DNA from: Candidatus Flavonifractor intestinigallinarum
GTDB lineage: Bacteria; Bacillota; Clostridia; Oscillospirales; Oscillospiraceae
NCBI GenBank assembly: GCA_019119165.1
Contig: DWXO01000056.1
Span: 1-52,313, forward strand
DNA length: 52,313 nt
Reading direction: 5' to 3'
Part shown: piece after piece, positions 1 through 52,313 of the stretch
Numbering within the stretch: the first letter of the stretch is position 1
Layout: the number at the start of each line of letters is the position of its first letter
Program-made: the position numbers and the translations under genes
Notes under the pieces: generated by a model
The model's database searches: none
What the model was told of the DNA's origin: nothing
Seen by the model: only the letters and a program-made list of their open reading frames with translations

Positions 1-20
1 CGCTTCTTGTATCTTTCTGC

Positions 21-428
21 TTACAGCTCTTTGACATAGAAATAATGGCCGTAGCTGCCGGTCCCCTGCTCTACCGCGCCGAAGCGGCGGTAGCCCATCT
101 TCTCATAGAAACGGGGCGCCTGGAAACCGAAGGTATTCAGCTCCAGCCGTTTGGCGCCCTGTCGGGCGGCGTTTTCCTCCAGCTGCTCCAGGATGCAGGC
201 GCCCAGACCGGCGTCCCGGTGGTCCTCGGCCACCCACAGCACATCCAGCATGGCCAGCTCTCCCATCCGGAAGGCGTCGCAGCCGCCGATGATCCGTCCT
301 TCCTGGTCGGTGACTACCAGGGACAGATCCGCCGTGTCCGGCACAAACTGCCGGTTATAGGCCCGCAGCCCGGCGTGGATGGCCTCTCCGGCCGCCTCGT
401 CGGCGGGACGGATCACAAACTGTTCCAT
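21..428 (-). CDS. GNAT family N-acetyltransferase
   Basis: A single-domain GNAT acetyltransferase of about 135 residues that would transfer an acetyl group from acetyl-CoA to an unknown amine. The acetyl-CoA-binding signature of motif A is visible as HRDAGLGACILEQLE near residues 70-85, followed by the usual C-terminal FYEKMGYRRFG. The ATG at 428 is preferred because GGAG lies 8 nt upstream; an ATG at 434 and a GTG at 437 are also in frame. The start region overlaps or abuts the stop of ftsK, so the two are probably cotranscribed. The substrate cannot be told from the sequence. Confidence 0.85.
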   Translation of the reverse strand: MEQFVIRPADEAAGEAIHAGLRAYNRQFVPDTADLSLVVTDQEGRIIGGCDAFRMGELAMLDVLWVAEDHRDAGLGACILEQLEENAARQGAKRLELNTFGFQAPRFYEKMGYRRFGAVEQGTGSYGHYFYVKEL

Positions 429-433
429 TCCCA

Positions 434-3127
434 TCACTCCATGTCAAAGGGGGGCATATCCCGGCTCTGGGGAATGGCGTCCCCCTCGAACTCCAGCTCG
501 TCGGGCACCGGCTCCGGCGCACCGCCGGCCATGTCCTGCTTGAACTGCATCTCCTGCCACTGCTCCTTGGTGATAAGTACCTGCCGGGGCTTGGAGCCCT
601 CGAAGGGACCCACCACCCCCTTCTCCTCCATCTGGTCCACCAGACGGGCGGCACGGGAGTAGCCCAGCTTGAGCCGCCGCTGGAGCATGGACACGCTGGC
701 CATGCCGGTCTCCACCACCACCTCGATGGCGGCGGGCAGCAGCTCGTCGTAGTCGTCTCCCACCTCTTCGGGGGCGGAGCCGCCCACGCCCTTGGAGCCC
801 TTCTCCTTCTCGGCAGCGTGCTTTTCGATGTCGTGCATGATCTCCTGGTCGTACTCGGCCCCGCCGCTGTTCTGCTTGATGAAGCCCACCACGGCGGCCA
901 CCTCCTCATCGGAGATCAGGCAGCCCTGGACACGCTGGGGCTTGCCGGAGCCCAGGGGGAAGTACAGCATATCGCCCCGGCCCACCAATTTTTCCGCGCC
1001 GGTGGTGTCCAGAATGATGCGGGATTCCAGCGAGGAGGCCACAGCGAAGGCGATACGGCTGGGGATGTTGGCCTTCATCAGGCCGGTGATGACATCAGCG
1101 GAGGGCCGCTGGGTGGCGATGATCAGGTGCATACCGGCGGCACGGCCCATCTGGGCCACCCGGCAGATGGATTCCTCCACCTCCTTGGCGGCCACCAGCA
1201 TCAGGTCGGCCAGCTCGTCGATGACCACCACGATCTGGGGCATCTTCTCCATGTCGTCGGTCTTGGCTGCGTGGGCGTTGTAGGAGGCCAGATCCCGGAC
1301 GCCGATCTCGGAGAAAGCCCGGTACCGCTTCATCATCTCCACCACCGCCCACTGGAGGGCGCCGGCGGCCTTCTTGGGGTCGGTGACCACCGGGATGAGC
1401 AGATGGGGAATGCCGTTGTAGATGCCCAGCTCCACCATCTTGGGGTCCACCATGATGAGGCGGACCTCCTCCGGGGTGGCCTTGTACAGCAGAGAAATAA
1501 TGAGGGAGTTGGTACACACCGACTTACCGGAGCCGGTGGTACCGGCAATGAGCAGGTGGGGCAGCTTGGCAATGTTGCCCACAATGTTATTGCCGCCGAT
1601 GTCCTTGCCCACGGCGAAGGACACCTTGGAGGGGTTGTCCCGGAACTCCTTGGAATCGATGACGTCGTGGATGTACACCGGGGACACCAGGCGGTTGGGC
1701 ACCTCGATGCCCACCATGGAGATCTGGTTGGGGATGGGGGCGATGCGCACACCGGTGGCGCCCAGGGCCAGGGCGATGTCGTCAGCCAGATTGGTCAGCT
1801 TGTTGAGCCGCACGCCCTGATCCAGCTCCAGCTCATACCGGGTCACCGAGGGGCCCCGGGTCACGTTGGAGATGCTGGCGTCGATGCCGAAGGAGCGGAT
1901 GGTGTCGCTGAGACGGGCCTGATTGGCCCGCAGCTCCCCCGCCACGTCGGAGCTGGATACCCCCTCCCCTTCCGTCAGCAGAGAGACGGGGGGATACTGG
2001 TAGGCCATGGGCTCCTCCTCCAGGCTGCGGGCAATGTCCTGGGCCACCTCGGCGGCGGCCTGGGCGGTCTCCTCCTTCTGGCGGGCCTTGGCGGAGGTGG
2101 GCGGCACGGCTGGCTCCCGCACGATCTCGGGCATGGGAGCCGGCTGGAGCACAGGCTGAGGCTCCGGAACAGGTTCCGGTTCCGGCTCCGGCGGGGCCAC
2201 GGGCTGGGGCTGGACGGCCTCATGCCGGAGCTCCGCCGGGGCGGCAAAGGGCAGGGCCTCCTCCTCCGGCACCTCCGCCTCCTCAGGCTGGGCGTGGGTA
2301 TTGCCGGTCAGCACCTGATCGGGGGTGGGCACCGAGGGTTTGCGGTTGAAAAAGCGCTCCTTCTTCTCGATGGGCTTGGGCTCCCGCTTTTTGCCCACCA
2401 GAGGACCGTCGTCCACCGGAATGTCGATCTGGGGCTGCTGCCTGCGGCTCTCCCGGACAGGCTCATGCTCCGGCTCGGCTCTTTTCCGGCGGGGCCGGGG
2501 CTCGGGGATCTCCTCCTCCTCGTACTCCGGGCGGCTGCGAACCTTGTCCACCACGTCGGTGGGAGAAATATGGAAGCACACCATCACCAGGATCACCGCC
2601 AGCAGCACGAAGATGATGCCGGCGCCGATCTTGCTGAACACAGCGGTGAGGCCCAGAGCGGCCACGCCGCTGACCACGCCGCCGCTGGTCAGGGCCTGGC
2701 CCTGGGTCCACAGCAGCTCAGGCAGCTTCATGTCCCAGGCATAGGCTCCCTTGGCCAGCAGCAGGTGGAAGAAGCCGCCGGCCAGCACCGGCAGCAGCAG
2801 GGCGCACCACACCCGCAGCCGCACCGGGCGGCCCCGGTGGAAAGCCAGGATGCCGCTGGCCACCAGCAGCATGGGAGGCAGCAGCAGGTAGCCGTAGCCG
2901 ATGAGGCCCTTCACCAGCCCGCAGAAAAAGTCGATGAAGATGGCCTGGATGTGGAAGTAGCCCAGCGCGGCAAAGATGGCCAGCAGCAGACACACCACGG
3001 CCCCCACCTCCCGCCGGACCGGGCGGGGGGCGGGCTTTTTACGGCTGGATGTGGTGCGGGAAGAGGAGGACCGGCTGGAAGAGGCGGTCCGCTTCCCTCC
3101 GGTGCTTTTCTTCTTTGCGGTGGCCAT
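434..3127 (-). CDS. ftsK: DNA translocase FtsK/SpoIIIE
   Basis: A membrane-anchored hexameric ATPase that pumps chromosomal DNA through the division or sporulation septum. At 897 residues it is full length. A Lys/Ser/Arg-rich N-terminus is followed by four hydrophobic segments (about residues 40-205) and a Pro/Glu-rich linker (about 210-380). The RecA-like motor has Walker A GTTGSGKS near residue 528 and Walker B VVVIDELADLM. The C-terminal winged-helix gamma domain reads KOPS/SRS-type sites. AAAGGA sits 9 nt before the ATG. In a spore former this may be the SpoIIIE-type forespore pump; one gene may serve both roles. A GNAT gene follows with overlap. Confidence 0.97.
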   Translation of the reverse strand: MATAKKKSTGGKRTASSSRSSSSRTTSSRKKPAPRPVRREVGAVVCLLLAIFAALGYFHIQAIFIDFFCGLVKGLIGYGYLLLPPMLLVASGILAFHRGRPVRLRVWCALLLPVLAGGFFHLLLAKGAYAWDMKLPELLWTQGQALTSGGVVSGVAALGLTAVFSKIGAGIIFVLLAVILVMVCFHISPTDVVDKVRSRPEYEEEEIPEPRPRRKRAEPEHEPVRESRRQQPQIDIPVDDGPLVGKKREPKPIEKKERFFNRKPSVPTPDQVLTGNTHAQPEEAEVPEEEALPFAAPAELRHEAVQPQPVAPPEPEPEPVPEPQPVLQPAPMPEIVREPAVPPTSAKARQKEETAQAAAEVAQDIARSLEEEPMAYQYPPVSLLTEGEGVSSSDVAGELRANQARLSDTIRSFGIDASISNVTRGPSVTRYELELDQGVRLNKLTNLADDIALALGATGVRIAPIPNQISMVGIEVPNRLVSPVYIHDVIDSKEFRDNPSKVSFAVGKDIGGNNIVGNIAKLPHLLIAGTTGSGKSVCTNSLIISLLYKATPEEVRLIMVDPKMVELGIYNGIPHLLIPVVTDPKKAAGALQWAVVEMMKRYRAFSEIGVRDLASYNAHAAKTDDMEKMPQIVVVIDELADLMLVAAKEVEESICRVAQMGRAAGMHLIIATQRPSADVITGLMKANIPSRIAFAVASSLESRIILDTTGAEKLVGRGDMLYFPLGSGKPQRVQGCLISDEEVAAVVGFIKQNSGGAEYDQEIMHDIEKHAAEKEKGSKGVGGSAPEEVGDDYDELLPAAIEVVVETGMASVSMLQRRLKLGYSRAARLVDQMEEKGVVGPFEGSKPRQVLITKEQWQEMQFKQDMAGGAPEPVPDELEFEGDAIPQSRDMPPFDME

Positions 3128-3180
3128 GGTATCAGATCCTTTCAGGGTCGGGTTTCCCGCCCCACGGGCGGGGATGCTGT

Positions 3181-4041
3181 TTACAGCATCACGGTTTTTA
3201 CGATGCCGGCGATGAGGCTGCCAAGGCCCACCGCCCAGCAGTAGTAGGCGAACTTGCCGAACTTGCCCTTGTCGGACAGGCTCTTGACCAGACGGATGGC
3301 GAAATAGCCTACCACGGCGGCTACGGCCACGCCCACCAGATACATGGGCAGCTCGGCCATATCAAAGCCGCTGGTCGCCGCGTCCTTCAGCTCCAGGATA
3401 TTGGCGCCCACAATGGCGGGCAGGGACATCAGGAAGGAGAAGCGGACAGCAAAGGCCCGGTCAAAGCCCCGCAGCATACCCACGGAGATGGTGGTACCGG
3501 AGCGGGACAGGCCGGGGATCACCGCCAGAGCCTGGCCGCAGCCCACGATGAGGGCGTCCACCACGGTGGCGTTCTTGGCGGTCTTGCGGCCATGGGCCAG
3601 CCGGTCGGAGAAGAACAGGATGCAGCCGGTGAACAGCAGAGCGATGGATACCATGATGGAGCTGGCAAACAGGGCGTTCACGGCGTCCTGGAGCAGCACC
3701 ATGACGAAGAGGGGCAGGGTGGCGATGATAATGAGCATCACCATCCGCCGGGCGGGGGGCGGCGGGGTGCCTTTGTCCTTCCCCGCCAGGGCGGCGATGC
3801 CCAGGAAGAACTCCCGGATCATCTCCACCACGTCCTTCCAATAGACCACCAGCACCGAGATCAGGGTGCCGAAGTGGAGCATGACCGTAAACATCATGTA
3901 CTTTTCTTCCATGTTCTCCATCCCGAAGAACTGCTGGAACAGGGCCAGGTGGCCGGAACTGGAGATGGGCAGGAACTCCGCCACGCCCTGGATGATCCCC
4001 ATGAGGATGGCCAACAGATAGCTCAAAATGACTTCCTCCAT
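3181..4041 (-). CDS. uppP: Undecaprenyl-diphosphatase UppP (BacA)
   Basis: An integral membrane phosphatase that recycles undecaprenyl diphosphate to the monophosphate carrier used for peptidoglycan, and a known contributor to bacitracin tolerance. The family signatures are present: GVAEFLPISSSGHLAL near the N-terminus (residues 19-34) and PGLSRSGTT around residue 170. Length (286 aa) and the multiple hydrophobic helices fit. The ATG at 4041 aligns with family lengths but lacks a ribosome site. An in-frame TTG at 4026 follows GGAGG at good spacing and could be the true start. The gene is divergent from the decayed dacF-like gene, so cell-wall genes cluster here. Confidence 0.96.
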   Translation of the reverse strand: MEEVILSYLLAILMGIIQGVAEFLPISSSGHLALFQQFFGMENMEEKYMMFTVMLHFGTLISVLVVYWKDVVEMIREFFLGIAALAGKDKGTPPPPARRMVMLIIIATLPLFVMVLLQDAVNALFASSIMVSIALLFTGCILFFSDRLAHGRKTAKNATVVDALIVGCGQALAVIPGLSRSGTTISVGMLRGFDRAFAVRFSFLMSLPAIVGANILELKDAATSGFDMAELPMYLVGVAVAAVVGYFAIRLVKSLSDKGKFGKFAYYCWAVGLGSLIAGIVKTVML

Positions 4042-4224
4042 TCACAATATTTGGGAACGGACGCCTGCCTGTATACAGGGCCGCTCCCGGCAAGGCGCCC
4101 TGGGCGTTGTGCTGCCTCAGGGCGGTTAGTTTTAATCATATCATATCCAGCGGCATTTTTCCATCCTTTTTCCCTCCGGCTGAAAAAATCCCGTGGACAG
4201 CCTGATTTCCACCTTTTCTGTCAT

Positions 4225-4253
4225 TTGACAAAGTGTCTGGGATATGCCATACT
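4225..4253 (+). promoter_or_regulatory. Sigma-A promoter of the dacF-like pseudogene
   Basis: A perfect -35 TTGACA is separated by 17 bp from a weaker -10 CATACT. It lies about 50 bp before the signal-peptide ATG of the decayed carboxypeptidase gene, so the promoter appears to outlive the gene. Confidence 0.6.
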
Positions 4254-4303
4254 GATTTCAATACCAAGCGGTTTATGGGCCGCCGGAATAGGAGATGAGC
4301 CCT

Positions 4304-5579
4304 ATGTCCAGTCCCAAAGTCCACCGTTCCTCCCGCCTGCTGATCCTGGTTCTGGTCCTCTCGCTGCTGCTGGGTACGGCACATGACGGCCTACCTTATC
4401 TTTGAGGAGTTGGAGGCCGGCAACCTCACCCTGGACACCCTGGTGCCCATCAGCGCCGAAAACGCCCAAAAATCTCAGGATGCCAAGAACTATCCCGCCT
4501 CGGTGCCCCTGCCCGCCAGGTCCTCGGTGCCGGTGGACACCCTGCTCAAGCTGATCCTGGTCCCCTCGGCCAGCGCCAGCTGCATCGTCATGGCGGAGTA
4601 TATCTCCGGCAGCGAGGAGGCCTTTGTCCAGCGGATGAACGAGACCGCCAGGGAACTGGGCATGACAGCGGAGTATGAAAACTCCCACGGCGCCCACGTC
4701 CACTACCTCACCGCCCGGTCCCAGGCCATTCTGGTCCGGGAATTCATCCAGCGCTACCCCCAGATTCTGGATTAGACCTCCCTCACCGGAGTCTCCTTCA
4801 ACGGTAAGTGGTATCCCAACACCAACAAGCTGCTGCCCGGTCTGGACTACGCCTATGAAGGGGCGGACGGCTTCAAGACGGGTACTATCACCGCCGCGGG
4901 CTACTGCCTCAGCGCCACCGCCGTGAAGAACGGCAGGCGCATCATCAGCGTGGTGATGAAGTCCTCCAACGACAGAACCCGCCACACCGACAGCGCCGCC
5001 CTGCTGGACTACGGCTTTGCCCTGCTGGAGTACCAGTCCCCCTATGACGACGTGGCCTACCACTGGTGCCGGGAGGATGTTGCCGGTCTGAAGGAGCTGG
5101 GGGTGGAGCTCCACGCCCAAGAGGACGCCTTCCGTCCCGATGATCCGGTGACCCGGGCGGAGTTTACCGCCATGCTGTACACCGCTCTGGAGCAGAAAGA
5201 GGCCCTGCCCCAGGCCCCCGAGGGGCTGGAGGAGCCAGACTTTACCGACACGGCGGACAGCTGGGCCGCCGACTACATCCATCAGGCCGCCGCCCTGGGT
5301 CTGGTGAACGGCGCTGACGCCAATTCCTTTGCCCCCGACCGCCCCATCACCCGGCAGGAGATCATGACCATCCTGGACCGCTGCCTGGACCTGCCCGATG
5401 AAAACGGCCTGGGCTTTGCCGACGACGGCGACATTGCCTTCTGGGCCCTGGAGGCCGCCGCCCGCACCACCGCCGCCGGACTGTTCCAGGGCGGCAACGG
5501 CAACGCCCTGATGCCCCTGGCCACCTCCACCCGGGCCGAGGCCGCCGCTGTCCTCAGCCGGGTGGTGGAACTGCTGTAA
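4304..5579 (+). pseudogene. Decayed SLH-domain D-Ala-D-Ala carboxypeptidase (DacF-like)
   Basis: Remnant of a penicillin-binding-protein-type D,D-carboxypeptidase with three C-terminal SLH repeats (roughly 5045-5200, 5240-5390, 5410-5575). The start and signal peptide (4304 on, MSSPKVHRSS then a Leu-rich core) are in a different frame from the enzyme body that begins near 4383. The expected catalytic SxxK segment between them is missing, consistent with a frame-breaking deletion at about 4375-4385. The second active-site motif reads SAS instead of SxN. The third, KTG, is kept (FKTGT). An in-frame TAG at 4773-4775 splits the body, and coding similarity continues unchanged after it. With no catalytic serine the locus cannot make an active enzyme. 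The SLH part may still be translatable but has no good start. Confidence 0.88.
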
Positions 5580-5597
5580 TAAGTAAGGAGAATGGGT

Positions 5598-6794
5598 ATG
5601 ATAAGACGTGCCGCCGCTCTGCTGTGCGCCCTGGCCCTGCTGGCCGGTCTGGCCGCCTGCGCCGCCCCGCAGCCGGAGCCTTCCCCCACGCCCTCCCCCT
5701 CTCCCACGCAGACCCCAGCGCCCACGCCGACCCCCGAGCCAACACCTACCCCCAGTGCAGAGCCCACCCCCTCCCCTTCCGTCCAGGCCTCCGGAACGCC
5801 GGAACCGGCCGCCACGGTCACCCCGCCGTCGGAGACCCCTCAGCCCGAACCTGAGGAAAGTCCGGCCTCCCCCTCCCCTGCCATTGTCGCCCGCAAACTG
5901 TCCGCCTCGGTACCGGCCTCCGACCCCTACGCCGGAGCGGCGGCGGTGCTCCCCGCCGGTACCTCCTTCTGCATCCTCAGCGAGCAGGGCAACTGGTGGA
6001 AGGTGTCCTCCGGCTACGGCACCGGCTGGGTGGACCATCGCCTGTGCATGATCAACCTGCCCGACGTGGTCCCTTCTATCGTATATGACGCCACCAATTC
6101 CTATGCCTCCCGGTATACCAGCTCGGGCAAGGATATCCCCGGCATCACCGGTCAGGCCCTCTACCAGGGCAAGGTGTACAACCCCCGCTTTGATGAGGAG
6201 CAGTTCCTCATGCCGGTGCTCTACGCCACCGCCAAAAAGATCTGCACCGCCCAGCAGAAGGCCCTGGCCCAGGGCAACAGTCTGAAGCTGTATGAGGCTT
6301 ACCGGCCTTATGCCGCCCAGCGGGCGGTGGTCAAGGCCCTGACCGCTCTGGCGGAGAAGGACCCGGAGGTGAAGGCGGGCATCACCACAAAGCCCTGGTC
6401 CATGACCTACTTCATCAACACCGGCTATTCCAACCACCAGAAGGGTTTTGCGGTAGATGTCAGTTTGGTGAAGGTATTCCGCACCGAGACCCGCTCCACC
6501 GGCGGTCGCTCCTATCTGGTGCCGGTGGACTACCAGGAATATGAGATGCCCACCCCCATCCATGAGCTGAGTATGGCGGCGGCCTCCACCACCGGTCCCG
6601 GGGAGACCACCCTGGCCTCCACCATGAACGACCCGGCCATCGCCCTGCGGGACTACTTCCGCAAGGCGGGCATGACCCCCCTGGAGTCGGAGTGGTGGCA
6701 CTTCAACGACTACGCCGCCCGTACTCTGGCGGGAGGACGCACCTCTACCGGCGGCTTTGAGGTCACCCGCTGCCGCAGCGCCGCCCCCGGATAA
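5598..6794 (+). CDS. M15-family D,D-peptidase lipoprotein with SH3-like domain (VanY/VanX-like)
   Basis: A 398-residue exported lipoprotein. The signal peptide ends in the lipobox LAGLAAC. A long Pro/Thr/Glu-rich spacer follows, then an SH3-like wall-binding segment (about residues 100-155). The C-terminal zinc peptidase is of the M15 type, with [23 protein letters not shown] (zinc His and Asp) and EWWHFND (third ligand and catalytic Glu). Such enzymes trim D-Ala from peptidoglycan stems. It directly follows the decayed D,D-carboxypeptidase and may now supply that activity. The ATG at 5598 is chosen because AAGGAG lies 7 nt before it; the ATG at 5592 is too close to that site. Confidence 0.88.
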
Positions 6795-6804
6795 CGCAAA
6801 AAGA

Positions 6805-6838
6805 GAGCCCGGATCAAATTGATCCGGGCTCCCTTTTT
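6805..6838. terminator. Bidirectional terminator
   Basis: A 13-bp perfect stem (GAGCCCGGATCAA and its complement) with A-rich and T-rich flanks on the two sides. It ends both the M15 peptidase transcript (+) and the M18 aminopeptidase transcript (-). Confidence 0.9.
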
Positions 6839-6855
6839 TAGACTCATATTGCTGT

Positions 6856-8265
6856 TTACTGAGCTTCGTAAACCGCCTTCATGCCCTTATAGGTCATATA
6901 GCAGTCCAGCTTGGACACGGTCTCGAAGGGGGCGTGCATAGACAGAACAGGCACGCCTGCGTCGATGGTGTCGATATCACGCTCGGCCATATAGCAGGCC
7001 ACGGTGCCGCCGCCGCCGGCATCCACCTTGCCCAGCTCGGCCATCTGCCACACCACACCGGCGGCGTCCAGCACCCGGCGGGTGTAGGCCACCAGCTCGG
7101 CAGAGGCGTCGGAGGCGCCGGACTTGCCCCGGGCGCCGGTGTACTTGCACAGGCCCATACCGTAGTTGACCTTGGCGCTGTTGCGCTTCTCATACACGTC
7201 GGCAAAGTTGGGGTCGAAGGCGGCGGTCACGTCGGCGGACAGGCAGAAGGACTTCTCATAGCAGGCCTTCAGAGTCACCCGCTGGGCGTCGCACAGATCG
7301 CTCATGAAGGTATCAAAGGCGGCGGACCGCATACCGGACACGCCTTCGGAGCCGATCTCCTCCTTGTCGGCCAGCATACACACAGCGGTGCGGGCGGGGG
7401 TGCCCAGGGTAAACAGGGCGGCCAGGGCGGCGAAGCCGCACACCCGGTCGTCGTGGCCGTAGGCGCCGATGAGGGAGCGGTCAAAGCCGATGTCCATGGC
7501 CTTGAAGGCGGGCACGGCGGACAGCTCGGCGGAAATGAAGTCCTCCTCCACGATGCCGTACTTCTGGTTGAGCAGGTCCAGGATGGCCAGCTTCACCCGG
7601 TCGCTCCCCTCATCGCCGGCAAAGGGACGGCTGCCGATGAGCAGGTTCAGGCTCTCACCGGGAATGGCCTCGCCCAGGGGCTTCTTGGACTGCTCCACGC
7701 CCAGGTGGGGCAGCAGGTCGTCGATGGTGAAGCGGGGCTCCCCCTCCCCGGCGCCGATGGACACTTTCACGGTGGAGCCGTCCTTCAGGGCGATGACGCC
7801 GTGGAGTTCCAGCGGGATGGTAACCCACTGGTACTTGCGGATGCCGCCGTAGTAGTGGGTCTTGAGGAAGGCCAGCTCGGCGTCCTCATAGAGGGGATTG
7901 GGCTTCAGGTCCAGACGGGGGGAATCGATGTGGGCAGCGCCGATGTTGACGCCCTCGCTGAGGGGCTTGCTGCCGATGACGGCCAGCATCACCGCCTTGC
8001 CCCGGTTCACCCGGTACAGCTTGTCGCCGGGATTGAGGGCCATGCCCCGGACAAAGGGCTTGAAGCCGTGGTACTCGGCCAGGCGGACCGTCTCGTCCAC
8101 GCACTCCCGCTCGGTCTTACCGGCGTCCAGGAACTTCTTGTAATCCTCACAATATGCGTTCAGATCCGCCTCCTCCGCGGGATTCAGGCGGTCATAGCCA
8201 TTCTTGGGCTGATAGAGCAGGGCTTCCCGCCGCAGCTCACCGGGGGTCTTTTGTTTCTCTTCCAT
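6856..8265 (-). CDS. M18 family aminopeptidase (aspartyl/leucyl aminopeptidase type)
   Basis: A cytosolic di-zinc aminopeptidase of the M18 family that removes N-terminal residues from peptides. Its 469 residues match the bacterial aminopeptidase-1 branch. Metal-site signatures are visible: AAHIDSPRLDLKP (about residues 110-122, His and nearby Asp), DKEEIGSEG (about 305, catalytic Glu pair) and a C-terminal SMHAPFE that supplies the last His. It starts at ATG 8265 and lies 26 nt after coaE on the same strand, probably cotranscribed. The shared terminator lies just after its stop. Confidence 0.93.
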   Translation of the reverse strand: MEEKQKTPGELRREALLYQPKNGYDRLNPAEEADLNAYCEDYKKFLDAGKTERECVDETVRLAEYHGFKPFVRGMALNPGDKLYRVNRGKAVMLAVIGSKPLSEGVNIGAAHIDSPRLDLKPNPLYEDAELAFLKTHYYGGIRKYQWVTIPLELHGVIALKDGSTVKVSIGAGEGEPRFTIDDLLPHLGVEQSKKPLGEAIPGESLNLLIGSRPFAGDEGSDRVKLAILDLLNQKYGIVEEDFISAELSAVPAFKAMDIGFDRSLIGAYGHDDRVCGFAALAALFTLGTPARTAVCMLADKEEIGSEGVSGMRSAAFDTFMSDLCDAQRVTLKACYEKSFCLSADVTAAFDPNFADVYEKRNSAKVNYGMGLCKYTGARGKSGASDASAELVAYTRRVLDAAGVVWQMAELGKVDAGGGGTVACYMAERDIDTIDAGVPVLSMHAPFETVSKLDCYMTYKGMKAVYEAQ

Positions 8266-8291
8266 GTGAGAGTCCTCCTTTATGATAAACG

Positions 8292-8885
8292 TTATGGGAT
8301 CAGCGTCTGAAACAGAGCCAGGGCCTTTTGGGCGAATTCCTCCGCCGTGCCCTGATTCTCCAGGATGTGGGTGCAGTGGGCCCGGAAAAAGCCGTCCCCC
8401 TGCTGGGCGTCCACCCGCTTGCGGGCGTAGTCCTCCGAAATGCCCTCCCGGGCCATGATGCGGCGGATGCGCTCCTCCCGGGGGGCCAGGATACCCACCA
8501 CCGCGTCGCAGGTCTCCCCCACGCCGCTCTCGATGAGGGCGATGGCGTCGATGGCCACAGCACTCCGTCCTTCCGCCTCCGCCTGGGTTGCTTGCCGGTC
8601 GATCTCCTGGATGATAAACCGATGGGTAATGGCGTTCAGGTCGGCCAGGGCCTGGGGATTTGCAAAGACCACGCTCCCCAGGGCCTTCCGGTCCACCTGC
8701 GCCGTCCCGTCCAGGATGGCGGGACCGAAGCGGGCCGTCAGGGCTTCCCTCATAGGGGCGCTGTGGGCCAGCAGATCATGATACACCTGATCGGCGTCGA
8801 TGATGTGGGCCCCCAGAGCGGTCAATACGTTGAGGGCTGTGGTCTTGCCCGCCCCGGTGGGGCCGGTGATGCCGATGCGTTTCAT
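8292..8885 (-). CDS. coaE: Dephospho-CoA kinase
   Basis: Catalyses the last step of coenzyme A synthesis, phosphorylating the 3'-hydroxyl of dephospho-CoA with ATP. The P-loop GPTGAGKTT lies at residues 8-16, and the substrate region DADQVYHDLL and the helical lid follow in order. Length is typical (197 aa). GGAGG and GAAGG precede the ATG. Upstream are two copies of an extended -10 element. The M18 aminopeptidase follows closely. Confidence 0.95.
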   Translation of the reverse strand: MKRIGITGPTGAGKTTALNVLTALGAHIIDADQVYHDLLAHSAPMREALTARFGPAILDGTAQVDRKALGSVVFANPQALADLNAITHRFIIQEIDRQATQAEAEGRSAVAIDAIALIESGVGETCDAVVGILAPREERIRRIMAREGISEDYARKRVDAQQGDGFFRAHCTHILENQGTAEEFAQKALALFQTLIP

Positions 8886-8903
8886 GTCCTTCGCCTCCGG
8901 ATG

Positions 8904-8977
8904 TTAGTATACCACATGATACAAGGGGTGTGTGAGCGATTTGTAAATTGTGGCGGACTGTTGTTTAGTATACCACA
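8904..8977 (-). promoter_or_regulatory. coaE: Tandem extended -10 elements upstream of coaE
   Basis: The 13-mer TGTGGTATACTAA (minus-strand reading) occurs twice, at 8904-8916 and 8965-8977. Each copy contains TGG directly before TATACT, which is an extended -10. Neither has a convincing -35. They probably act as two start sites for coaE; a shared regulator site is possible. Confidence 0.5.
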
Positions 8978-9018
8978 AATGCCGTGTGATTGGAAAACGA
9001 TTTTTTCCAGAACCGAAG

Positions 9019-9054
9019 AATCGGGACGGCGAATGTTCATTCGCCGTCCCGATT
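9019..9054. terminator. 17-bp perfect hairpin after the sigma/anti-sigma remnant
   Basis: AATCGGGACGGCGAATG is followed by a 2-nt loop and its exact complement. It lies immediately after the stop codon at 9061, so it is the likely transcription end of the minus-strand locus, although the T-run on that strand is weak. Confidence 0.65.
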
Positions 9055-9060
9055 TTACCG

Positions 9061-9769
9061 TTATTCATGCCCCGACCAGCCGTGGCGGTGGCCGTGTCCG
9101 TTCCCCGCCGGGGTACTCTCCACGGCAGTTCCCTGCTCCAGCGACCAGATCCAGTCCCGGATCTCCCGCATGGTCAGTCCCGCCACATCTTCCGCCGTCA
9201 CGGTTGGGTCCAGGGCCTGGAGTTCCAGAAACGCCTGGTACTTGCCCAGGGACAGCCCGGCGTGGTGGGCCTCCTCCAGCGTTTCCGCGTCCCCGTGATG
9301 GCACTGGACATTCTCCTGCCCGGCGGTACAGGCCTCCGCCCCCGCCAGCAGCCGGCTGCACTGGGCCTCGTCCTCCCCCGCCACGGTGATGGACAGCAGC
9401 TCACCCGCCGCCAGCCGGTCTGCAATGCTCTGACTGGCCACCAGCCGCTCCAGGGCCTCCTGGTAGTCCAGCAGGTTCAGCTCCAGACTGTCGGCCAGCT
9501 CCTGCCCGTCCTCGTTCCAGGCCCGGACGGACACCACCTTGGAAAAAGCTGCGGAGCAGGTCCTTGCAGGCGTTGAGGGTCACCCGGATAAACCAGGCCT
9601 TCTCATGCTCGCCGCTCTCAAAGGGCTTGTCATGGAGCAGATACTTTAAAAACACCGTCTGGAAGATGTCCTGGGTGTCCGCCTCGTTTTTCAGATGGAT
9701 CATGCACAGCCGCCGGACAGTATCTCCATACCGCTCCACGGCCTGGTTGGTCTCCTCTTCGCTCCGCAT
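9061..9769 (-). pseudogene. Fused remnants of an ECF sigma factor and its anti-sigma factor
   Basis: The first 75 codons from ATG 9769 encode sigma region 2 of an ECF sigma factor: EEETNQAVERYGDTVRRLC, DTQDIFQTVFLKYLL, then EKAWFIRVTLNACKDLLRS. Similarity ends abruptly near 9548. From there to 9061, in the next frame, the protein resembles the extracytoplasmic C-terminal part of RsgI-like anti-sigma proteins (VVSVRAWNEDGQEL, then YQAFLELQALDPTVTAEDV). Sigma region 4, the anti-sigma N-terminus and its membrane segment are all missing. One internal deletion joining the two genes explains this. As read, the sigma frame runs to 9401 with an unrelated tail. A functional sigma factor is not expected. 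Confidence 0.75.
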
Positions 9770-9807
9770 GGAACACCCTCACCTCCCCTCCGGCTCAGCC
9801 GGATCTG

Positions 9808-10059
9808 TTACCAGCCGTGGTGGCCGCCGCCGTGGCAGCCATACCCGCCGTACCCGCCGCCAGACCGGCAGTTTGTGCCCTGGTAGTCGCACACCCCGTC
9901 GCCGTTGGCGTCCACAAACCGGCAGTAGCTCCCTCGGTTGTCACAGACACCGTCGCCGTTGGCGTCCACATAGTACCGTCCTCCGGCAGCAAAGGCGGTG
10001 GTCAGCCCTACTGTCAGCACCAGGGCGGTAACAGCGGTACCCATCAGGATCTTTTTCAT
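9808..10059 (-). CDS. Small secreted protein with two DANGDGVCD repeats
   Basis: An 83-residue exported protein of unknown function. After a signal peptide ending near TTAFA come two tandem repeats, each VDANGDGVCD plus a Cys-containing stretch (about residues 27-60). The DxNxDG pattern resembles the calcium loops of dockerins and EF-hands. The tail is rich in Gly and His (GGYGGYGCHGGGHHGW), which suggests metal binding. The ATG at 10059 is chosen because AGGAGG sits 7 nt upstream; an ATG at 10080 overlaps that site. It lies 38 nt before the sigma remnant on the same strand and may once have been part of that regulon. Confidence 0.75.
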   Translation of the reverse strand: MKKILMGTAVTALVLTVGLTTAFAAGGRYYVDANGDGVCDNRGSYCRFVDANGDGVCDYQGTNCRSGGGYGGYGCHGGGHHGW

Positions 10060-10165
10060 GGTGATTCCTCCTTGTTTCATTTGGTTTCACCCTGAATACG
10101 AACCAGCGGACTCAATCCTTTCAAACAATTTGAAAAAAGGATGGCCGTGGGTCACGGCCATCCCT

Positions 10166-11191
10166 TTAATCGGGCCCGTCGGCCCGGACGATATGGAACC
10201 CGGCAGCCTTGTTGAGCCGGTTGGCCACCGCCAGACCGATGCCGGTGGCGTCGGGGCACTGGGCCCAGATGTGGGTCACGTCGGTGCCGTCAAACCACCG
10301 CAAAGCGTCGAACACCCGCCGGGCCTGCTCGGGCACGTCGGTGCTGGGACCCAGCTGCTCCAGGGGGTGGCCCTCAAACAAGCTGGTATACTCATCAAAG
10401 CAGATCACCCCGTCGCCGGGGGCCATATGGGTCTGGATGTACCGGGCCGCCGTCTCCGGCGCGCCCTGAACCACCGTCACCGGCGCCTTGGGGGCGTAAT
10501 GGCGGTACTTCATGCCGGGGGCCTTGGGCTGCTCCCCCGCCCCCATGAGCCGGGTCACCGCCGGGTCCACCGCCACCTCGCCCAGCACGCTCTCCAGCTG
10601 CTCCAGGGTGATGCCGCCGGGACGCAGCAGCCGGGGGGGCTGCTCGGTCAGGTCGATGATGGTGGACTCCACCCCCACGGAACAGGGGCCGCCGTCCACG
10701 ATGCCGTCGATCTTGCCGTCCATATCCTCCAGCATATCCGCCATATTAGTAGGGCTGGGCCGTCCGGAGGTGTTGCCCGACGGGGCGGCCACCGGCAGGT
10801 CGGCGGCGGCGATGATGGCCCGGCACACCGGATGGGCCGGGCAGCGCATCCCCACCGTGTCCAGCCCGGCGGTAACAGCGGCGGGCACGATGGACTTGTG
10901 CTTTAAAATCATGGTCAAGGGCCCCGGCCAGAACCGGCGGGCCAGGGCGTAGGCCGCCTGGGGGATGTCCTCACAGTACCGCTCCAGCCAGTCGGCGTTG
11001 GGAATATGGAGGATCAGGGGGTTGTCCTGGGGGCGGCCCTTGGCCGCAAAGATATGGGCTACCGCCTCGCTGTTCAGGCCGTTGGCCCCCAGGCCGTAAA
11101 CCGTCTCGGTGGGGATGCCCAGCAGGCCGCCCCGGCGGAGGATGTCCGCCGCCTGGCCGATCTGCTTGTCATTCAAACGCAGGGTGTGCAT
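10166..11191 (-). CDS. tsaC: L-threonylcarbamoyladenylate synthase (TsaC/Sua5 type)
   Basis: Makes threonylcarbamoyl-AMP from threonine, bicarbonate and ATP for the t6A37 modification of ANN-decoding tRNAs. The N-terminal YrdC domain carries GIPTETVYGLGAN (about residues 24-36) and KGRPQDNPL (about 51-59). The presence of a C-terminal Sua5 domain (about 220-335) and a length of 341 residues mark it as the long Sua5 form. The stop of a 37-codon gene lies 17 nt upstream on the same strand. Confidence 0.95.
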   Translation of the reverse strand: MHTLRLNDKQIGQAADILRRGGLLGIPTETVYGLGANGLNSEAVAHIFAAKGRPQDNPLILHIPNADWLERYCEDIPQAAYALARRFWPGPLTMILKHKSIVPAAVTAGLDTVGMRCPAHPVCRAIIAAADLPVAAPSGNTSGRPSPTNMADMLEDMDGKIDGIVDGGPCSVGVESTIIDLTEQPPRLLRPGGITLEQLESVLGEVAVDPAVTRLMGAGEQPKAPGMKYRHYAPKAPVTVVQGAPETAARYIQTHMAPGDGVICFDEYTSLFEGHPLEQLGPSTDVPEQARRVFDALRWFDGTDVTHIWAQCPDATGIGLAVANRLNKAAGFHIVRADGPD

Positions 11192-11208
11192 CCTTCCTCA
11201 CCGCTTTC

Positions 11209-11322
11209 TCAAAACCGATGGCGGCGGCGACGGCGGCGGTCCCTCTGTACCACCGTCAGGATACCTGCCGCCAGCAGAGCGGCGCCGGACAGGATGTGCA
11301 GGATGCCAATGGCCTTTTTCAT
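11209..11322 (-). CDS. 37-residue membrane microprotein with poly-Arg tail
   Basis: A short gene with a good ribosome site (GGAGA 8 nt before the ATG). It begins MKKAIGILHIL, continues as one hydrophobic helix to about residue 25, then ends in a very basic tail with eight Arg in a stretch of ten residues. That is one membrane span with a positive cytoplasmic end. It sits between the 85-aa gene and tsaC on the same strand. The function is unknown, and expression is likely but not proven. Confidence 0.5.
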   Translation of the reverse strand: MKKAIGILHILSGAALLAAGILTVVQRDRRRRRRHRF

Positions 11323-11338
11323 ACCCAAGTCTCCTTTG

Positions 11339-11596
11339 TTATTCGTAGATGCCCACCGGCGTACCCGCCAGCTCAATGGTGGTGTCGGGGGCGAATTTGG
11401 CCTTTTGGAGATAGCCCTTCACGGTGAGGATGCCGTATTTGGGGTTCACCTTCTCGTCCTCCAGCTCCAGCTCCAGATAGTTGGACCCCGAGCCGGTGAG
11501 CCAGCCGTCGTCCTCCAGCAGGCCCGCCAGATCGTCCCGTACCAGATCCAGGGTCAGCCCCTCCGGCAGGGTGTTGAAGTGGATAATCAGTTCCAT
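11339..11596 (-). CDS. Hypothetical protein, 85 aa
   Basis: I do not recognise this family. The product is a small acidic soluble protein with no signal peptide, cysteine motif or membrane segment. Alternating hydrophobic residues such as YLELELEDEKV and YGILTVKGYL suggest a compact beta-rich fold. The ribosome site AAAGGAG precedes ATG 11596. It is 40 nt after prfA and on the same strand as prfA and tsaC, which suggests one transcription unit of translation-related genes. Confidence 0.75.
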   Translation of the reverse strand: MELIIHFNTLPEGLTLDLVRDDLAGLLEDDGWLTGSGSNYLELELEDEKVNPKYGILTVKGYLQKAKFAPDTTIELAGTPVGIYE

Positions 11597-11636
11597 GGTC
11601 AGTGCTCCTTTTCTAGGATTCCGGGATACCTCCCGT

Positions 11637-12707
11637 TTATTCCTCCTGGCTGTGTCTCAGCTTTTCCGCCTGATCCGCCGTAATCAGCCCGTCGATGATC
11701 TCGTCCAGGTCGCCGTTCATCACGTTTTCCAGCTTGTACAGAGTCAGGCCGATGCGGTGGTCGGTGAGCCGGCCCTGGGGGAAGTTGTAGGTGCGGATAC
11801 GCTCGTTGCGCATTCCGGTGCCCACCTGGCTGCGGCGCTCGTCGGTGAGGGCCTGCTCCTGCTCCCTCACCTTCTCCTCGTACAGCCGGGCGCGCAGGAT
11901 CTGCATGGCCTTGTCCCGGTTCTGGAACTGGCTGCGCTCCTGCTGGCACTCCACCACCGTGCCGGTGGGCTTGTGGATGAGCCGCACGGCGGAGGAGGTC
12001 TTGTTGACGTGCTGGCCACCCGCGCCGGAGGAGCGAAACACCTGCATTTCAATGTCGGCGGGGTTGAGCTCAAAGTCCACCTCGTCTACCTCGGGCAACA
12101 CCGCCACCGTGGCGGTGGAGGTGTGGATACGCCCGCCGGACTCGGTCTCGGGCACCCGCTGGACCCGGTGGACCCCGCTTTCAAACTTGAGGCGGGAGTA
12201 GGCCCCGTCTCCCTCAATGGTAAAGCAGATTTCCTTCACGCCGCCCAGTTCGGTCTCGTTGACCGAGTCCACCTCCACCTTCCAGCGGCGGGCGTCGGCG
12301 TACATGGAGTACATCCGGAACAAAGAGTGGGCAAACAGGGCCGCTTCCTCCCCGCCCACGCCTGCCCGGATCTCCACGATGACGTTTTTGTCGTCGTTGG
12401 GGTCCCGGGGCAGCAGCAGGATACGGATCTCGTCCTCCAGCCGGGCAATGTCCTCCTTGGCCTGCTGATACTCCTCCTTGGCCATCTCCCCCAGCTCCGG
12501 GTCGGACAACAGAGCCTCGGCGTCGGCCAGGTCCTGTTGGCGGCGGGTATAGGTCCGCCAGGCGGTGACCACCGGCTCCAGCTCCCGCTGCTCCTTGTTG
12601 AGTTTGGCCACCAGGGCCGGGTCGTTGTAGGTCTCCCCCGCCCCCAGCTGGGCCTCGATACTGGCAAAGCGCAGGTCCAGGGCGCTCAGTTTTTGCTGCA
12701 TATCCAA
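11637..12707 (-). CDS. prfA: Peptide chain release factor 1
   Basis: Recognises UAA and UAG in the ribosomal A site and triggers peptide release. The domain 2 anticodon motif PxT appears as PET within RVPETES (about residue 185), which identifies RF1 rather than RF2. The catalytic GGQ loop is [11 protein letters not shown] (about residue 230). At 356 aa it is full length. An alternative ATG lies two codons in. The gene lies 6 nt after the DUF218 gene, in a block transcribed from the ABC-F gene onwards. Confidence 0.98.
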
Positions 12708-12713
12708 ATTATA

Positions 12714-13346
12714 TCACCTGTCAAAGAGATAAGACTTGACCAGAGCCAACGGCTCCCGGATGTACATTTTCAGCCGGGAGGGGATGTGGGAGCTGGGGGC
12801 CGCCAGAGTGGACAGGGTGTACTCCCCCTCCCATGCTCTGTCCCACAGCATCCGCACCCGGGCCAGATGGAAACCGTTGGACACCACCAGCATCTCGCTG
12901 GTGTCCACCCCCTCCGCCTGGAGCAGTTCCTGGGTGAAGCAGATATTCTCCCAGGTGTTGTGGGACTGGTCCTCCATCAGGATCTGGCCGCCGTCCACAC
13001 CGTGGGCCGTCAGGTAGTCGTACATACACTGGGCCTCGCTCTGGTGCTCGTCATCCCCCTGGCCGCCGGAGACCACGATGGTCAGGTCCGGGTGGTCCTC
13101 CAGATAATCCAGCGCCTTGTCCAGCCGGTCCTGAAGCAGAATGGACGGTCCCCAGGACTCCACCTTGCAGCCCAGGATTACCATGACCTGGGGCTGGCCC
13201 ACAATGTGGTCCCGGGCCCCCGTCAGCACCACGCCCAGCAGCACCGCAAAACTCAGCAGCGCGGCCAGCACCGCCGCCAGCAGGGCCAGCAGCCACACCG
13301 GCTTTTTGCGCCCGCCGTAGGGCCGGTAATACTGCTTCTTCCTCAT
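12714..13346 (-). CDS. DUF218/YdcF-SanA family membrane protein
   Basis: One N-terminal membrane helix (about residues 15-38) anchors an extracytoplasmic DUF218 domain. It contains the family's VMVILGCKV, the DRLDKAL helix, TIVVSGGQG and MEDQSHNTWENI. Relatives (SanA, ElyC, YdcF) affect envelope integrity but have no agreed reaction. The ATG at 13346 overlaps the stop of the ABC-F gene in an ATGA arrangement, so upstream in-frame codons are not used. This implies translational coupling. Confidence 0.85.
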   Translation of the reverse strand: MRKKQYYRPYGGRKKPVWLLALLAAVLAALLSFAVLLGVVLTGARDHIVGQPQVMVILGCKVESWGPSILLQDRLDKALDYLEDHPDLTIVVSGGQGDDEHQSEAQCMYDYLTAHGVDGGQILMEDQSHNTWENICFTQELLQAEGVDTSEMLVVSNGFHLARVRMLWDRAWEGEYTLSTLAAPSSHIPSRLKMYIREPLALVKSYLFDR

Positions 13347-15244
13347 CCCCTGGCCTCCTCCAGCTCTGCCGCCAGGGTCTCCCACTTGGTATAGAGGGCT
13401 GCGATCTCGTCCTCCAGCGCCTTCTGCTCCTCGTACACCTTCTGGAGCTCCAGGTAATTGGAGGCCACCTCCTCGGCTTTCAGGGACAGCTCATACTGCC
13501 GCTCCTCCGCCTTGGCCACCGCACGCTCCGCCGCGGCCACCTGCTTCTCCAGCTCCTTGGTGCCGCCGGGACGCTTGGGCTTCTCCTTCTTAGGCTTCTC
13601 CGGCTCCGCCTTCACCGGGACGGCAGCCTGGTTTTTGGCCCGCTCCCGGGCGGCCCGGAACTCCTCAAAGGTGCCCCGGAAGTCGGTGATGTGCCCGTCC
13701 TCCAGCATCCAGATCCGGGTGGCAAACTGCTTGATAAAGTAGCGGTCATGGGACACGAAGAGCAGGTTGCCCTCGTACTCCGCCACCGCCTCCTCGATCC
13801 ACTCCCGGCTGGCGATGTCCAGGTGGTTGGTGGGCTCGTCCAGAATAAGCAGGTTGATCTGCTCGTCCATCAGCATACACAGCCGCAGGCGGCTCTGCTC
13901 GCCGCCGGACAGGGCGGACACCGGCTTGAACACGTCCTCTCCCCGGAAGTTGAAGGCGGCCAGCCGGTTGCGGGCGGTCTGGGTGGAGCAGTCCTGATCG
14001 TAGATCATGGTATCCACCAGGTTGCGCTCCGGGTGGGAGAAATGGATGATCTGGGGCAGGTATCCCACCTTTACAGTGGGCCCCATCTTTAGCTTTCCGC
14101 TATCCGGCTCCTCCTCCCCCAGCAGAATTTTCAGCAGGGTGGATTTTCCGGTGCCGTTGTCCCCCAGCAGGGCGATGCGCTCGCCCCCCACCACCTCCAG
14201 ATTGACGTGGTCGAAGAGGGTGCGCCCGTCAAAGGACTTTTTCAGCTCCTTGATGGTCAAAACCTCGTCACCCCGGAACTCCCGCTCCCCGAACTTCATA
14301 TCCAGGCGGCGCTCCCTGGTGGGTTTATCGGTGGTGCGCAGGCGCTCGATCCGCTTCTCCATGGACTGGGCCCGCTTGAAGGTCTTGTCGTTGCCCGAGT
14401 AGGCCCACACCCGCAGCTGCTGGGCGGCCTTCTCCAGCTGCTCGATCTTGGCCTGCTCCTTCTCGTACTGCTTCAGCTTCTCCTGGTAGCGGTGCTCCTT
14501 CTCCACCACATAGAAGGAGTAGTTGCCCTCGTAGAACTCCGCCTTGCCCTCCTGGATCTCGATGATCCGTTTCACCACCCGGTCCAGGAACCAGCGGTCA
14601 TGGGAGATGGCAAGGACGGTGCCTTTATAGCGGTCCAGATATTCCTCCAGCCACTCGGTGGCCCGCAGGTCCAGGTGGTTGGTGGGCTCGTCCAGCAGCA
14701 GGATGTCGGTATCCTCCAGAATGAGCCGGGCCAGGTTGACCCGGGTCTTTTCCCCGCCGGACAGAGAGGAAAAGAGCTGGCCTCTCATGTCCTGAGAGAT
14801 TTCCAGGCCGTTGCACACCTTGTTCAGGGGGGTGCTGGTATCGTAGCCGCCCCCCGCCTCATAGGCGGCGGTGAGGGCGTCGTACCGCCGCAGCAGAGCC
14901 GGGTCGCTGTCCCGGCCCATGCGCTCGGTCAGCTCCGCCATCTCCCGCTCCATAGCCTGGAGCCGCCCAAAGGCGGTCTGGAGCACGTCCTCCACTGTGT
15001 ACTCCGGGGGATAGACGGGAATCTGGGAGATCAGTCCCACCCCTTTGCCGGGGGCGATGTGGACCTCGCCGTCGTCCCAGTCCAGCTCGCCGGTGAGAAT
15101 CTTGAACAGGGTGGTCTTGCCGGCGCCGTTTTTGCCCAGCAGGCCCACCCGCTCCCCCTGGTCGATCTGGAAGGTGAGGCCGTCCAATATTTTTTTGCCT
15201 ACCTCGAACTCCTTGGACAGGTTCGAGACGGAGATATCGATCAT
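13343..15244 (-). CDS. ABC-F family ATPase
   Basis: A soluble protein with two ABC ATPase domains and no membrane segments, the class that acts on ribosomes. Walker A motifs are GKNGAGKTT (about residue 37) and GDNGTGKST (about 360). Signature motifs LSGGEKTR and LSGGEQSR and Walker B LLLDEPTNHLD follow in order. A charged C-terminal coiled coil (about 545-630) matches the Uup/YdiF/YfmR housekeeping group. A role in antibiotic resistance cannot be read from the sequence. It starts at ATG 15244, back to back with the mtnA promoter. Confidence 0.92.
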   Translation of the reverse strand: MIDISVSNLSKEFEVGKKILDGLTFQIDQGERVGLLGKNGAGKTTLFKILTGELDWDDGEVHIAPGKGVGLISQIPVYPPEYTVEDVLQTAFGRLQAMEREMAELTERMGRDSDPALLRRYDALTAAYEAGGGYDTSTPLNKVCNGLEISQDMRGQLFSSLSGGEKTRVNLARLILEDTDILLLDEPTNHLDLRATEWLEEYLDRYKGTVLAISHDRWFLDRVVKRIIEIQEGKAEFYEGNYSFYVVEKEHRYQEKLKQYEKEQAKIEQLEKAAQQLRVWAYSGNDKTFKRAQSMEKRIERLRTTDKPTRERRLDMKFGEREFRGDEVLTIKELKKSFDGRTLFDHVNLEVVGGERIALLGDNGTGKSTLLKILLGEEEPDSGKLKMGPTVKVGYLPQIIHFSHPERNLVDTMIYDQDCSTQTARNRLAAFNFRGEDVFKPVSALSGGEQSRLRLCMLMDEQINLLILDEPTNHLDIASREWIEEAVAEYEGNLLFVSHDRYFIKQFATRIWMLEDGHITDFRGTFEEFRAARERAKNQAAVPVKAEPEKPKKEKPKRPGGTKELEKQVAAAERAVAKAEERQYELSLKAEEVASNYLELQKVYEEQKALEDEIAALYTKWETLAAELEEARG

Positions 15245-15247
15245 TGC

Positions 15248-15276
15248 TTGCCTCCAAATGGTGTGTGTGATACAAT
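15248..15276 (+). promoter_or_regulatory. mtnA: Sigma-A promoter of mtnA
   Basis: TTGCCT, 17 bp, then TACAAT preceded by TGA (an extended -10). It lies about 55 bp before the mtnA ATG, in the divergent gap with the ABC-F gene. Confidence 0.7.
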
Positions 15277-15332
15277 CTTTAGGAACAAAACGCCCCGGTT
15301 TTCCGGAGCCGCATCACAAGGAGGAGTTCTCT

Positions 15333-16322
15333 ATGGACGCGATCCGTTGGGAAGGAAATACCCTTTACTTACTTGACCAGACAAAGCTTCCGGTGGAGGA
15401 AACCTGGGTTCCCTACACCGATTACCGCCCGGTGGCAGACGCCATCCGCGCCATGGTGGTGCGGGGAGCCCCCGCCATCGGCGTCACCGCCGCCTACGCC
15501 TACTGTCTGGCCGCTCTGGCCGGGGAGAACCTGACCGAGGCCAAGGCCGTCCTGGCCGCCAGCCGTCCCACGGCGGTCAATCTCTTCTGGGCCCTGGACC
15601 GGATGGACAAAAAGGCCCAAGCCTGCGGCGGCAATCCGGAAACCCTCATTGCTGAAGCCGTGACCATCCATCAGGAGGATGTGGCTATGTGTAAGGCTAT
15701 GGGCCTTTACGGCGCTTCTGTGGTGCCCGATCACGCCCACATCCTCACCCACTGCAACGCCGGGGCCCTGGCCACCGGCGGCTACGGCACCGCCCTGGGG
15801 GTCATTCGGGCTGCCCATGAGCAGGGTAAAGTGGATATGGTTTACGCTGATGAGACCCGCCCCCTGCTCCAGGGCGCCCGGCTCACCGCCTACGAACTGG
15901 TAACCGACCACATTCCCGCCACCCTCATCGCCGACAATATGGCCGCCAGCCTGATGGCCAAGGGCAAGATCGACATGGTGGTGGTGGGCTGCGACCGGAT
16001 GGCGGCCAACGGAGATTTCGCCAACAAGATCGGCACCTATTCGGTGGCGGTCAACGCCCACCATCACGGGGTACCCTTCTATGTGGCCCTCCCCTGCTCC
16101 ACCATCGATCTCACCATTCCTGACGGCTCTGGTATCCCCATTGAGGAGCGGGACAAGAACGAGGTGCGCACCCTGTACGGGGTCCAGACCGCCCCGGCCA
16201 CGGTGGAGGTATACAACCCCGCCTTCGACGTGACCCCCCACAGTCTGGTTACGGGCATCATCACCGAGAAGGGTGTCATCTATCCGCCCTTCAAGGAGAA
16301 TCTGCAAAAGCTGTTTGGATAA
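15333..16322 (+). CDS. mtnA: S-methyl-5-thioribose-1-phosphate isomerase
   Basis: Converts methylthioribose-1-phosphate to methylthioribulose-1-phosphate in the methionine salvage pathway. Family signatures are VVRGAPAIGVTAAY (about residues 43-56), the catalytic-Cys segment CNAGALATGGYGT (about 140), and the catalytic-Asp segment GCDRMAANGD (about 218). At 329 aa it is slightly shorter than the 345-350 typical. GGAGGAG stands before ATG 15333. No other salvage gene is adjacent, so the pathway must be scattered. The same fold is shared with eIF2B-like proteins, but the motifs favour MtnA. Confidence 0.95.
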   Translation: MDAIRWEGNTLYLLDQTKLPVEETWVPYTDYRPVADAIRAMVVRGAPAIGVTAAYAYCLAALAGENLTEAKAVLAASRPTAVNLFWALDRMDKKAQACGGNPETLIAEAVTIHQEDVAMCKAMGLYGASVVPDHAHILTHCNAGALATGGYGTALGVIRAAHEQGKVDMVYADETRPLLQGARLTAYELVTDHIPATLIADNMAASLMAKGKIDMVVVGCDRMAANGDFANKIGTYSVAVNAHHHGVPFYVALPCSTIDLTIPDGSGIPIEERDKNEVRTLYGVQTAPATVEVYNPAFDVTPHSLVTGIITEKGVIYPPFKENLQKLFG

Positions 16323-16336
16323 GCGCGGGCCAAGCG

Positions 16337-16369
16337 GGCCGCCGGACAACTGTCCGGCGGTCTCTTTTT
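16337..16369 (+). terminator. Terminator after mtnA
   Basis: An 11-bp stem (GGCCGCCGGAC with its partner, one G-T pair) is followed by TCTTTTT. It separates mtnA from the convergent murF. Confidence 0.85.
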
Positions 16370-17759
16370 ATGCGTCTTTGGTGATGGTCAGCAGGTACTC
16401 CACTAGCTCCTCCAGGGCCATGCCCCGGGATGCCTTCACCAGGATGGTGGCGTGGGGACGCACCACACTGTCCAGCACCGGCTTGGCCTGGGCCTTGTCG
16501 GCGCAGTGCCAGCACACCGGCACCCCCGCCGCCTTGGCGGCGTCGTAGATGTGCTTGGACAGCTCGCCCACCGCCACCAGGCAGTCAATGCCTGCCTTGG
16601 CCAGGTACTCGCCGATACCGGCATGGAGGGCGGGAGCCAGGGGGCCCAACTCAAACATATCGCCCAGTACCGCCACCTTGTACTCCCCCTTGGCATTGGA
16701 GAGCACCTCCACCGCCGCCCGCATGGACTGGGGATTGGCGTTGTAGGTGTCGTTGAGGATGGTAATATCATCGTCCCGGGTGAGAATGTTCATCCGCATC
16801 TTGGTGGGGGCAAAGTGAAGCACCCCGTCGGCGATCTCCTTATCTGTCAAGCCAAACTGCTTGCCAACTGCTGCCGCCATTAGGGTCGGATAGATCATGT
16901 GGTCCCCCAGGGCGGGGATCTCCACCGGGAACTGACCGTCAGGAGCTTCCACCTTACAGGTAATCCGGCTTCTGCCGTCGCTGGACAGGTCCACCGCCCG
17001 GTAGTCCAGGCCCTCCCCGGAGCCCACCCGGATAAAGGGGTGATCCAGCTTGCCGGGCAGGGTGTTCAGCAGGGGGTCGTCGCCGTTGATGACGGCGGGG
17101 GCGTGGGCCTTGGCGTAGTGGAAGATCTCGCTCTTGGCCTCCAGGATCTTCTCCCGGGAGCCGAAGTGCTCGATGTGGGAATCGCCGATGTTGGTCATGA
17201 GGATCATGTCCGGCTCCACGATGGCGGAGAGGTAGTCGATCTCCCCGGCGTGGTTCATGCCCAGCTCCAGCACGGCGATCTGGTGCTCCGGCTTGAGCCG
17301 CAGCAGGGTCATGGGCACCCCGATGTCGTTGTTCAGGTTGCCCTCGGTCTTGAGGACGTTATACTTCTCCCCCAGCACCGCCGCCACCATGTCCTTGGTG
17401 GTGGTCTTACCCACCGAGCCGGTGATGGCCACCACAGGAATGGGGAACTTCTGCTTGTAATACTTGGCCAGATCCCGGAGGGCCCGGTGGGTGGATTTCA
17501 CCTTAATATAGAACTTGCCGGGCAGGTAGCTGTCCCGCTCCCGCTGGGTGAAGCACCCGGCGGCGCCCCCCTCCAGGGCGGCGTTGATGTAGGCATGACC
17601 GTCAAAGCGCTCTCCCACCAGGGGGATGAACAGAGAACCGGGATGGATGGTACGGCTGTCGGTCTCCACCCGGCTCACCGCCCGGTTCAGATCTCCGAAC
17701 TCACCCAGCAGGCTGCCGCCTACCGCTTCCATGATCTCTCGTATGGTCATCGGCTCCAT
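16368..17759 (-). CDS. murF: UDP-N-acetylmuramoyl-tripeptide--D-alanyl-D-alanine ligase
   Basis: Adds D-Ala-D-Ala to UDP-MurNAc-tripeptide with ATP, the last cytoplasmic step of the peptidoglycan precursor. A Mur-ligase N-terminal domain (TDSRTIHPGSLFIPLVG) precedes the ATP loop GSVGKTTTKDM near residue 112. The central ELGMNHAGEIDYL and the C-terminal NDTYNANPQSM are characteristic of MurF. The ATG at 17759 is preferred over upstream in-frame codons because AAGGAGA lies before it. It sits 40 nt after ddl, which makes its D-Ala-D-Ala substrate. Confidence 0.97.
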   Translation of the reverse strand: MEPMTIREIMEAVGGSLLGEFGDLNRAVSRVETDSRTIHPGSLFIPLVGERFDGHAYINAALEGGAAGCFTQRERDSYLPGKFYIKVKSTHRALRDLAKYYKQKFPIPVVAITGSVGKTTTKDMVAAVLGEKYNVLKTEGNLNNDIGVPMTLLRLKPEHQIAVLELGMNHAGEIDYLSAIVEPDMILMTNIGDSHIEHFGSREKILEAKSEIFHYAKAHAPAVINGDDPLLNTLPGKLDHPFIRVGSGEGLDYRAVDLSSDGRSRITCKVEAPDGQFPVEIPALGDHMIYPTLMAAAVGKQFGLTDKEIADGVLHFAPTKMRMNILTRDDDITILNDTYNANPQSMRAAVEVLSNAKGEYKVAVLGDMFELGPLAPALHAGIGEYLAKAGIDCLVAVGELSKHIYDAAKAAGVPVCWHCADKAQAKPVLDSVVRPHATILVKASRGMALEELVEYLLTITKDA

Positions 17760-17799
17760 GTTGTTGTCTCCTTCAATCTCTCTCATTCCGGATGCCGGT

Positions 17800-18849
17800 T
17801 TACCGGCCCTGTTTTCTGGCCTCCAGGGAGGCCTCCACAATACGCTGGCACAGGCTGTTGTAATCGATGCCCACCGCGGCGGCCTCCTGGGGCAGCAGGC
17901 TGGTGGGGGTCATGCCGGGCAGGGTGTTGATCTCCAAGAACCAGGGCTGGCCGTCGCTGGTGACGATGAAGTCGGCCCGGGAATAGACGGACAGGCCCAG
18001 GGTCTCATACACCCGCAGGGCGGCGGCGCGGAGCTTCTCCTCACAATCCGCCGGGATCTCAGAGGGGCACACCTCCAGAGCCGCGCCGGGCTGATACTTG
18101 TTGGCGTAGTCGTAGAAGCCCTCCTTGGGGATGATCTCGATGGAGGGCAGAGCCTTGCCGTCCAGGATGCCCACCTGGATCTCCCTGCCCTTTACATACT
18201 CCTCCAGCACGGTACGGCCTCCCAGGCTCAGACCGTCGGTAAGGGCTTTCCGCAGTTCGTCGGCGGTATAGGCGATGGACACGCCGATGGAGGACCCGCT
18301 GGCCACCGGCTTCACCACCAGAGGCAGCCGGGCGGTCTTGACCAGGCCCTCGATGTCCTCCGCCTTGTACTCCACCGTTTTCCAGCCGGGAGTATTCACC
18401 ACGTCGGCCACCATCCGCTTGGTCAGGTCCTTATCCATGGCGATGGCGCTGGACAGGTAGCCGGCTCCGGTGTAGGGAATGCCCATCAGGTCAAAGGCGG
18501 CCTGGACCTTGCCGTCCTCGCCGCAGGTGCCGTGGAGGGCCAGGAACACCAGGTCGGCCATGGCGCACAGCTCCAGCACGCCGGGCCCAAACACGCTTTT
18601 GCTGTCACCGGGACGGCTGGCACGGATCTGCGCCAGATCGGGGGCCTCCCGGCTGATCTTTTTAAAGGACTCGGGCACCGGCGCATCAAAGAAAGACTCG
18701 TCTGCCCGGCCCCCCTCCAGGCCGAAAAACATATCGATGAGTCCCGCCCGATGGCCCAGAGCCCGCAGGGCCTCGGTCACCATGGTGCCGGTGGAAAGGG
18801 ACACGTTCCGCTCCGGGGACAGGCCCCCGGCCAAAACTACGATCTTCAT
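17800..18849 (-). CDS. ddl: D-alanine--D-alanine ligase
   Basis: Joins two D-alanines using ATP, upstream of MurF. It opens with VVLAGGLSPERNVSLSTG, the N-terminal site, and carries LHGTCGEDGKVQ and ATP-grasp elements (VVKPVASGSSIGVS) in the middle. The C-terminal metal/product site is FLEINTLPGMTPTSLLP. A Tyr within the omega-loop region, as in D-Ala-D-Ala enzymes, looks more likely than D-Ala-D-Lac specificity, but I cannot align it with certainty. At 349 aa it is typical. A strong promoter lies at 18900-18928. Confidence 0.96.
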   Translation of the reverse strand: MKIVVLAGGLSPERNVSLSTGTMVTEALRALGHRAGLIDMFFGLEGGRADESFFDAPVPESFKKISREAPDLAQIRASRPGDSKSVFGPGVLELCAMADLVFLALHGTCGEDGKVQAAFDLMGIPYTGAGYLSSAIAMDKDLTKRMVADVVNTPGWKTVEYKAEDIEGLVKTARLPLVVKPVASGSSIGVSIAYTADELRKALTDGLSLGGRTVLEEYVKGREIQVGILDGKALPSIEIIPKEGFYDYANKYQPGAALEVCPSEIPADCEEKLRAAALRVYETLGLSVYSRADFIVTSDGQPWFLEINTLPGMTPTSLLPQEAAAVGIDYNSLCQRIVEASLEARKQGR

Positions 18850-18899
18850 AATACACCTCAGTTGCCAGTTTGATACTATATGATACGCGCTAATGGTAT

Positions 18900-18928
18900 A
18901 TTATAGCACGCTTTACCGCTATACTCAA
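18900..18928 (-). promoter_or_regulatory. ddl: Sigma-A promoter of ddl-murF
   Basis: On the minus strand TTGAGT, 17 bp, TATAAT. It is about 50 bp upstream of the ddl ATG. Confidence 0.8.
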
Positions 18929-18975
18929 CTCCCTTTCCGCCTTCTGTGCATGAAATCTTTCTTTTTCTCCGTCCC

Positions 18976-19004
18976 TTGACATCCCTCCGCCATTCTGTTA
19001 CATT
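18976..19004 (+). promoter_or_regulatory. Sigma-A promoter of the MFS transporter leader
   Basis: A perfect TTGACA, 17 bp, then TACATT preceded by TGT (an extended -10). Transcription would start near 19011, giving a leader of about 130 nt before the MFS start codon. Confidence 0.75.
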
Positions 19005-19039
19005 GAATCTGGAATTTCCTCTCCTGGAGGCACACAACC

Positions 19040-19066
19040 ATGCTGTACCGGTCCGATCCCACCTGA
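19040..19066 (+). CDS. 8-codon leader peptide (MLYRSDPT)
   Basis: A very short reading frame with its own strong ribosome site (GGAGG, 9 nt before the ATG), encoding MLYRSDPT and then TGA. Codons 5-7 (19052-19059) are perfectly complementary to 19129-19136, next to the ribosome site of the downstream MFS gene. This is the arrangement of regulatory leader peptides in drug-inducible resistance genes. Its translation is inferred from the ribosome site and position only. Confidence 0.55.
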   Translation: MLYRSDPT

Positions 19067-19136
19067 ATGTGCATCTGACAATCAGGCGCTGGGTGCCAGC
19101 GTCTTGTTTTGATGCCCAACTACAGGAAGGATCGGA
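19052..19136 (+). promoter_or_regulatory. Putative translational attenuator of the MFS gene
   Basis: TCCGATCC (19052-19059) pairs exactly with GGATCGGA (19129-19136). After a 2x2 internal loop, CCT (19062-19064) pairs with AGG (19124-19126). The 11 pairs bury the AGGAAGG ribosome site of the transporter. Between the arms sits a 9-bp hairpin (19084-19104, AGGCGCTGG with CCAGCGTCT) followed by TGTTTT, which could also act as a transcription attenuator. A ribosome stalled on the leader ORF would free the ribosome site. Confidence 0.55.
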
Positions 19137-19143
19137 TTTTTTC

Positions 19144-20283
19144 ATGAGACGTAATATCAGGTATATGTACGCCATCGCCCTCTTGCAGGGCATGGTCTTT
19201 TACGGCCCTGTGGCCACCCTCTATCGGGAGGCCCAGGGGGTATCCATCGCCCAGATCACCCTGATCGAGAGTATCTCCCTGGCGCTGTGCATCCTGCTGG
19301 AGGTGCCCTGGGGGGTGCTGGCCGACAAGCTGGGCTATAAGCGCACCATGATCGGGTGCTGTCTGCTCTATTTCCTCTCCAAAATCGTGTTCTGGCAGGC
19401 CGACGGCTTTGGCGGCTTTTTGCTGGAGCGGGTGATGCTCAGTGTGGTGATAGCCGGGATGTCCGGGGTGGATACCAGCATCCTCTATCTCTCCTGCGGA
19501 AAAGAGGACAGTCAGCAGGTCTTTGGGTGGTACAACACCCTCCAGACCGCCGGGCTGCTCATCGCCGCCCTCACCTTCTCCCTGTTCATCGGGGACAACT
19601 ACGCCCTCGCGGGAGGGCTCACCGTCCTCAGCTACGGCGCCGCCGCCCTGTGCGCCCTGGGCCTGACCGAAGTAAAGGCCCCCGCCCCCTTCTCGGTCCG
19701 TCAGGCCATGGACGTCCTGCGCCAGACCCTGACCAACCGGCGGCTGCTCCTCTTTCTGCTTTCCGCAGCCCTGCTGACCGAGGCCCATCAGACCATCACC
19801 ACCTTTTTCAATCAGCTGCAATATGCCCGCTGGGGCCTGTCCAGCGCCGCCATCGGCATCTTGTATATCGCCGCCGTGCTGCTGGGCCTGTCGGGGGTAT
19901 GGTCCGCCCGTCTGACCAACAAAACCGGCCCTCTGTGGGGGGGCGTACTTCTCTGCTCCGCCGCCGTACTGGCCTGTACCGCCCTGGCCCTCAGTACCGG
20001 AGCGGTATCCTCCGTATGCGCCATTCTGGCCCTGCGCCTGTCCAACACCCTGTTCCAGCCCTTCCAGATGGAGCTGCAAAACAGGCAGGTCGTCACAGAA
20101 CACCGGGCCACCGCCCTGAGCATCCACGCCATGGTCATAGACGGGGTCGGTGTGTGTACCAACCTGGCGTTTGGGGCTCTGGCGGAGGTCGATCTGACCT
20201 GCGCCTTCTGGTTCGGCGGCGGGATCTGCCTCACCGGACTGGTCCTCTTTTTGATCTGGTACAAGCTGCGCCCCCGGGCATAA
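19144..20283 (+). CDS. MFS transporter (putative drug exporter)
   Basis: A 379-residue integral membrane protein with about 12 hydrophobic helices and the MFS motif A between helices 2 and 3 (GVLADKLGYKRTM). No substrate can be read from the sequence. The leader suggests an inhibitor of translation, by analogy with other attenuated efflux genes. The ATG at 19144 follows AGGAAGG at 13 nt, a long gap for a ribosome site. An 11-codon frame (19112-19147, starting MPNYRK) ends over this ATG in an ATGA overlap and could couple translation. It ends at a bidirectional terminator. Confidence 0.88.
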   Translation: MRRNIRYMYAIALLQGMVFYGPVATLYREAQGVSIAQITLIESISLALCILLEVPWGVLADKLGYKRTMIGCCLLYFLSKIVFWQADGFGGFLLERVMLSVVIAGMSGVDTSILYLSCGKEDSQQVFGWYNTLQTAGLLIAALTFSLFIGDNYALAGGLTVLSYGAAALCALGLTEVKAPAPFSVRQAMDVLRQTLTNRRLLLFLLSAALLTEAHQTITTFFNQLQYARWGLSSAAIGILYIAAVLLGLSGVWSARLTNKTGPLWGGVLLCSAAVLACTALALSTGAVSSVCAILALRLSNTLFQPFQMELQNRQVVTEHRATALSIHAMVIDGVGVCTNLAFGALAEVDLTCAFWFGGGICLTGLVLFLIWYKLRPRA

Positions 20284-20318
20284 AAGGAAACGGCCGCCGA
20301 TGGCGGCCGTTTTCCTTT
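20282..20318. terminator. Bidirectional terminator
   Basis: A GC-rich stem CGGCCGCC/GGCGGCCG flanked by AAAGGAAA and TTTTCCTTT. It ends the MFS gene (+) and the SLH protein gene (-), which converge here. Confidence 0.9.
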
Positions 20319-21579
20319 AAAACCAGCCGGTGTCCCGGCTGTCCAGCAGATCCAGGGCGGCGCACAGCAGCTGGGCCGCCTCCCCCCGGGTGAGCGTATC
20401 GGTGAGGCCGGCCTCCGCCGGCAGCACCCCGCAGGTGGACAGGTTGGCCGCCGACTGGGCCGCCCAGGCGGGAGCGTCGGCGGCAAAGGTCTGAGCGTCC
20501 ACGTCGGTGACGGACAGCGCCCGGTCCAGCAGTACCGCCGCCTCGGCGGTGGTGATGGAGTCATCGGCCCGGAACACCACCCGTCCCTCGTCGTCGGTGG
20601 TCCCCTGGACCAGACCGCACTTCAGGGCGGAGGACACATAGGGCTTGGCCCAGGTGGGAATGCTCTCATCGTCGGCAAAGCCGGTGCGGGACACCCCATC
20701 CAGAGACGCCACCCCGGCGGCATTCATGGCCATGGCCACAAATTCGCTGCGGGTGACGGCAACGTCAGGCTGGAAGAAGTATTCCCCTCCCATGCACTCC
20801 CCCACAAAGATCCCCTCCTCCGCCAGGCGGATGGCCGCCTTGTGGGCCGGGTGGCCGGAGAGGTCGGCGTAGGTCACCTTGGTGTCCGGCTTTTCGATCT
20901 TCACCTTGACGGTGGCCGGATCGGAGGCGTTGCCCACCGTGTCCATGGCGATATAGGTGAAGGAGTCCTTGCCGGTCTTGTTCTCATAGGGCGTGTACAC
21001 AAACTGACCGTCCTCCCCGATGGTCACCGCTCCCCGGGCGGGCTTTTTCACCAGCCGGTAGGTCAGCAGGTCGCCCTCCGGGTCCACGGCGGAAAAGCGG
21101 TCGGTAACGGCCACATTTTTATAGGTGGACAGCTCCAGGTTCTCCGCCACCGGGGCCCCGTTGGCCTCGGTCAGCAGATGGAGCTCCACTCCGGCCTCCT
21201 GCCCCGGCTCACCATCGGCAAAGAGGGGCTGGAAGGTAAAGCTGGTCTCCAGGGCAGTGGGAGTGACCGAGGGGGTGAAGCGCAGGCCGTCCACGGCGGT
21301 CATGGCGATCACGTCCCCCGCCCCCACCATCTGGCCGCCCACGGTAAGCACCCCTTCTTCAGGCAGGCGGGTGATCACGATGGCGTCCAGGGCGCCCTCC
21401 CCCTCCACCACAAAGTCCGAGGACTGGAAGGCGATGGTCTCGGTGGCCATGCCGTTCTTCACCACGTCCAGCACCGTGGGGCTGGTCTCCTCCTGGTCCA
21501 GAAAGAGGGCCGAGGCGGGCAGAGCGGCGGTGAGCAGGGCGGCCGCCAGCGCCGCGGCCGTCAGGATACGGGTTTTCAC
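20317..21579 (-). CDS. Secreted SLH-domain protein with cadherin/Ig-like repeat
   Basis: A surface protein of 420 aa. The signal peptide ends at ASALF. A region of beta-sandwich type follows, whose second half (about residues 145-235) has the bacterial cadherin-like pattern (AVDPEGDLLTYRLVKKP, then DSFTYIAMDTVGN). Three SLH repeats close the protein (about 240-415, for example DVAVTRSEFVAMAMN and DDSITTAEAAVLLDRAL). SLH repeats bind pyruvylated wall polymers. The role could be a structural or adhesive envelope component. It is the second SLH locus in the window; the first, at 4.3 kb, is decayed. Confidence 0.88.
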   Translation of the reverse strand: MKTRILTAAALAAALLTAALPASALFLDQEETSPTVLDVVKNGMATETIAFQSSDFVVEGEGALDAIVITRLPEEGVLTVGGQMVGAGDVIAMTAVDGLRFTPSVTPTALETSFTFQPLFADGEPGQEAGVELHLLTEANGAPVAENLELSTYKNVAVTDRFSAVDPEGDLLTYRLVKKPARGAVTIGEDGQFVYTPYENKTGKDSFTYIAMDTVGNASDPATVKVKIEKPDTKVTYADLSGHPAHKAAIRLAEEGIFVGECMGGEYFFQPDVAVTRSEFVAMAMNAAGVASLDGVSRTGFADDESIPTWAKPYVSSALKCGLVQGTTDDEGRVVFRADDSITTAEAAVLLDRALSVTDVDAQTFAADAPAWAAQSAANLSTCGVLPAEAGLTDTLTRGEAAQLLCAALDLLDSRDTGWF

Positions 21580-21693
21580 GGGTGTAACCTCCTTTTCTTC
21601 AATGGCTCTAGTCTTTACCGGCAGGGGAAAAATATGCGTCTCCCACCAGCCCGGACCGGGGCGAAAAAAAGAAAAGAATTCCCCCGTTTCCCC

Positions 21694-21722
21694 TTGACAA
21701 ACGGAGGAAAATCATGTATCAT
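21694..21722 (+). promoter_or_regulatory. ylxM: Sigma-A promoter of the ylxM-ffh operon
   Basis: TTGACA, 17 bp, TATCAT, about 70 bp before ylxM. It is the strongest match in this region and fits the heavy expression expected for SRP and ribosome genes. Confidence 0.85.
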
Positions 21723-21789
21723 CACCTCTGTTGTAAAGCTTTGAAACTTTACTTCCTTTACAGAACGACTTGCTGAAGGAGGGTGTACC

Positions 21790-22158
21790 ATGAAGAACCA
21801 GGCCTACCGCATGGCTCTGCTCTATGATTTTTATGGAGATATGCTCACCGACCGACAGAAGGAATTCTACGACCTCTACTACAATGAGGACCTCTCTCTG
21901 GCCGAGATCGCCGAGAACTACGGCATCACCCGCCAGGGCGTCCGGGACGTGATCGTCCGGGCCGAGGCCATCCTCACCGAGCTGGAGGACAAGACCGGCA
22001 TCATCAAGCGCTTCCACAAGATGCAGCAGCAGTTCCTGGAGGTGGAAGAGGCGGTGAACGCCATCGCCCAGCGCAACGACCAGCGCTGGCAGGACGACGA
22101 GGTTGAGATCCAGTGCAACCGCATCCGCGGCGTGCTGGATCAGCTGAAACAGGAGTGA
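21790..22158 (+). CDS. ylxM: UPF0122/YlxM family helix-turn-helix protein
   Basis: A 122-residue protein of the YlxM family, always found just before ffh in Firmicutes and thought to assist or regulate the SRP pathway. The sigma-70 region-4-like helix-turn-helix is visible as LSLAEIAENYGITRQGVRDVIVRAE (about residues 37-61), followed by a coiled-coil-like C-terminus. It is separated from ffh by only 4 nt. Direct DNA targets are unknown. Confidence 0.93.
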   Translation: MKNQAYRMALLYDFYGDMLTDRQKEFYDLYYNEDLSLAEIAENYGITRQGVRDVIVRAEAILTELEDKTGIIKRFHKMQQQFLEVEEAVNAIAQRNDQRWQDDEVEIQCNRIRGVLDQLKQE

Positions 22159-22162
22159 CCCC

Positions 22163-23521
22163 ATGGCATTTGAAGGACTGACCGAAAAGCTGTCCGCCGC
22201 CTTCAAGCGGCTGCGGGGCAAGGGCCGTCTCACCGAGGCCGACGTGAAGGAGGCCATGAAGGAGATCCGGATGGCCCTGCTGGAGGCCGACGTAAACTTC
22301 AAGGTGGTCAAACAGTTTGTGGCCTCTGTCACCGAGCGGGCCGTCGGCTCCGACGTACTGGAGAGCCTCACCCCCGCCCAGATGATCGTCAAGATCGTCA
22401 ACGAAGAGCTGACCAACCTGATGGGCGGCGAGAGTACCAAGCTGACCATCTCCCCCAAGCCCCCCACGGTTGTCATGCTGTGCGGCCTCAACGGCGCCGG
22501 CAAGACCACCAACGGCGCCAAGCTGGCGGGCTTTTTGAAGAAACAGGGCAAGCGGCCCCTTCTGGTGGCCTGCGACACCTTCCGCCCCGCCGCCATCACT
22601 CAGCTGGAGGTTGTGGGCTCCCAGGTGGACGTGCCTGTGTTCCAGATGGGCCAGATCGACCCCATCGACATCGCCAAGGCGGGCATTGAGCACGCCAAGA
22701 AGCACGGCAACGACATCGTATTCATCGATACCGCCGGCCGTCTCCACGTGGACGAGGAGCTGATGGAACAGCTCAAGGACATGAAGGCGGCCATTGATCC
22801 CACTGAGATCCTGCTCATCGTGGACGCCATGATCGGTCAGGACGCGGTGAACGCCGCCAAGGCCTTTGACGAGGCTCTGGACATCACCGGTGTCATGCTC
22901 ACCAAGTTGGACGGCGACGCCCGAGGCGGCGCGGCCCTCTCCATCAAGGCGGTCACCGGCAAGCCCATCAAGTTCGTGGGCCAGGGCGAAAAGCTGGACC
23001 AGGTGGACATCTTCTACCCCGACCGGATGGCCTCCCGTATCTTGGGCATGGGCGACGTGCTCTCCCTCATTGAGAAGGCCCAGCAGACCTTTGACGCCAA
23101 GAAGGCCGCCGAGCTGGAGCAGAAGCTGCGGAAAAACCGCTTCACCCTCTCAGACTTCTACGATCAGCTGGTGCAGATCAAGAGCATGGGCTCCCTGTCC
23201 GACATCGCCGGGATGCTCCCCGGCGTCAACGCCAAGGCCCTGGAGGGCGCCAACGTGGACGAGAAGTCCCTGGCCCGCACCGAAGCCATCATCCTGTCCA
23301 TGACCCCTGCCGAGCGGGAGGACCCCTCCCTGCTGAACAACAGCCGGAAAAAGCGCATCGCCGCCGGCTCCGGCACCCAGGTGGTGGATATCAACCGTCT
23401 GCTTAAGCAGTTCGACATGATGCAGCAGATGAGCAAGCAGTTCTCCGGCAAGCAGATGAAGCGTCTGGGTAAGCTGGGGAAACTGGGTAAGCTGGGCAAG
23501 ATGCCCGGTCTGCCCTTCTAA
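22163..23521 (+). CDS. ffh: Signal recognition particle protein Ffh (SRP54)
   Basis: The GTPase of the signal recognition particle, which binds signal sequences and 4.5S/scRNA and delivers ribosomes to FtsY. The N domain (residues 1-90) is followed by the G domain with G1 GLNGAGKTTNGAK (about 109-121), DTFRPAAITQL, G3 DTAGRL and TKLDGDARGG. The C-terminal M domain (about 300-452) is Met-rich and ends in a run of GKLGK repeats. At 452 aa it is normal. It is cotranscribed with ylxM upstream and rpsP downstream. No SRP RNA gene is seen in the window. Confidence 0.98.
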   Translation: MAFEGLTEKLSAAFKRLRGKGRLTEADVKEAMKEIRMALLEADVNFKVVKQFVASVTERAVGSDVLESLTPAQMIVKIVNEELTNLMGGESTKLTISPKPPTVVMLCGLNGAGKTTNGAKLAGFLKKQGKRPLLVACDTFRPAAITQLEVVGSQVDVPVFQMGQIDPIDIAKAGIEHAKKHGNDIVFIDTAGRLHVDEELMEQLKDMKAAIDPTEILLIVDAMIGQDAVNAAKAFDEALDITGVMLTKLDGDARGGAALSIKAVTGKPIKFVGQGEKLDQVDIFYPDRMASRILGMGDVLSLIEKAQQTFDAKKAAELEQKLRKNRFTLSDFYDQLVQIKSMGSLSDIAGMLPGVNAKALEGANVDEKSLARTEAIILSMTPAEREDPSLLNNSRKKRIAAGSGTQVVDINRLLKQFDMMQQMSKQFSGKQMKRLGKLGKLGKLGKMPGLPF

Positions 23522-23590
23522 AACGGTGGTAAACGCGCCACGCCGCGTTTCCATAGATATGTTTTACGATTACATGGAGGTGAAGATACA

Positions 23591-23830
23591 ATGGTTAAGA
23601 TCAGACTGCGTCGTATGGGCGCCAAGAAGGCTCCCTTCTACCGCATCGTGGTGGCTGACTCCCGCTATCCCCGTGACGGCCGTTTCATCGAGGAGATCGG
23701 CACTTACAATCCTCTGACCCAGCCCGCCGAGATCAAGGTGGACGCCGAGCGCGCCCAGGCTTGGATCAAGACCGGCGCTCAGCCCACTGAGACCGTGAAG
23801 GCTCTGCTGAAAAAAGCTGGCGCCATCTGA
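23591..23830 (+). CDS. rpsP: 30S ribosomal protein S16
   Basis: Small-subunit ribosomal protein S16, 79 aa, with the family start [24 protein letters not shown] and [12 protein letters not shown] 23591 has GGAGG 8-10 nt upstream. It lies 69 nt after ffh and 18 nt before khpA, in the order usual for Firmicutes. Confidence 0.98.
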
Positions 23831-23848
23831 TAGGAGGGCACGGCTGGC

Positions 23849-24079
23849 ATGAAGGAACTGCTCACCTATATCGCCCGCAATCTGGTGGACCACCCCGACG
23901 CCGTGGAGGTCACCGAGCACGCAGGTAAGAGCGAGACCGTCCTGGAGCTTCGGGTGGCCCCCGAGGACATGGGCAAGGTGATCGGCCGCCAGGGCCGCAT
24001 TGCCAAGGAGATCCGCACGCTGATGCGCTCCGTGGCCCAGCGCCAGGGCACCAAGGTTTCCGTCGATATCGTCGACTAA
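23849..24079 (+). CDS. khpA: KH-domain RNA-binding protein KhpA
   Basis: A 76-residue protein consisting of one type II KH domain with the GxxG loop in VIGRQGRIAKEIRTLM (about residues 46-61). In Firmicutes KhpA pairs with KhpB/EloR and binds many RNAs, affecting cell elongation. The gap after rpsP is 18 nt. It is followed by a very strong hairpin before rimM. Confidence 0.95.
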   Translation: MKELLTYIARNLVDHPDAVEVTEHAGKSETVLELRVAPEDMGKVIGRQGRIAKEIRTLMRSVAQRQGTKVSVDIVD

Positions 24080-24101
24080 CTCCGGGGGCCTCCCCCCGGA
24101 T

Positions 24102-24143
24102 ATGAAAAAGCCGACCGACCCTGTGGTCGGTCGGCTTTTTCAT
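24102..24143. terminator. Strong hairpin between khpA and rimM
   Basis: A perfect 19-bp stem (with CCGACCGACC in each arm) and loop CTGT, with A-run and T-run flanks, making a full intrinsic terminator. A second small hairpin (TCCGGGGG/CCCCCGGA) directly precedes it. It would cut the ffh operon transcript before rimM-trmD. Confidence 0.85.
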
Positions 24144-24178
24144 ATCTTGCAGATTTTGTACAATTCGGGGTGATACCG

Positions 24179-24679
24179 ATGAAAAATCAATTTTTAGAAG
24201 CTGGCCAGATCGTCAACACCCACGGCATCCAGGGCGAGGTCAAGATCGTGCCCTGGTGCGATTCTCCGGAATTTCTCTGCCAGTTTGACGTATTATATGT
24301 GGATGGCAAGCCGGTGAAGATCCGCTCCACCCGCATCCACAAGGGCAATGTGCTGGCCTTCCTGGAGGGGGTCAACGACGTGAACGCCGCCATGGCCATG
24401 AAGGGCAAGACGGTGTTCATCGACCGCACCGGCGTGGAGCTGCCCGACGGCCGCCACTTTATCGCCGACCTGATGGGGCTGGAGGTCATTGACGCCGCCA
24501 CCGGCCAGAAAATCGGCGTGGTGGCCGACGTGCTCACCCCTCCCGCCCACGAGGTCTATGTGGTCAAAGGCGAGCACGAGTATATGATCCCCGCGGTGGA
24601 CGAGTTCCTGGCGGAGACCAACGTGGAGGGCGGCTATATCAAGGTCCGCCTCATCGAGGGGATGCGTACCGATGTATAG
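24179..24679 (+). CDS. rimM: 16S rRNA processing protein RimM
   Basis: Assembly factor that binds S19 and helps mature the 30S head. The N-terminal beta-barrel has the family's GQIVNTHGIQGEVKI (residues 8-22), and the C-terminal PRC barrel carries IADLMGLEV and VYVVKGEHEYMIPAV. ATG 24179 follows GGGGTGAT closely; a GTG at 24170 is also in frame but has no ribosome site. It overlaps trmD by 8 nt. Confidence 0.96.
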   Translation: MKNQFLEAGQIVNTHGIQGEVKIVPWCDSPEFLCQFDVLYVDGKPVKIRSTRIHKGNVLAFLEGVNDVNAAMAMKGKTVFIDRTGVELPDGRHFIADLMGLEVIDAATGQKIGVVADVLTPPAHEVYVVKGEHEYMIPAVDEFLAETNVEGGYIKVRLIEGMRTDV

Positions 24680-25421
24680 CATTGATATCATGACCCTCTT
24701 TGATCTGACCGTGGGCGACATGATGAACGAGTCCATCCTGGGCCGGGCCCAGGAGCGGGACATCATCCGCATCGAGGCCCACCAGATCCGGGACTACACC
24801 CTCAACAAGCAGAAGCAGGTGGACGACTACCCCTACGGCGGCGGTCGTGGGGCGGTGATGCAGGCCGACCCCCTCTACCAGTGCTGGAAGCACATCGTGG
24901 ACACTTACGGTCCGGGTCACACCATCTATATGTCCCCCGCCGGGAAAACCTTTACCGAGTCCGACGCCCGCCGCCTCCGGGACGACTACGACCACCTGAT
25001 CCTGGTGTGCGGCCACTATGAGGGCATCGACCAGCGCTTTATCGAGGAGTGCGTGGACGAGGAGATCTCCATCGGGGACTTTGTGCTCACCGGCGGCGAG
25101 CTGGCCGCCATGGTGGTGGCCGACGCGGTGGCCCGGCTGGTGCCCGGCGTGCTGGCCGACCCGGAGTGTTTTGAAAATGAGAGCCACTGGAACGGGATGC
25201 TGGAATATCCCCAGTATTCCCGGCCCGAGGAGTGGCACGGCCGAAAGGTCCCCCCTATCCTCCGCTCCGGCGACCACAAGAAGATCGCCCAGTGGCGGCG
25301 GAAGCAATCTATCCTCCGCACCCGCCAGCGGCGGCCCGACCTCTACGAGAAGCTGGACCTGTCCTCCAAGGAGGACCAGAAGCTGCTGCGTGAGCTGGAG
25401 GAAGAAGAAACACAATCTTAA
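24672..25421 (+). CDS. trmD: tRNA (guanine-N1)-methyltransferase TrmD
   Basis: Methylates G37 of tRNAs that read CNN codons, preventing +1 frameshifts. The SPOUT trefoil-knot segments are visible: YPYGGGRGAVMQ (about residues 54-65), LVCGHYEGID (about 112-121) and GDFVLTGGELAAM. At 249 aa it is full length. It overlaps rimM by 8 nt. The usual next gene, rplS, is absent here; a GH13 gene follows instead. Confidence 0.97.
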   Translation: MYSIDIMTLFDLTVGDMMNESILGRAQERDIIRIEAHQIRDYTLNKQKQVDDYPYGGGRGAVMQADPLYQCWKHIVDTYGPGHTIYMSPAGKTFTESDARRLRDDYDHLILVCGHYEGIDQRFIEECVDEEISIGDFVLTGGELAAMVVADAVARLVPGVLADPECFENESHWNGMLEYPQYSRPEEWHGRKVPPILRSGDHKKIAQWRRKQSILRTRQRRPDLYEKLDLSSKEDQKLLRELEEEETQS

Positions 25422-25442
25422 TTGAGACTGGAGGAGTCAAAC

Positions 25443-26801
25443 ATGAGTCATTGGGTCAATCAGTCCGTGTTCTACCACATCTACCCCCTTGGGTTCTGCG
25501 GCGCGCCGGAGTATAATCCCGGCGGCGCACCGGTGCCCCGGCTGGACAAGCTGAAAGACTGGATTCCCCACCTGAAGGAGCTGGGAGTCAACGCCCTCTA
25601 CCTGGGCCCGGTATTCCAGTCGGTGAAGCACGGCTACGACACTACCGACTACTTCCAGATCGACTGCCGCCTGGGAGACAACGATTCCTTCGCCGCCCTG
25701 TGCGACCAGCTTCACGCCAACGGCATCAAGGTGGTGCTGGACGGGGTGTTCAACCATGTGGGCCGGGGCTTCTGGGCCTTCCGGGACGTGCAGGAGCACG
25801 GTCAGGGCTCCCCCTACTGCGGCTGGTTCCACGACCTGAACTTCGGCGGTCCCTCCCCTATGGGCGACCCCTTCTGGTACACCGCCTGGCAGGGCCACTA
25901 TGAGCTGGTAAAGCTCAACCTCCGCAATCCCGATGTGGTGCGCCACCTGCTAGACGCGGTGGGGATGTGGATGGACAAATTCCACATCGACGGCCTGCGG
26001 CTGGACGCCGCCGACTGCGTGGATTTCGACTTCTTCCGCACCCTCAAGGGCTTCGTCAAGGGCAAGGACCCGGATTTCTGGCTCATGGGCGAGATCATCC
26101 ACGGGGACTACGCCCGGTGGGCCAACCCGGAGATGCTGGACAGCGTCACCAATTACGAGTGCTGGAAGGGCCTGTGGTCCTCCCACAACGACAAAAACTA
26201 CTTTGAGATCGCCCACTCCCTCAACCGCCAGAGCGGCCCCGGCGGCATTTACCGCAACATCACCCTCTACAACTTCGCCGACAACCACGACGTGGACCGG
26301 CTGGCCTCCAAGCTGCGCGACCCGGCCCACATCAACAACCTGTACACCCTGCTGTACACCATGCCCGGCGTGCCCTCCCTCTACTACGGCAGCGAGTGGG
26401 CCCTCAAGGGAGAGCGCACCAAGCACTCTGACGCCCCTCTGCGCCCCTGCCTGGACCTGAAGGAGATGCTGGCCCTGGACCAGAGTCTATGCGCCCACCT
26501 TAGCAAACTGGCCTCCATCCGTGCCGCCTTCCCCGCTCTCCAAGAGGGCCAGTATGAAAATGTGGTCATCAAAAACCAGCAGCTGGTGTTCCGCCGCTCC
26601 ACCGACAGTCAGCGGGTCTATGTGGTCCTCAACCTGGAGCCTCAGGAGGTCCACATGGAGTTCCCCCACCAGGAGCCGGTGCTCCAGGATGTGCTGAACG
26701 ACAACGCCATCTTCAACAACGACGGCGGCCGCACCTGGCTGCCTGTGCCTCCCTGTGGCGCCCGTATTCTGGTGGGCGCTCCCGACCGCTTTACCTGGTA
26801 A
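25443..26801 (+). CDS. GH13 alpha-amylase family glycoside hydrolase
   Basis: A cytoplasmic enzyme of 452 residues without a signal peptide, probably acting on imported maltodextrins. The four conserved GH13 regions are present: DGVFNHVG (about residue 98), GLRLDAADC with the nucleophile Asp (about 186), LMGEIIHGD with the acid Glu (about 214), and FADNHDVDRL with the transition-state Asp (about 278). The layout resembles neopullulanase or cyclomaltodextrinase-like enzymes, but it lacks their N-terminal domain. ATG 25443 has GGAGGAG 6 nt upstream. The gap after trmD is 21 nt, so read-through from trmD is possible. Confidence 0.93.
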   Translation: MSHWVNQSVFYHIYPLGFCGAPEYNPGGAPVPRLDKLKDWIPHLKELGVNALYLGPVFQSVKHGYDTTDYFQIDCRLGDNDSFAALCDQLHANGIKVVLDGVFNHVGRGFWAFRDVQEHGQGSPYCGWFHDLNFGGPSPMGDPFWYTAWQGHYELVKLNLRNPDVVRHLLDAVGMWMDKFHIDGLRLDAADCVDFDFFRTLKGFVKGKDPDFWLMGEIIHGDYARWANPEMLDSVTNYECWKGLWSSHNDKNYFEIAHSLNRQSGPGGIYRNITLYNFADNHDVDRLASKLRDPAHINNLYTLLYTMPGVPSLYYGSEWALKGERTKHSDAPLRPCLDLKEMLALDQSLCAHLSKLASIRAAFPALQEGQYENVVIKNQQLVFRRSTDSQRVYVVLNLEPQEVHMEFPHQEPVLQDVLNDNAIFNNDGGRTWLPVPPCGARILVGAPDRFTW

Positions 26802-26848
26802 ATCTGCCCCATCTTTCTGACCGTTCCAGAATATTCACACTTTCTCCC

Positions 26849-26877
26849 TTTACTTTTCCCGCCGATGGTGATACAAT
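26849..26877 (+). promoter_or_regulatory. Promoter of the DegV-family gene
   Basis: TTTACT, 17 bp, TACAAT preceded by TGA (an extended -10). It lies about 50 bp before the gene. Confidence 0.65.
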
Positions 26878-26927
26878 AGCGGCAATGGCTGATATCATTT
26901 TCATAATTATATTCGAGGGTTTTTGTT

Positions 26928-27764
26928 ATGAGTTTTAAGATCATTGTTGATAGCTGCTGCGACCTTACCCCTGCCCAGCTGCGGGAGGACTGCTTTATCA
27001 AGGTCCCTCTCACCATCCGCGTGGGGGATGAGACTGTCGTGGACGACGAATCCTTCGATCAGAAAGCCCTGCTGCAAATGATGCGGGATTGTCCCACCGC
27101 CCCCCAGTCCGCCTGTCCCTCCCCTGTTCAGTATATGGACGCCTTCGACTGCGGCGCTGACGACATCTATGTGGTCACCCTGTCCGCCCTGCTGTCCGGC
27201 TCCCACAACGCGGCGGCCCAGGCCCGCAATCTGTGGCTGGAGGATCACCCCGGGGCCAACATTCACATCTTCAACTCCTGTTCCGCCTCGGCGGGCGAGG
27301 TACTGGTGGCCTTAAAGCTCCAGGAGCTGGCCGAGGCCGGCCTGGACTTCACCACGGTGGTGAGCAAGGCCTCCCAGTATATCGAGGAGATGAATACCCT
27401 CTTCGTACTGGAAACCCTGGACAATCTGCGGAAAAACGGACGGCTCACCCGCACCCAGGCTCTGGTCACCAGCACCCTGCACATCAAGCTGCTGATGGGC
27501 TCCACCCCCCAGGGCGAGATCTGCAAAAAGGGCCAGGCTCTGTCCATCAAGCAGGCCCTGAGCAAAATGGCGGGCATGATGGCGGCCGATCCCAACCATG
27601 CCGGACGGCGGCTGTGCATCATCCACTGCAACTGTCTGGAGCGGGCCTTCCACCTGAAAGAATTGGTACAGAAGCAGTGCAAATTCTCCGAAGTGCTCAT
27701 CGGAGACACCGGCGGCATCTCCACGGTGTACGCCAACGACGGCGGCGTGATCGCCGCCTACTGA
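26928..27764 (+). CDS. DegV family fatty-acid-binding protein
   Basis: A cytoplasmic lipid-binding protein of 278 aa. Family members bind a single fatty acid and can serve fatty-acid kinase systems (FakB role). It begins with FKIIVDSCCDLTP, and carries TSQPS-like TAPQSACPSP (about residues 60-69) and the ligand-binding LSALLSGSHNAA (about 85-96). C-terminal HCNCLERAF and GDTGGIS follow. It is a monocistronic unit with its own promoter and terminator. No fakA is in the window, so the partner is unknown. Confidence 0.93.
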   Translation: MSFKIIVDSCCDLTPAQLREDCFIKVPLTIRVGDETVVDDESFDQKALLQMMRDCPTAPQSACPSPVQYMDAFDCGADDIYVVTLSALLSGSHNAAAQARNLWLEDHPGANIHIFNSCSASAGEVLVALKLQELAEAGLDFTTVVSKASQYIEEMNTLFVLETLDNLRKNGRLTRTQALVTSTLHIKLLMGSTPQGEICKKGQALSIKQALSKMAGMMAADPNHAGRRLCIIHCNCLERAFHLKELVQKQCKFSEVLIGDTGGISTVYANDGGVIAAY

Positions 27765-27775
27765 ATCAGGCTTCC

Positions 27776-27808
27776 AACCGCCCGGGATCATCCCGGGCGG
27801 TTGCTTTT
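27776..27808 (+). terminator. Terminator after the DegV-family gene
   Basis: A 12-bp perfect stem (AACCGCCCGGGA) with loop TCA, then GCTTTTTA. Confidence 0.88.
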
Positions 27809-27857
27809 TATGGTCAGATATGCTAATATGATCCAAATTTGTTTGGGAGGCCTTGTT

Positions 27858-28352
27858 ATGAACTATACCATTCGTCCCACGGAGCCTGGAGATGCCGCCG
27901 GTACCGCGGCCCTGCGCCGGATGCCCGGGGTCTTGGAAACCACTCTGGGGCTTTCCTCCTACCGCACTGCGGACAGCAATGCTTTCTTAGCCAATCTGGG
28001 CCCCAACGACCACCATTTTGTGGCGGTACTGGACGACGGCACCGTCATCGGCGTAGCCTGTCTGCAAGTCTTTGGCAATCCCCGGATGCGCCATGTAGGC
28101 AGTGTGGCCCTGATGGTCCATGCCGACTATCAGAACATGGGGGTCGGTTCTGCCCTTTTAAAGACGCTGCTGGACCTGGCGGACAACTGGCTCATGCTGG
28201 TGCGGGTGGAGCTCACTGTATTTGCCGATAATGAGCGGGCCATCCACCTCTATGAGAAGCTGGGCTTTGAGAAGGAAGGGCTCAAGCGCATGACCACCGT
28301 GCGGAACGGCAAGTATGCCGACGAATACATGATGGCCCGGCTGCGCCCATAA
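27858..28352 (+). CDS. GNAT family N-acetyltransferase
   Basis: A 164-residue acetyltransferase of the PaiA/phosphinothricin-type branch. The acetyl-CoA motif is VHADYQNMGVGSALLKTLLD (about residues 88-107). The C-terminal part FADNERAIHLYEKLGFEKEG (about 125-144) is conserved in amine acetylators. ATG 27858 follows GGGAGG; upstream in-frame ATGs lie inside the preceding terminator and have no ribosome site. The substrate is unknown. Confidence 0.9.
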   Translation: MNYTIRPTEPGDAAGTAALRRMPGVLETTLGLSSYRTADSNAFLANLGPNDHHFVAVLDDGTVIGVACLQVFGNPRMRHVGSVALMVHADYQNMGVGSALLKTLLDLADNWLMLVRVELTVFADNERAIHLYEKLGFEKEGLKRMTTVRNGKYADEYMMARLRP

Positions 28353-28366
28353 GGCATACGCAGCAA

Positions 28367-28405
28367 AAAACGCACCCCGGAAGGAAATCTTCCGGGGTGC
28401 GTTTT
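28367..28405. terminator. Bidirectional terminator
   Basis: A 17-bp perfect stem (AAAACGCACCCCGGAAG) with loop GAAAT. It ends the GNAT gene (+) and any transcript from the rubrerythrin side (-). Confidence 0.9.
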
Positions 28406-28411
28406 GCGTAC

Positions 28412-28484
28412 AAATCAATAGTTGACGGCGCGGATCTCAAAATAAGCCTGGGGATGGGCGCACACAGGGCACACCTGGGGGGCC
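28412..28484 (-). repeat. 73-bp duplicate of the rubrerythrin 3' end
   Basis: This stretch is 70/73 identical to 28646-28718, the last codons and stop of rbr. It encodes the same final residues (CPVCAHPQAYFEIRAVNY). The three differences are GCT/GCA, TAT/TAC and TTT/TTC, all synonymous. It sits right next to the terminator, where a native rbr end would be expected. Confidence 0.9.
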
Positions 28485-28645
28485 GCCCCACCCGGCCCAG
28501 GCCGGGCGGGGACCCCATTCCTTGCAAAAGCCCGGGTGGAATGAATCCACCCGGGCTCAAGGTTTTTTACGCGGTAAAAACGCTTGTACGGCGCAAGCGC
28601 CGCCCCATCTTCGATGGGGCCCCCAAAGAGGCCCCCCACGAAGTC
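28485..28645. repeat. 161-bp hairpin-rich intergenic element
   Basis: Between the two copies of the rbr tail lie five hairpins. Their stems are CCCGGCC/GGCCGGG (28491-28506), AGCCCGGGTGGA/TCCACCCGGGCT (28529-28557), TTTTTAC/GTAAAAA (28564-28580), CGCTTG/CAAGCG (28581-28599) and GCCCCATC/GATGGGGC (28602-28620). It looks like a non-autonomous intergenic repeat rather than coding DNA. Copies elsewhere in the genome cannot be checked here. Confidence 0.6.
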
Positions 28646-28648
28646 AAA

Positions 28649-29182
28649 TCAATAGTTGACGGCGCGGATCTCGAAGTATGCCTGGGGATGGGCGCACACA
28701 GGGCACACCTGGGGGGCCTCTTTGCCGAAGTGAATGTGGCCGCAGTTACGGCACTTCCACATATACTCGTCGCCCCGCTTGAACACCACGCCCTCTTCCA
28801 GGTTCTTCAGGAGGGTCAGGTAGCGCTCCTCGTGCTCCTTCTCGATCTTGAGGACGCCCTCGAACAGGAAGGCCAGCTTCTCAAAGCCTTCCTCACGGGC
28901 GGTCTCGGCCATTTCCTTATACATCTCGGTCCACTCTTCATGCTCACCAGCGGCGGCGGACTTCAGGTTGGCCATGGTGTCGCCGATGCCGCCCAGCTCC
29001 TTGAACCACAGCTTGGCGTGCTCCTTCTCGTTGCCGGCGGTCTCCTCAAAGATGGCCGCGATCTGCTCGTAGCCTTCCTTCTTGGCCTTGCTGGCGAAAT
29101 AGGTGTACTTATTGCGGGCCATGCTCTCCCCCGCAAACGCCTTCCACAGATTGGCTTCCGTCTTGCTGCCCTTCAGCTCCAT
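28649..29182 (-). CDS. rbr: Rubrerythrin
   Basis: A non-haem iron peroxidase that reduces hydrogen peroxide in anaerobes. The ferritin-like four-helix domain carries the di-iron ExxH motifs (GNEKEHAKLW near residue 52 and KIEKEHEERY near 118). The C-terminal rubredoxin-type FeS4 site has two CxxC pairs (CRNCGHIHFG and CPVCAHP, about 143-165). At 177 aa it is typical. It is last in the perR-dfx-rbr order, 49 nt after dfx. Electron donors would be rubredoxin or NADH-dependent reductases elsewhere. Confidence 0.97.
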   Translation of the reverse strand: MELKGSKTEANLWKAFAGESMARNKYTYFASKAKKEGYEQIAAIFEETAGNEKEHAKLWFKELGGIGDTMANLKSAAAGEHEEWTEMYKEMAETAREEGFEKLAFLFEGVLKIEKEHEERYLTLLKNLEEGVVFKRGDEYMWKCRNCGHIHFGKEAPQVCPVCAHPQAYFEIRAVNY

Positions 29183-29231
29183 CGTGTCATACCTTCCTTT
29201 CTAAAATCTAATACTTTTAAAATCCGTTGAT

Positions 29232-29618
29232 TTAGCCTTCGCCCTTCCAGAAGCCGTGGAGATTGCAGATCTCGTAGGCCTCCACCTTGTCGCTCCGGCA
29301 GAAGGTCTTCAGCTCCGGAGCATCGCCGGGCTTGGGGAACTTCATGGTCACGGTGTCGCCGTCCACCACGGCAATCAGGGAGATATAGTGCTCGGGCAGC
29401 ATGGGATGCTCCACGCTTCCCACCTTCACGGTCACGGAGTTCCCGCTGCCATGGGCGGTCTTCTCCACCACGGGGACGTGCTTCTCCTGAGCCGCGTCAG
29501 TGGTATTGGGGGTGATCTCTTCCATCTTCTGCCCGCAGCACATGACGGGCACGCCCTTGTCCACAACCTTTAAAATGACATTGCCGCAATGCGCGCAGCG
29601 ATACAGCTTGAACTCCAT
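29232..29618 (-). CDS. dfx: Desulfoferrodoxin (superoxide reductase)
   Basis: Reduces superoxide to hydrogen peroxide without making oxygen; rubrerythrin then removes the peroxide. The N-terminal desulforedoxin-like Fe(SCys)4 site is CAHCG (about residues 9-13) plus MCCG (about 27-30). The catalytic centre II supplies HVPVVE, VEHPMLPEHYI and the C-terminal CNLHGFW (Cys and His ligands). The expected Glu of the active site follows the first His motif. At 128 aa it is full length. AAAGGATG precedes the ATG. It lies 74 nt after perR. Confidence 0.97.
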   Translation of the reverse strand: MEFKLYRCAHCGNVILKVVDKGVPVMCCGQKMEEITPNTTDAAQEKHVPVVEKTAHGSGNSVTVKVGSVEHPMLPEHYISLIAVVDGDTVTMKFPKPGDAPELKTFCRSDKVEAYEICNLHGFWKGEG

Positions 29619-29692
29619 GTTGTTACATCCTTTCTAACTCACAGTATTCGCACTTTCGTGCAGATTAAACTTACCATATTACCTGAAAAAAC

Positions 29693-30076
29693 TCAATGCT
29701 TTGGTTTGCAGTTTGCACAGATCCCATGGAAAATCAGCTCATGGGATCGGATATCATGGCCGCTGGCCAACAGCGCCTTCTCATCCAGGCCCTTGTCATA
29801 GGGCAGGTCCAGGTCAAACACCCCGCCGCACTTCTCACAGCGGAAGTGGGGATGGGGCTCCACGTTGGCGTCGTACCGCTCCACCGGGAAAGCCATCCGC
29901 ACAGCGGCGCCTTCGTCCACCAGCAGATTCAAATTCCGGTATACCGTCCCCAAACTCAGGTTCGGGTTGGTGGGCTTGAGCCATTGATACACCATTTCAG
30001 CGGTGGGATGCTGGTCTGTGTGCATCAGGGCCTCATAGATCAGCTCTCGCTGACGTGAGTATCGCTTTCCGTTCAT
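29693..30076 (-). CDS. perR: Fur family peroxide/metal regulator (PerR-like)
   Basis: A 127-residue Fur-family repressor. The winged helix (residues 1-70) contains TAEMVYQWLKPTNPNLSLGTVYRNLNLL. The dimer domain has two CxxC zinc pairs (CEKCGG near 84 and CANCK near 122) and His-rich HPHFRC. Its place ahead of dfx and rbr points to PerR, the peroxide-sensing type, rather than Fur or Zur. A 19-bp palindrome (30100-30118) just upstream is the likely self-control site. Confidence 0.9.
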   Translation of the reverse strand: MNGKRYSRQRELIYEALMHTDQHPTAEMVYQWLKPTNPNLSLGTVYRNLNLLVDEGAAVRMAFPVERYDANVEPHPHFRCEKCGGVFDLDLPYDKGLDEKALLASGHDIRSHELIFHGICANCKPKH

Positions 30077-30099
30077 GGGTCACCACTCTTTCTAATATA

Positions 30100-30118
30100 A
30101 ACAGTAACTATTACTGTT
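30100..30118. promoter_or_regulatory. perR: Putative PerR box
   Basis: AACAGTAA, 3 nt, TTACTGTT: a perfect 8-3-8 inverted repeat about 24 bp upstream of perR. It overlaps the region of a minus-strand TATATT -10. Spacing and AT-content fit Fur-family sites. Confidence 0.65.
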
Positions 30119-30209
30119 ATTGATATCATAGCAGACTTTCCTAATTCTTGCAAGTGCTTTTTTTCAATTTCTCAAAAATTTTTTGCCTCCTCTTCCCTGC
30201 CCCACAATA

Positions 30210-30243
30210 AACCGGGCCTGCCGCAGAGGCGGCAGGCCCGGTT
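30210..30243 (-). terminator. Terminator of the phosphodiester glycosidase gene
   Basis: A 15-bp GC-rich stem (AACCGGGCCTGCCGC and complement) with a short loop, then a T-rich stretch on the minus strand, just past the stop at 30254. Confidence 0.8.
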
Positions 30244-30253
30244 GTGAAGTCGG

Positions 30254-31801
30254 TTATTGAGATACAAAGACCTGGAGGGTGGACGTCAGGTTGCGTCCGG
30301 GAGTGGCCAGGGTCTGGCCCTTGTAATACATGGCGGTGGAACCGCCGCCGTCCAGGTTGATGGCGTCCACACAGCCCAGGGAGAGCATCAGATCCCGCAT
30401 CTGCTCAATGCTGGCGGCCTTCACGTTGACCAGCAGCAGCTTGCCGTCCTTGGTGGTACCCACGGCGGTGCGGGGGGTGACGGCGGTGGTGAAGCGGGCC
30501 TCCTTAAAGCCGTTGTCCAGGCCGGTGTACTTGACGCCGTCCTTTACCAGCCGGGGCGAGCCGGACACCATGGTCTGCACGCCGGTCAGATCGAAGCCCT
30601 CCTCGTCGTCTCGCTGGAGGTAGGGCCGCAGGGCCACGGTACGGCCGGCCTCAAACTGATTGAAGAAGTCGTAGTTGGTGACGGTGTCGCTGGAGTAAAG
30701 CACATAGCCGTTGGCGGGGATGGACACCGTCTGGCCGGCGGTCACCATCTGGAAGCTGGTGGTCACATTGTTGACCACGGTCAGGACGGAACCGGGATAG
30801 GTGACCTGGAAGGAGGTACCACGGGCGGGGGTGTAGAGCACCGCCTGGCCGCTGAACTGCTTGAGCATATTGACCTCGTAGGCGTCCCACCAGCGGTAGG
30901 CGCCGCCGTCCACCGTCTCAATGCGGACAAAGACGGGAGGCCGTCCATAGCGCATCTCGTTGGTATCGGTGATGCCCAGGGAGGACAGGCCGGAGCTGGC
31001 ATACATAAACTGGCCGTTCACCATCAGATGTCCGATGGGGTCCTTGATGGTCTTTTCGCTCTCAAAGAAGTTGGCGTTGATCACCGCCACCGCTCCGGAA
31101 TTGGCGGCAATGGACTGGAAGCTGTCGGTGGAGTTGAGCTTGTTGCCCACCAGCGCCGACTTGACGCTCACCCGGGGGTCCTTCATGTTGACGGTGATCA
31201 CGTTGGCGCTGACGGTGCCGGAGGCCAGGGTGTAGCTCTTGGAGGTAAGGGTCACCGGGTCCTCCTTGGGGGTGGTCTTTTCCACCAGCTTCTGGACCTG
31301 GGGCAGGCTGGTGAGGCTGTTCTTGTCCACCTCGCCGTTGGCCACCACCACGATCTGGTTGGTGCCCTCCCACTCCACGGTCAGGCCCAGATTCTCACTG
31401 ACGAAGCGCACCGGCACGAAGGTGCGGTTGTTTCTGGCCCGCATGGGCACGTCCATGGTCACCTCTTCCCCGTTAACCAGGGCGGTGGTGGAGTCCAGCT
31501 CCAGCTCCACCGAGGTGCCGTTGAGGGAGCAGCGCACACCGTTGGTCTCCTGCACCCACTCCACGGTGCCGCCGAAGGCCTCGATCATCCGGCGGATGGG
31601 CAGCATGGTGCGGCCGCTCTCGGCCATCAGCACCACGGCGCTGCTGGTCTCGTCGATCTGGGTCACGGTATCGCCGATGACACACCAGGGGCTGTTATAC
31701 CGCATGGTGATGACCAGATCGGGCTGGGCGGCGGAGGCTGTGGGGATCAGACCCAGCATCAGCACCAGCGCGGTCAGCAGGGACAATACGCGTCTTTTCA
31801 C
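30254..31801 (-). CDS. Secreted phosphodiester glycosidase (NAGPA family) with copper-amine-oxidase-type N-domain
   Basis: An exported protein of 515 aa. After a signal peptide ending in PTASA comes a copper-amine-oxidase-N-like domain (about residues 35-150; DVPMRARNNRTFVPVRFVSENLG and similar repeats), a common wall or stalk module in Clostridia. The C-terminal half is the phosphodiester glycosidase domain (formerly DUF2233), with NANFFESEK and INLDGGGSTAMYY, related to the enzyme that uncovers mannose-6-phosphate. The natural substrate in bacteria may be a wall-linked sugar phosphodiester. The GTG at 31801 is chosen because it directly starts the signal peptide and follows GAGAGGATG. Confidence 0.88.
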   Translation of the reverse strand: MKRRVLSLLTALVLMLGLIPTASAAQPDLVITMRYNSPWCVIGDTVTQIDETSSAVVLMAESGRTMLPIRRMIEAFGGTVEWVQETNGVRCSLNGTSVELELDSTTALVNGEEVTMDVPMRARNNRTFVPVRFVSENLGLTVEWEGTNQIVVVANGEVDKNSLTSLPQVQKLVEKTTPKEDPVTLTSKSYTLASGTVSANVITVNMKDPRVSVKSALVGNKLNSTDSFQSIAANSGAVAVINANFFESEKTIKDPIGHLMVNGQFMYASSGLSSLGITDTNEMRYGRPPVFVRIETVDGGAYRWWDAYEVNMLKQFSGQAVLYTPARGTSFQVTYPGSVLTVVNNVTTSFQMVTAGQTVSIPANGYVLYSSDTVTNYDFFNQFEAGRTVALRPYLQRDDEEGFDLTGVQTMVSGSPRLVKDGVKYTGLDNGFKEARFTTAVTPRTAVGTTKDGKLLLVNVKAASIEQMRDLMLSLGCVDAINLDGGGSTAMYYKGQTLATPGRNLTSTLQVFVSQ

Positions 31802-31846
31802 AGGTATCCATCCTCTCTTCTCTCCCCAAAGGGAGTCTTTGCGTTC

Positions 31847-31875
31847 AGTATAGCAATTCTGAAAGGAACCTGCAA
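31847..31875 (-). promoter_or_regulatory. Promoter of the phosphodiester glycosidase gene
   Basis: On the minus strand TTGCAG, 17 bp, TATACT, about 45 bp before the GTG start. Confidence 0.7.
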
Positions 31876-31914
31876 TGCCTTCTTGGCATAGTGTGGCGGT
31901 TTTCCCAGAGAAAA

Positions 31915-31947
31915 GCACCCGGCAGAACCGCTGGTTCTGCCGGGTGC
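31915..31947 (-). terminator. Terminator after the YgiQ gene
   Basis: A 15-bp perfect stem (GCACCCGGCAGAACC) with loop GCT, just after the ygiQ-type stop. The minus strand continues with TTTTC. Confidence 0.85.
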
Positions 31948-31950
31948 CTG

Positions 31951-33900
31951 TTATCCCCTGCCCTTCCGGGGCCGGGCGTTCTTTTTTGGCTTGGCCACCG
32001 CCCAGCCCGCCTTGCGGGTTGGCTTGGCCTTGGGTTTGGCGCTCTTTGAGGCTGCCGGTTTATTTCCCTTGCCGGGGTTCTGCCTCCCCTCCTGGGGCTT
32101 GCCGTATTTCTCCGTCCGCAGCAGGCAGTCCTTGCCGAAGCCGATCAGGTCCTCCCGGTGGGCCCGGTGGAGGGCCTCCCGTACCAGTGCCCGCTTCTCC
32201 GGCCGCTTCCACTGCATCAGGGCCCGCTGCATGGCCTTCTCGTGGGGGTCCCGGGGCACATACACCGGCTTCATGGTCCGGGGATCGATGCCGGTATAGT
32301 ACATACAGGTGGACAGGGTGCCCGGCGTGGGATAGAAGTCCTGGACCTGCTCGGGCTGGCGTCCGGTACGGTTGAGCCACCGGGCCAGCTCCACCGCGTC
32401 GTTCAGGGTACAGCCCGGGTGGGAGGACATGAGGTAGGGCACCAGATACTGCTCCTTACCGTACTTCTGGTTCAGGGACTCGTACTTCCGCTTGAACTTC
32501 TCATACACCTCGATATGAGGCTTGCCCATATAGTCCAGCACCGAGTTGACGCAGTGCTCCGGGGCCACCTTCAGCTGGCCGGACACATGGTACTTCACCA
32601 GCTCGGCAAAAAATTCCCCGCTCTTGTCCTTGAGCATATAGTCAAACCGGATGCCGGAGCGGATAAACACCTTTTTCACCCCCGGCACCGCCCGGATCTT
32701 CCGCAGCAGCATCAGGTAGTCGGTGTGGTCGGCGTCCAGGTTGGGGCAGGCCTCGGGGGCCAGGCAGGCCTTGCCCCGGCACAGCCCCGCCTTCATCTGC
32801 TTCTTGCAGGCGGGCCGCCGGAAGTTGGCGGTGGGGCCGCCCACGTCGTGGATATAGCCCTTGAAGCCGGGGTGATGGGTCAGCCCCTCCACCTCTCTCA
32901 GCACGCTCTCGTGGCTGCGGGAGGTGATGATCCGCCCCTGATGGAAGGCCAGGGAGCAGAAGTTGCAGGCCCCAAAGCACCCCCGGTTGTGGGCCACCGA
33001 GAAGCGCACCTCCTCAATGGCCGGCACGCCTCCCATGTTGTCGTACATGGGGTGGGGCTCCCGGACATAGGGCAGCTCGGCCACAAAGTCCAGCTCCGCC
33101 GTAGTCAGCGGCATGGCGGGGGGATTGACGATGAGCAGCCGGTCCCCGTGGCGCTGGAGGATGGCCTTCCCCCGCACCGGGTCGTGCTCCTCATATTGGA
33201 TCTGGTTGGCCACGGCGTACTGCCGCTTGTCGGTGGACACCTGCTCATAGGAGGGGCACTCCACCTTGGGATAGGCGCAGACCGAGGGATCTCTGGCAAT
33301 AAAGGCAGTTCCCTTTACATCCGTGATCTCCCCCACCGGGGTACCGGAGGCCAGCCGGGCGGCAATCTCCCGGGTGGCGGTCTCCCCCATGCCGTACACC
33401 AGCAGGTCGGCCTGGCTGTCAAAGAGCACCGACCGGCGCACCTTGTCCTCCCAGTAGTCATAGTGGGCAAAGCGCCGGAGGGAGGCCTCCAGCCCTCCGA
33501 TGACCAGGGGGATGTCCCCAAAGGCCTCCCGCACCTTGTTGGCATACACGATGGAGGCCCGGTCAGGCCGCAGCCCCGCCTGATTGCCCGGAGAATAGGC
33601 GTCGTCGTGCCGCCGCTTCCGGGCGGCGGTGTAGTGAGCCACCATGGAGTCCAGATTGCCGGCGGACAGCATCACCCCTAACCGGGGACGGCCCAGCACT
33701 GTAAAGGCTTCTGCCTTGCGCCAGTCCGGCTGGGCCAGGATGGCCACCCGGTAGCCCTCGGCCTCCAGCACACGGGAGATGATGGCGCAGCCGAAGGAGG
33801 GGTGGTCCACATAGGCGTCGCCGGTGATGATCAGAAAGTCGTACCCGTCCCAACCACGCTCTTCCATATCCGCCTTAGAGACGGGCAAAAATCCATTCAT
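31951..33900 (-). CDS. YgiQ family radical SAM protein
   Basis: A 649-residue radical S-adenosylmethionine enzyme of uncharacterised reaction. The N-terminal domain (residues 1-300) is followed by the cluster motif CFGACNFCSLAFHQGR (CxxxCxxC, about residue 305). DVGGPTANF follows, then a typical YgiQ C-terminal domain with APEHCVNSVLDYMGKPH and SSHPGCTLND. The tail (about 600-649) is basic and low complexity, Lys/Pro/Ala-rich. It sits 12 nt after the phosphatase-acetyltransferase gene, at the end of the pyrimidine transcript direction. Confidence 0.95.
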   Translation of the reverse strand: MNGFLPVSKADMEERGWDGYDFLIITGDAYVDHPSFGCAIISRVLEAEGYRVAILAQPDWRKAEAFTVLGRPRLGVMLSAGNLDSMVAHYTAARKRRHDDAYSPGNQAGLRPDRASIVYANKVREAFGDIPLVIGGLEASLRRFAHYDYWEDKVRRSVLFDSQADLLVYGMGETATREIAARLASGTPVGEITDVKGTAFIARDPSVCAYPKVECPSYEQVSTDKRQYAVANQIQYEEHDPVRGKAILQRHGDRLLIVNPPAMPLTTAELDFVAELPYVREPHPMYDNMGGVPAIEEVRFSVAHNRGCFGACNFCSLAFHQGRIITSRSHESVLREVEGLTHHPGFKGYIHDVGGPTANFRRPACKKQMKAGLCRGKACLAPEACPNLDADHTDYLMLLRKIRAVPGVKKVFIRSGIRFDYMLKDKSGEFFAELVKYHVSGQLKVAPEHCVNSVLDYMGKPHIEVYEKFKRKYESLNQKYGKEQYLVPYLMSSHPGCTLNDAVELARWLNRTGRQPEQVQDFYPTPGTLSTCMYYTGIDPRTMKPVYVPRDPHEKAMQRALMQWKRPEKRALVREALHRAHREDLIGFGKDCLLRTEKYGKPQEGRQNPGKGNKPAASKSAKPKAKPTRKAGWAVAKPKKNARPRKGRG

Positions 33901-33912
33901 ATCGTTCCTCAG

Positions 33913-35082
33913 TCAGTCCTTGGTCTCATAGCCAATGTATTTTTCCAGAATGTCCAGCTTGACGCTGCCCTGCTCCTCCCCCACCTTTTCAAAGCCGTAC
34001 TTCTTGTAGAAGCGCTGAGCCACTGCGTTCTCGGGCGCACAGCGCAGCCGCAGGCGGGTGCGTCCCAGGGGGCGGAACACCGACACCGCCTGGCCGATGA
34101 GCTGGACCCCCAGCCCCCGCTTTCGGTGCTGGGGCGTCATGTACACAAAGGGGATGTATCCGATTTCCTGATCCGCGAAACGGGCCAGATCCAGCTGGAG
34201 CACGCCGGCCACCTCGTCCCGCTGCATGGCAACTGTCAAGGCTTTTTTCTTGTCCTGTACCCAGCACGCAGCGGCGTCCCGGCAGAAGCCGGCGCCGTCA
34301 AAGGGGACCTGGCTGCCGTGGATATCCACCCAAGCGTCGTGGCGGGCCTCCAGATAGAGATGCTCCTCCCGCTCCAGATCCAGAGGGCGGAACCACATAT
34401 TGGCGTCGGCAATGCTCCCCTCCCGGGACTTCCACCACTTCTGGCGGGCCAGGGTGGAGATCTCCTCCGGCAGGTGGGAATTGTCGTTCTCATAGACAAT
34501 GGAGATCTGGTCTCCCTCCACCTCCAGGCAGGTGACGCCGGTGTTGTCGCTGTGGCCCAGGCCGTCCATCTCACCGGGACCCAGGCCCCGGATGGCCCCC
34601 TGGAGGCAGCGGATGGCGGAGCCGTGGGAGAACAGAGCCACCGTCTGGCCGGGATGCCGGGCGGCGATGTCCAGCACCGCCCCTTTCATCCGCTCCTGGA
34701 CCTGGCCAAAAGTCTCGCCTCCCGCCACCTGGAACTCGGGAGATGCGTGGTTGAAGCGAATGAGCCGCATAGCGTCGTGGCGCTCCAGTTCACCCCAGGG
34801 CCGGTCCTCCCACTCCCCCACGCCGATCTCCCGCAGGGCGGGGGTAGTGTGGAGCTCCATGCCGTGGCTGGGATAGATGGCCGTGGCGGTGGTCATGGTA
34901 CGGAACAGATCGCTGGAGTACACCGCGTCAATCTGTACGTCGGCAAACCGGCCCCGCAGGGCGGCGATCTGCCGGTAGCCGTTGTCGGTGATGAGGCTGT
35001 TGTACCAGCCGTGGACCCGGCGGTACAGGTTGCCCTCCGCCTCCGCGTGGCGGATGATATAAACCTTAGTCACAGTAGGCAC
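33913..35082 (-). CDS. Fusion of a histidine phosphatase and a GNAT acetyltransferase
   Basis: Two enzymes in one 389-residue chain. The N-terminal half (residues 1-200) is a phosphoglycerate-mutase-type phosphatase with the catalytic RHAEAEGN (residues 11-18) and ALFSHGSAIRCL (about 150). The C-terminal part (about 260-385) is an acetyltransferase with MTPQHRKRGLGVQLIGQA (acetyl-CoA loop) and FYKKYGFEKVG. There is no stop or frameshift between them. A joint substrate, for example a phosphorylated amine, is possible but speculative. It lies 24 nt after pyrD on the same strand. Confidence 0.9.
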   Translation of the reverse strand: MPTVTKVYIIRHAEAEGNLYRRVHGWYNSLITDNGYRQIAALRGRFADVQIDAVYSSDLFRTMTTATAIYPSHGMELHTTPALREIGVGEWEDRPWGELERHDAMRLIRFNHASPEFQVAGGETFGQVQERMKGAVLDIAARHPGQTVALFSHGSAIRCLQGAIRGLGPGEMDGLGHSDNTGVTCLEVEGDQISIVYENDNSHLPEEISTLARQKWWKSREGSIADANMWFRPLDLEREEHLYLEARHDAWVDIHGSQVPFDGAGFCRDAAACWVQDKKKALTVAMQRDEVAGVLQLDLARFADQEIGYIPFVYMTPQHRKRGLGVQLIGQAVSVFRPLGRTRLRLRCAPENAVAQRFYKKYGFEKVGEEQGSVKLDILEKYIGYETKD

Positions 35083-35106
35083 CCTCTTCGGTTCAGGATA
35101 AAAGCG

Positions 35107-36024
35107 TTACCAGGGGCGCACGCCGCCTGTCAGGTCGGAAACCTTGTCAAGCCCCTGGGCGGAGGCGATAGCCGCCAGGCCGTCCCGCACCTTGATGGGG
35201 GCGTAGGGATCGGCAAAGCAGGCGGTGCCCACCGCCACGGCGGAGGCGCCTGCCAGCATCAGCTGGGCCGCGTCCTCCCCCTTGGCCACGCCGCCCATAC
35301 CCAGAATGGGCAGATCCACGGCGCAGGCCACCTCCCACACCATCCGTACCGCCACCGGCAGCACGGCGGGGCCGGACAGGCCGCCGGTGTTCATCTTGAG
35401 GATGGGACGGCGGGTATTCAGGTCAATCCGCATTCCCCGCAGGGTGTTGATGAGGGACAGGGCGTCCGCGCCCGCGTCGGCCACCGCACGGGCGATCTCG
35501 GTGATGTCGGTGACGTTGGGGGACAGTTTCACCATCACGGGAACGGTGGAATGGCTCTTGGCCATCCGGGTGACCTCGGCGGCCAGCTCCGGCTTGGTGC
35601 CGTAGGCCAGTCCCCCCGCCTTTACGTTGGGGCAGGAGATGTTGATCTCGATCATGTCCACCCCCGCCGCCGACAGCTTCTCGCACATGATGCCGTACTC
35701 CTCAGGGGTGTTGCCCGAGATATTGGCGATGATGGCCAGGTCGTGCTGCTTCAGCTCGGGCAGCTCATGCTCGATGAAGGCATCCACGCCGGGGTTCTGC
35801 AGGCCCACGGAGTTGAGGATGCCCATGGGGGTCTCCGCGATCCGGGGGGGCGGATTGCCCTCTCTTCTGTGAAGGGTAAGGCCCTTACAGCAAATGCCGC
35901 CCAGCTCATTCAGGTTGTAGAACTGGCCGTACTCACGACCGAAGCCAAAGGTACCGGAGGCCACTACCACCGGATTTTTCATCTTAACGCCCGCCAGATC
36001 GACGGACAGATCCACCTTAGACAT
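35107..36024 (-). CDS. pyrD: Dihydroorotate dehydrogenase B, catalytic subunit
   Basis: FMN enzyme that oxidises dihydroorotate to orotate. As class 1B it has the catalytic Cys in EINISCPNVKAGG (about residue 130) and works with PyrK to pass electrons to NAD+. FMN and phosphate contacts appear in GLQNPGVD and the C-terminal GMGGVAKGEDAAQLMLAGASAVAVGTA region. At 305 aa it is typical. The start overlaps the pyrK stop by 8 nt, so the two subunits are coupled. Confidence 0.97.
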   Translation of the reverse strand: MSKVDLSVDLAGVKMKNPVVVASGTFGFGREYGQFYNLNELGGICCKGLTLHRREGNPPPRIAETPMGILNSVGLQNPGVDAFIEHELPELKQHDLAIIANISGNTPEEYGIMCEKLSAAGVDMIEINISCPNVKAGGLAYGTKPELAAEVTRMAKSHSTVPVMVKLSPNVTDITEIARAVADAGADALSLINTLRGMRIDLNTRRPILKMNTGGLSGPAVLPVAVRMVWEVACAVDLPILGMGGVAKGEDAAQLMLAGASAVAVGTACFADPYAPIKVRDGLAAIASAQGLDKVSDLTGGVRPW

Positions 36025-36796
36025 TCCAGTCCACCTCCTTGGCGTCGAATACCGGGCCGTCCTTGCAGACGTGCTTCATGGTGCCGTCGGCCATCTGGAC
36101 GGCGCAGCCCAGGCAAGCCCCCACGCCGCAGGCCATCCGCTCCTCCAGGGAGACCTGGCAGGGCACACCGTACTCCGCCGCCACCTTGGCCACGTTCTTC
36201 AGCATGGGCTTGGGACCGCAGGCCAGAACGGCTGTAAAGTTTTTGTCCTTTTCAAGGATATCCTTCAGCTGGGCGTCCACAAAGCCGTGGCGGCCCAGGG
36301 AGCCGTCATCGCTGCAAAGGTAAACCTCTTCACAGTAATCCCGGTAATCCTCCACCAGCATGGCCCGGTCGGCGGAGCGGAAGCCCAGCACGGCGGTAGC
36401 CTTCTTGGCGGTAAAGGCGGCCTGACCCAGCAGAGGCGGCACGCCGATGCCGCCGCCCACCATCAGCAGCCGGTCGCCGGCGGCGACGGAGAAGCCGTTG
36501 CCCAGGGGGCCCAGCACGTTCAGCTTGTCCCCCGCCTGGCGCTGAGCCAGCCACTGGGTACCCTCCCCCCGCACCTCAAAGACGATGCGGGCGGTATCGT
36601 GGGGCTGGTCCTCCTGGACCATGCAAACCGAAATGGGCCGGCGGAGGAGCAGGCCTTCCCCGCAGGCGATATGGAGGAACTGACCGGCCATCAGGCCCTC
36701 CTTCTTCACCATGTCCCCCACCTCCAGGGTGAAGGAATAGGCATATTCGTTCAGCTTGACCGCTTCCACGATGGTGCAGATCTGTTCAATGGGCAT
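36017..36796 (-). CDS. pyrK: Dihydroorotate dehydrogenase B, electron-transfer subunit
   Basis: Ferredoxin-reductase-like FAD/2Fe-2S subunit that moves electrons from PyrD to NAD+. The N-terminal FAD barrel carries LLRRPISVC, the NAD domain has VGGGIGVPPLLGQA, and the C-terminal cluster has CGVGACLGC and a fourth Cys in HVCKDGPVF. At 259 aa it is normal. ATG 36796 is preferred over an ATG at 36808 because GAGGG lies just before it. It overlaps pyrD. Confidence 0.96.
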   Translation of the reverse strand: MPIEQICTIVEAVKLNEYAYSFTLEVGDMVKKEGLMAGQFLHIACGEGLLLRRPISVCMVQEDQPHDTARIVFEVRGEGTQWLAQRQAGDKLNVLGPLGNGFSVAAGDRLLMVGGGIGVPPLLGQAAFTAKKATAVLGFRSADRAMLVEDYRDYCEEVYLCSDDGSLGRHGFVDAQLKDILEKDKNFTAVLACGPKPMLKNVAKVAAEYGVPCQVSLEERMACGVGACLGCAVQMADGTMKHVCKDGPVFDAKEVDWNV

Positions 36797-36815
36797 ACTA
36801 TCCCTCATTTCCAAC

Positions 36816-37070
36816 TTATTTGGCGGACTCGTCCCCGTGGACGGTCTCGGTCATGGTTTTCAGATCCATGATGCTGCCGCACACCGGACAGATCCGGTTG
36901 CGGCGCATGAGGCCGCAGGTGGGGCAGCGGAAGGGTTCTTCCGCCACCAGTCCTGCCGCGATCTGCTCCTGAAGGAGCTGACGCCAGTCCAGCTCCTTGT
37001 GCTGACCGATCTTCCATTTGCTGACCTCGTCCTCACGGACGCCCTGTTTCTCTCTCTCTTGTTCTGACAT
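36816..37070 (-). CDS. Small zinc-ribbon protein in the pyrimidine operon
   Basis: An 84-residue soluble protein with two CxxC knuckles (CPTCGLMRRN and CPVCG, about residues 49-65), which is a zinc ribbon. The N-terminus is charged and probably helical (about 1-45). Its function is unknown. It lies between pyrF (12 nt) and pyrK (about 20 nt), so it must be cotranscribed with them. A DNA/RNA-binding or iron-sulfur-helper role is conceivable but has no direct support. Confidence 0.8.
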   Translation of the reverse strand: MSEQEREKQGVREDEVSKWKIGQHKELDWRQLLQEQIAAGLVAEEPFRCPTCGLMRRNRICPVCGSIMDLKTMTETVHGDESAK

Positions 37071-37082
37071 AGGCGGCTCCGG

Positions 37083-38009
37083 TTACGCGATGGTGGTAAA
37101 ACGGGCGATGTCGTCCCGCATGGCGATGGCGGCGTTGCGGGCGGCCTCCTGGTAGTCCATGCCGTCCTTTCCGGTCTTTTGCCAGGCGCAGATGATACCG
37201 CGGGAGGAGTTGACAATGGCCCCCCGGCCATCCTTCTGGAAGGCGTACTGCACGTCCTCGGCGGTGCCGCCCTGAGCGCCGTAGCCGGGCACCAGCAGGA
37301 AGGTGTGGGGCATCCGGGCGCGGATCTGCTTGAGCTCGTCGGGGTGGGTGGCGCCAGCCACGGCGCCCGCCATGGTGTAGCCGTACTTGCCCTCGGTGCC
37401 CGCGCCCCACTTCTCAATGAGGTCGGCCATCAGGCCGTACACCGTGTCGCCCTCGCCGGCGGGCACGTTCTGCAGCTCGCCGGAGCCGGGATTGGAGGTC
37501 TTGGCCAGGATAAAGGCGCACTTGTCCAGCTCCTTGCAGGTCTTGAGGAAGGGGTTGACGCTGTCGGCCCCCATGTAGCCGTTGAGGGTGACGCAGTCGG
37601 CGTCAAAGACGCTGAGCAGCTGCTCCCCAACCTTGGTCTTGCCCAGCCAGCCGTCAGAATAGGCCTCGGCGGTGGAGCCGATGTCGCCCCGCTTGATGTC
37701 GGCGATGACATACAGGCCCTGCTCCTTGGCGTAGCGGATGGTGCGCTCCAGCACCTCCATGCCCCGCCAGCCCAGCCGCTCATAGTAGGCGGACTGGGGC
37801 TTGACAGCGGGTACGATGTCCTTCAGCGCATCCATCAGGCCGCAGTTGAAGCGGTAAATGGCCTCGGCGGCACCCTCCAGGGTCTCGCCGTACTTGTCAT
37901 AGCACTCCTTGCGGATGTGGGCGGGCACATACTCCGGCTTGGGGTCCAGACCCGCCACGGTGGGGTTTTTCTTGGCAATGATGGCTTCCTGCAGACGATC
38001 GAAGGACAT
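37083..38009 (-). CDS. pyrF: Orotidine 5'-phosphate decarboxylase
   Basis: Decarboxylates OMP to UMP, the last step of the pathway. The catalytic segment is VIADIKRGDIGSTAEAY (about residues 84-100). At 308 aa it belongs to the longer type 2 group (PyrF of the mycobacterial/clostridial kind), which accounts for its difference from the 230-aa enteric type. LLVPGYGAQGG and NSSRGIICA mark the phosphate-binding end. It follows pyrC by 20 nt. Confidence 0.95.
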   Translation of the reverse strand: MSFDRLQEAIIAKKNPTVAGLDPKPEYVPAHIRKECYDKYGETLEGAAEAIYRFNCGLMDALKDIVPAVKPQSAYYERLGWRGMEVLERTIRYAKEQGLYVIADIKRGDIGSTAEAYSDGWLGKTKVGEQLLSVFDADCVTLNGYMGADSVNPFLKTCKELDKCAFILAKTSNPGSGELQNVPAGEGDTVYGLMADLIEKWGAGTEGKYGYTMAGAVAGATHPDELKQIRARMPHTFLLVPGYGAQGGTAEDVQYAFQKDGRGAIVNSSRGIICAWQKTGKDGMDYQEAARNAAIAMRDDIARFTTIA

Positions 38010-38029
38010 AATTCATTCTCCTTTATCTC

Positions 38030-39322
38030 TTAAATCTCTTTTTTCTCATCCTGGTAAACGATCTTTCCGCCCACAATGGTGTACTTGATCTTTCCCTTCA
38101 GCTCCTTACCGGCGAAGGGGGTATTGCGGCCCTTGGAGGCAAACTGCTCCGGGTCCACCGTCCACACCTCGTCCGGGTCGAAGATGACCACGTCGGCGTC
38201 CGCCCCGATGGCCAGCCGGCCCTTGGTGGGCAGGCGGAGAATGCAGGCGGGGTTGATGGTCATTTTCCGCAGAATATCGGACAGGGGCAGCTCCCCGGTG
38301 TGGTACAGATAGGTGAGGGTAACGCCCAGGGCGGTCTCCAGGCCCACCATGCCGCTGGGGGCCTCGGTGAGGGGCCGGGCCTTCTCCTCGGCGGAGTGGG
38401 GGGCGTGGTCGGTGGCGATGGCGTCGATGGTACCGTCCTTCAGGCCCTCGATGATGGCCTCCACGTCGGACCAGGTCCGCAGGGGCGGGTTGACCCGGGC
38501 CATGGTGCCCTGGGCCAAAATTTCATCCTCGGTGAGGGAGAAATACTGGGGGCAGGTCTCGCAGGTGATCTGGACGCCCTTGCGCTTGTACCGCCGGACG
38601 ATGGCCACCGACTTGGCGGTGGAGATATGGCAGATATGGACCGCCGCGCCGGTCTCCTCGGCCAGCATGGCGTCCCGGGATACCATCAGCTCCTCGGCAA
38701 TGGCGGGCCGTCCGTCCAGCCGCAGCTGGCGGGACACCCGTCCCTCGTTGACGGCATAGTTCTTCACCATGTCCGCGTCCTCACAGTGGGACAGGATGGT
38801 CAGATCCTGCCGGTGGGCCATGATAAGGCCGTCCCGCATCAGATTGGCGTTCTGGATGGGCACGCCGTCGTCGGACAGGGCTACCACCCCCGCCCCCTTC
38901 AGGGCCTCGAAATCGGTGAGCTCCTGGCCCCGCTGTCCCTTGGACACCGAGCCGATGGGCCAGATGTGGACTCCGCAGGCCTCCGCCGCCTTTTTACGGA
39001 CAAAGTCCACCTGTTCGGGGCAGTCCACCGTGGGTCTGGTGTTGGGCATACAGGCAATGGAGGTAAAACCGCCCCGGGCGGCGGCCGCCGCACCCGTCTC
39101 GATGGTCTCCTTGTACTCAAATCCGGGCTCCCGCAGGTGGACGTGCATATCCACCAGTCCGGCGCACACGGTCAGTCCCGCCGCGTCGATGATCTGAGCG
39201 CCCGGCTCATTGATGTTGCTGCCGATGACAGTCACCTTTCCGTCTTCCATCAGGATATCCATGACACCGCCGATGCCCCCCACAGGGTCCACCAGGCGTC
39301 CCTGACGAATCAACAGTTTCAC
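38030..39322 (-). CDS. pyrC: Dihydroorotase
   Basis: Zinc amidohydrolase that closes carbamoyl-aspartate to dihydroorotate. Metal motifs are present: DMHVHLREPG (about residue 58), HCEDAD, VHICHISTAKS and ATDHAPHSAEEK (about 305). At 430 aa it is a class I (PyrC/AllB-type) enzyme. The GTG at 39322 follows AAGGAG by 9 nt and matches the family N-terminus. An in-frame ATG at 39427 would add 35 residues but lies only about 11 nt from the likely transcript start. First gene of the operon; pyrB, pyrE and carAB are not in the window. Confidence 0.95.
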   Translation of the reverse strand: MKLLIRQGRLVDPVGGIGGVMDILMEDGKVTVIGSNINEPGAQIIDAAGLTVCAGLVDMHVHLREPGFEYKETIETGAAAAARGGFTSIACMPNTRPTVDCPEQVDFVRKKAAEACGVHIWPIGSVSKGQRGQELTDFEALKGAGVVALSDDGVPIQNANLMRDGLIMAHRQDLTILSHCEDADMVKNYAVNEGRVSRQLRLDGRPAIAEELMVSRDAMLAEETGAAVHICHISTAKSVAIVRRYKRKGVQITCETCPQYFSLTEDEILAQGTMARVNPPLRTWSDVEAIIEGLKDGTIDAIATDHAPHSAEEKARPLTEAPSGMVGLETALGVTLTYLYHTGELPLSDILRKMTINPACILRLPTKGRLAIGADADVVIFDPDEVWTVDPEQFASKGRNTPFAGKELKGKIKYTIVGGKIVYQDEKKEI

Positions 39323-39444
39323 TGGATCACTCCTTTCCGTTGCGCGAACCGGCTTTATGGCCGGAACGCCACGTTTACACAGCAAAAAAGGGTACAGGTC
39401 CTTCCCCCGTCCCCTCCTGCAAGCCATTGTGTTCTTCGCCCTTC

Positions 39445-39473
39445 ATTATAACTTGAATCGCATATTTTAGCAA
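39445..39473 (-). promoter_or_regulatory. pyrC: Sigma-A promoter of the pyr operon
   Basis: On the minus strand TTGCTA, 17 bp, perfect TATAAT. The leader to the pyrC GTG is about 115 nt and holds one small hairpin (CCGGC/GCCGG). I see no PyrR-type antiterminator set. Confidence 0.8.
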
Positions 39474-39534
39474 TGGATTTTTCAGCATTCCGGGCAATAA
39501 TAAATGCGGACATCCAAGGAAGGGAGCTGAGCAA

Positions 39535-39711
39535 ATGACCAATCACACCTTTTTAGGCGGCATGGGCCTGGGCATTCTGGCCGGGGCCGCCATGGGCATG
39601 GCGGTGACCGCCAAGGGGATGCAGAACCCCAAAATGCGCCGCATGGCCAAAAAGGCCACCCAGAAGATGGAACAGATGAAAGACGATCTGGCCGACACCA
39701 TGGGCTTCTGA
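39535..39711 (+). CDS. 58-residue Met- and Gly-rich small protein
   Basis: A short gene with a GGGAG ribosome site and its own terminator. Residues 5-26 form a Gly/Ala/Met-rich hydrophobic segment (GLGILAGAAMGMAV), and the rest is a charged amphipathic helix (KMRRMAKKATQKMEQMKDD). Ten of the 58 residues are Met. The layout recalls short YtxH-like membrane-edge proteins, but I do not recognise the family. It is divergent from pyrC. Confidence 0.65.
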   Translation: MTNHTFLGGMGLGILAGAAMGMAVTAKGMQNPKMRRMAKKATQKMEQMKDDLADTMGF

Positions 39712-39717
39712 ATCCAG

Positions 39718-39756
39718 GCAGCAAAAAAGACCGCCGACGGCGGTCTTTTTTGCTGC
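39718..39756. terminator. Bidirectional terminator
   Basis: An 18-bp perfect stem (GCAGCAAAAAAGACCGCC) with loop GAC. It ends the 58-aa gene (+) and the cytidylate-kinase-like gene (-). Confidence 0.92.
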
Positions 39757-39762
39757 AACTGC

Positions 39763-40341
39763 TCAGTAGAGCTGCCGGATCAGCTCCACGCAGCGGTCGA
39801 TGCCCAGGGTACCGCTGTTGAGGGTGAGATCATAGTTCTGAGCGTGGCCCCACTTCATGTCGGTATAGAACCGGTGGTAGGCCGCCCGGCGTTTGTCCTT
39901 CTCTTTCAGCCGCTGCTCCGGGGAGGCCTCCCGCTCGCCGTACACCTCCACGATCCGCTTGGCCCGGAAGTCCATATCCGCGTGGATAAACACCCGTAGG
40001 CAGTCGGCCTTGCCCCGGAGGATATAGTCGGCGCACCGGCCCACAATGACGCAGGACTCCTTCTCCGCCAGTTCGGTGATGATCCTGCACTGGATCTTCC
40101 AGAGATAGTCCTCGTTGGTGGGGCCCGCGGTACCGTGAGCAAAGGCGGAGGCCAGCATCCCGCCGGGGGCATACTCCCCCGCCTCCTTGATATAATTTTT
40201 GTGAAAACCGCTCTCCGCCGCGATCTTTTCGATGAGCTCGCTGTCGTAGCAGGGGATATTCAGCCCTTCGGCCACCTTTTTGCCGATGGTGCGTCCGCCG
40301 CTGCCGAATTCACGGCTGATGGTGATGATCCTGTTTTTCAT
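39763..40341 (-). CDS. Cytidylate kinase-like family protein
   Basis: A P-loop protein of 192 aa in the cytidylate-kinase-like family, known in many Firmicutes but of unproven activity. The loop is unusual: ISREFGSGGRTIGKKVAE (residues 6-23) replaces the classical GxxGxGK. DSELIEKIAAESG, VIVGRCADYIL and a C-terminal DMKWGHAQNYDLTLNS follow. ATG 40341 is used because the upstream in-frame TTG lacks a ribosome site. It is 17 nt after the MATE exporter gene and probably its operon partner. Confidence 0.88.
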   Translation of the reverse strand: MKNRIITISREFGSGGRTIGKKVAEGLNIPCYDSELIEKIAAESGFHKNYIKEAGEYAPGGMLASAFAHGTAGPTNEDYLWKIQCRIITELAEKESCVIVGRCADYILRGKADCLRVFIHADMDFRAKRIVEVYGEREASPEQRLKEKDKRRAAYHRFYTDMKWGHAQNYDLTLNSGTLGIDRCVELIRQLY

Positions 40342-40358
40342 GCTCCATTCTCTCCTTT

Positions 40359-41762
40359 TCAAGCGATATCAGGCGCTTCGGACTGTAACCGGTGCTCCCG
40401 CTTCAGATGGTTGTGCTCATGGATCAGCAGGCCCAGAGAGAGCAGGAAGGCCAGGCCGTCGGCCACGGGACCGGTCCACAGCACACCGTCCACCCCCAGC
40501 GCCAGGGGCAGAAGCAGGGCCGCGGGGATAAAGAAGATGATCTGCCGGGCCAGGGAGAGGATGGCGGACTGGACGGGCTTGCCCACCGCCTGGAGATAGA
40601 CCGCCGCCACCGTCTGGAAGCCGGTGAGGGGGCAGAGCATCAGGAAGATGCGGAAGGCCTTCACGGCAAACTCATTGTAAAGCCCCTCCTCCGAGCCGAA
40701 CAGAATGACCACGCTCATGGGAGCGAACTGGAAGATCAGAAAGGCCACGACGGACACCACCTCGGAAGCGATGAGGGAGATCTCCAGGGCCTTTTTCACC
40801 CGATGGAAGTTCTTGGCGCCGTAGTTGAAGCCGATGATGGGCTGGGTACCGGTGGCAATGCCCAGCAGGATGGAGATCAGGATCTGGTTGACCTTCATCA
40901 CGATACCGGTGGCGGTCAGCGGGATCTCCGAGCCGTAAATGGAGGCGGCGCCGTAGACGGCCAGCAGGTTGTTGGTCAGGGCCATGACGATGGTGATGGC
41001 AAACTGGGTGATAAAGCTGCTCAGGCCAAAGGTCACGATATTGCCGCAGGTCCGACCGCTCAGACGGAAAGCGGGGGCGCTGAGCCGCACGGTCTTGAAC
41101 CGGGGCAGATAGACCGCCGACACCACAAAGGAGGCCACCTGTCCCACCACCGTGGCGATGGCTGCGCCCTGCACGCCCATGTGAAACACAAAGATAAACA
41201 CCGGGTCCAGGATCACATTGAGGATCGCGCCGATGATCATGGAAAACATGGCGTATTTGGGGCTGCCGTCCGCCCGGATCATGGAGTTGATGGCGGCGGA
41301 GATCATCATAAAGGGCAAGCCGACCCCGATGATGACGCCATACTCAATGGCATAGTCCCGCAGCGCGTCCGTCGCGCCGAACAGGGTCAGAATCGGGTTG
41401 ATGAACACCAGGAACACCACCGCCAGAACAATACTGACGATGGTCACCAGGGCAACCGCGTTGCCCACGCCCTTTTTGGCCAGGTCCACCTTGCCCTCGC
41501 CCAGCTTCAGGCTCAGAAAGGCCGCGCCGCCGTTGCCGATCATCATGGCCAGGGCCAGGGCGATGATGGTGATGGGAAACACCACATTGGTGGCGCCGTT
41601 GCCCAGGTAGCCCACGCCCCAGCCGATAAAGATCTGATCCACGATGTTGTACAGGGAGTTCACCAGCAGGGCGATGACGCTGGGAACGGCAAATTTCAGG
41701 ATCAACCGGCCGATGGGCTCGGTGGCAAAGGGACTCTTACGCTCTGGTACTTCTTTTTCCAT
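40359..41762 (-). CDS. MATE family efflux transporter
   Basis: A membrane exporter of the NorM/MepA type, 467 aa, with 12 hydrophobic helices. It uses sodium or proton gradients to expel cationic drugs. Family features include FAVPSVIALLVNSLYNIVDQIFIG in the first helix and IGFNYGAKNFHRVKKA after helix 7. ATG 41762 has GGAG 11 nt upstream; GTG 41774 is an alternative. A MarR gene precedes it, and both have the same 12-bp operator in front, so repression by MarR is very likely. Confidence 0.94.
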   Translation of the reverse strand: MEKEVPERKSPFATEPIGRLILKFAVPSVIALLVNSLYNIVDQIFIGWGVGYLGNGATNVVFPITIIALALAMMIGNGGAAFLSLKLGEGKVDLAKKGVGNAVALVTIVSIVLAVVFLVFINPILTLFGATDALRDYAIEYGVIIGVGLPFMMISAAINSMIRADGSPKYAMFSMIIGAILNVILDPVFIFVFHMGVQGAAIATVVGQVASFVVSAVYLPRFKTVRLSAPAFRLSGRTCGNIVTFGLSSFITQFAITIVMALTNNLLAVYGAASIYGSEIPLTATGIVMKVNQILISILLGIATGTQPIIGFNYGAKNFHRVKKALEISLIASEVVSVVAFLIFQFAPMSVVILFGSEEGLYNEFAVKAFRIFLMLCPLTGFQTVAAVYLQAVGKPVQSAILSLARQIIFFIPAALLLPLALGVDGVLWTGPVADGLAFLLSLGLLIHEHNHLKREHRLQSEAPDIA

Positions 41763-41783
41763 CTTGACTTGCACTCCTTTTAG

Positions 41784-41795
41784 GTAACTAGTTAC
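41784..41795. promoter_or_regulatory. MarR operator copy upstream of the MATE gene
   Basis: The perfect palindrome GTAACTAGTTAC, just before the ribosome site of the MATE gene. It is identical to 42344-42355. Confidence 0.75.
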
Positions 41796-41814
41796 TTATT
41801 TAAGGATAAAAAAG

Positions 41815-41854
41815 CAGGCAGCGGGCTTGAGTTATCTCCTCAGCACACTGCCTG
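41815..41854 (-). terminator. Terminator or attenuator after marR
   Basis: On the minus strand CAGGCAG and its complement enclose an inner stem (CTGAG/CTC-AAG), followed by CTTTTTTAT. It would limit read-through from marR to the MATE gene. Confidence 0.5.
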
Positions 41855-41881
41855 GGAATTCACTTTTTCTGAGCGGAAGGC

Positions 41882-42322
41882 TCACTCCAGCTCGATATGG
41901 TCCAAAATCAGGCCGATGGTCTCCTCCAGCAGCTCCTTCTGCCGGGGCGTTAGGGCCTGACACAGCTCCTCCAGTACCTCCCTGTCCTGGGCCAAAATCT
42001 GCTCATGGATGCCGGCGGAACGCTGGGTGCAGCTGATTTTCTTATACCGCCGGTCCGTTTCGCTGGGCTCGCACCGGACCAGCCCCTTGTGCTCCAGCCG
42101 CTGGAGCATCCTGGTCATGGCCGGATGGGTGACGTGCTCGATCCGCTCCAGATCGTTCTGGTGGATCTCCTCTTTCCCCGCCGCCTCCAGGCGGCTCACC
42201 GATCCAAGCACCCGCAGCTGCGCCCAGGTCAGCCCCATGTCGGCGGCCTTCTCGTCCATCCGCCTGCGGAACTCCCGGTTGATCACTGCGATCTTCAGAC
42301 CAAAGGGCATCCTTCCCGTCAT
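41882..42322 (-). CDS. MarR family transcriptional regulator
   Basis: A dimeric winged-helix repressor of 146 aa. The DNA-binding core is EIHQNDLERIEHVTHPAMTRMLQRLEHKGLV, and the wing contains EPSETDRRYKKISCT. Its own promoter carries a GTAACTAGTTAC palindrome over the start site, and the same site precedes the downstream MATE gene, so it likely represses both. The ligand is unknown. One Cys lies just after the wing (ISCTQ). Confidence 0.93.
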   Translation of the reverse strand: MTGRMPFGLKIAVINREFRRRMDEKAADMGLTWAQLRVLGSVSRLEAAGKEEIHQNDLERIEHVTHPAMTRMLQRLEHKGLVRCEPSETDRRYKKISCTQRSAGIHEQILAQDREVLEELCQALTPRQKELLEETIGLILDHIELE

Positions 42323-42343
42323 GCTCCCACCTCATCCAAATAA

Positions 42344-42384
42344 GTAACTAGTTACATAGTATACCCCTTTCCACGGTTTGTCAA
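42344..42384 (-). promoter_or_regulatory. marR promoter with MarR operator
   Basis: On the minus strand a TTGACA (42379-42384) is followed by TATACT at 15 bp, or TACTAT at 17 bp. Directly after lies the palindrome GTAACTAGTTAC (42344-42355), placed to block transcription start. Confidence 0.75.
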
Positions 42385-42393
42385 GGCGGCCGG

Positions 42394-43122
42394 TCACATC
42401 AGACGCAGGATTTCCCGCTTGAGCCGGGCAATGATCCGCTTTTCCAGCCGGGAGATGTAGGACTGGGAGATGCCCAGGCTGTCGGCCACCTCCTTCTGGG
42501 TGCGCTCCGGCTTGCCGTCCAGGCCGAAGCGGAGGGTGATGATGTGCCGCTCCCGGTCCTCCAGCCGCTCCAGGGCGTCGGAGAGCAGCTTGCGGTCCAC
42601 ATCCTCCTCGATGGGCTTCATCACCAAGTCGCTTTCGGTGCCCAGAATGTCGGAGAGGAGCAGCTCGTTGCCGTCCCAGTCGGTGTTGAGGGGCTCGTCG
42701 AAGGACACCTCGCTTTTCAGATTGGTGGTCTTGCGCAGGTGCATCAGGATCTCGTTTTCGATGCACCGGGAGGCGTAGGTGGCCAGCTTGATGTTCTTGG
42801 CGGGCTGATAGGTGTTGATGGCCTTGATGAGCCCGATGGTGCCGATGGAGATCAGGTCCTCAATGCCCACCCCGGTATTTTCAAACCGGCGTGCGATATA
42901 CACCACCAGCCGCAGGTTGCGCTCGATAAGCTGGGATTTGACCCCCTCCTCCCCCTGATCCAGGCGGCGGATCAGCTCCGCCTCCTCGTCCCGGGACAGA
43001 GGGGGCGGCAGGGTGTCGCTCCCCCCGATGTACATGATCTTGCCCGGCAGCTTCAGCCCCAGCCGCGCCAGCAGCTTTTGTATGCGCCCATACCAGCGCG
43101 TCATCCAGCTCTTCATAGCCAT
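42394..43122 (-). CDS. sigE: RNA polymerase sporulation sigma factor SigE
   Basis: Mother-cell-specific sigma factor, made as an inactive precursor. At 242 aa it has the pro-sequence region (about residues 1-28, basic and hydrophobic, ending near [14 protein letters not shown]). Region 2 is [33 protein letters not shown], and region 4 is [23 protein letters not shown]. It lies 6 nt after spoIIGA, its processing protease. sigG, often next, is not adjacent here. Confidence 0.97.
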
Positions 43123-43128
43123 CCTCCT

Positions 43129-43977
43129 TTATGCTCCGATGAGGGCGCAGTAGCCCCCGCCGTCGGTGAGGCCGGTGGGCGACAGGGCCACCAGCAGGGG
43201 ACCGCAGTCCTCCCCGCCCACCGTTACCCGGTCGCTCCGCAGGGCCAGCAGCAGCGCGCACTCCACACCCACCGCCTGATAGGGCAGCAGCCGGCACCGC
43301 AGGCCCGCGCCGCTCAGCCGCTCCATGGCGCCGGCCGGGTCATACAGTTCGGCCCGGCTGGGGGCGGTCCCCGGGGGAAACAGGTCCTTCACCTTCTCCC
43401 CCTCCGCCACCAGCACCGGCCTGCCGGTGGCCGGGTCGGTGAGGGTGTTGCCCGTATCCACCAGGGCGGTGAGCACCGCCCGCCGTCCCCCCAGCTCCAC
43501 CACCGCCGGGGCCAGCTCACGCCGGGGGCTGTGGCGGGCCGCCCGCTGAAAGAGCAGGGTGATCAGTCCGTAGCATCCCGCCGCCGACAGCAGCACCAGC
43601 TTTAAATCCAAAGGCGAGGAGAGCACCCCGTTGGCCAGGGTGAGGCTGCGGCTTCCCAACAGCTGGAGGGCCAGGATGCCCCCACCGAAGGCGGCGGACA
43701 CGGCGAAGAACACCAGGCACACCCGCAGCAGCCTCCGGCTGCCGCCGTAGCCCGCCAGCACCGTCAGCACCCCCGCCCCCACCTTGCATAGGGGATGGAC
43801 CAGAAAGCCCAGCCCCGGCAGGAACACTGCCCCGGCATAGGCCGCCCCCAGGGCGGCCCCCAGCGCCAGCCGTCCCCGGCGAAGCACCTCCCCCGCCAGC
43901 CGCCCGGCGGAGAGCAGCAGCAGATAGTCCACCACAAAATTCAACAGGAACACCTCGTCCAGATAAACCACCGTCAT
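43129..43977 (-). CDS. spoIIGA: Sigma-E processing peptidase SpoIIGA
   Basis: Membrane aspartyl protease that cleaves pro-sigma-E upon a forespore signal. Five hydrophobic helices (residues 1-150; TVVYLDEVFLLNFVVDYLLL at the start) lead into the retropepsin-like domain with the catalytic motif ALVDTGNTLTD (about residue 180). At 282 aa it is slightly short. ATG 43977 matches the family start and follows GGGGGGAG; upstream codons are not conserved. Cotranscribed with sigE. Confidence 0.95.
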   Translation of the reverse strand: MTVVYLDEVFLLNFVVDYLLLLSAGRLAGEVLRRGRLALGAALGAAYAGAVFLPGLGFLVHPLCKVGAGVLTVLAGYGGSRRLLRVCLVFFAVSAAFGGGILALQLLGSRSLTLANGVLSSPLDLKLVLLSAAGCYGLITLLFQRAARHSPRRELAPAVVELGGRRAVLTALVDTGNTLTDPATGRPVLVAEGEKVKDLFPPGTAPSRAELYDPAGAMERLSGAGLRCRLLPYQAVGVECALLLALRSDRVTVGGEDCGPLLVALSPTGLTDGGGYCALIGA

Positions 43978-44015
43978 GCCGCTCCCCCCTTCCGGCGTGC
44001 AGGCTGCCTCCGCGC

Positions 44016-44040
44016 GAATAAACCGCATCGCGGTTTATTC
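44016..44040. promoter_or_regulatory. spoIIGA: 11-bp palindrome in the spoIIGA leader
   Basis: GAATAAACCGC, ATC, GCGGTTTATTC: a perfect inverted repeat between the putative start site and the ribosome site of spoIIGA. It is either a leader hairpin or a regulator site; there is no T-run, so not a terminator. Confidence 0.45.
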
Positions 44041-44050
44041 AGCAGGCATT

Positions 44051-44083
44051 ATTATACCTGCCTGTCTCCATAAAAAAGGTCAA
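44051..44083 (-). promoter_or_regulatory. spoIIGA: Putative spoIIG-type promoter with long spacer
   Basis: On the minus strand a perfect TATAAT (44051-44056) and an upstream TTGACC (44078-44083) are 21 bp apart. In Bacillus subtilis the Spo0A-activated spoIIG promoter has a similar over-long spacer (22 bp). The sequence around 44078 loosely resembles a Spo0A box. Confidence 0.5.
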
Positions 44084-44100
44084 ATCGGGGACAGGACAGA

Positions 44101-44143
44101 AAAATGGCCCGCCGTGGATTGGAGCTCCACAGCGGGCCATTTT
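44101..44143 (-). terminator. Terminator after the DsrE-like gene
   Basis: AAAATGGCCCGC plus GTGGA pair with TCCAC and GCGGGCCATTTT, a nearly perfect long stem with flanking A/T runs. It ends the hisC unit. Confidence 0.85.
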
Positions 44144-44162
44144 ATGACAGGATTCGGTTGGA

Positions 44163-44504
44163 TCAGACGGTGAGCAGGGGCGCCCGGCTCTTGATAAGGT
44201 CGGTGAGAGGCGGTCCCCAGGAGATGACCTCCAGGCCCATGTCCCGCAGGTCCTGCTCCACCCCCAGCTCCCGGGCGCAGGTCACGCAGGCGGAGAAGGC
44301 CACCCCCTGCTCCATGGCCAGGGCAATGCGCTCCCGCACCGCCGGGTCGCGGGCGGCCAGAGCCGCTGTGTCTCCCCACAGGATGACGGTCACCTTCTCC
44401 CACCAGCCCCGGACCAGGCTGTTGACAGCATACATCAGCACCATCTTGTCAAAGACGGTGGGGTCGGCGTTGGTCCACAGAATATGCAGATGATTGTCGT
44501 CCAT
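44163..44504 (-). CDS. DsrE/TusD-like family protein
   Basis: A small soluble protein (113 aa) of the DsrE-like fold. It begins HLHILWTNADP, and has VTVILWGDTAALAA and AFSACVTCARELGVEQDLRDMGLEV with two Cys (CVTC, about residue 73) where this family keeps the sulfur-relay Cys. DsrE relatives carry persulfides or simply form oligomers of unknown role. ATG 44504 follows a G-rich ribosome site and lies just past the hisC stop (44507), nearly overlapping. Confidence 0.8.
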   Translation of the reverse strand: MDDNHLHILWTNADPTVFDKMVLMYAVNSLVRGWWEKVTVILWGDTAALAARDPAVRERIALAMEQGVAFSACVTCARELGVEQDLRDMGLEVISWGPPLTDLIKSRAPLLTV

Positions 44505-44506
44505 GG

Positions 44507-45571
44507 TCAGTTCCCCCCCACTAGCTCGGTCATGGCGGCGCACAGGGCCCGCATCTCCTCATCGGTGCCCACGGTGATCCGCAGGTAGTCCCGGATGCGG
44601 GGCTTGTCCCACCAGCGGACCAGAATCCCCCGCTGCCGCAGGCCGTCCAGCAGGTCCTTGGCGGCCACGTCGGGGTGGGAGACAAACAGGAAGTTGGCGG
44701 CGGAATCGGTGACGGTGAAACCCAGCTGTTTCAGGTGGGAGGCGGTACAGGCCCGGGTGTACTGAATTTTCATGGCGGTGGCCCGCAGATAGTCCCGGTC
44801 CCGCAGGGCCCCCTCGGCTCCCGCCAGGGCCAGCCGGTCCAGGGTGTAGGAGTTGAAGGAGTTTTTCACGCAGTTGAGGGCGGCGATCAGCTCCTCATTG
44901 CCCATGGCGAAGCCCACCCGCAGTCCCGCCAGAGAGCGGGACTTGGACATGGTCTGTACCACCATCAGGTTGGGATAGCGGTCGATGAGCTCCACGGCGG
45001 AGTGGGCGCCGAAGTCCACATAGGCCTCATCCACCACCACCACCGCGTCGGGGTTGGCCTCCAGAATGGCACGGATGCCGCACAGAGACAGCTCCCGTCC
45101 GGTGGGGGCGTTGGGATTGGCGATGACCACGCCGCCGTTGGGCTCCAGGAAGGGCTCCACCGGCAGGGCGAAGTTCTCGTCCAGGGGTACCTCCCGGTAG
45201 GTTAGGCCGTACAGGTCGGCGTATACGGGGTAAAAGCTGTAGGTGATATCGGCAAAGAGGATGGGCCGGTCCGGGTCGAAGAAGGCCTGAAAGCACAGGG
45301 CCAGCACCTCGTCGGAGCCGTTGCCCACAAAGATCTGCTCCGGCTTGAGGCCGTAGGTGGCCCCCAGCAGCTCCCTCAGTGTGGTACACTCCGGGTCGGG
45401 GTAGAGCCGCAGGGTGTCGCAGGCCGCCTCCCGGATGGCCGCCAGAGCCACGGGAGAGGGCGGATAGGGGTTCTCGTTGGTGTTCAGCTTGATAAATTTC
45501 CGGTCCTTGGGCTGCTCCCCCGGCACATAGGGGGTCAGTGCCCTGGCCCGCGCGCTCCAATACTGGTTCAT
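44507..45571 (-). CDS. hisC: Histidinol-phosphate aminotransferase
   Basis: PLP enzyme that converts imidazole acetol-phosphate to histidinol-phosphate. The PLP Lys is in TMSKSRSLAGLRVGFA (about residue 210). Substrate and cofactor contacts LNTNENPYPP (about 28-37), GNGSDE, NPNAPTG and DEAYVDFG appear in order. At 354 aa it is full length. ATG 45571 overlaps the DUF951 stop (ATGA). No other his gene is nearby, and similar enzymes also transaminate aromatic or phosphonate substrates. Confidence 0.92.
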   Translation of the reverse strand: MNQYWSARARALTPYVPGEQPKDRKFIKLNTNENPYPPSPVALAAIREAACDTLRLYPDPECTTLRELLGATYGLKPEQIFVGNGSDEVLALCFQAFFDPDRPILFADITYSFYPVYADLYGLTYREVPLDENFALPVEPFLEPNGGVVIANPNAPTGRELSLCGIRAILEANPDAVVVVDEAYVDFGAHSAVELIDRYPNLMVVQTMSKSRSLAGLRVGFAMGNEELIAALNCVKNSFNSYTLDRLALAGAEGALRDRDYLRATAMKIQYTRACTASHLKQLGFTVTDSAANFLFVSHPDVAAKDLLDGLRQRGILVRWWDKPRIRDYLRITVGTDEEMRALCAAMTELVGGN

Positions 45572-45762
45572 GTCTCGTCCTCCCCCGGTCGAATCACCTT
45601 TTTGATGCTTTTTTCCGCCTTGCTCCGGGGGATCATCAGCTCATGGCCGCACCCCGCGCACCGCAGGCGGAAATCCATCCCCACCCGCAGCACCTGCCAC
45701 CGCCGGCTGCCGCAGGGGTGCTCCTTCTTCAGCTCCAGCACGTCGCCCACATGGATGTCCAT
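45568..45762 (-). CDS. DUF951 family protein
   Basis: A 64-residue protein of the widespread Firmicutes DUF951 family, normally next to parB or translation genes; no function is known. It shows the family pattern DIHVGDVLELKKEHPCGS, then WQVLRVGMDFRLRCAGCGHELMIPR with a CxxC zinc knuckle. The ATG at 45762 is preferred because GGGGGAG precedes it. The stop overlaps hisC. Confidence 0.92.
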   Translation of the reverse strand: MDIHVGDVLELKKEHPCGSRRWQVLRVGMDFRLRCAGCGHELMIPRSKAEKSIKKVIRPGEDET

Positions 45763-45804
45763 GGGTTCTCCCCCTTTTTGGTTCACTTTATCCGTGTAAA
45801 GAAT

Positions 45805-45833
45805 ATTATAAATTCCCGGTCCCCCTCTGTCAA
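45805..45833 (-). promoter_or_regulatory. Consensus sigma-A promoter of the DUF951-hisC unit
   Basis: On the minus strand a perfect TTGACA, 17 bp, and a perfect TATAAT. It should be one of the strongest promoters in the window, about 45 bp before the DUF951 ATG. Confidence 0.9.
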
Positions 45834-45906
45834 TTCAAGGTTCCCCATTGCATATCATTGTCTGGTAAGAAAAAAATCACCCCAACGCAGAAAGGATTTG
45901 GTCAGA

Positions 45907-46842
45907 TTGACGAACCGTTTTCCACCCGAGGGGCGGCTGCTCCACACCCCGGAAAATCAGGCTGCCTGCGCCGACGCCCACGGGCTCAGGCAGGCCATGG
46001 CGTCGGAGGCGGTGCTGGAGGGGACCGCCCTGCTGTGTACGCCGGAGCACGATCTCATCGTGGCCGTGGGCCCCTATCGGGGGCGCATCCCCCGGACGGA
46101 GGCCGCCCTGGGCATTGCCGAGGGAATTACCCGGGACATCGCCATCCTCTCCCGGGTAGGCAAGCCGGTTTCCTTTACAGTTACATCCCTGGAGGAGGCC
46201 GACGGCCAGCCGCGCCTGCTGCTCTCCCGGCGGCGGGCCCAGGAGCTGGCCCTGGACTTCCTGCTGGAGCACTGGAAATCGGGGCAGGTGATCTCCGCCC
46301 GGGTCACCCACCTGGAGCCCTTCGGCGCCTTTGTGGATGTGGGGTGCGGGGTACCCTCCCTCATCGGGGTGGAGAACATCTCGGTGTCCCGCATCCCCCA
46401 CCCCGCCGTCCGGTTCCAGGTGGGCCAGGACATTCTGGCGGCGGTGCTGGACCTGGACCCGGCTCTGGGCCGGGTCTACCTGACCCACAAGGAGCTGCTG
46501 GGCACCTGGGTGGAGAATGTGGCCCCCTTCCAGCCGGGCATGACGGTGCCGGGGGTGGTGCGGGGAATCAAGGACTACGGGGTGTTTGTGGAGCTCACCC
46601 CCAACCTTTCCGGGCTGGCGGAGCAGGACTGCCGCCTCACCGAGGGCGCCCGGGTGTCGGTGTACATCAAGGCCATCCTCCCCGAGCGGATGAAGATCAA
46701 GCTGCTGGCCATCGAGCTGCTGCCGCCGCTGACGGAGCCCCAGCCCCTCCACTACTTCATCCGGGAGGGGCGGCTGGACCACTGGAAATACGCGCCCACC
46801 GGCTGCATCAAGGTGGGGGCGGAAACCATCTTCGGAGACTGA
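45907..46842 (+). CDS. S1 RNA-binding domain protein (ribosomal S1-like)
   Basis: A 311-residue RNA-binding protein with two clear S1 repeats in the second half: QVISARVTHLEPFGAFVDVGCGVPSLIGVENIS (about residues 128-160) and MTVPGVVRGIKDYGVFVELTPNLSGLAE (about 210-240). The N-terminal part (about 10-110) resembles the degenerate S1-like start seen in clostridial S1 proteins. It starts at TTG 45907, with AAAGGA 10 nt upstream; no ATG or GTG is suitably placed. It could be a short ribosomal S1 or a regulatory cousin. Confidence 0.85.
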   Translation: MTNRFPPEGRLLHTPENQAACADAHGLRQAMASEAVLEGTALLCTPEHDLIVAVGPYRGRIPRTEAALGIAEGITRDIAILSRVGKPVSFTVTSLEEADGQPRLLLSRRRAQELALDFLLEHWKSGQVISARVTHLEPFGAFVDVGCGVPSLIGVENISVSRIPHPAVRFQVGQDILAAVLDLDPALGRVYLTHKELLGTWVENVAPFQPGMTVPGVVRGIKDYGVFVELTPNLSGLAEQDCRLTEGARVSVYIKAILPERMKIKLLAIELLPPLTEPQPLHYFIREGRLDHWKYAPTGCIKVGAETIFGD

Positions 46843-46879
46843 GCAAGGCCCCGGACGGCGCTGCTGTCCGGGGCCTTGC
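46843..46879 (+). terminator. Terminator after the S1-domain gene
   Basis: A 14-bp perfect stem (GCAAGGCCCCGGAC) around a 9-nt loop. A weak T-run follows (TATTG). Confidence 0.75.
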
Positions 46880-46881
46880 TA

Positions 46882-46911
46882 TTGCCTGTTCCAATCTGGG
46901 TATGATAAAAT
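46882..46911 (+). promoter_or_regulatory. Promoter of the two-component operon
   Basis: TTGCCT, 18 bp, TAAAAT, about 75 bp before the response regulator. A 7-bp inverted repeat AGGTTTC/GAAACCT (46927-46956) follows in the leader. Confidence 0.5.
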
Positions 46912-46986
46912 CGTAAGAAACACGAAAGGTTTCCTCCCCGTCTTTGAAAGAAACCTCTGCTATGCTGTACCCATGGAGGGATCGAT

Positions 46987-47685
46987 ATGAATGAAGCCAT
47001 TCTTGTGGTGGACGACGACGCCGAGATCGTCCGTGCCATCGCCATTTTGCTGGAAAAGGAGGGCTACCGGGTGCTGAAGGCCTACAACGGCCTCCAGGCC
47101 CTGGAGCTGGCCGTGGACCCGTCCCTGCGGCTCATCCTGATGGACGTGATGATGCCCAAGCTGGACGGGCTGTCCGCCGTGCTCAAGATCCGGGAGCAGC
47201 GCAATCTGCCCATCCTGATCCTCAGCGCCAAGGGGGAGGACACCGACAAAATCCTGGGCCTGTCCATGGGGGCGGACGACTACATCGCCAAGCCCTTCCA
47301 CCCCCAGGAGCTGGTGGCCCGGGTGCGCAGCCACCTGCGGCGGTACACCCAGTTGGGAGACGTGAACGCCCCCAGCCAGAAGGCGGAGCTGGTTACCGGG
47401 CGGCTGTGCTACCTGCCCGACCAGCGGACCCTGCTGGCCGACGGCGCACCGGTGCGGCTCACCGCCACCGAGCTGAAGATCGTGGACCTGCTGATGCGCA
47501 ACCTGGGCCGGGTGTTCCCCGCCGAGGAGATCTACCGCCGGGTGTGGAACGAGGAGCCCTATTCCGCGGAGAACACGGTGATGGTACACATTCGCCGTAT
47601 TCGCGAAAAGATCGAGCTCAATCCCAAGGAGCCGGAATATTTAAAGGTGGTGTGGGGCATTGGATACAAAATCGAGAAGCATTAA
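46987..47685 (+). CDS. OmpR-family response regulator
   Basis: A two-domain DNA-binding response regulator of 232 aa. The receiver (residues 1-120) has the acidic pair VDDDAE, phosphoacceptor Asp in LILMDVMMPKLDGL (about residue 55) and Lys in DDYIAKPF. The C-terminal winged helix (about 135-230) has LTATELKIVDLLMRNLGRVF and ENTVMVHIRRIREKIE. It overlaps the kinase start by 26 nt. The closest overall pattern is VanR-like, which would suit a wall-stress signal, but this is only a family impression. Confidence 0.95.
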   Translation: MNEAILVVDDDAEIVRAIAILLEKEGYRVLKAYNGLQALELAVDPSLRLILMDVMMPKLDGLSAVLKIREQRNLPILILSAKGEDTDKILGLSMGADDYIAKPFHPQELVARVRSHLRRYTQLGDVNAPSQKAELVTGRLCYLPDQRTLLADGAPVRLTATELKIVDLLMRNLGRVFPAEEIYRRVWNEEPYSAENTVMVHIRRIREKIELNPKEPEYLKVVWGIGYKIEKH

Positions 47686-49708
47686 GCCCGCCCTGGCCTT
47701 TCTGGCCCTGTTCTTCGGCGTCAATCTGCTCATACTGGCCCTGGCCGCTGGCTATTCGGCGGTCCACACCCTGGGCTGGCGGGGCATCAGCGACGCCTTT
47801 CAGTCCGACTATCAGAATACCGCCGACTTCCGGCACGCCATCTCCTCCTGGTTTTACAGCTTTGCCGACCAGGACTGGCAGGAGCAGTACCAGCTGAGCG
47901 ATAAAAATCTCCTCTATAAGGTAACTCGAAACGGCGAGACGGTGTGTACCAACGCCGACGACCTCTCCTCCGACGCCCTGCCGGAGGGATACAACTTCCT
48001 GCTCTACTTCGATGGAAAGACCGTCACCATCCAAAAGGATGGCCAGGAAGTGGACATATACGGGGACGGCTACTACCGGGGGGAGGATCAGTGGAACCTG
48101 CCCGGCTACCGCAATATGCCGATGCCCGACTCCTACGCCGAACTCACCATCACCATGGCCGCCGCCAAGGAGCCGGTGTCCTATACCATCATGGACTCCA
48201 ACATCTTTACGGCGGATGTGGTGACCGACAGCGGCCTCTATTCCACCAGCGATTATGCCGCCCGCCTGCGGCTCCCCCTGGTTCTGCTTGTGCTGGCGCC
48301 GCTGGTGGTGGGGACAGTGCTGCTGCTGTGGTCCATTCTGTGGCACAAATACAAGGTGCGGGCCGACCGGGCCATCGCCTGGTTCACCGGAAAGCTCTGG
48401 CTGGAGGTCAAGGTGGTGCTCCTCATCCCCTTCTTCCTGGTATGCGCCGCCGCCCTTTTTTGCCTGGTGAGCCTGTATATTGCCCGGTACTACACCATCT
48501 GGTTCTATCTGTCGGTGCCGGTGGCCCTGTGGTGGGCCTACTTCTACCTCAACGACCTGCGGTACAACTTCGGCCGCATCACCGCCTACAGCCTGTGCGC
48601 CTTCCTGGCCCGGCTGTACCGGGGCGGGGAGCTGTCCTGGTCCGCCGGGCGGCGGATGATGCGCCGCTCCGCCCTCCAGTTCCTGGCGGCGACGCCCTTT
48701 ATTCTGGGCTGCATCGTGGTCTTTCTGGTGCTCTTCCGGCCATCCCTGTATTCCTCCGGCCTCCTTCTCATCCTGATACTGCTGGCCCTGGCCGGGCTCT
48801 TCCTCATGGCCGCCCAACTGTGGCTCATGAGCCAGAACCGCCGCACCGCCGCCGATGTGGACGCCCTGCTCTCCCGCATCCAGGCCGCCGGGACCGGTGA
48901 AGCCTCAGCCGCACCTCTGCCCCAAGACTCTGACCTGCGGGCTGCGGTGGAGGGGCTGGATCAGATGGAGGCCCGGCTGCGCTCGGCTCTGTCCGAGCAG
49001 ATGAAGAGTGAAAAGCTGAAGCTGGAGCTCATCACCAACGTGTCCCACGATCTCAAGACCCCCCTTACCTCCATGGTGAGCTACACCGAGCTGCTGCGGC
49101 AGGAGGAGGGCCTGCCCGACCACGTCCGGGACTATATTCTGGTGCTCTGCCAAAAAACCCTGCGGCTCCAGGCCATGGTGCAGGACGTGTTTGACGTGAG
49201 CAAGGCGGCCACCGGCAACCTGCCCGTCACCATCCGGCCTCTGGACTTCGCCAAGCTGCTGCGCCAGACCCTGGCCGACCTGGACGAGGACATCCAGGCC
49301 TCCGGCCTGGTGCTCCGCGCCGCCCTGCCCGATGGGCCGGTGTGGATCATGGCCGACGGGGACCGGCTGTACCGGGTGTTCCAGAACCTCATCGGCAACG
49401 CCCTGAAATATTCCCTGGACGGCTCCCGGATCTATCTGACCCTCTCGGTGGAGGGGGACCGGGCCGCCGCCGTCCTCCAGAACACCTCCCGGGATGAGCT
49501 ACCCTACGGGGTGGACTTTACCGAGCGCTTTGTCCGGGGGGACCAGAGCCGCACCGACGGCGGCAGCGGCCTGGGGCTGTCCATCGCCCGCACCTTTACC
49601 GAGGCCTGCGGCGGCTCCTTCTCCATCCGCACCCAGGCCGATCTGTTCACCGCGTCGGTGACCTTCCCCCTGACCCAGACCAGACCACAACCGGAGGTGG
49701 CCCCATGA
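47660..49708 (+). CDS. Sensor histidine kinase
   Basis: A 682-residue membrane kinase, partner of the response regulator. One N-terminal helix (about residues 9-33) and an extracellular domain (about 34-200) precede several more membrane helices (about 205-400). The H-box is NVSHDLKTPLTSMVSYTELL (phosphorylated His near residue 460), with N-box NLIGNALKYS and G-box GGSGLGLSIARTFTEACGG. The membrane part between sensor and kinase is longer than usual. The start is TTG 47660. The end overlaps the lipoprotein gene by 4 nt (ATGA). Confidence 0.93.
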   Translation: MDTKSRSIKPALAFLALFFGVNLLILALAAGYSAVHTLGWRGISDAFQSDYQNTADFRHAISSWFYSFADQDWQEQYQLSDKNLLYKVTRNGETVCTNADDLSSDALPEGYNFLLYFDGKTVTIQKDGQEVDIYGDGYYRGEDQWNLPGYRNMPMPDSYAELTITMAAAKEPVSYTIMDSNIFTADVVTDSGLYSTSDYAARLRLPLVLLVLAPLVVGTVLLLWSILWHKYKVRADRAIAWFTGKLWLEVKVVLLIPFFLVCAAALFCLVSLYIARYYTIWFYLSVPVALWWAYFYLNDLRYNFGRITAYSLCAFLARLYRGGELSWSAGRRMMRRSALQFLAATPFILGCIVVFLVLFRPSLYSSGLLLILILLALAGLFLMAAQLWLMSQNRRTAADVDALLSRIQAAGTGEASAAPLPQDSDLRAAVEGLDQMEARLRSALSEQMKSEKLKLELITNVSHDLKTPLTSMVSYTELLRQEEGLPDHVRDYILVLCQKTLRLQAMVQDVFDVSKAATGNLPVTIRPLDFAKLLRQTLADLDEDIQASGLVLRAALPDGPVWIMADGDRLYRVFQNLIGNALKYSLDGSRIYLTLSVEGDRAAAVLQNTSRDELPYGVDFTERFVRGDQSRTDGGSGLGLSIARTFTEACGGSFSIRTQADLFTASVTFPLTQTRPQPEVAP

Positions 49709-50865
49709 AACGAGTCGCTATGCTCCTGCTGTCCCTTCTGCTGCTGACGGGCTGCGCCCCCAAAGAGCCCACCACCGACGCCTCCGCCATCGACCTGGGG
49801 GGCGCGGTGGCGGAATCTCAGCCGGAGGAGTTCTCCAACAGCCTGACGCCCCTCTCCGACCAGCTGGACCCGGAGGGGCTGGAGGCCTATCTGACGACGG
49901 CCTACGGCCTGAACCGGGCGGACTGGGTGGACGCCGTGGCCGCCTACGCCCAGGGGCTCCAGGCCTATGAGCTGGCGGTGATCCGGCTGTCCGCCGATGC
50001 CGACGCCGGGGCGGCGGAGGAGCTGCTGCTGGACTATCTGGAGAGCCGCCGGGCCGATTTCACGGGCTACGCTCCCGACCAGGCCGCTCTGGTGGAGGAC
50101 GCCCTGCTGCTCCGTCAGGGCCGCTGGCTGCTGCTGGCGATCTGCCCCGACCCAGAGGGGGCCAGGGAGGCCTTCCTCACCCGCTTCGAGGGGGAGGCCG
50201 CCCAGCCGGTGTCCCGTCCCTACACGGTGGAGCGGGACAGCCGGGGCTATGTGGTCTTTGATCCTCCCAACGAGGAGGAAATGCCCCTTTACGACACCGT
50301 GCCGGTGGTGGATGCCTACCGCTCCGGGGATACCTCCGCCCTGTCGGAGCAGGACAAGGCCATTCTGGAGGTGTGCCGTCAGGTGCTGGCCGAGGAGATC
50401 CACGACGGGATGTCCCCGGCGGAGCAGGAGCTGGCAGTCCACGACTGGATCATCGACCACGCCGACTACGACCAGGCCCATTCCTCCCCCAACCGCAGCC
50501 ACCCCTACGGCCTGCTGGTGGAGGGACAGGCCATCTGCATGGGGTACGCCAACACCTTCCAGCTGTTCATGGACCTGCTGGATATCCCCTGCGTGACGGT
50601 AATCGGGGCCTCCAGCGACTCCCGGGAGGACCACGCCTGGAACCTGGTCCAGCTGGACGGGGACTGGTACGCGGTGGACATCACCTGGGACGACCCGCTG
50701 GGCTACTATGAGAATGCGCCCGCCGCCAATGAGGCAAACCACCACACCTATTTCAATGTAACCAGCGACTTTCTCCGGCAGACCGACCACCAGTGGGACT
50801 ACGACGCCGTCCAGGAGGCGGAGGGCACTTACTGGACCTGGCGGCATTTGAACCGGAGCCGCTGA
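49705..50865 (+). CDS. Transglutaminase-like lipoprotein
   Basis: An exported lipoprotein of 386 aa. The lipobox is LLTGC (Cys near residue 15). A helical region of unknown role (about 20-210) precedes a transglutaminase-like domain (about 215-340). The catalytic triad is readable: Cys in QAICMGYANTFQ, His in EDHAWNLVQ and Asp in DITWDDP. In bacteria such domains act as cysteine proteases or wall crosslinkers. It is coupled to the kinase gene by an ATGA overlap, which suggests that it serves or is the target of the two-component signal. Confidence 0.9.
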   Translation: MKRVAMLLLSLLLLTGCAPKEPTTDASAIDLGGAVAESQPEEFSNSLTPLSDQLDPEGLEAYLTTAYGLNRADWVDAVAAYAQGLQAYELAVIRLSADADAGAAEELLLDYLESRRADFTGYAPDQAALVEDALLLRQGRWLLLAICPDPEGAREAFLTRFEGEAAQPVSRPYTVERDSRGYVVFDPPNEEEMPLYDTVPVVDAYRSGDTSALSEQDKAILEVCRQVLAEEIHDGMSPAEQELAVHDWIIDHADYDQAHSSPNRSHPYGLLVEGQAICMGYANTFQLFMDLLDIPCVTVIGASSDSREDHAWNLVQLDGDWYAVDITWDDPLGYYENAPAANEANHHTYFNVTSDFLRQTDHQWDYDAVQEAEGTYWTWRHLNRSR

Positions 50866-50880
50866 ACCCCCCGTACATCA

Positions 50881-50921
50881 AACGAGGTGCTGCTGCAAGC
50901 TTTTTGCAGCAGCACCTCGTT
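50881..50921. terminator. Bidirectional terminator
   Basis: An 18-bp perfect stem (AACGAGGTGCTGCTGCAA) with loop GCTTT, between the convergent lipoprotein and DUF4379 genes. Confidence 0.88.
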
Positions 50922-50934
50922 TCATATGAGCGGA

Positions 50935-51861
50935 TCAGCTCTGCTCACACCTGACCTGGAGGGACGGCGGGTCCGGCAGAAATTCTTCCGCCATCAGCCG
51001 CCTCGCCTCCGCCAGTGTGCGCTCATACTGCGCTTTCCGCTTCCCATTGACCACGCCCGCACAGACCGGACAGCCCCGTTTCTGCTTTCCGGCCCGGGAA
51101 TAAACAGCCGCTTTCCAAATATGCCCTTCCGCACAGATCCACCAGACCTTTTTATGGGACCCCGCTGTGACCATCCGAGGTGTCAGCGTGCCATTGAGGG
51201 TCGGGTGCCATTGGTCGGCGATTTGGGGCTGGGTTGTGGCAAGATCATTAAAGCCTGCCAAAACCTTTTTCCCGGCACAATAGGGACAGGCGGAGTTTCG
51301 CATGGTCCGCATTCCCACCGCGGCGATGTACTCGTGTCCCAGCGGACAGCGCCACCATACGCGGCGCTTGCTGGTGGGCGTAACCTGAGAGGGCAGCAGC
51401 GGCTGATTTTTGGTGGGGTGCCACTGCTTGGCCACCTCCGGGAACTGGGAGGCCATGTCATTTTCCCCCGGCAGAATGACCCGACCGGCACAGACCGGGC
51501 AGCCCGTCCCGTCCAAGGTACGGGACTGAACGGAGGCCCGCCACTCATGCCCTTTCTGACACCGCCACCAAACCTTCCGCTTGATGCCGAAGGTCACCTG
51601 ACAGGGCTTCAGTCCGCCGTTCCTGGTGGGATGCCACTCCCGGGCCAGATGGGGAAACCGGCTCTCCAGATCCTTGGCGCCTGGGACCACAGCACGGTTG
51701 GCACCCACCGGGCGGCTGTCTTTGCGGTAGAAGTCGGCGAGGGTTGCTCCTATGTCGCGCCCTTCCCGCTTTAACAGGCTGTATCGTGAATGGCGGATGA
51801 TCGCTTGATTGCCTGATCGCTTTATGAGCGCCTTGGTGTGCCGCCGGACCATCCAGGACAC
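50935..51861 (-). CDS. Triple DUF4379 zinc-ribbon/treble-clef protein
   Basis: A basic protein of 308 aa with no membrane segment. A short basic N-terminus is followed by three repeats of about 68 residues. Each has DLESRFPHLAREWHPTRNG-type start, KVWWRCxxGHEWxA (Cys and His) and GCPVCAG (CxxC), the pattern of DUF4379 treble-clef zinc domains that have been linked to nuclease-like folds. GTG 51861 is chosen for its AAGGGGG ribosome site; GTG 51897 would add 12 residues. The base composition looks a little less GC-rich than its neighbours, hinting at acquisition. Role unknown. Confidence 0.82.
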   Translation of the reverse strand: MSWMVRRHTKALIKRSGNQAIIRHSRYSLLKREGRDIGATLADFYRKDSRPVGANRAVVPGAKDLESRFPHLAREWHPTRNGGLKPCQVTFGIKRKVWWRCQKGHEWRASVQSRTLDGTGCPVCAGRVILPGENDMASQFPEVAKQWHPTKNQPLLPSQVTPTSKRRVWWRCPLGHEYIAAVGMRTMRNSACPYCAGKKVLAGFNDLATTQPQIADQWHPTLNGTLTPRMVTAGSHKKVWWICAEGHIWKAAVYSRAGKQKRGCPVCAGVVNGKRKAQYERTLAEARRLMAEEFLPDPPSLQVRCEQS

Positions 51862-51897
51862 AGTTTGTCCCCCTTGAACGGTTTTCAAGTGACTCAC

Positions 51898-52144
51898 CCC
51901 CCGCAGATCACAGACTCAACATTCTGTGGCTATCGCACAAGTCCCAGCCGGTGAAGCCAGGCTGCGGGGCAGATTCTGTTTACCGCATAATAGTTCTGAA
52001 GTTCGCAGGTTCTGCCCCCTTATGGCAAGATATCATACCACAAAAAGTTTGATAAACCTAGGAATCGGCCCTGGTTTTCACCAATTTGACGAGCCTGTGA
52101 CATTACCTGTGCCTCTACCAAAGGCCAACGCGGTTCTGAGTCCC
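51898..52144. other. Non-coding region with RNA-like inverted repeats
   Basis: No gene is seen in the last 0.4 kb (51898-52313). The part 51901-52018 has nested complementary arms: CCGCAG (51901-51906) with CTGCGG (51962-51967), CACAGA with TCTGTG (51909-51928), AGCC with GGCT, and GGGGCAGA (51966-51973) with TCTGCCCC (52011-52018). The first and last stems overlap by 2 nt, so they exclude each other at their edges. It could be a structured RNA on either strand. I match it to no known family. Confidence 0.4.
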
Positions 52145-52152
52145 CCGATGGG

Positions 52153-52183
52153 TAAAAAAAAGACACGACGTATGTCGTGTCTT
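52153..52183 (-). terminator. Minus-strand terminator
   Basis: AAGACACGAC, loop GTAT, and its complement, followed on the minus strand by an eight-T run. It probably ends a gene that lies beyond 52313. Confidence 0.75.
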
Positions 52184-52194
52184 CAGCCTGTAGA

Positions 52195-52230
52195 AAAACC
52201 TGCTTTGGCAATCAGGCCAGAGCAGGTTTT
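52195..52230. terminator. Hairpin with A/T flanks
   Basis: AAAACCTGCT and TGGC pair with GCCA and AGCAGGTTTT, giving a terminator shape in both directions. It is the second terminator in 40 bp. The final 80 bp (52234-52313) contain no feature that I recognise. Confidence 0.7.
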
Positions 52231-52313
52231 TTGCATGAAAAGTAAAAGAACAGAGAAAAAGGAAGAAGATTTCCTCTCCATCTTGTTGGTTTGCGGAGAT
52301 CCGACCCTGGATG

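Follow-up and report, generated by a model that had tools for sequence, protein, structure and literature searches.

Conservation of a Pro-X-stop leader peptide and of a Shine-Dalgarno-masking stem points to a probable ribosome-operated switch ahead of an MFS exporter family

In the erm/cat model of translational attenuation, a ribosome held on a short leader ORF opens a structure that masks the downstream Shine-Dalgarno (SD) site (PMC10219788, PMC13410324). On MsrDL, a leader of six residues (MYLIFM), erythromycin blocks termination, with both release factors blocked at the stop codon (PMC10314930). In E. coli, the uORF ToiL of topAI pairs with the downstream SD site, which is freed by a halted ribosome (PMC12121999), and in Clostridia the uORF of CplR (MR[I/M]) undergoes an antibiotic-induced halt ahead of an ABC-F gene, where a terminator is combined with SD masking (PMC10201436). 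Termination can be a target on human ribosomes as well, where the compound PF846 blocks it when the chain ends in Asn-Pro-Asn-stop; at position -2 there is an enrichment of Pro or Val, and the Pro contacts rRNA (PMC7532171; review PMC13410324). The NPN end alone is insufficient for this effect, and about 15 residues of helical chain are needed (PMC7532171).

The arrangement considered here was found in a stretch of 52,313 nucleotides from Candidatus Flavonifractor intestinigallinarum, called the window in the following, and its features lie on the forward strand unless stated otherwise. A consensus scan (10 of 12 matches) predicts a sigma-A-type promoter at 18976..19004, with TTGACA from 18976, a spacer of 17 nt, and TACATT up to 19004. 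A short 5' leader ORF with its own SD site, as in the erm/cat type, is present downstream: the GGAGG site (19026..19030) precedes the eight codons of MLYRSDPT-stop (19040..19066, ATG...TGA), which ends in Pro-Thr-stop. The putative regulated gene (19144..20283) encodes an MFS transporter of 379 amino acids and has the SD site AGGAAGG (19124..19130). This site is covered by the 3' arm (19123..19138) of a masking stem, P1, whose 5' arm (19050..19065) falls within the leader ORF and its stop codon; both arms were delineated by folding, complementarity and covariation. Inside the stem, TCCGATCC at 19052-19059 is the exact complement of GGATCGGA at 19129-19136, and CCT at 19062-19064 pairs with AGG at 19124-19126. 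A first-pass annotation of this DNA had listed the promoter, the leader and its GGAGG, the 8-bp complementarity with three extra pairs, the AGGAAGG site and a hairpin followed by TGTTTT, and all of its coordinates were reproduced by script. The predicted arms of P1 are longer than it claimed; over their full length they contain two G-U pairs, and 2 nt in the interior are mismatched. Between them, the fold shows an inner stem, P2 (GCATC/GATGC, 19071..19115), enclosing P3, a 9-bp GC hairpin with a loop of 3 that a hairpin scan placed at 19084..19104, directly followed by TGTTTT. For the 156-nt region a minimum free energy (MFE) of -56.3 kcal/mol was obtained (z -3.51), with 0 of 200 shuffles equally stable; the complementarity score of the arms, 28.6 against a shuffle mean of 15.7, was reached by 0 of 100 shuffles. 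The computation thus yields the second erm/cat-type feature, a predicted structure that sequesters the SD site of the main gene and that a leader ribosome would disrupt, although not in every homologue. A second small frame at 19112-19147 (MPNYRKDRIFS-stop), also named in the first-pass annotation, does exist, its TGA overlapping the start codon of the MFS gene, but a comparable ATG frame recurs in only 9 of the 83 homologous leaders described below and is thus not conserved. Beyond the 3' end of the MFS gene lies a terminator-like GC hairpin (20288..20312), which the scan lists for the minus strand only and which, by eye, may serve as a terminator on the plus strand. At about 4 kb from the MFS gene, a 633-aa ORF on the minus strand (13343-15244) has the look, by eye, of an ABC-F-type ATPase.

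The strongest feature of the leader, missed in the first-pass annotation, is its conserved Pro-X-stop end. For the comparison, 110 upstream loci were collapsed to 93 distinct upstream regions; 31 upstreams came from the genome search, L024 was excluded from the 93 owing to a misplaced start, and L017-L019 and L035-L043 were left out as fragments or distant relatives. Frames of 5-20 codons with a final P-[TISVHFA] were searched, no SD site being required and the shortest frame being taken. A short frame ending in Pro-X-stop is present in 83 of the 93 regions, and a retained exporter with a lost leader, the case that the earlier annotation had named as contrary to its proposal, is accordingly not the general situation. 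The residue X is Ile in 49 of these leaders, Thr in 25, Ser in 4, Val in 3, and His and Phe in 1 each. All four Pro codons (CCC 33, CCG 25, CCA 20, CCT 5) and all three stop codons (TGA 49, TAA 27, TAG 7) are used, and the start codon is ATG in 81 cases and GTG in 2. With the shortest in-frame start, 67 leaders comprise five codons (M-x-x-P-I/T-stop), 6 comprise six, 8 comprise eight, and one each eleven and thirteen; these lengths are minimal readings, the five-codon length being a choice of reading, as a longer in-frame start is available in 28 of the 83 loci. A strict form of the motif, with 5-13 codons, a P-[IT]-stop end, an SD-like sequence and a distance of 60-120 nt from the MFS start, was encountered in 61 of the 93 upstreams. 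None of 1800 dinucleotide shuffles contained it, and of 545 controls, the upstreams of other mechanically called long ORFs of the same loci, 2 did. The copy on a Roseburia plasmid, fetched after the motif had been defined, reads MNRPI-stop.

Ten of the 93 regions are without a Pro-X-stop frame, namely the readable L016, L026, L027, L028, L029, L085, L096 and L117, the N-masked L119, and L068, which is cut by a contig end. Short frames of another kind, having Leu in place of the expected Pro, are seen in L016 (MNNVLH-stop), L026 (MSFDLN-stop), L029 (MKHLN-stop) and L085 (MNNLI-stop), while L027, L028, L096 and L117 have neither a Pro-X-stop nor a Leu-type frame. On re-reading, L024, which stands outside the 93, gave no Pro-X-stop either; its frame ATG AGC GTT CTG CGT TAA (MSVLR-stop) places Leu at the Pro position. 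The Leu-bearing short frames of L016, L024, L026, L029 and L085 are possibly a second leader type. A Paraclostridium copy of 28% identity also lacks the Pro-X-stop end. Judged from these upstream sequences, the broader MFS family appears to keep a short leader often, and not always the Pro-X-stop peptide. This copy lies on a plasmid of Paraclostridium bifermentans (L155); upstream of position 1501, ahead of the MFS gene, one can read by eye the frame MHLQD-stop with an SD site before it and a stem that would mask the SD site of the MFS gene, suggesting attenuation in the wider MFS group.

The stem was followed through the same 83 loci. In 63 of them, and not in the other 20, three or more of the six best SD bases are paired with the leader frame in the MFE fold. 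The ungapped complementarity of the arms exceeds that of at least 95% of shuffles in 54 loci and that of at least 99% in 36, with 29 failing the 95% level. Compensatory changes, which the first-pass annotation had recommended seeking in an alignment of the leader, were found. The first MAFFT alignment (A2, 70 leaders) was too gappy to fold, giving 5 pairs, and was replaced by A4, with 38 rows cut back to the two complementary arms; A3, which aligned 14 leaders, was not used further. Of the 83 leaders, 46 had passed a filter on arm score and length, and 8 rows were then dropped by hand, L010, L065, L075, L094, L111, L112 and L123 for another stem register and L103 as a near-copy of L099. In A4, whose rows were preselected for arm complementarity, both partners vary in 15 of 20 pairs, and the covariation score was 0.311 versus 0.164 for shuffled alignments, a value that 0 of 500 shuffles reached, and no more than 0.096 for slid ones; the P1 value is biased upward because of that preselection. 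Within P3, 8 pairs were scored, and 7 of them have one or more rows in which both bases are changed. A permutation test on 80 unselected loci, pairing the codon before Pro with the three bases after an SD GG, pointed the same way: with the best GG, 2.44 of 3 bases paired versus 2.11 on permutation (0 of 2000), and with the last GG, 1.95 versus 1.78 (13 of 2000). Both the A4 score and the permutation test ignore the relatedness of the loci. In A2 and A4, many leaders have after P3 a run resembling TTTGTTGTGC; on visual inspection it is often complementary to a stretch further upstream that resembles GCACAACA, forming P2; the conservation of this run is not accounted for by the masking model.

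The product of the downstream gene matches Pfam MFS_1 (1e-21) and reaches no curated NCBIfam cut-off (best 21 bits versus a cut-off of 427), and a PDB profile search returned weak MFS matches only, to a fucose symporter (2.4e-05), GlcP and NorA. The homologues at the loci used share 39-83% identity. Within the genus, a homologue is present in 14 of 20 genomes, the window's own included, and within the family in 36 of 300 at E <= 0.001, distant ones counted; from GTDB contigs, 80 loci were kept among 227 relatives taken by name. The hosts include Flavonifractor, Gemmiger, Lachnospiraceae, Lutispora, Desulfosporosinus, Hungatella and others, together with one Collinsella (Actinomycetota) and one Treponema MAG. 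Seven plasmid records carry relatives, the one from Roseburia with 51.5% identity and the other six with 24-28%. Clustering of neighbouring genes gave a largest cluster of 7 of 81 loci, all from one genus; a further cluster of 6 loci (L057, L077, L086, L094, L111, L113) is ABC-transporter-like, and two other clusters of 6 loci coincide in position with the MFS gene and are apparently readings of it in other frames. As no cluster exceeds 7 of 81 loci, the leader and the MFS gene seem to form one unit. In L017 (G015:C10), the MFS match extends over residues 153-379 only and contains two internal TGA stops, apparently a decayed copy.

Set beside the described systems, these leaders share with ErmCL-ermC and the erm/cat type in general a short leader ORF and a structure-masked downstream SD site that would be opened by a leader ribosome. 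They differ from it in that their gene is an MFS exporter and in the leader itself, which usually has five residues, ends in Pro-X-stop and pairs directly with the SD site. MsrDL is likewise a very short leader, ahead of a resistance gene, and its stop-codon arrest is the closest bacterial precedent in the sources compared; its peptide is unrelated, neither MYLIFM nor LIFM being present in any of the 83 leaders, msrD is controlled by an intrinsic terminator, and the msrDL variants mostly end in UAA as against 49 TGA, 27 TAA and 7 TAG here (PMC10314930). With ToiL the leaders have in common that the ORF pairs with the downstream SD site; there, many antibiotic classes are sensed at many codons and the first seven residues are conserved, whereas here the conserved part is the end (PMC12121999). 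The ultra-short conserved uORF and the SD masking recall CplR, from which our leaders differ in gene, in peptide and in the terminator that CplR combines with SD masking, the antibiotic-induced halt being a property of CplR (PMC10201436). By analogy only, the PF846 arrest has the same Pro-X-stop shape; it concerns a human ribosome, a synthetic compound and no regulatory leader, its chain of about 15 residues exceeds most leaders here, and its -3 residue is N/D/H-like as against mostly R, S, C, N and F (PMC7532171).

In the literature searched, no bacterial leader ending in Pro-X-stop was met, the leader of Mangano et al. from 2022 lying outside this comparison. Their work, on orthosomycin context sensing, reportedly describes a regulatory ORF. 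A possible preference of evernimicin for a Pro context is of interest as a lead. In general terms, evernimicin is stated to prefer particular contexts (PMC13410324). Rfam had no match in the window at the gathering score, nor any for 18950-19200 at E up to 1, and in six homologous loci it gave only two tRNAs, both in L053.

The architecture described in the first-pass annotation, a leader with an SD-masking stem as in erm/cat, is therefore supported, and it is correct and more general than stated. Comparison among the homologues shows that the micro-ORF is conserved at its end and that the stem, which would mask the SD site of the exporter, covaries. The leader is probably a switch operated by the ribosome, through which a disturbance of translation would activate the exporter; that a drug is what induces the exporter of the window, as the first-pass annotation supposed, is something we infer. 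In the reading that we consider likely, it acts as a translational attenuator, with a ribosome-acting compound presumably holding the ribosome at the Pro-X-stop end. The micro-ORF, to judge from its SD site, would be strongly initiated and constantly translated, and between translation events its last codons and stop would pair with the SD site of the exporter in the predicted off state. A compound acting on the ribosome would keep the leader from being completed, the halt falling most probably at termination on Pro-X-stop or immediately ahead of it; the halted ribosome would cover the 5' arm, free the SD site and permit synthesis of the MFS exporter, which would then presumably export the inducing compound.

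The consequence of placing a ribosome on the leader was calculated by masking its footprint with the last codon in the P site and predicting the cost of freeing the six-base SD site. Over the 83 loci the median predicted cost falls from 8.5 to 2.1 kcal/mol, with a decrease of at least 3 kcal/mol in 64 and an increase in 2. For the window, where the script used AGGATC as the six bases, it goes from 13.0 kcal/mol unoccupied to 4.0 kcal/mol. When the ribosome is on the stop codon of this leader, a weak local hairpin still covers part of the SD site (unpaired probability 0.02-0.65 per base). Placing the start codon in the P site results in a median of 1.8 kcal/mol, about as good as the last codon, and a codon-by-codon walk of the ribosome makes little difference in most of the 13 leaders shown. 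Predicted folding energies do not separate stalling at the stop codon from stalling elsewhere in the leader and, with the energetics silent on this point, the placement of the stall rests on the conserved leader end. Along these lines, a ribosome halted anywhere in a very short leader might open the SD site, as proposed for E. coli toiL, with Pro-X-stop having no sensing role. Such a generic sensor, to which we assign a minor though real likelihood, agrees with the low predicted cost at nearly all ribosome positions in the walk, with the reading of 67 of 83 leaders as five codons, that is, within one ribosome footprint, and with the ToiL precedent (PMC12121999). It would not conserve Pro at -2 with Ile or Thr before the stop, nor would it keep Pro-X-stop in longer leaders or where the anti-SD sequence lies outside the frame.

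A sensing role of the peptide end could also be directed at a cellular metabolite that inhibits termination, as tryptophan does on TnaC, so that the exporter would remove this metabolite and not an antibiotic. Tryptophan-dependent arrest on TnaC is known (PMC8429421), and both the failure of the MFS protein to reach a curated NCBIfam cut-off and the wide occurrence of its homologues in anaerobes are compatible with a metabolite substrate. We nevertheless regard this reading as unlikely, as a chain of few residues offers little nascent peptide for a metabolite site and a drug-dependent arrest on a six-residue leader is already known from MsrDL (PMC10314930).

The conserved end, on which the attenuator reading with a stall at Pro-X-stop depends, overlaps the masking stem, and one should ask how much of it is demanded by RNA pairing. 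The two C of the Pro codon are bound to the SD region in 73 of the 83 MFE folds; among the 38 preselected rows, the corresponding two columns form pairs in 37 and 38. With this frequency, pairing alone could explain much of the Pro, and the Pro-Ile/Thr-stop end could in principle be a by-product of an anti-SD sequence in a fixed frame (CCNAYCTGA), with translational coupling and no arrest. Two observations speak against this explanation. The first base of the last codon, which is without a standard pair in 33 of 38 aligned leaders, is still A in 74 of the 83, giving Ile or Thr, and this argues for selection on the peptide end too. Furthermore, in the clade of the five loci L030-L034 (SH-aLRT 100 in a quick tree), the SD region pairs with the stretch from the last base of the leader stop to 16 nt beyond, not with the Pro codon, and P-T/I-stop is retained in 5 of 5 despite the displaced anti-SD sequence, so that the peptide end itself seems to be selected. 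As frame and stop position are also conserved across families, an origin in RNA pairing without arrest is considered very improbable. The selected signal seems to be the peptide end Pro-[Ile/Thr/Ser/Val]-stop, its conservation being observed in the homologous upstreams and its part in an arrest being a plausible extension. Least probable of all is transcription attenuation, in which P3 and a U-rich tail would form an intrinsic terminator governed by the leader ribosome: the P3 of the window does score terminator-like, and CplR (PMC10201436) and MsrDL (PMC10314930) use terminators, but of the 38 aligned leaders 18 have five or more T among the 8 nt that follow P3 and 6 have six or more, and a ribosome at the leader end would be expected to free P3 and not to block it, the wrong direction for induction.

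Occurrence of the leader ahead of other genes was surveyed in 391 genomes of the class with a covariance model (R1), built from 38 selected rows and run with strict filters. It returned 41 places in 37 genomes at E <= 0.05, of which the window (L124) and 29 further loci (L125-L153) were inspected. L125 (VCRPV-stop) and L138 (MSLLNNPT-stop) carry a Pro-X-stop leader, both ahead of the same MFS family, and L146 has a P-T-stop frame without an SD site. The other 26 inspected loci have no Pro-X-stop frame in the stretch examined, absence elsewhere being weak evidence given the strict filters and the 38-row model. The DNA pattern TTTGTTGTGC...TCAGAAAGGA was found in 0 of 394 genomes of the order and is too strict to inform. 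A second pattern, GGAG...ATG..CC.AYYTRA, had 21 candidate places in 20 of 99 relatives versus 7 for the reversed control; as G000 itself is without a match, this pattern does not capture the leader family. So far, the one MFS exporter family is the only client seen for the leader, mostly in Bacillota, with a Collinsella genome, a Treponema MAG and the Roseburia plasmid in addition.

SD-masking attenuation as such is already known, and what appears new is the unusual and widely conserved Pro-X-stop leader. That it represents a widespread new class of ultra-short arrest peptide, typically M-x-x-Pro-Ile/Thr-stop, which would halt the bacterial ribosome at termination in response to a compound for which no leader has so far been described, is a tentative proposal whose chances we put somewhat below even. 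Should the Pro-X-stop end be the arrest signal, it would be a very short one and would define a stalling context of Pro at -2, Ile or Thr at -1 and a stop codon in the A site. This context would lend itself to immediate in vitro assays with a range of ribosome inhibitors, and the compound that halts the ribosome would indicate what the MFS exporter family removes. Many anaerobes would then possess an inducible, unannotated efflux system, one copy of which resides on a plasmid of a pig-derived Roseburia.
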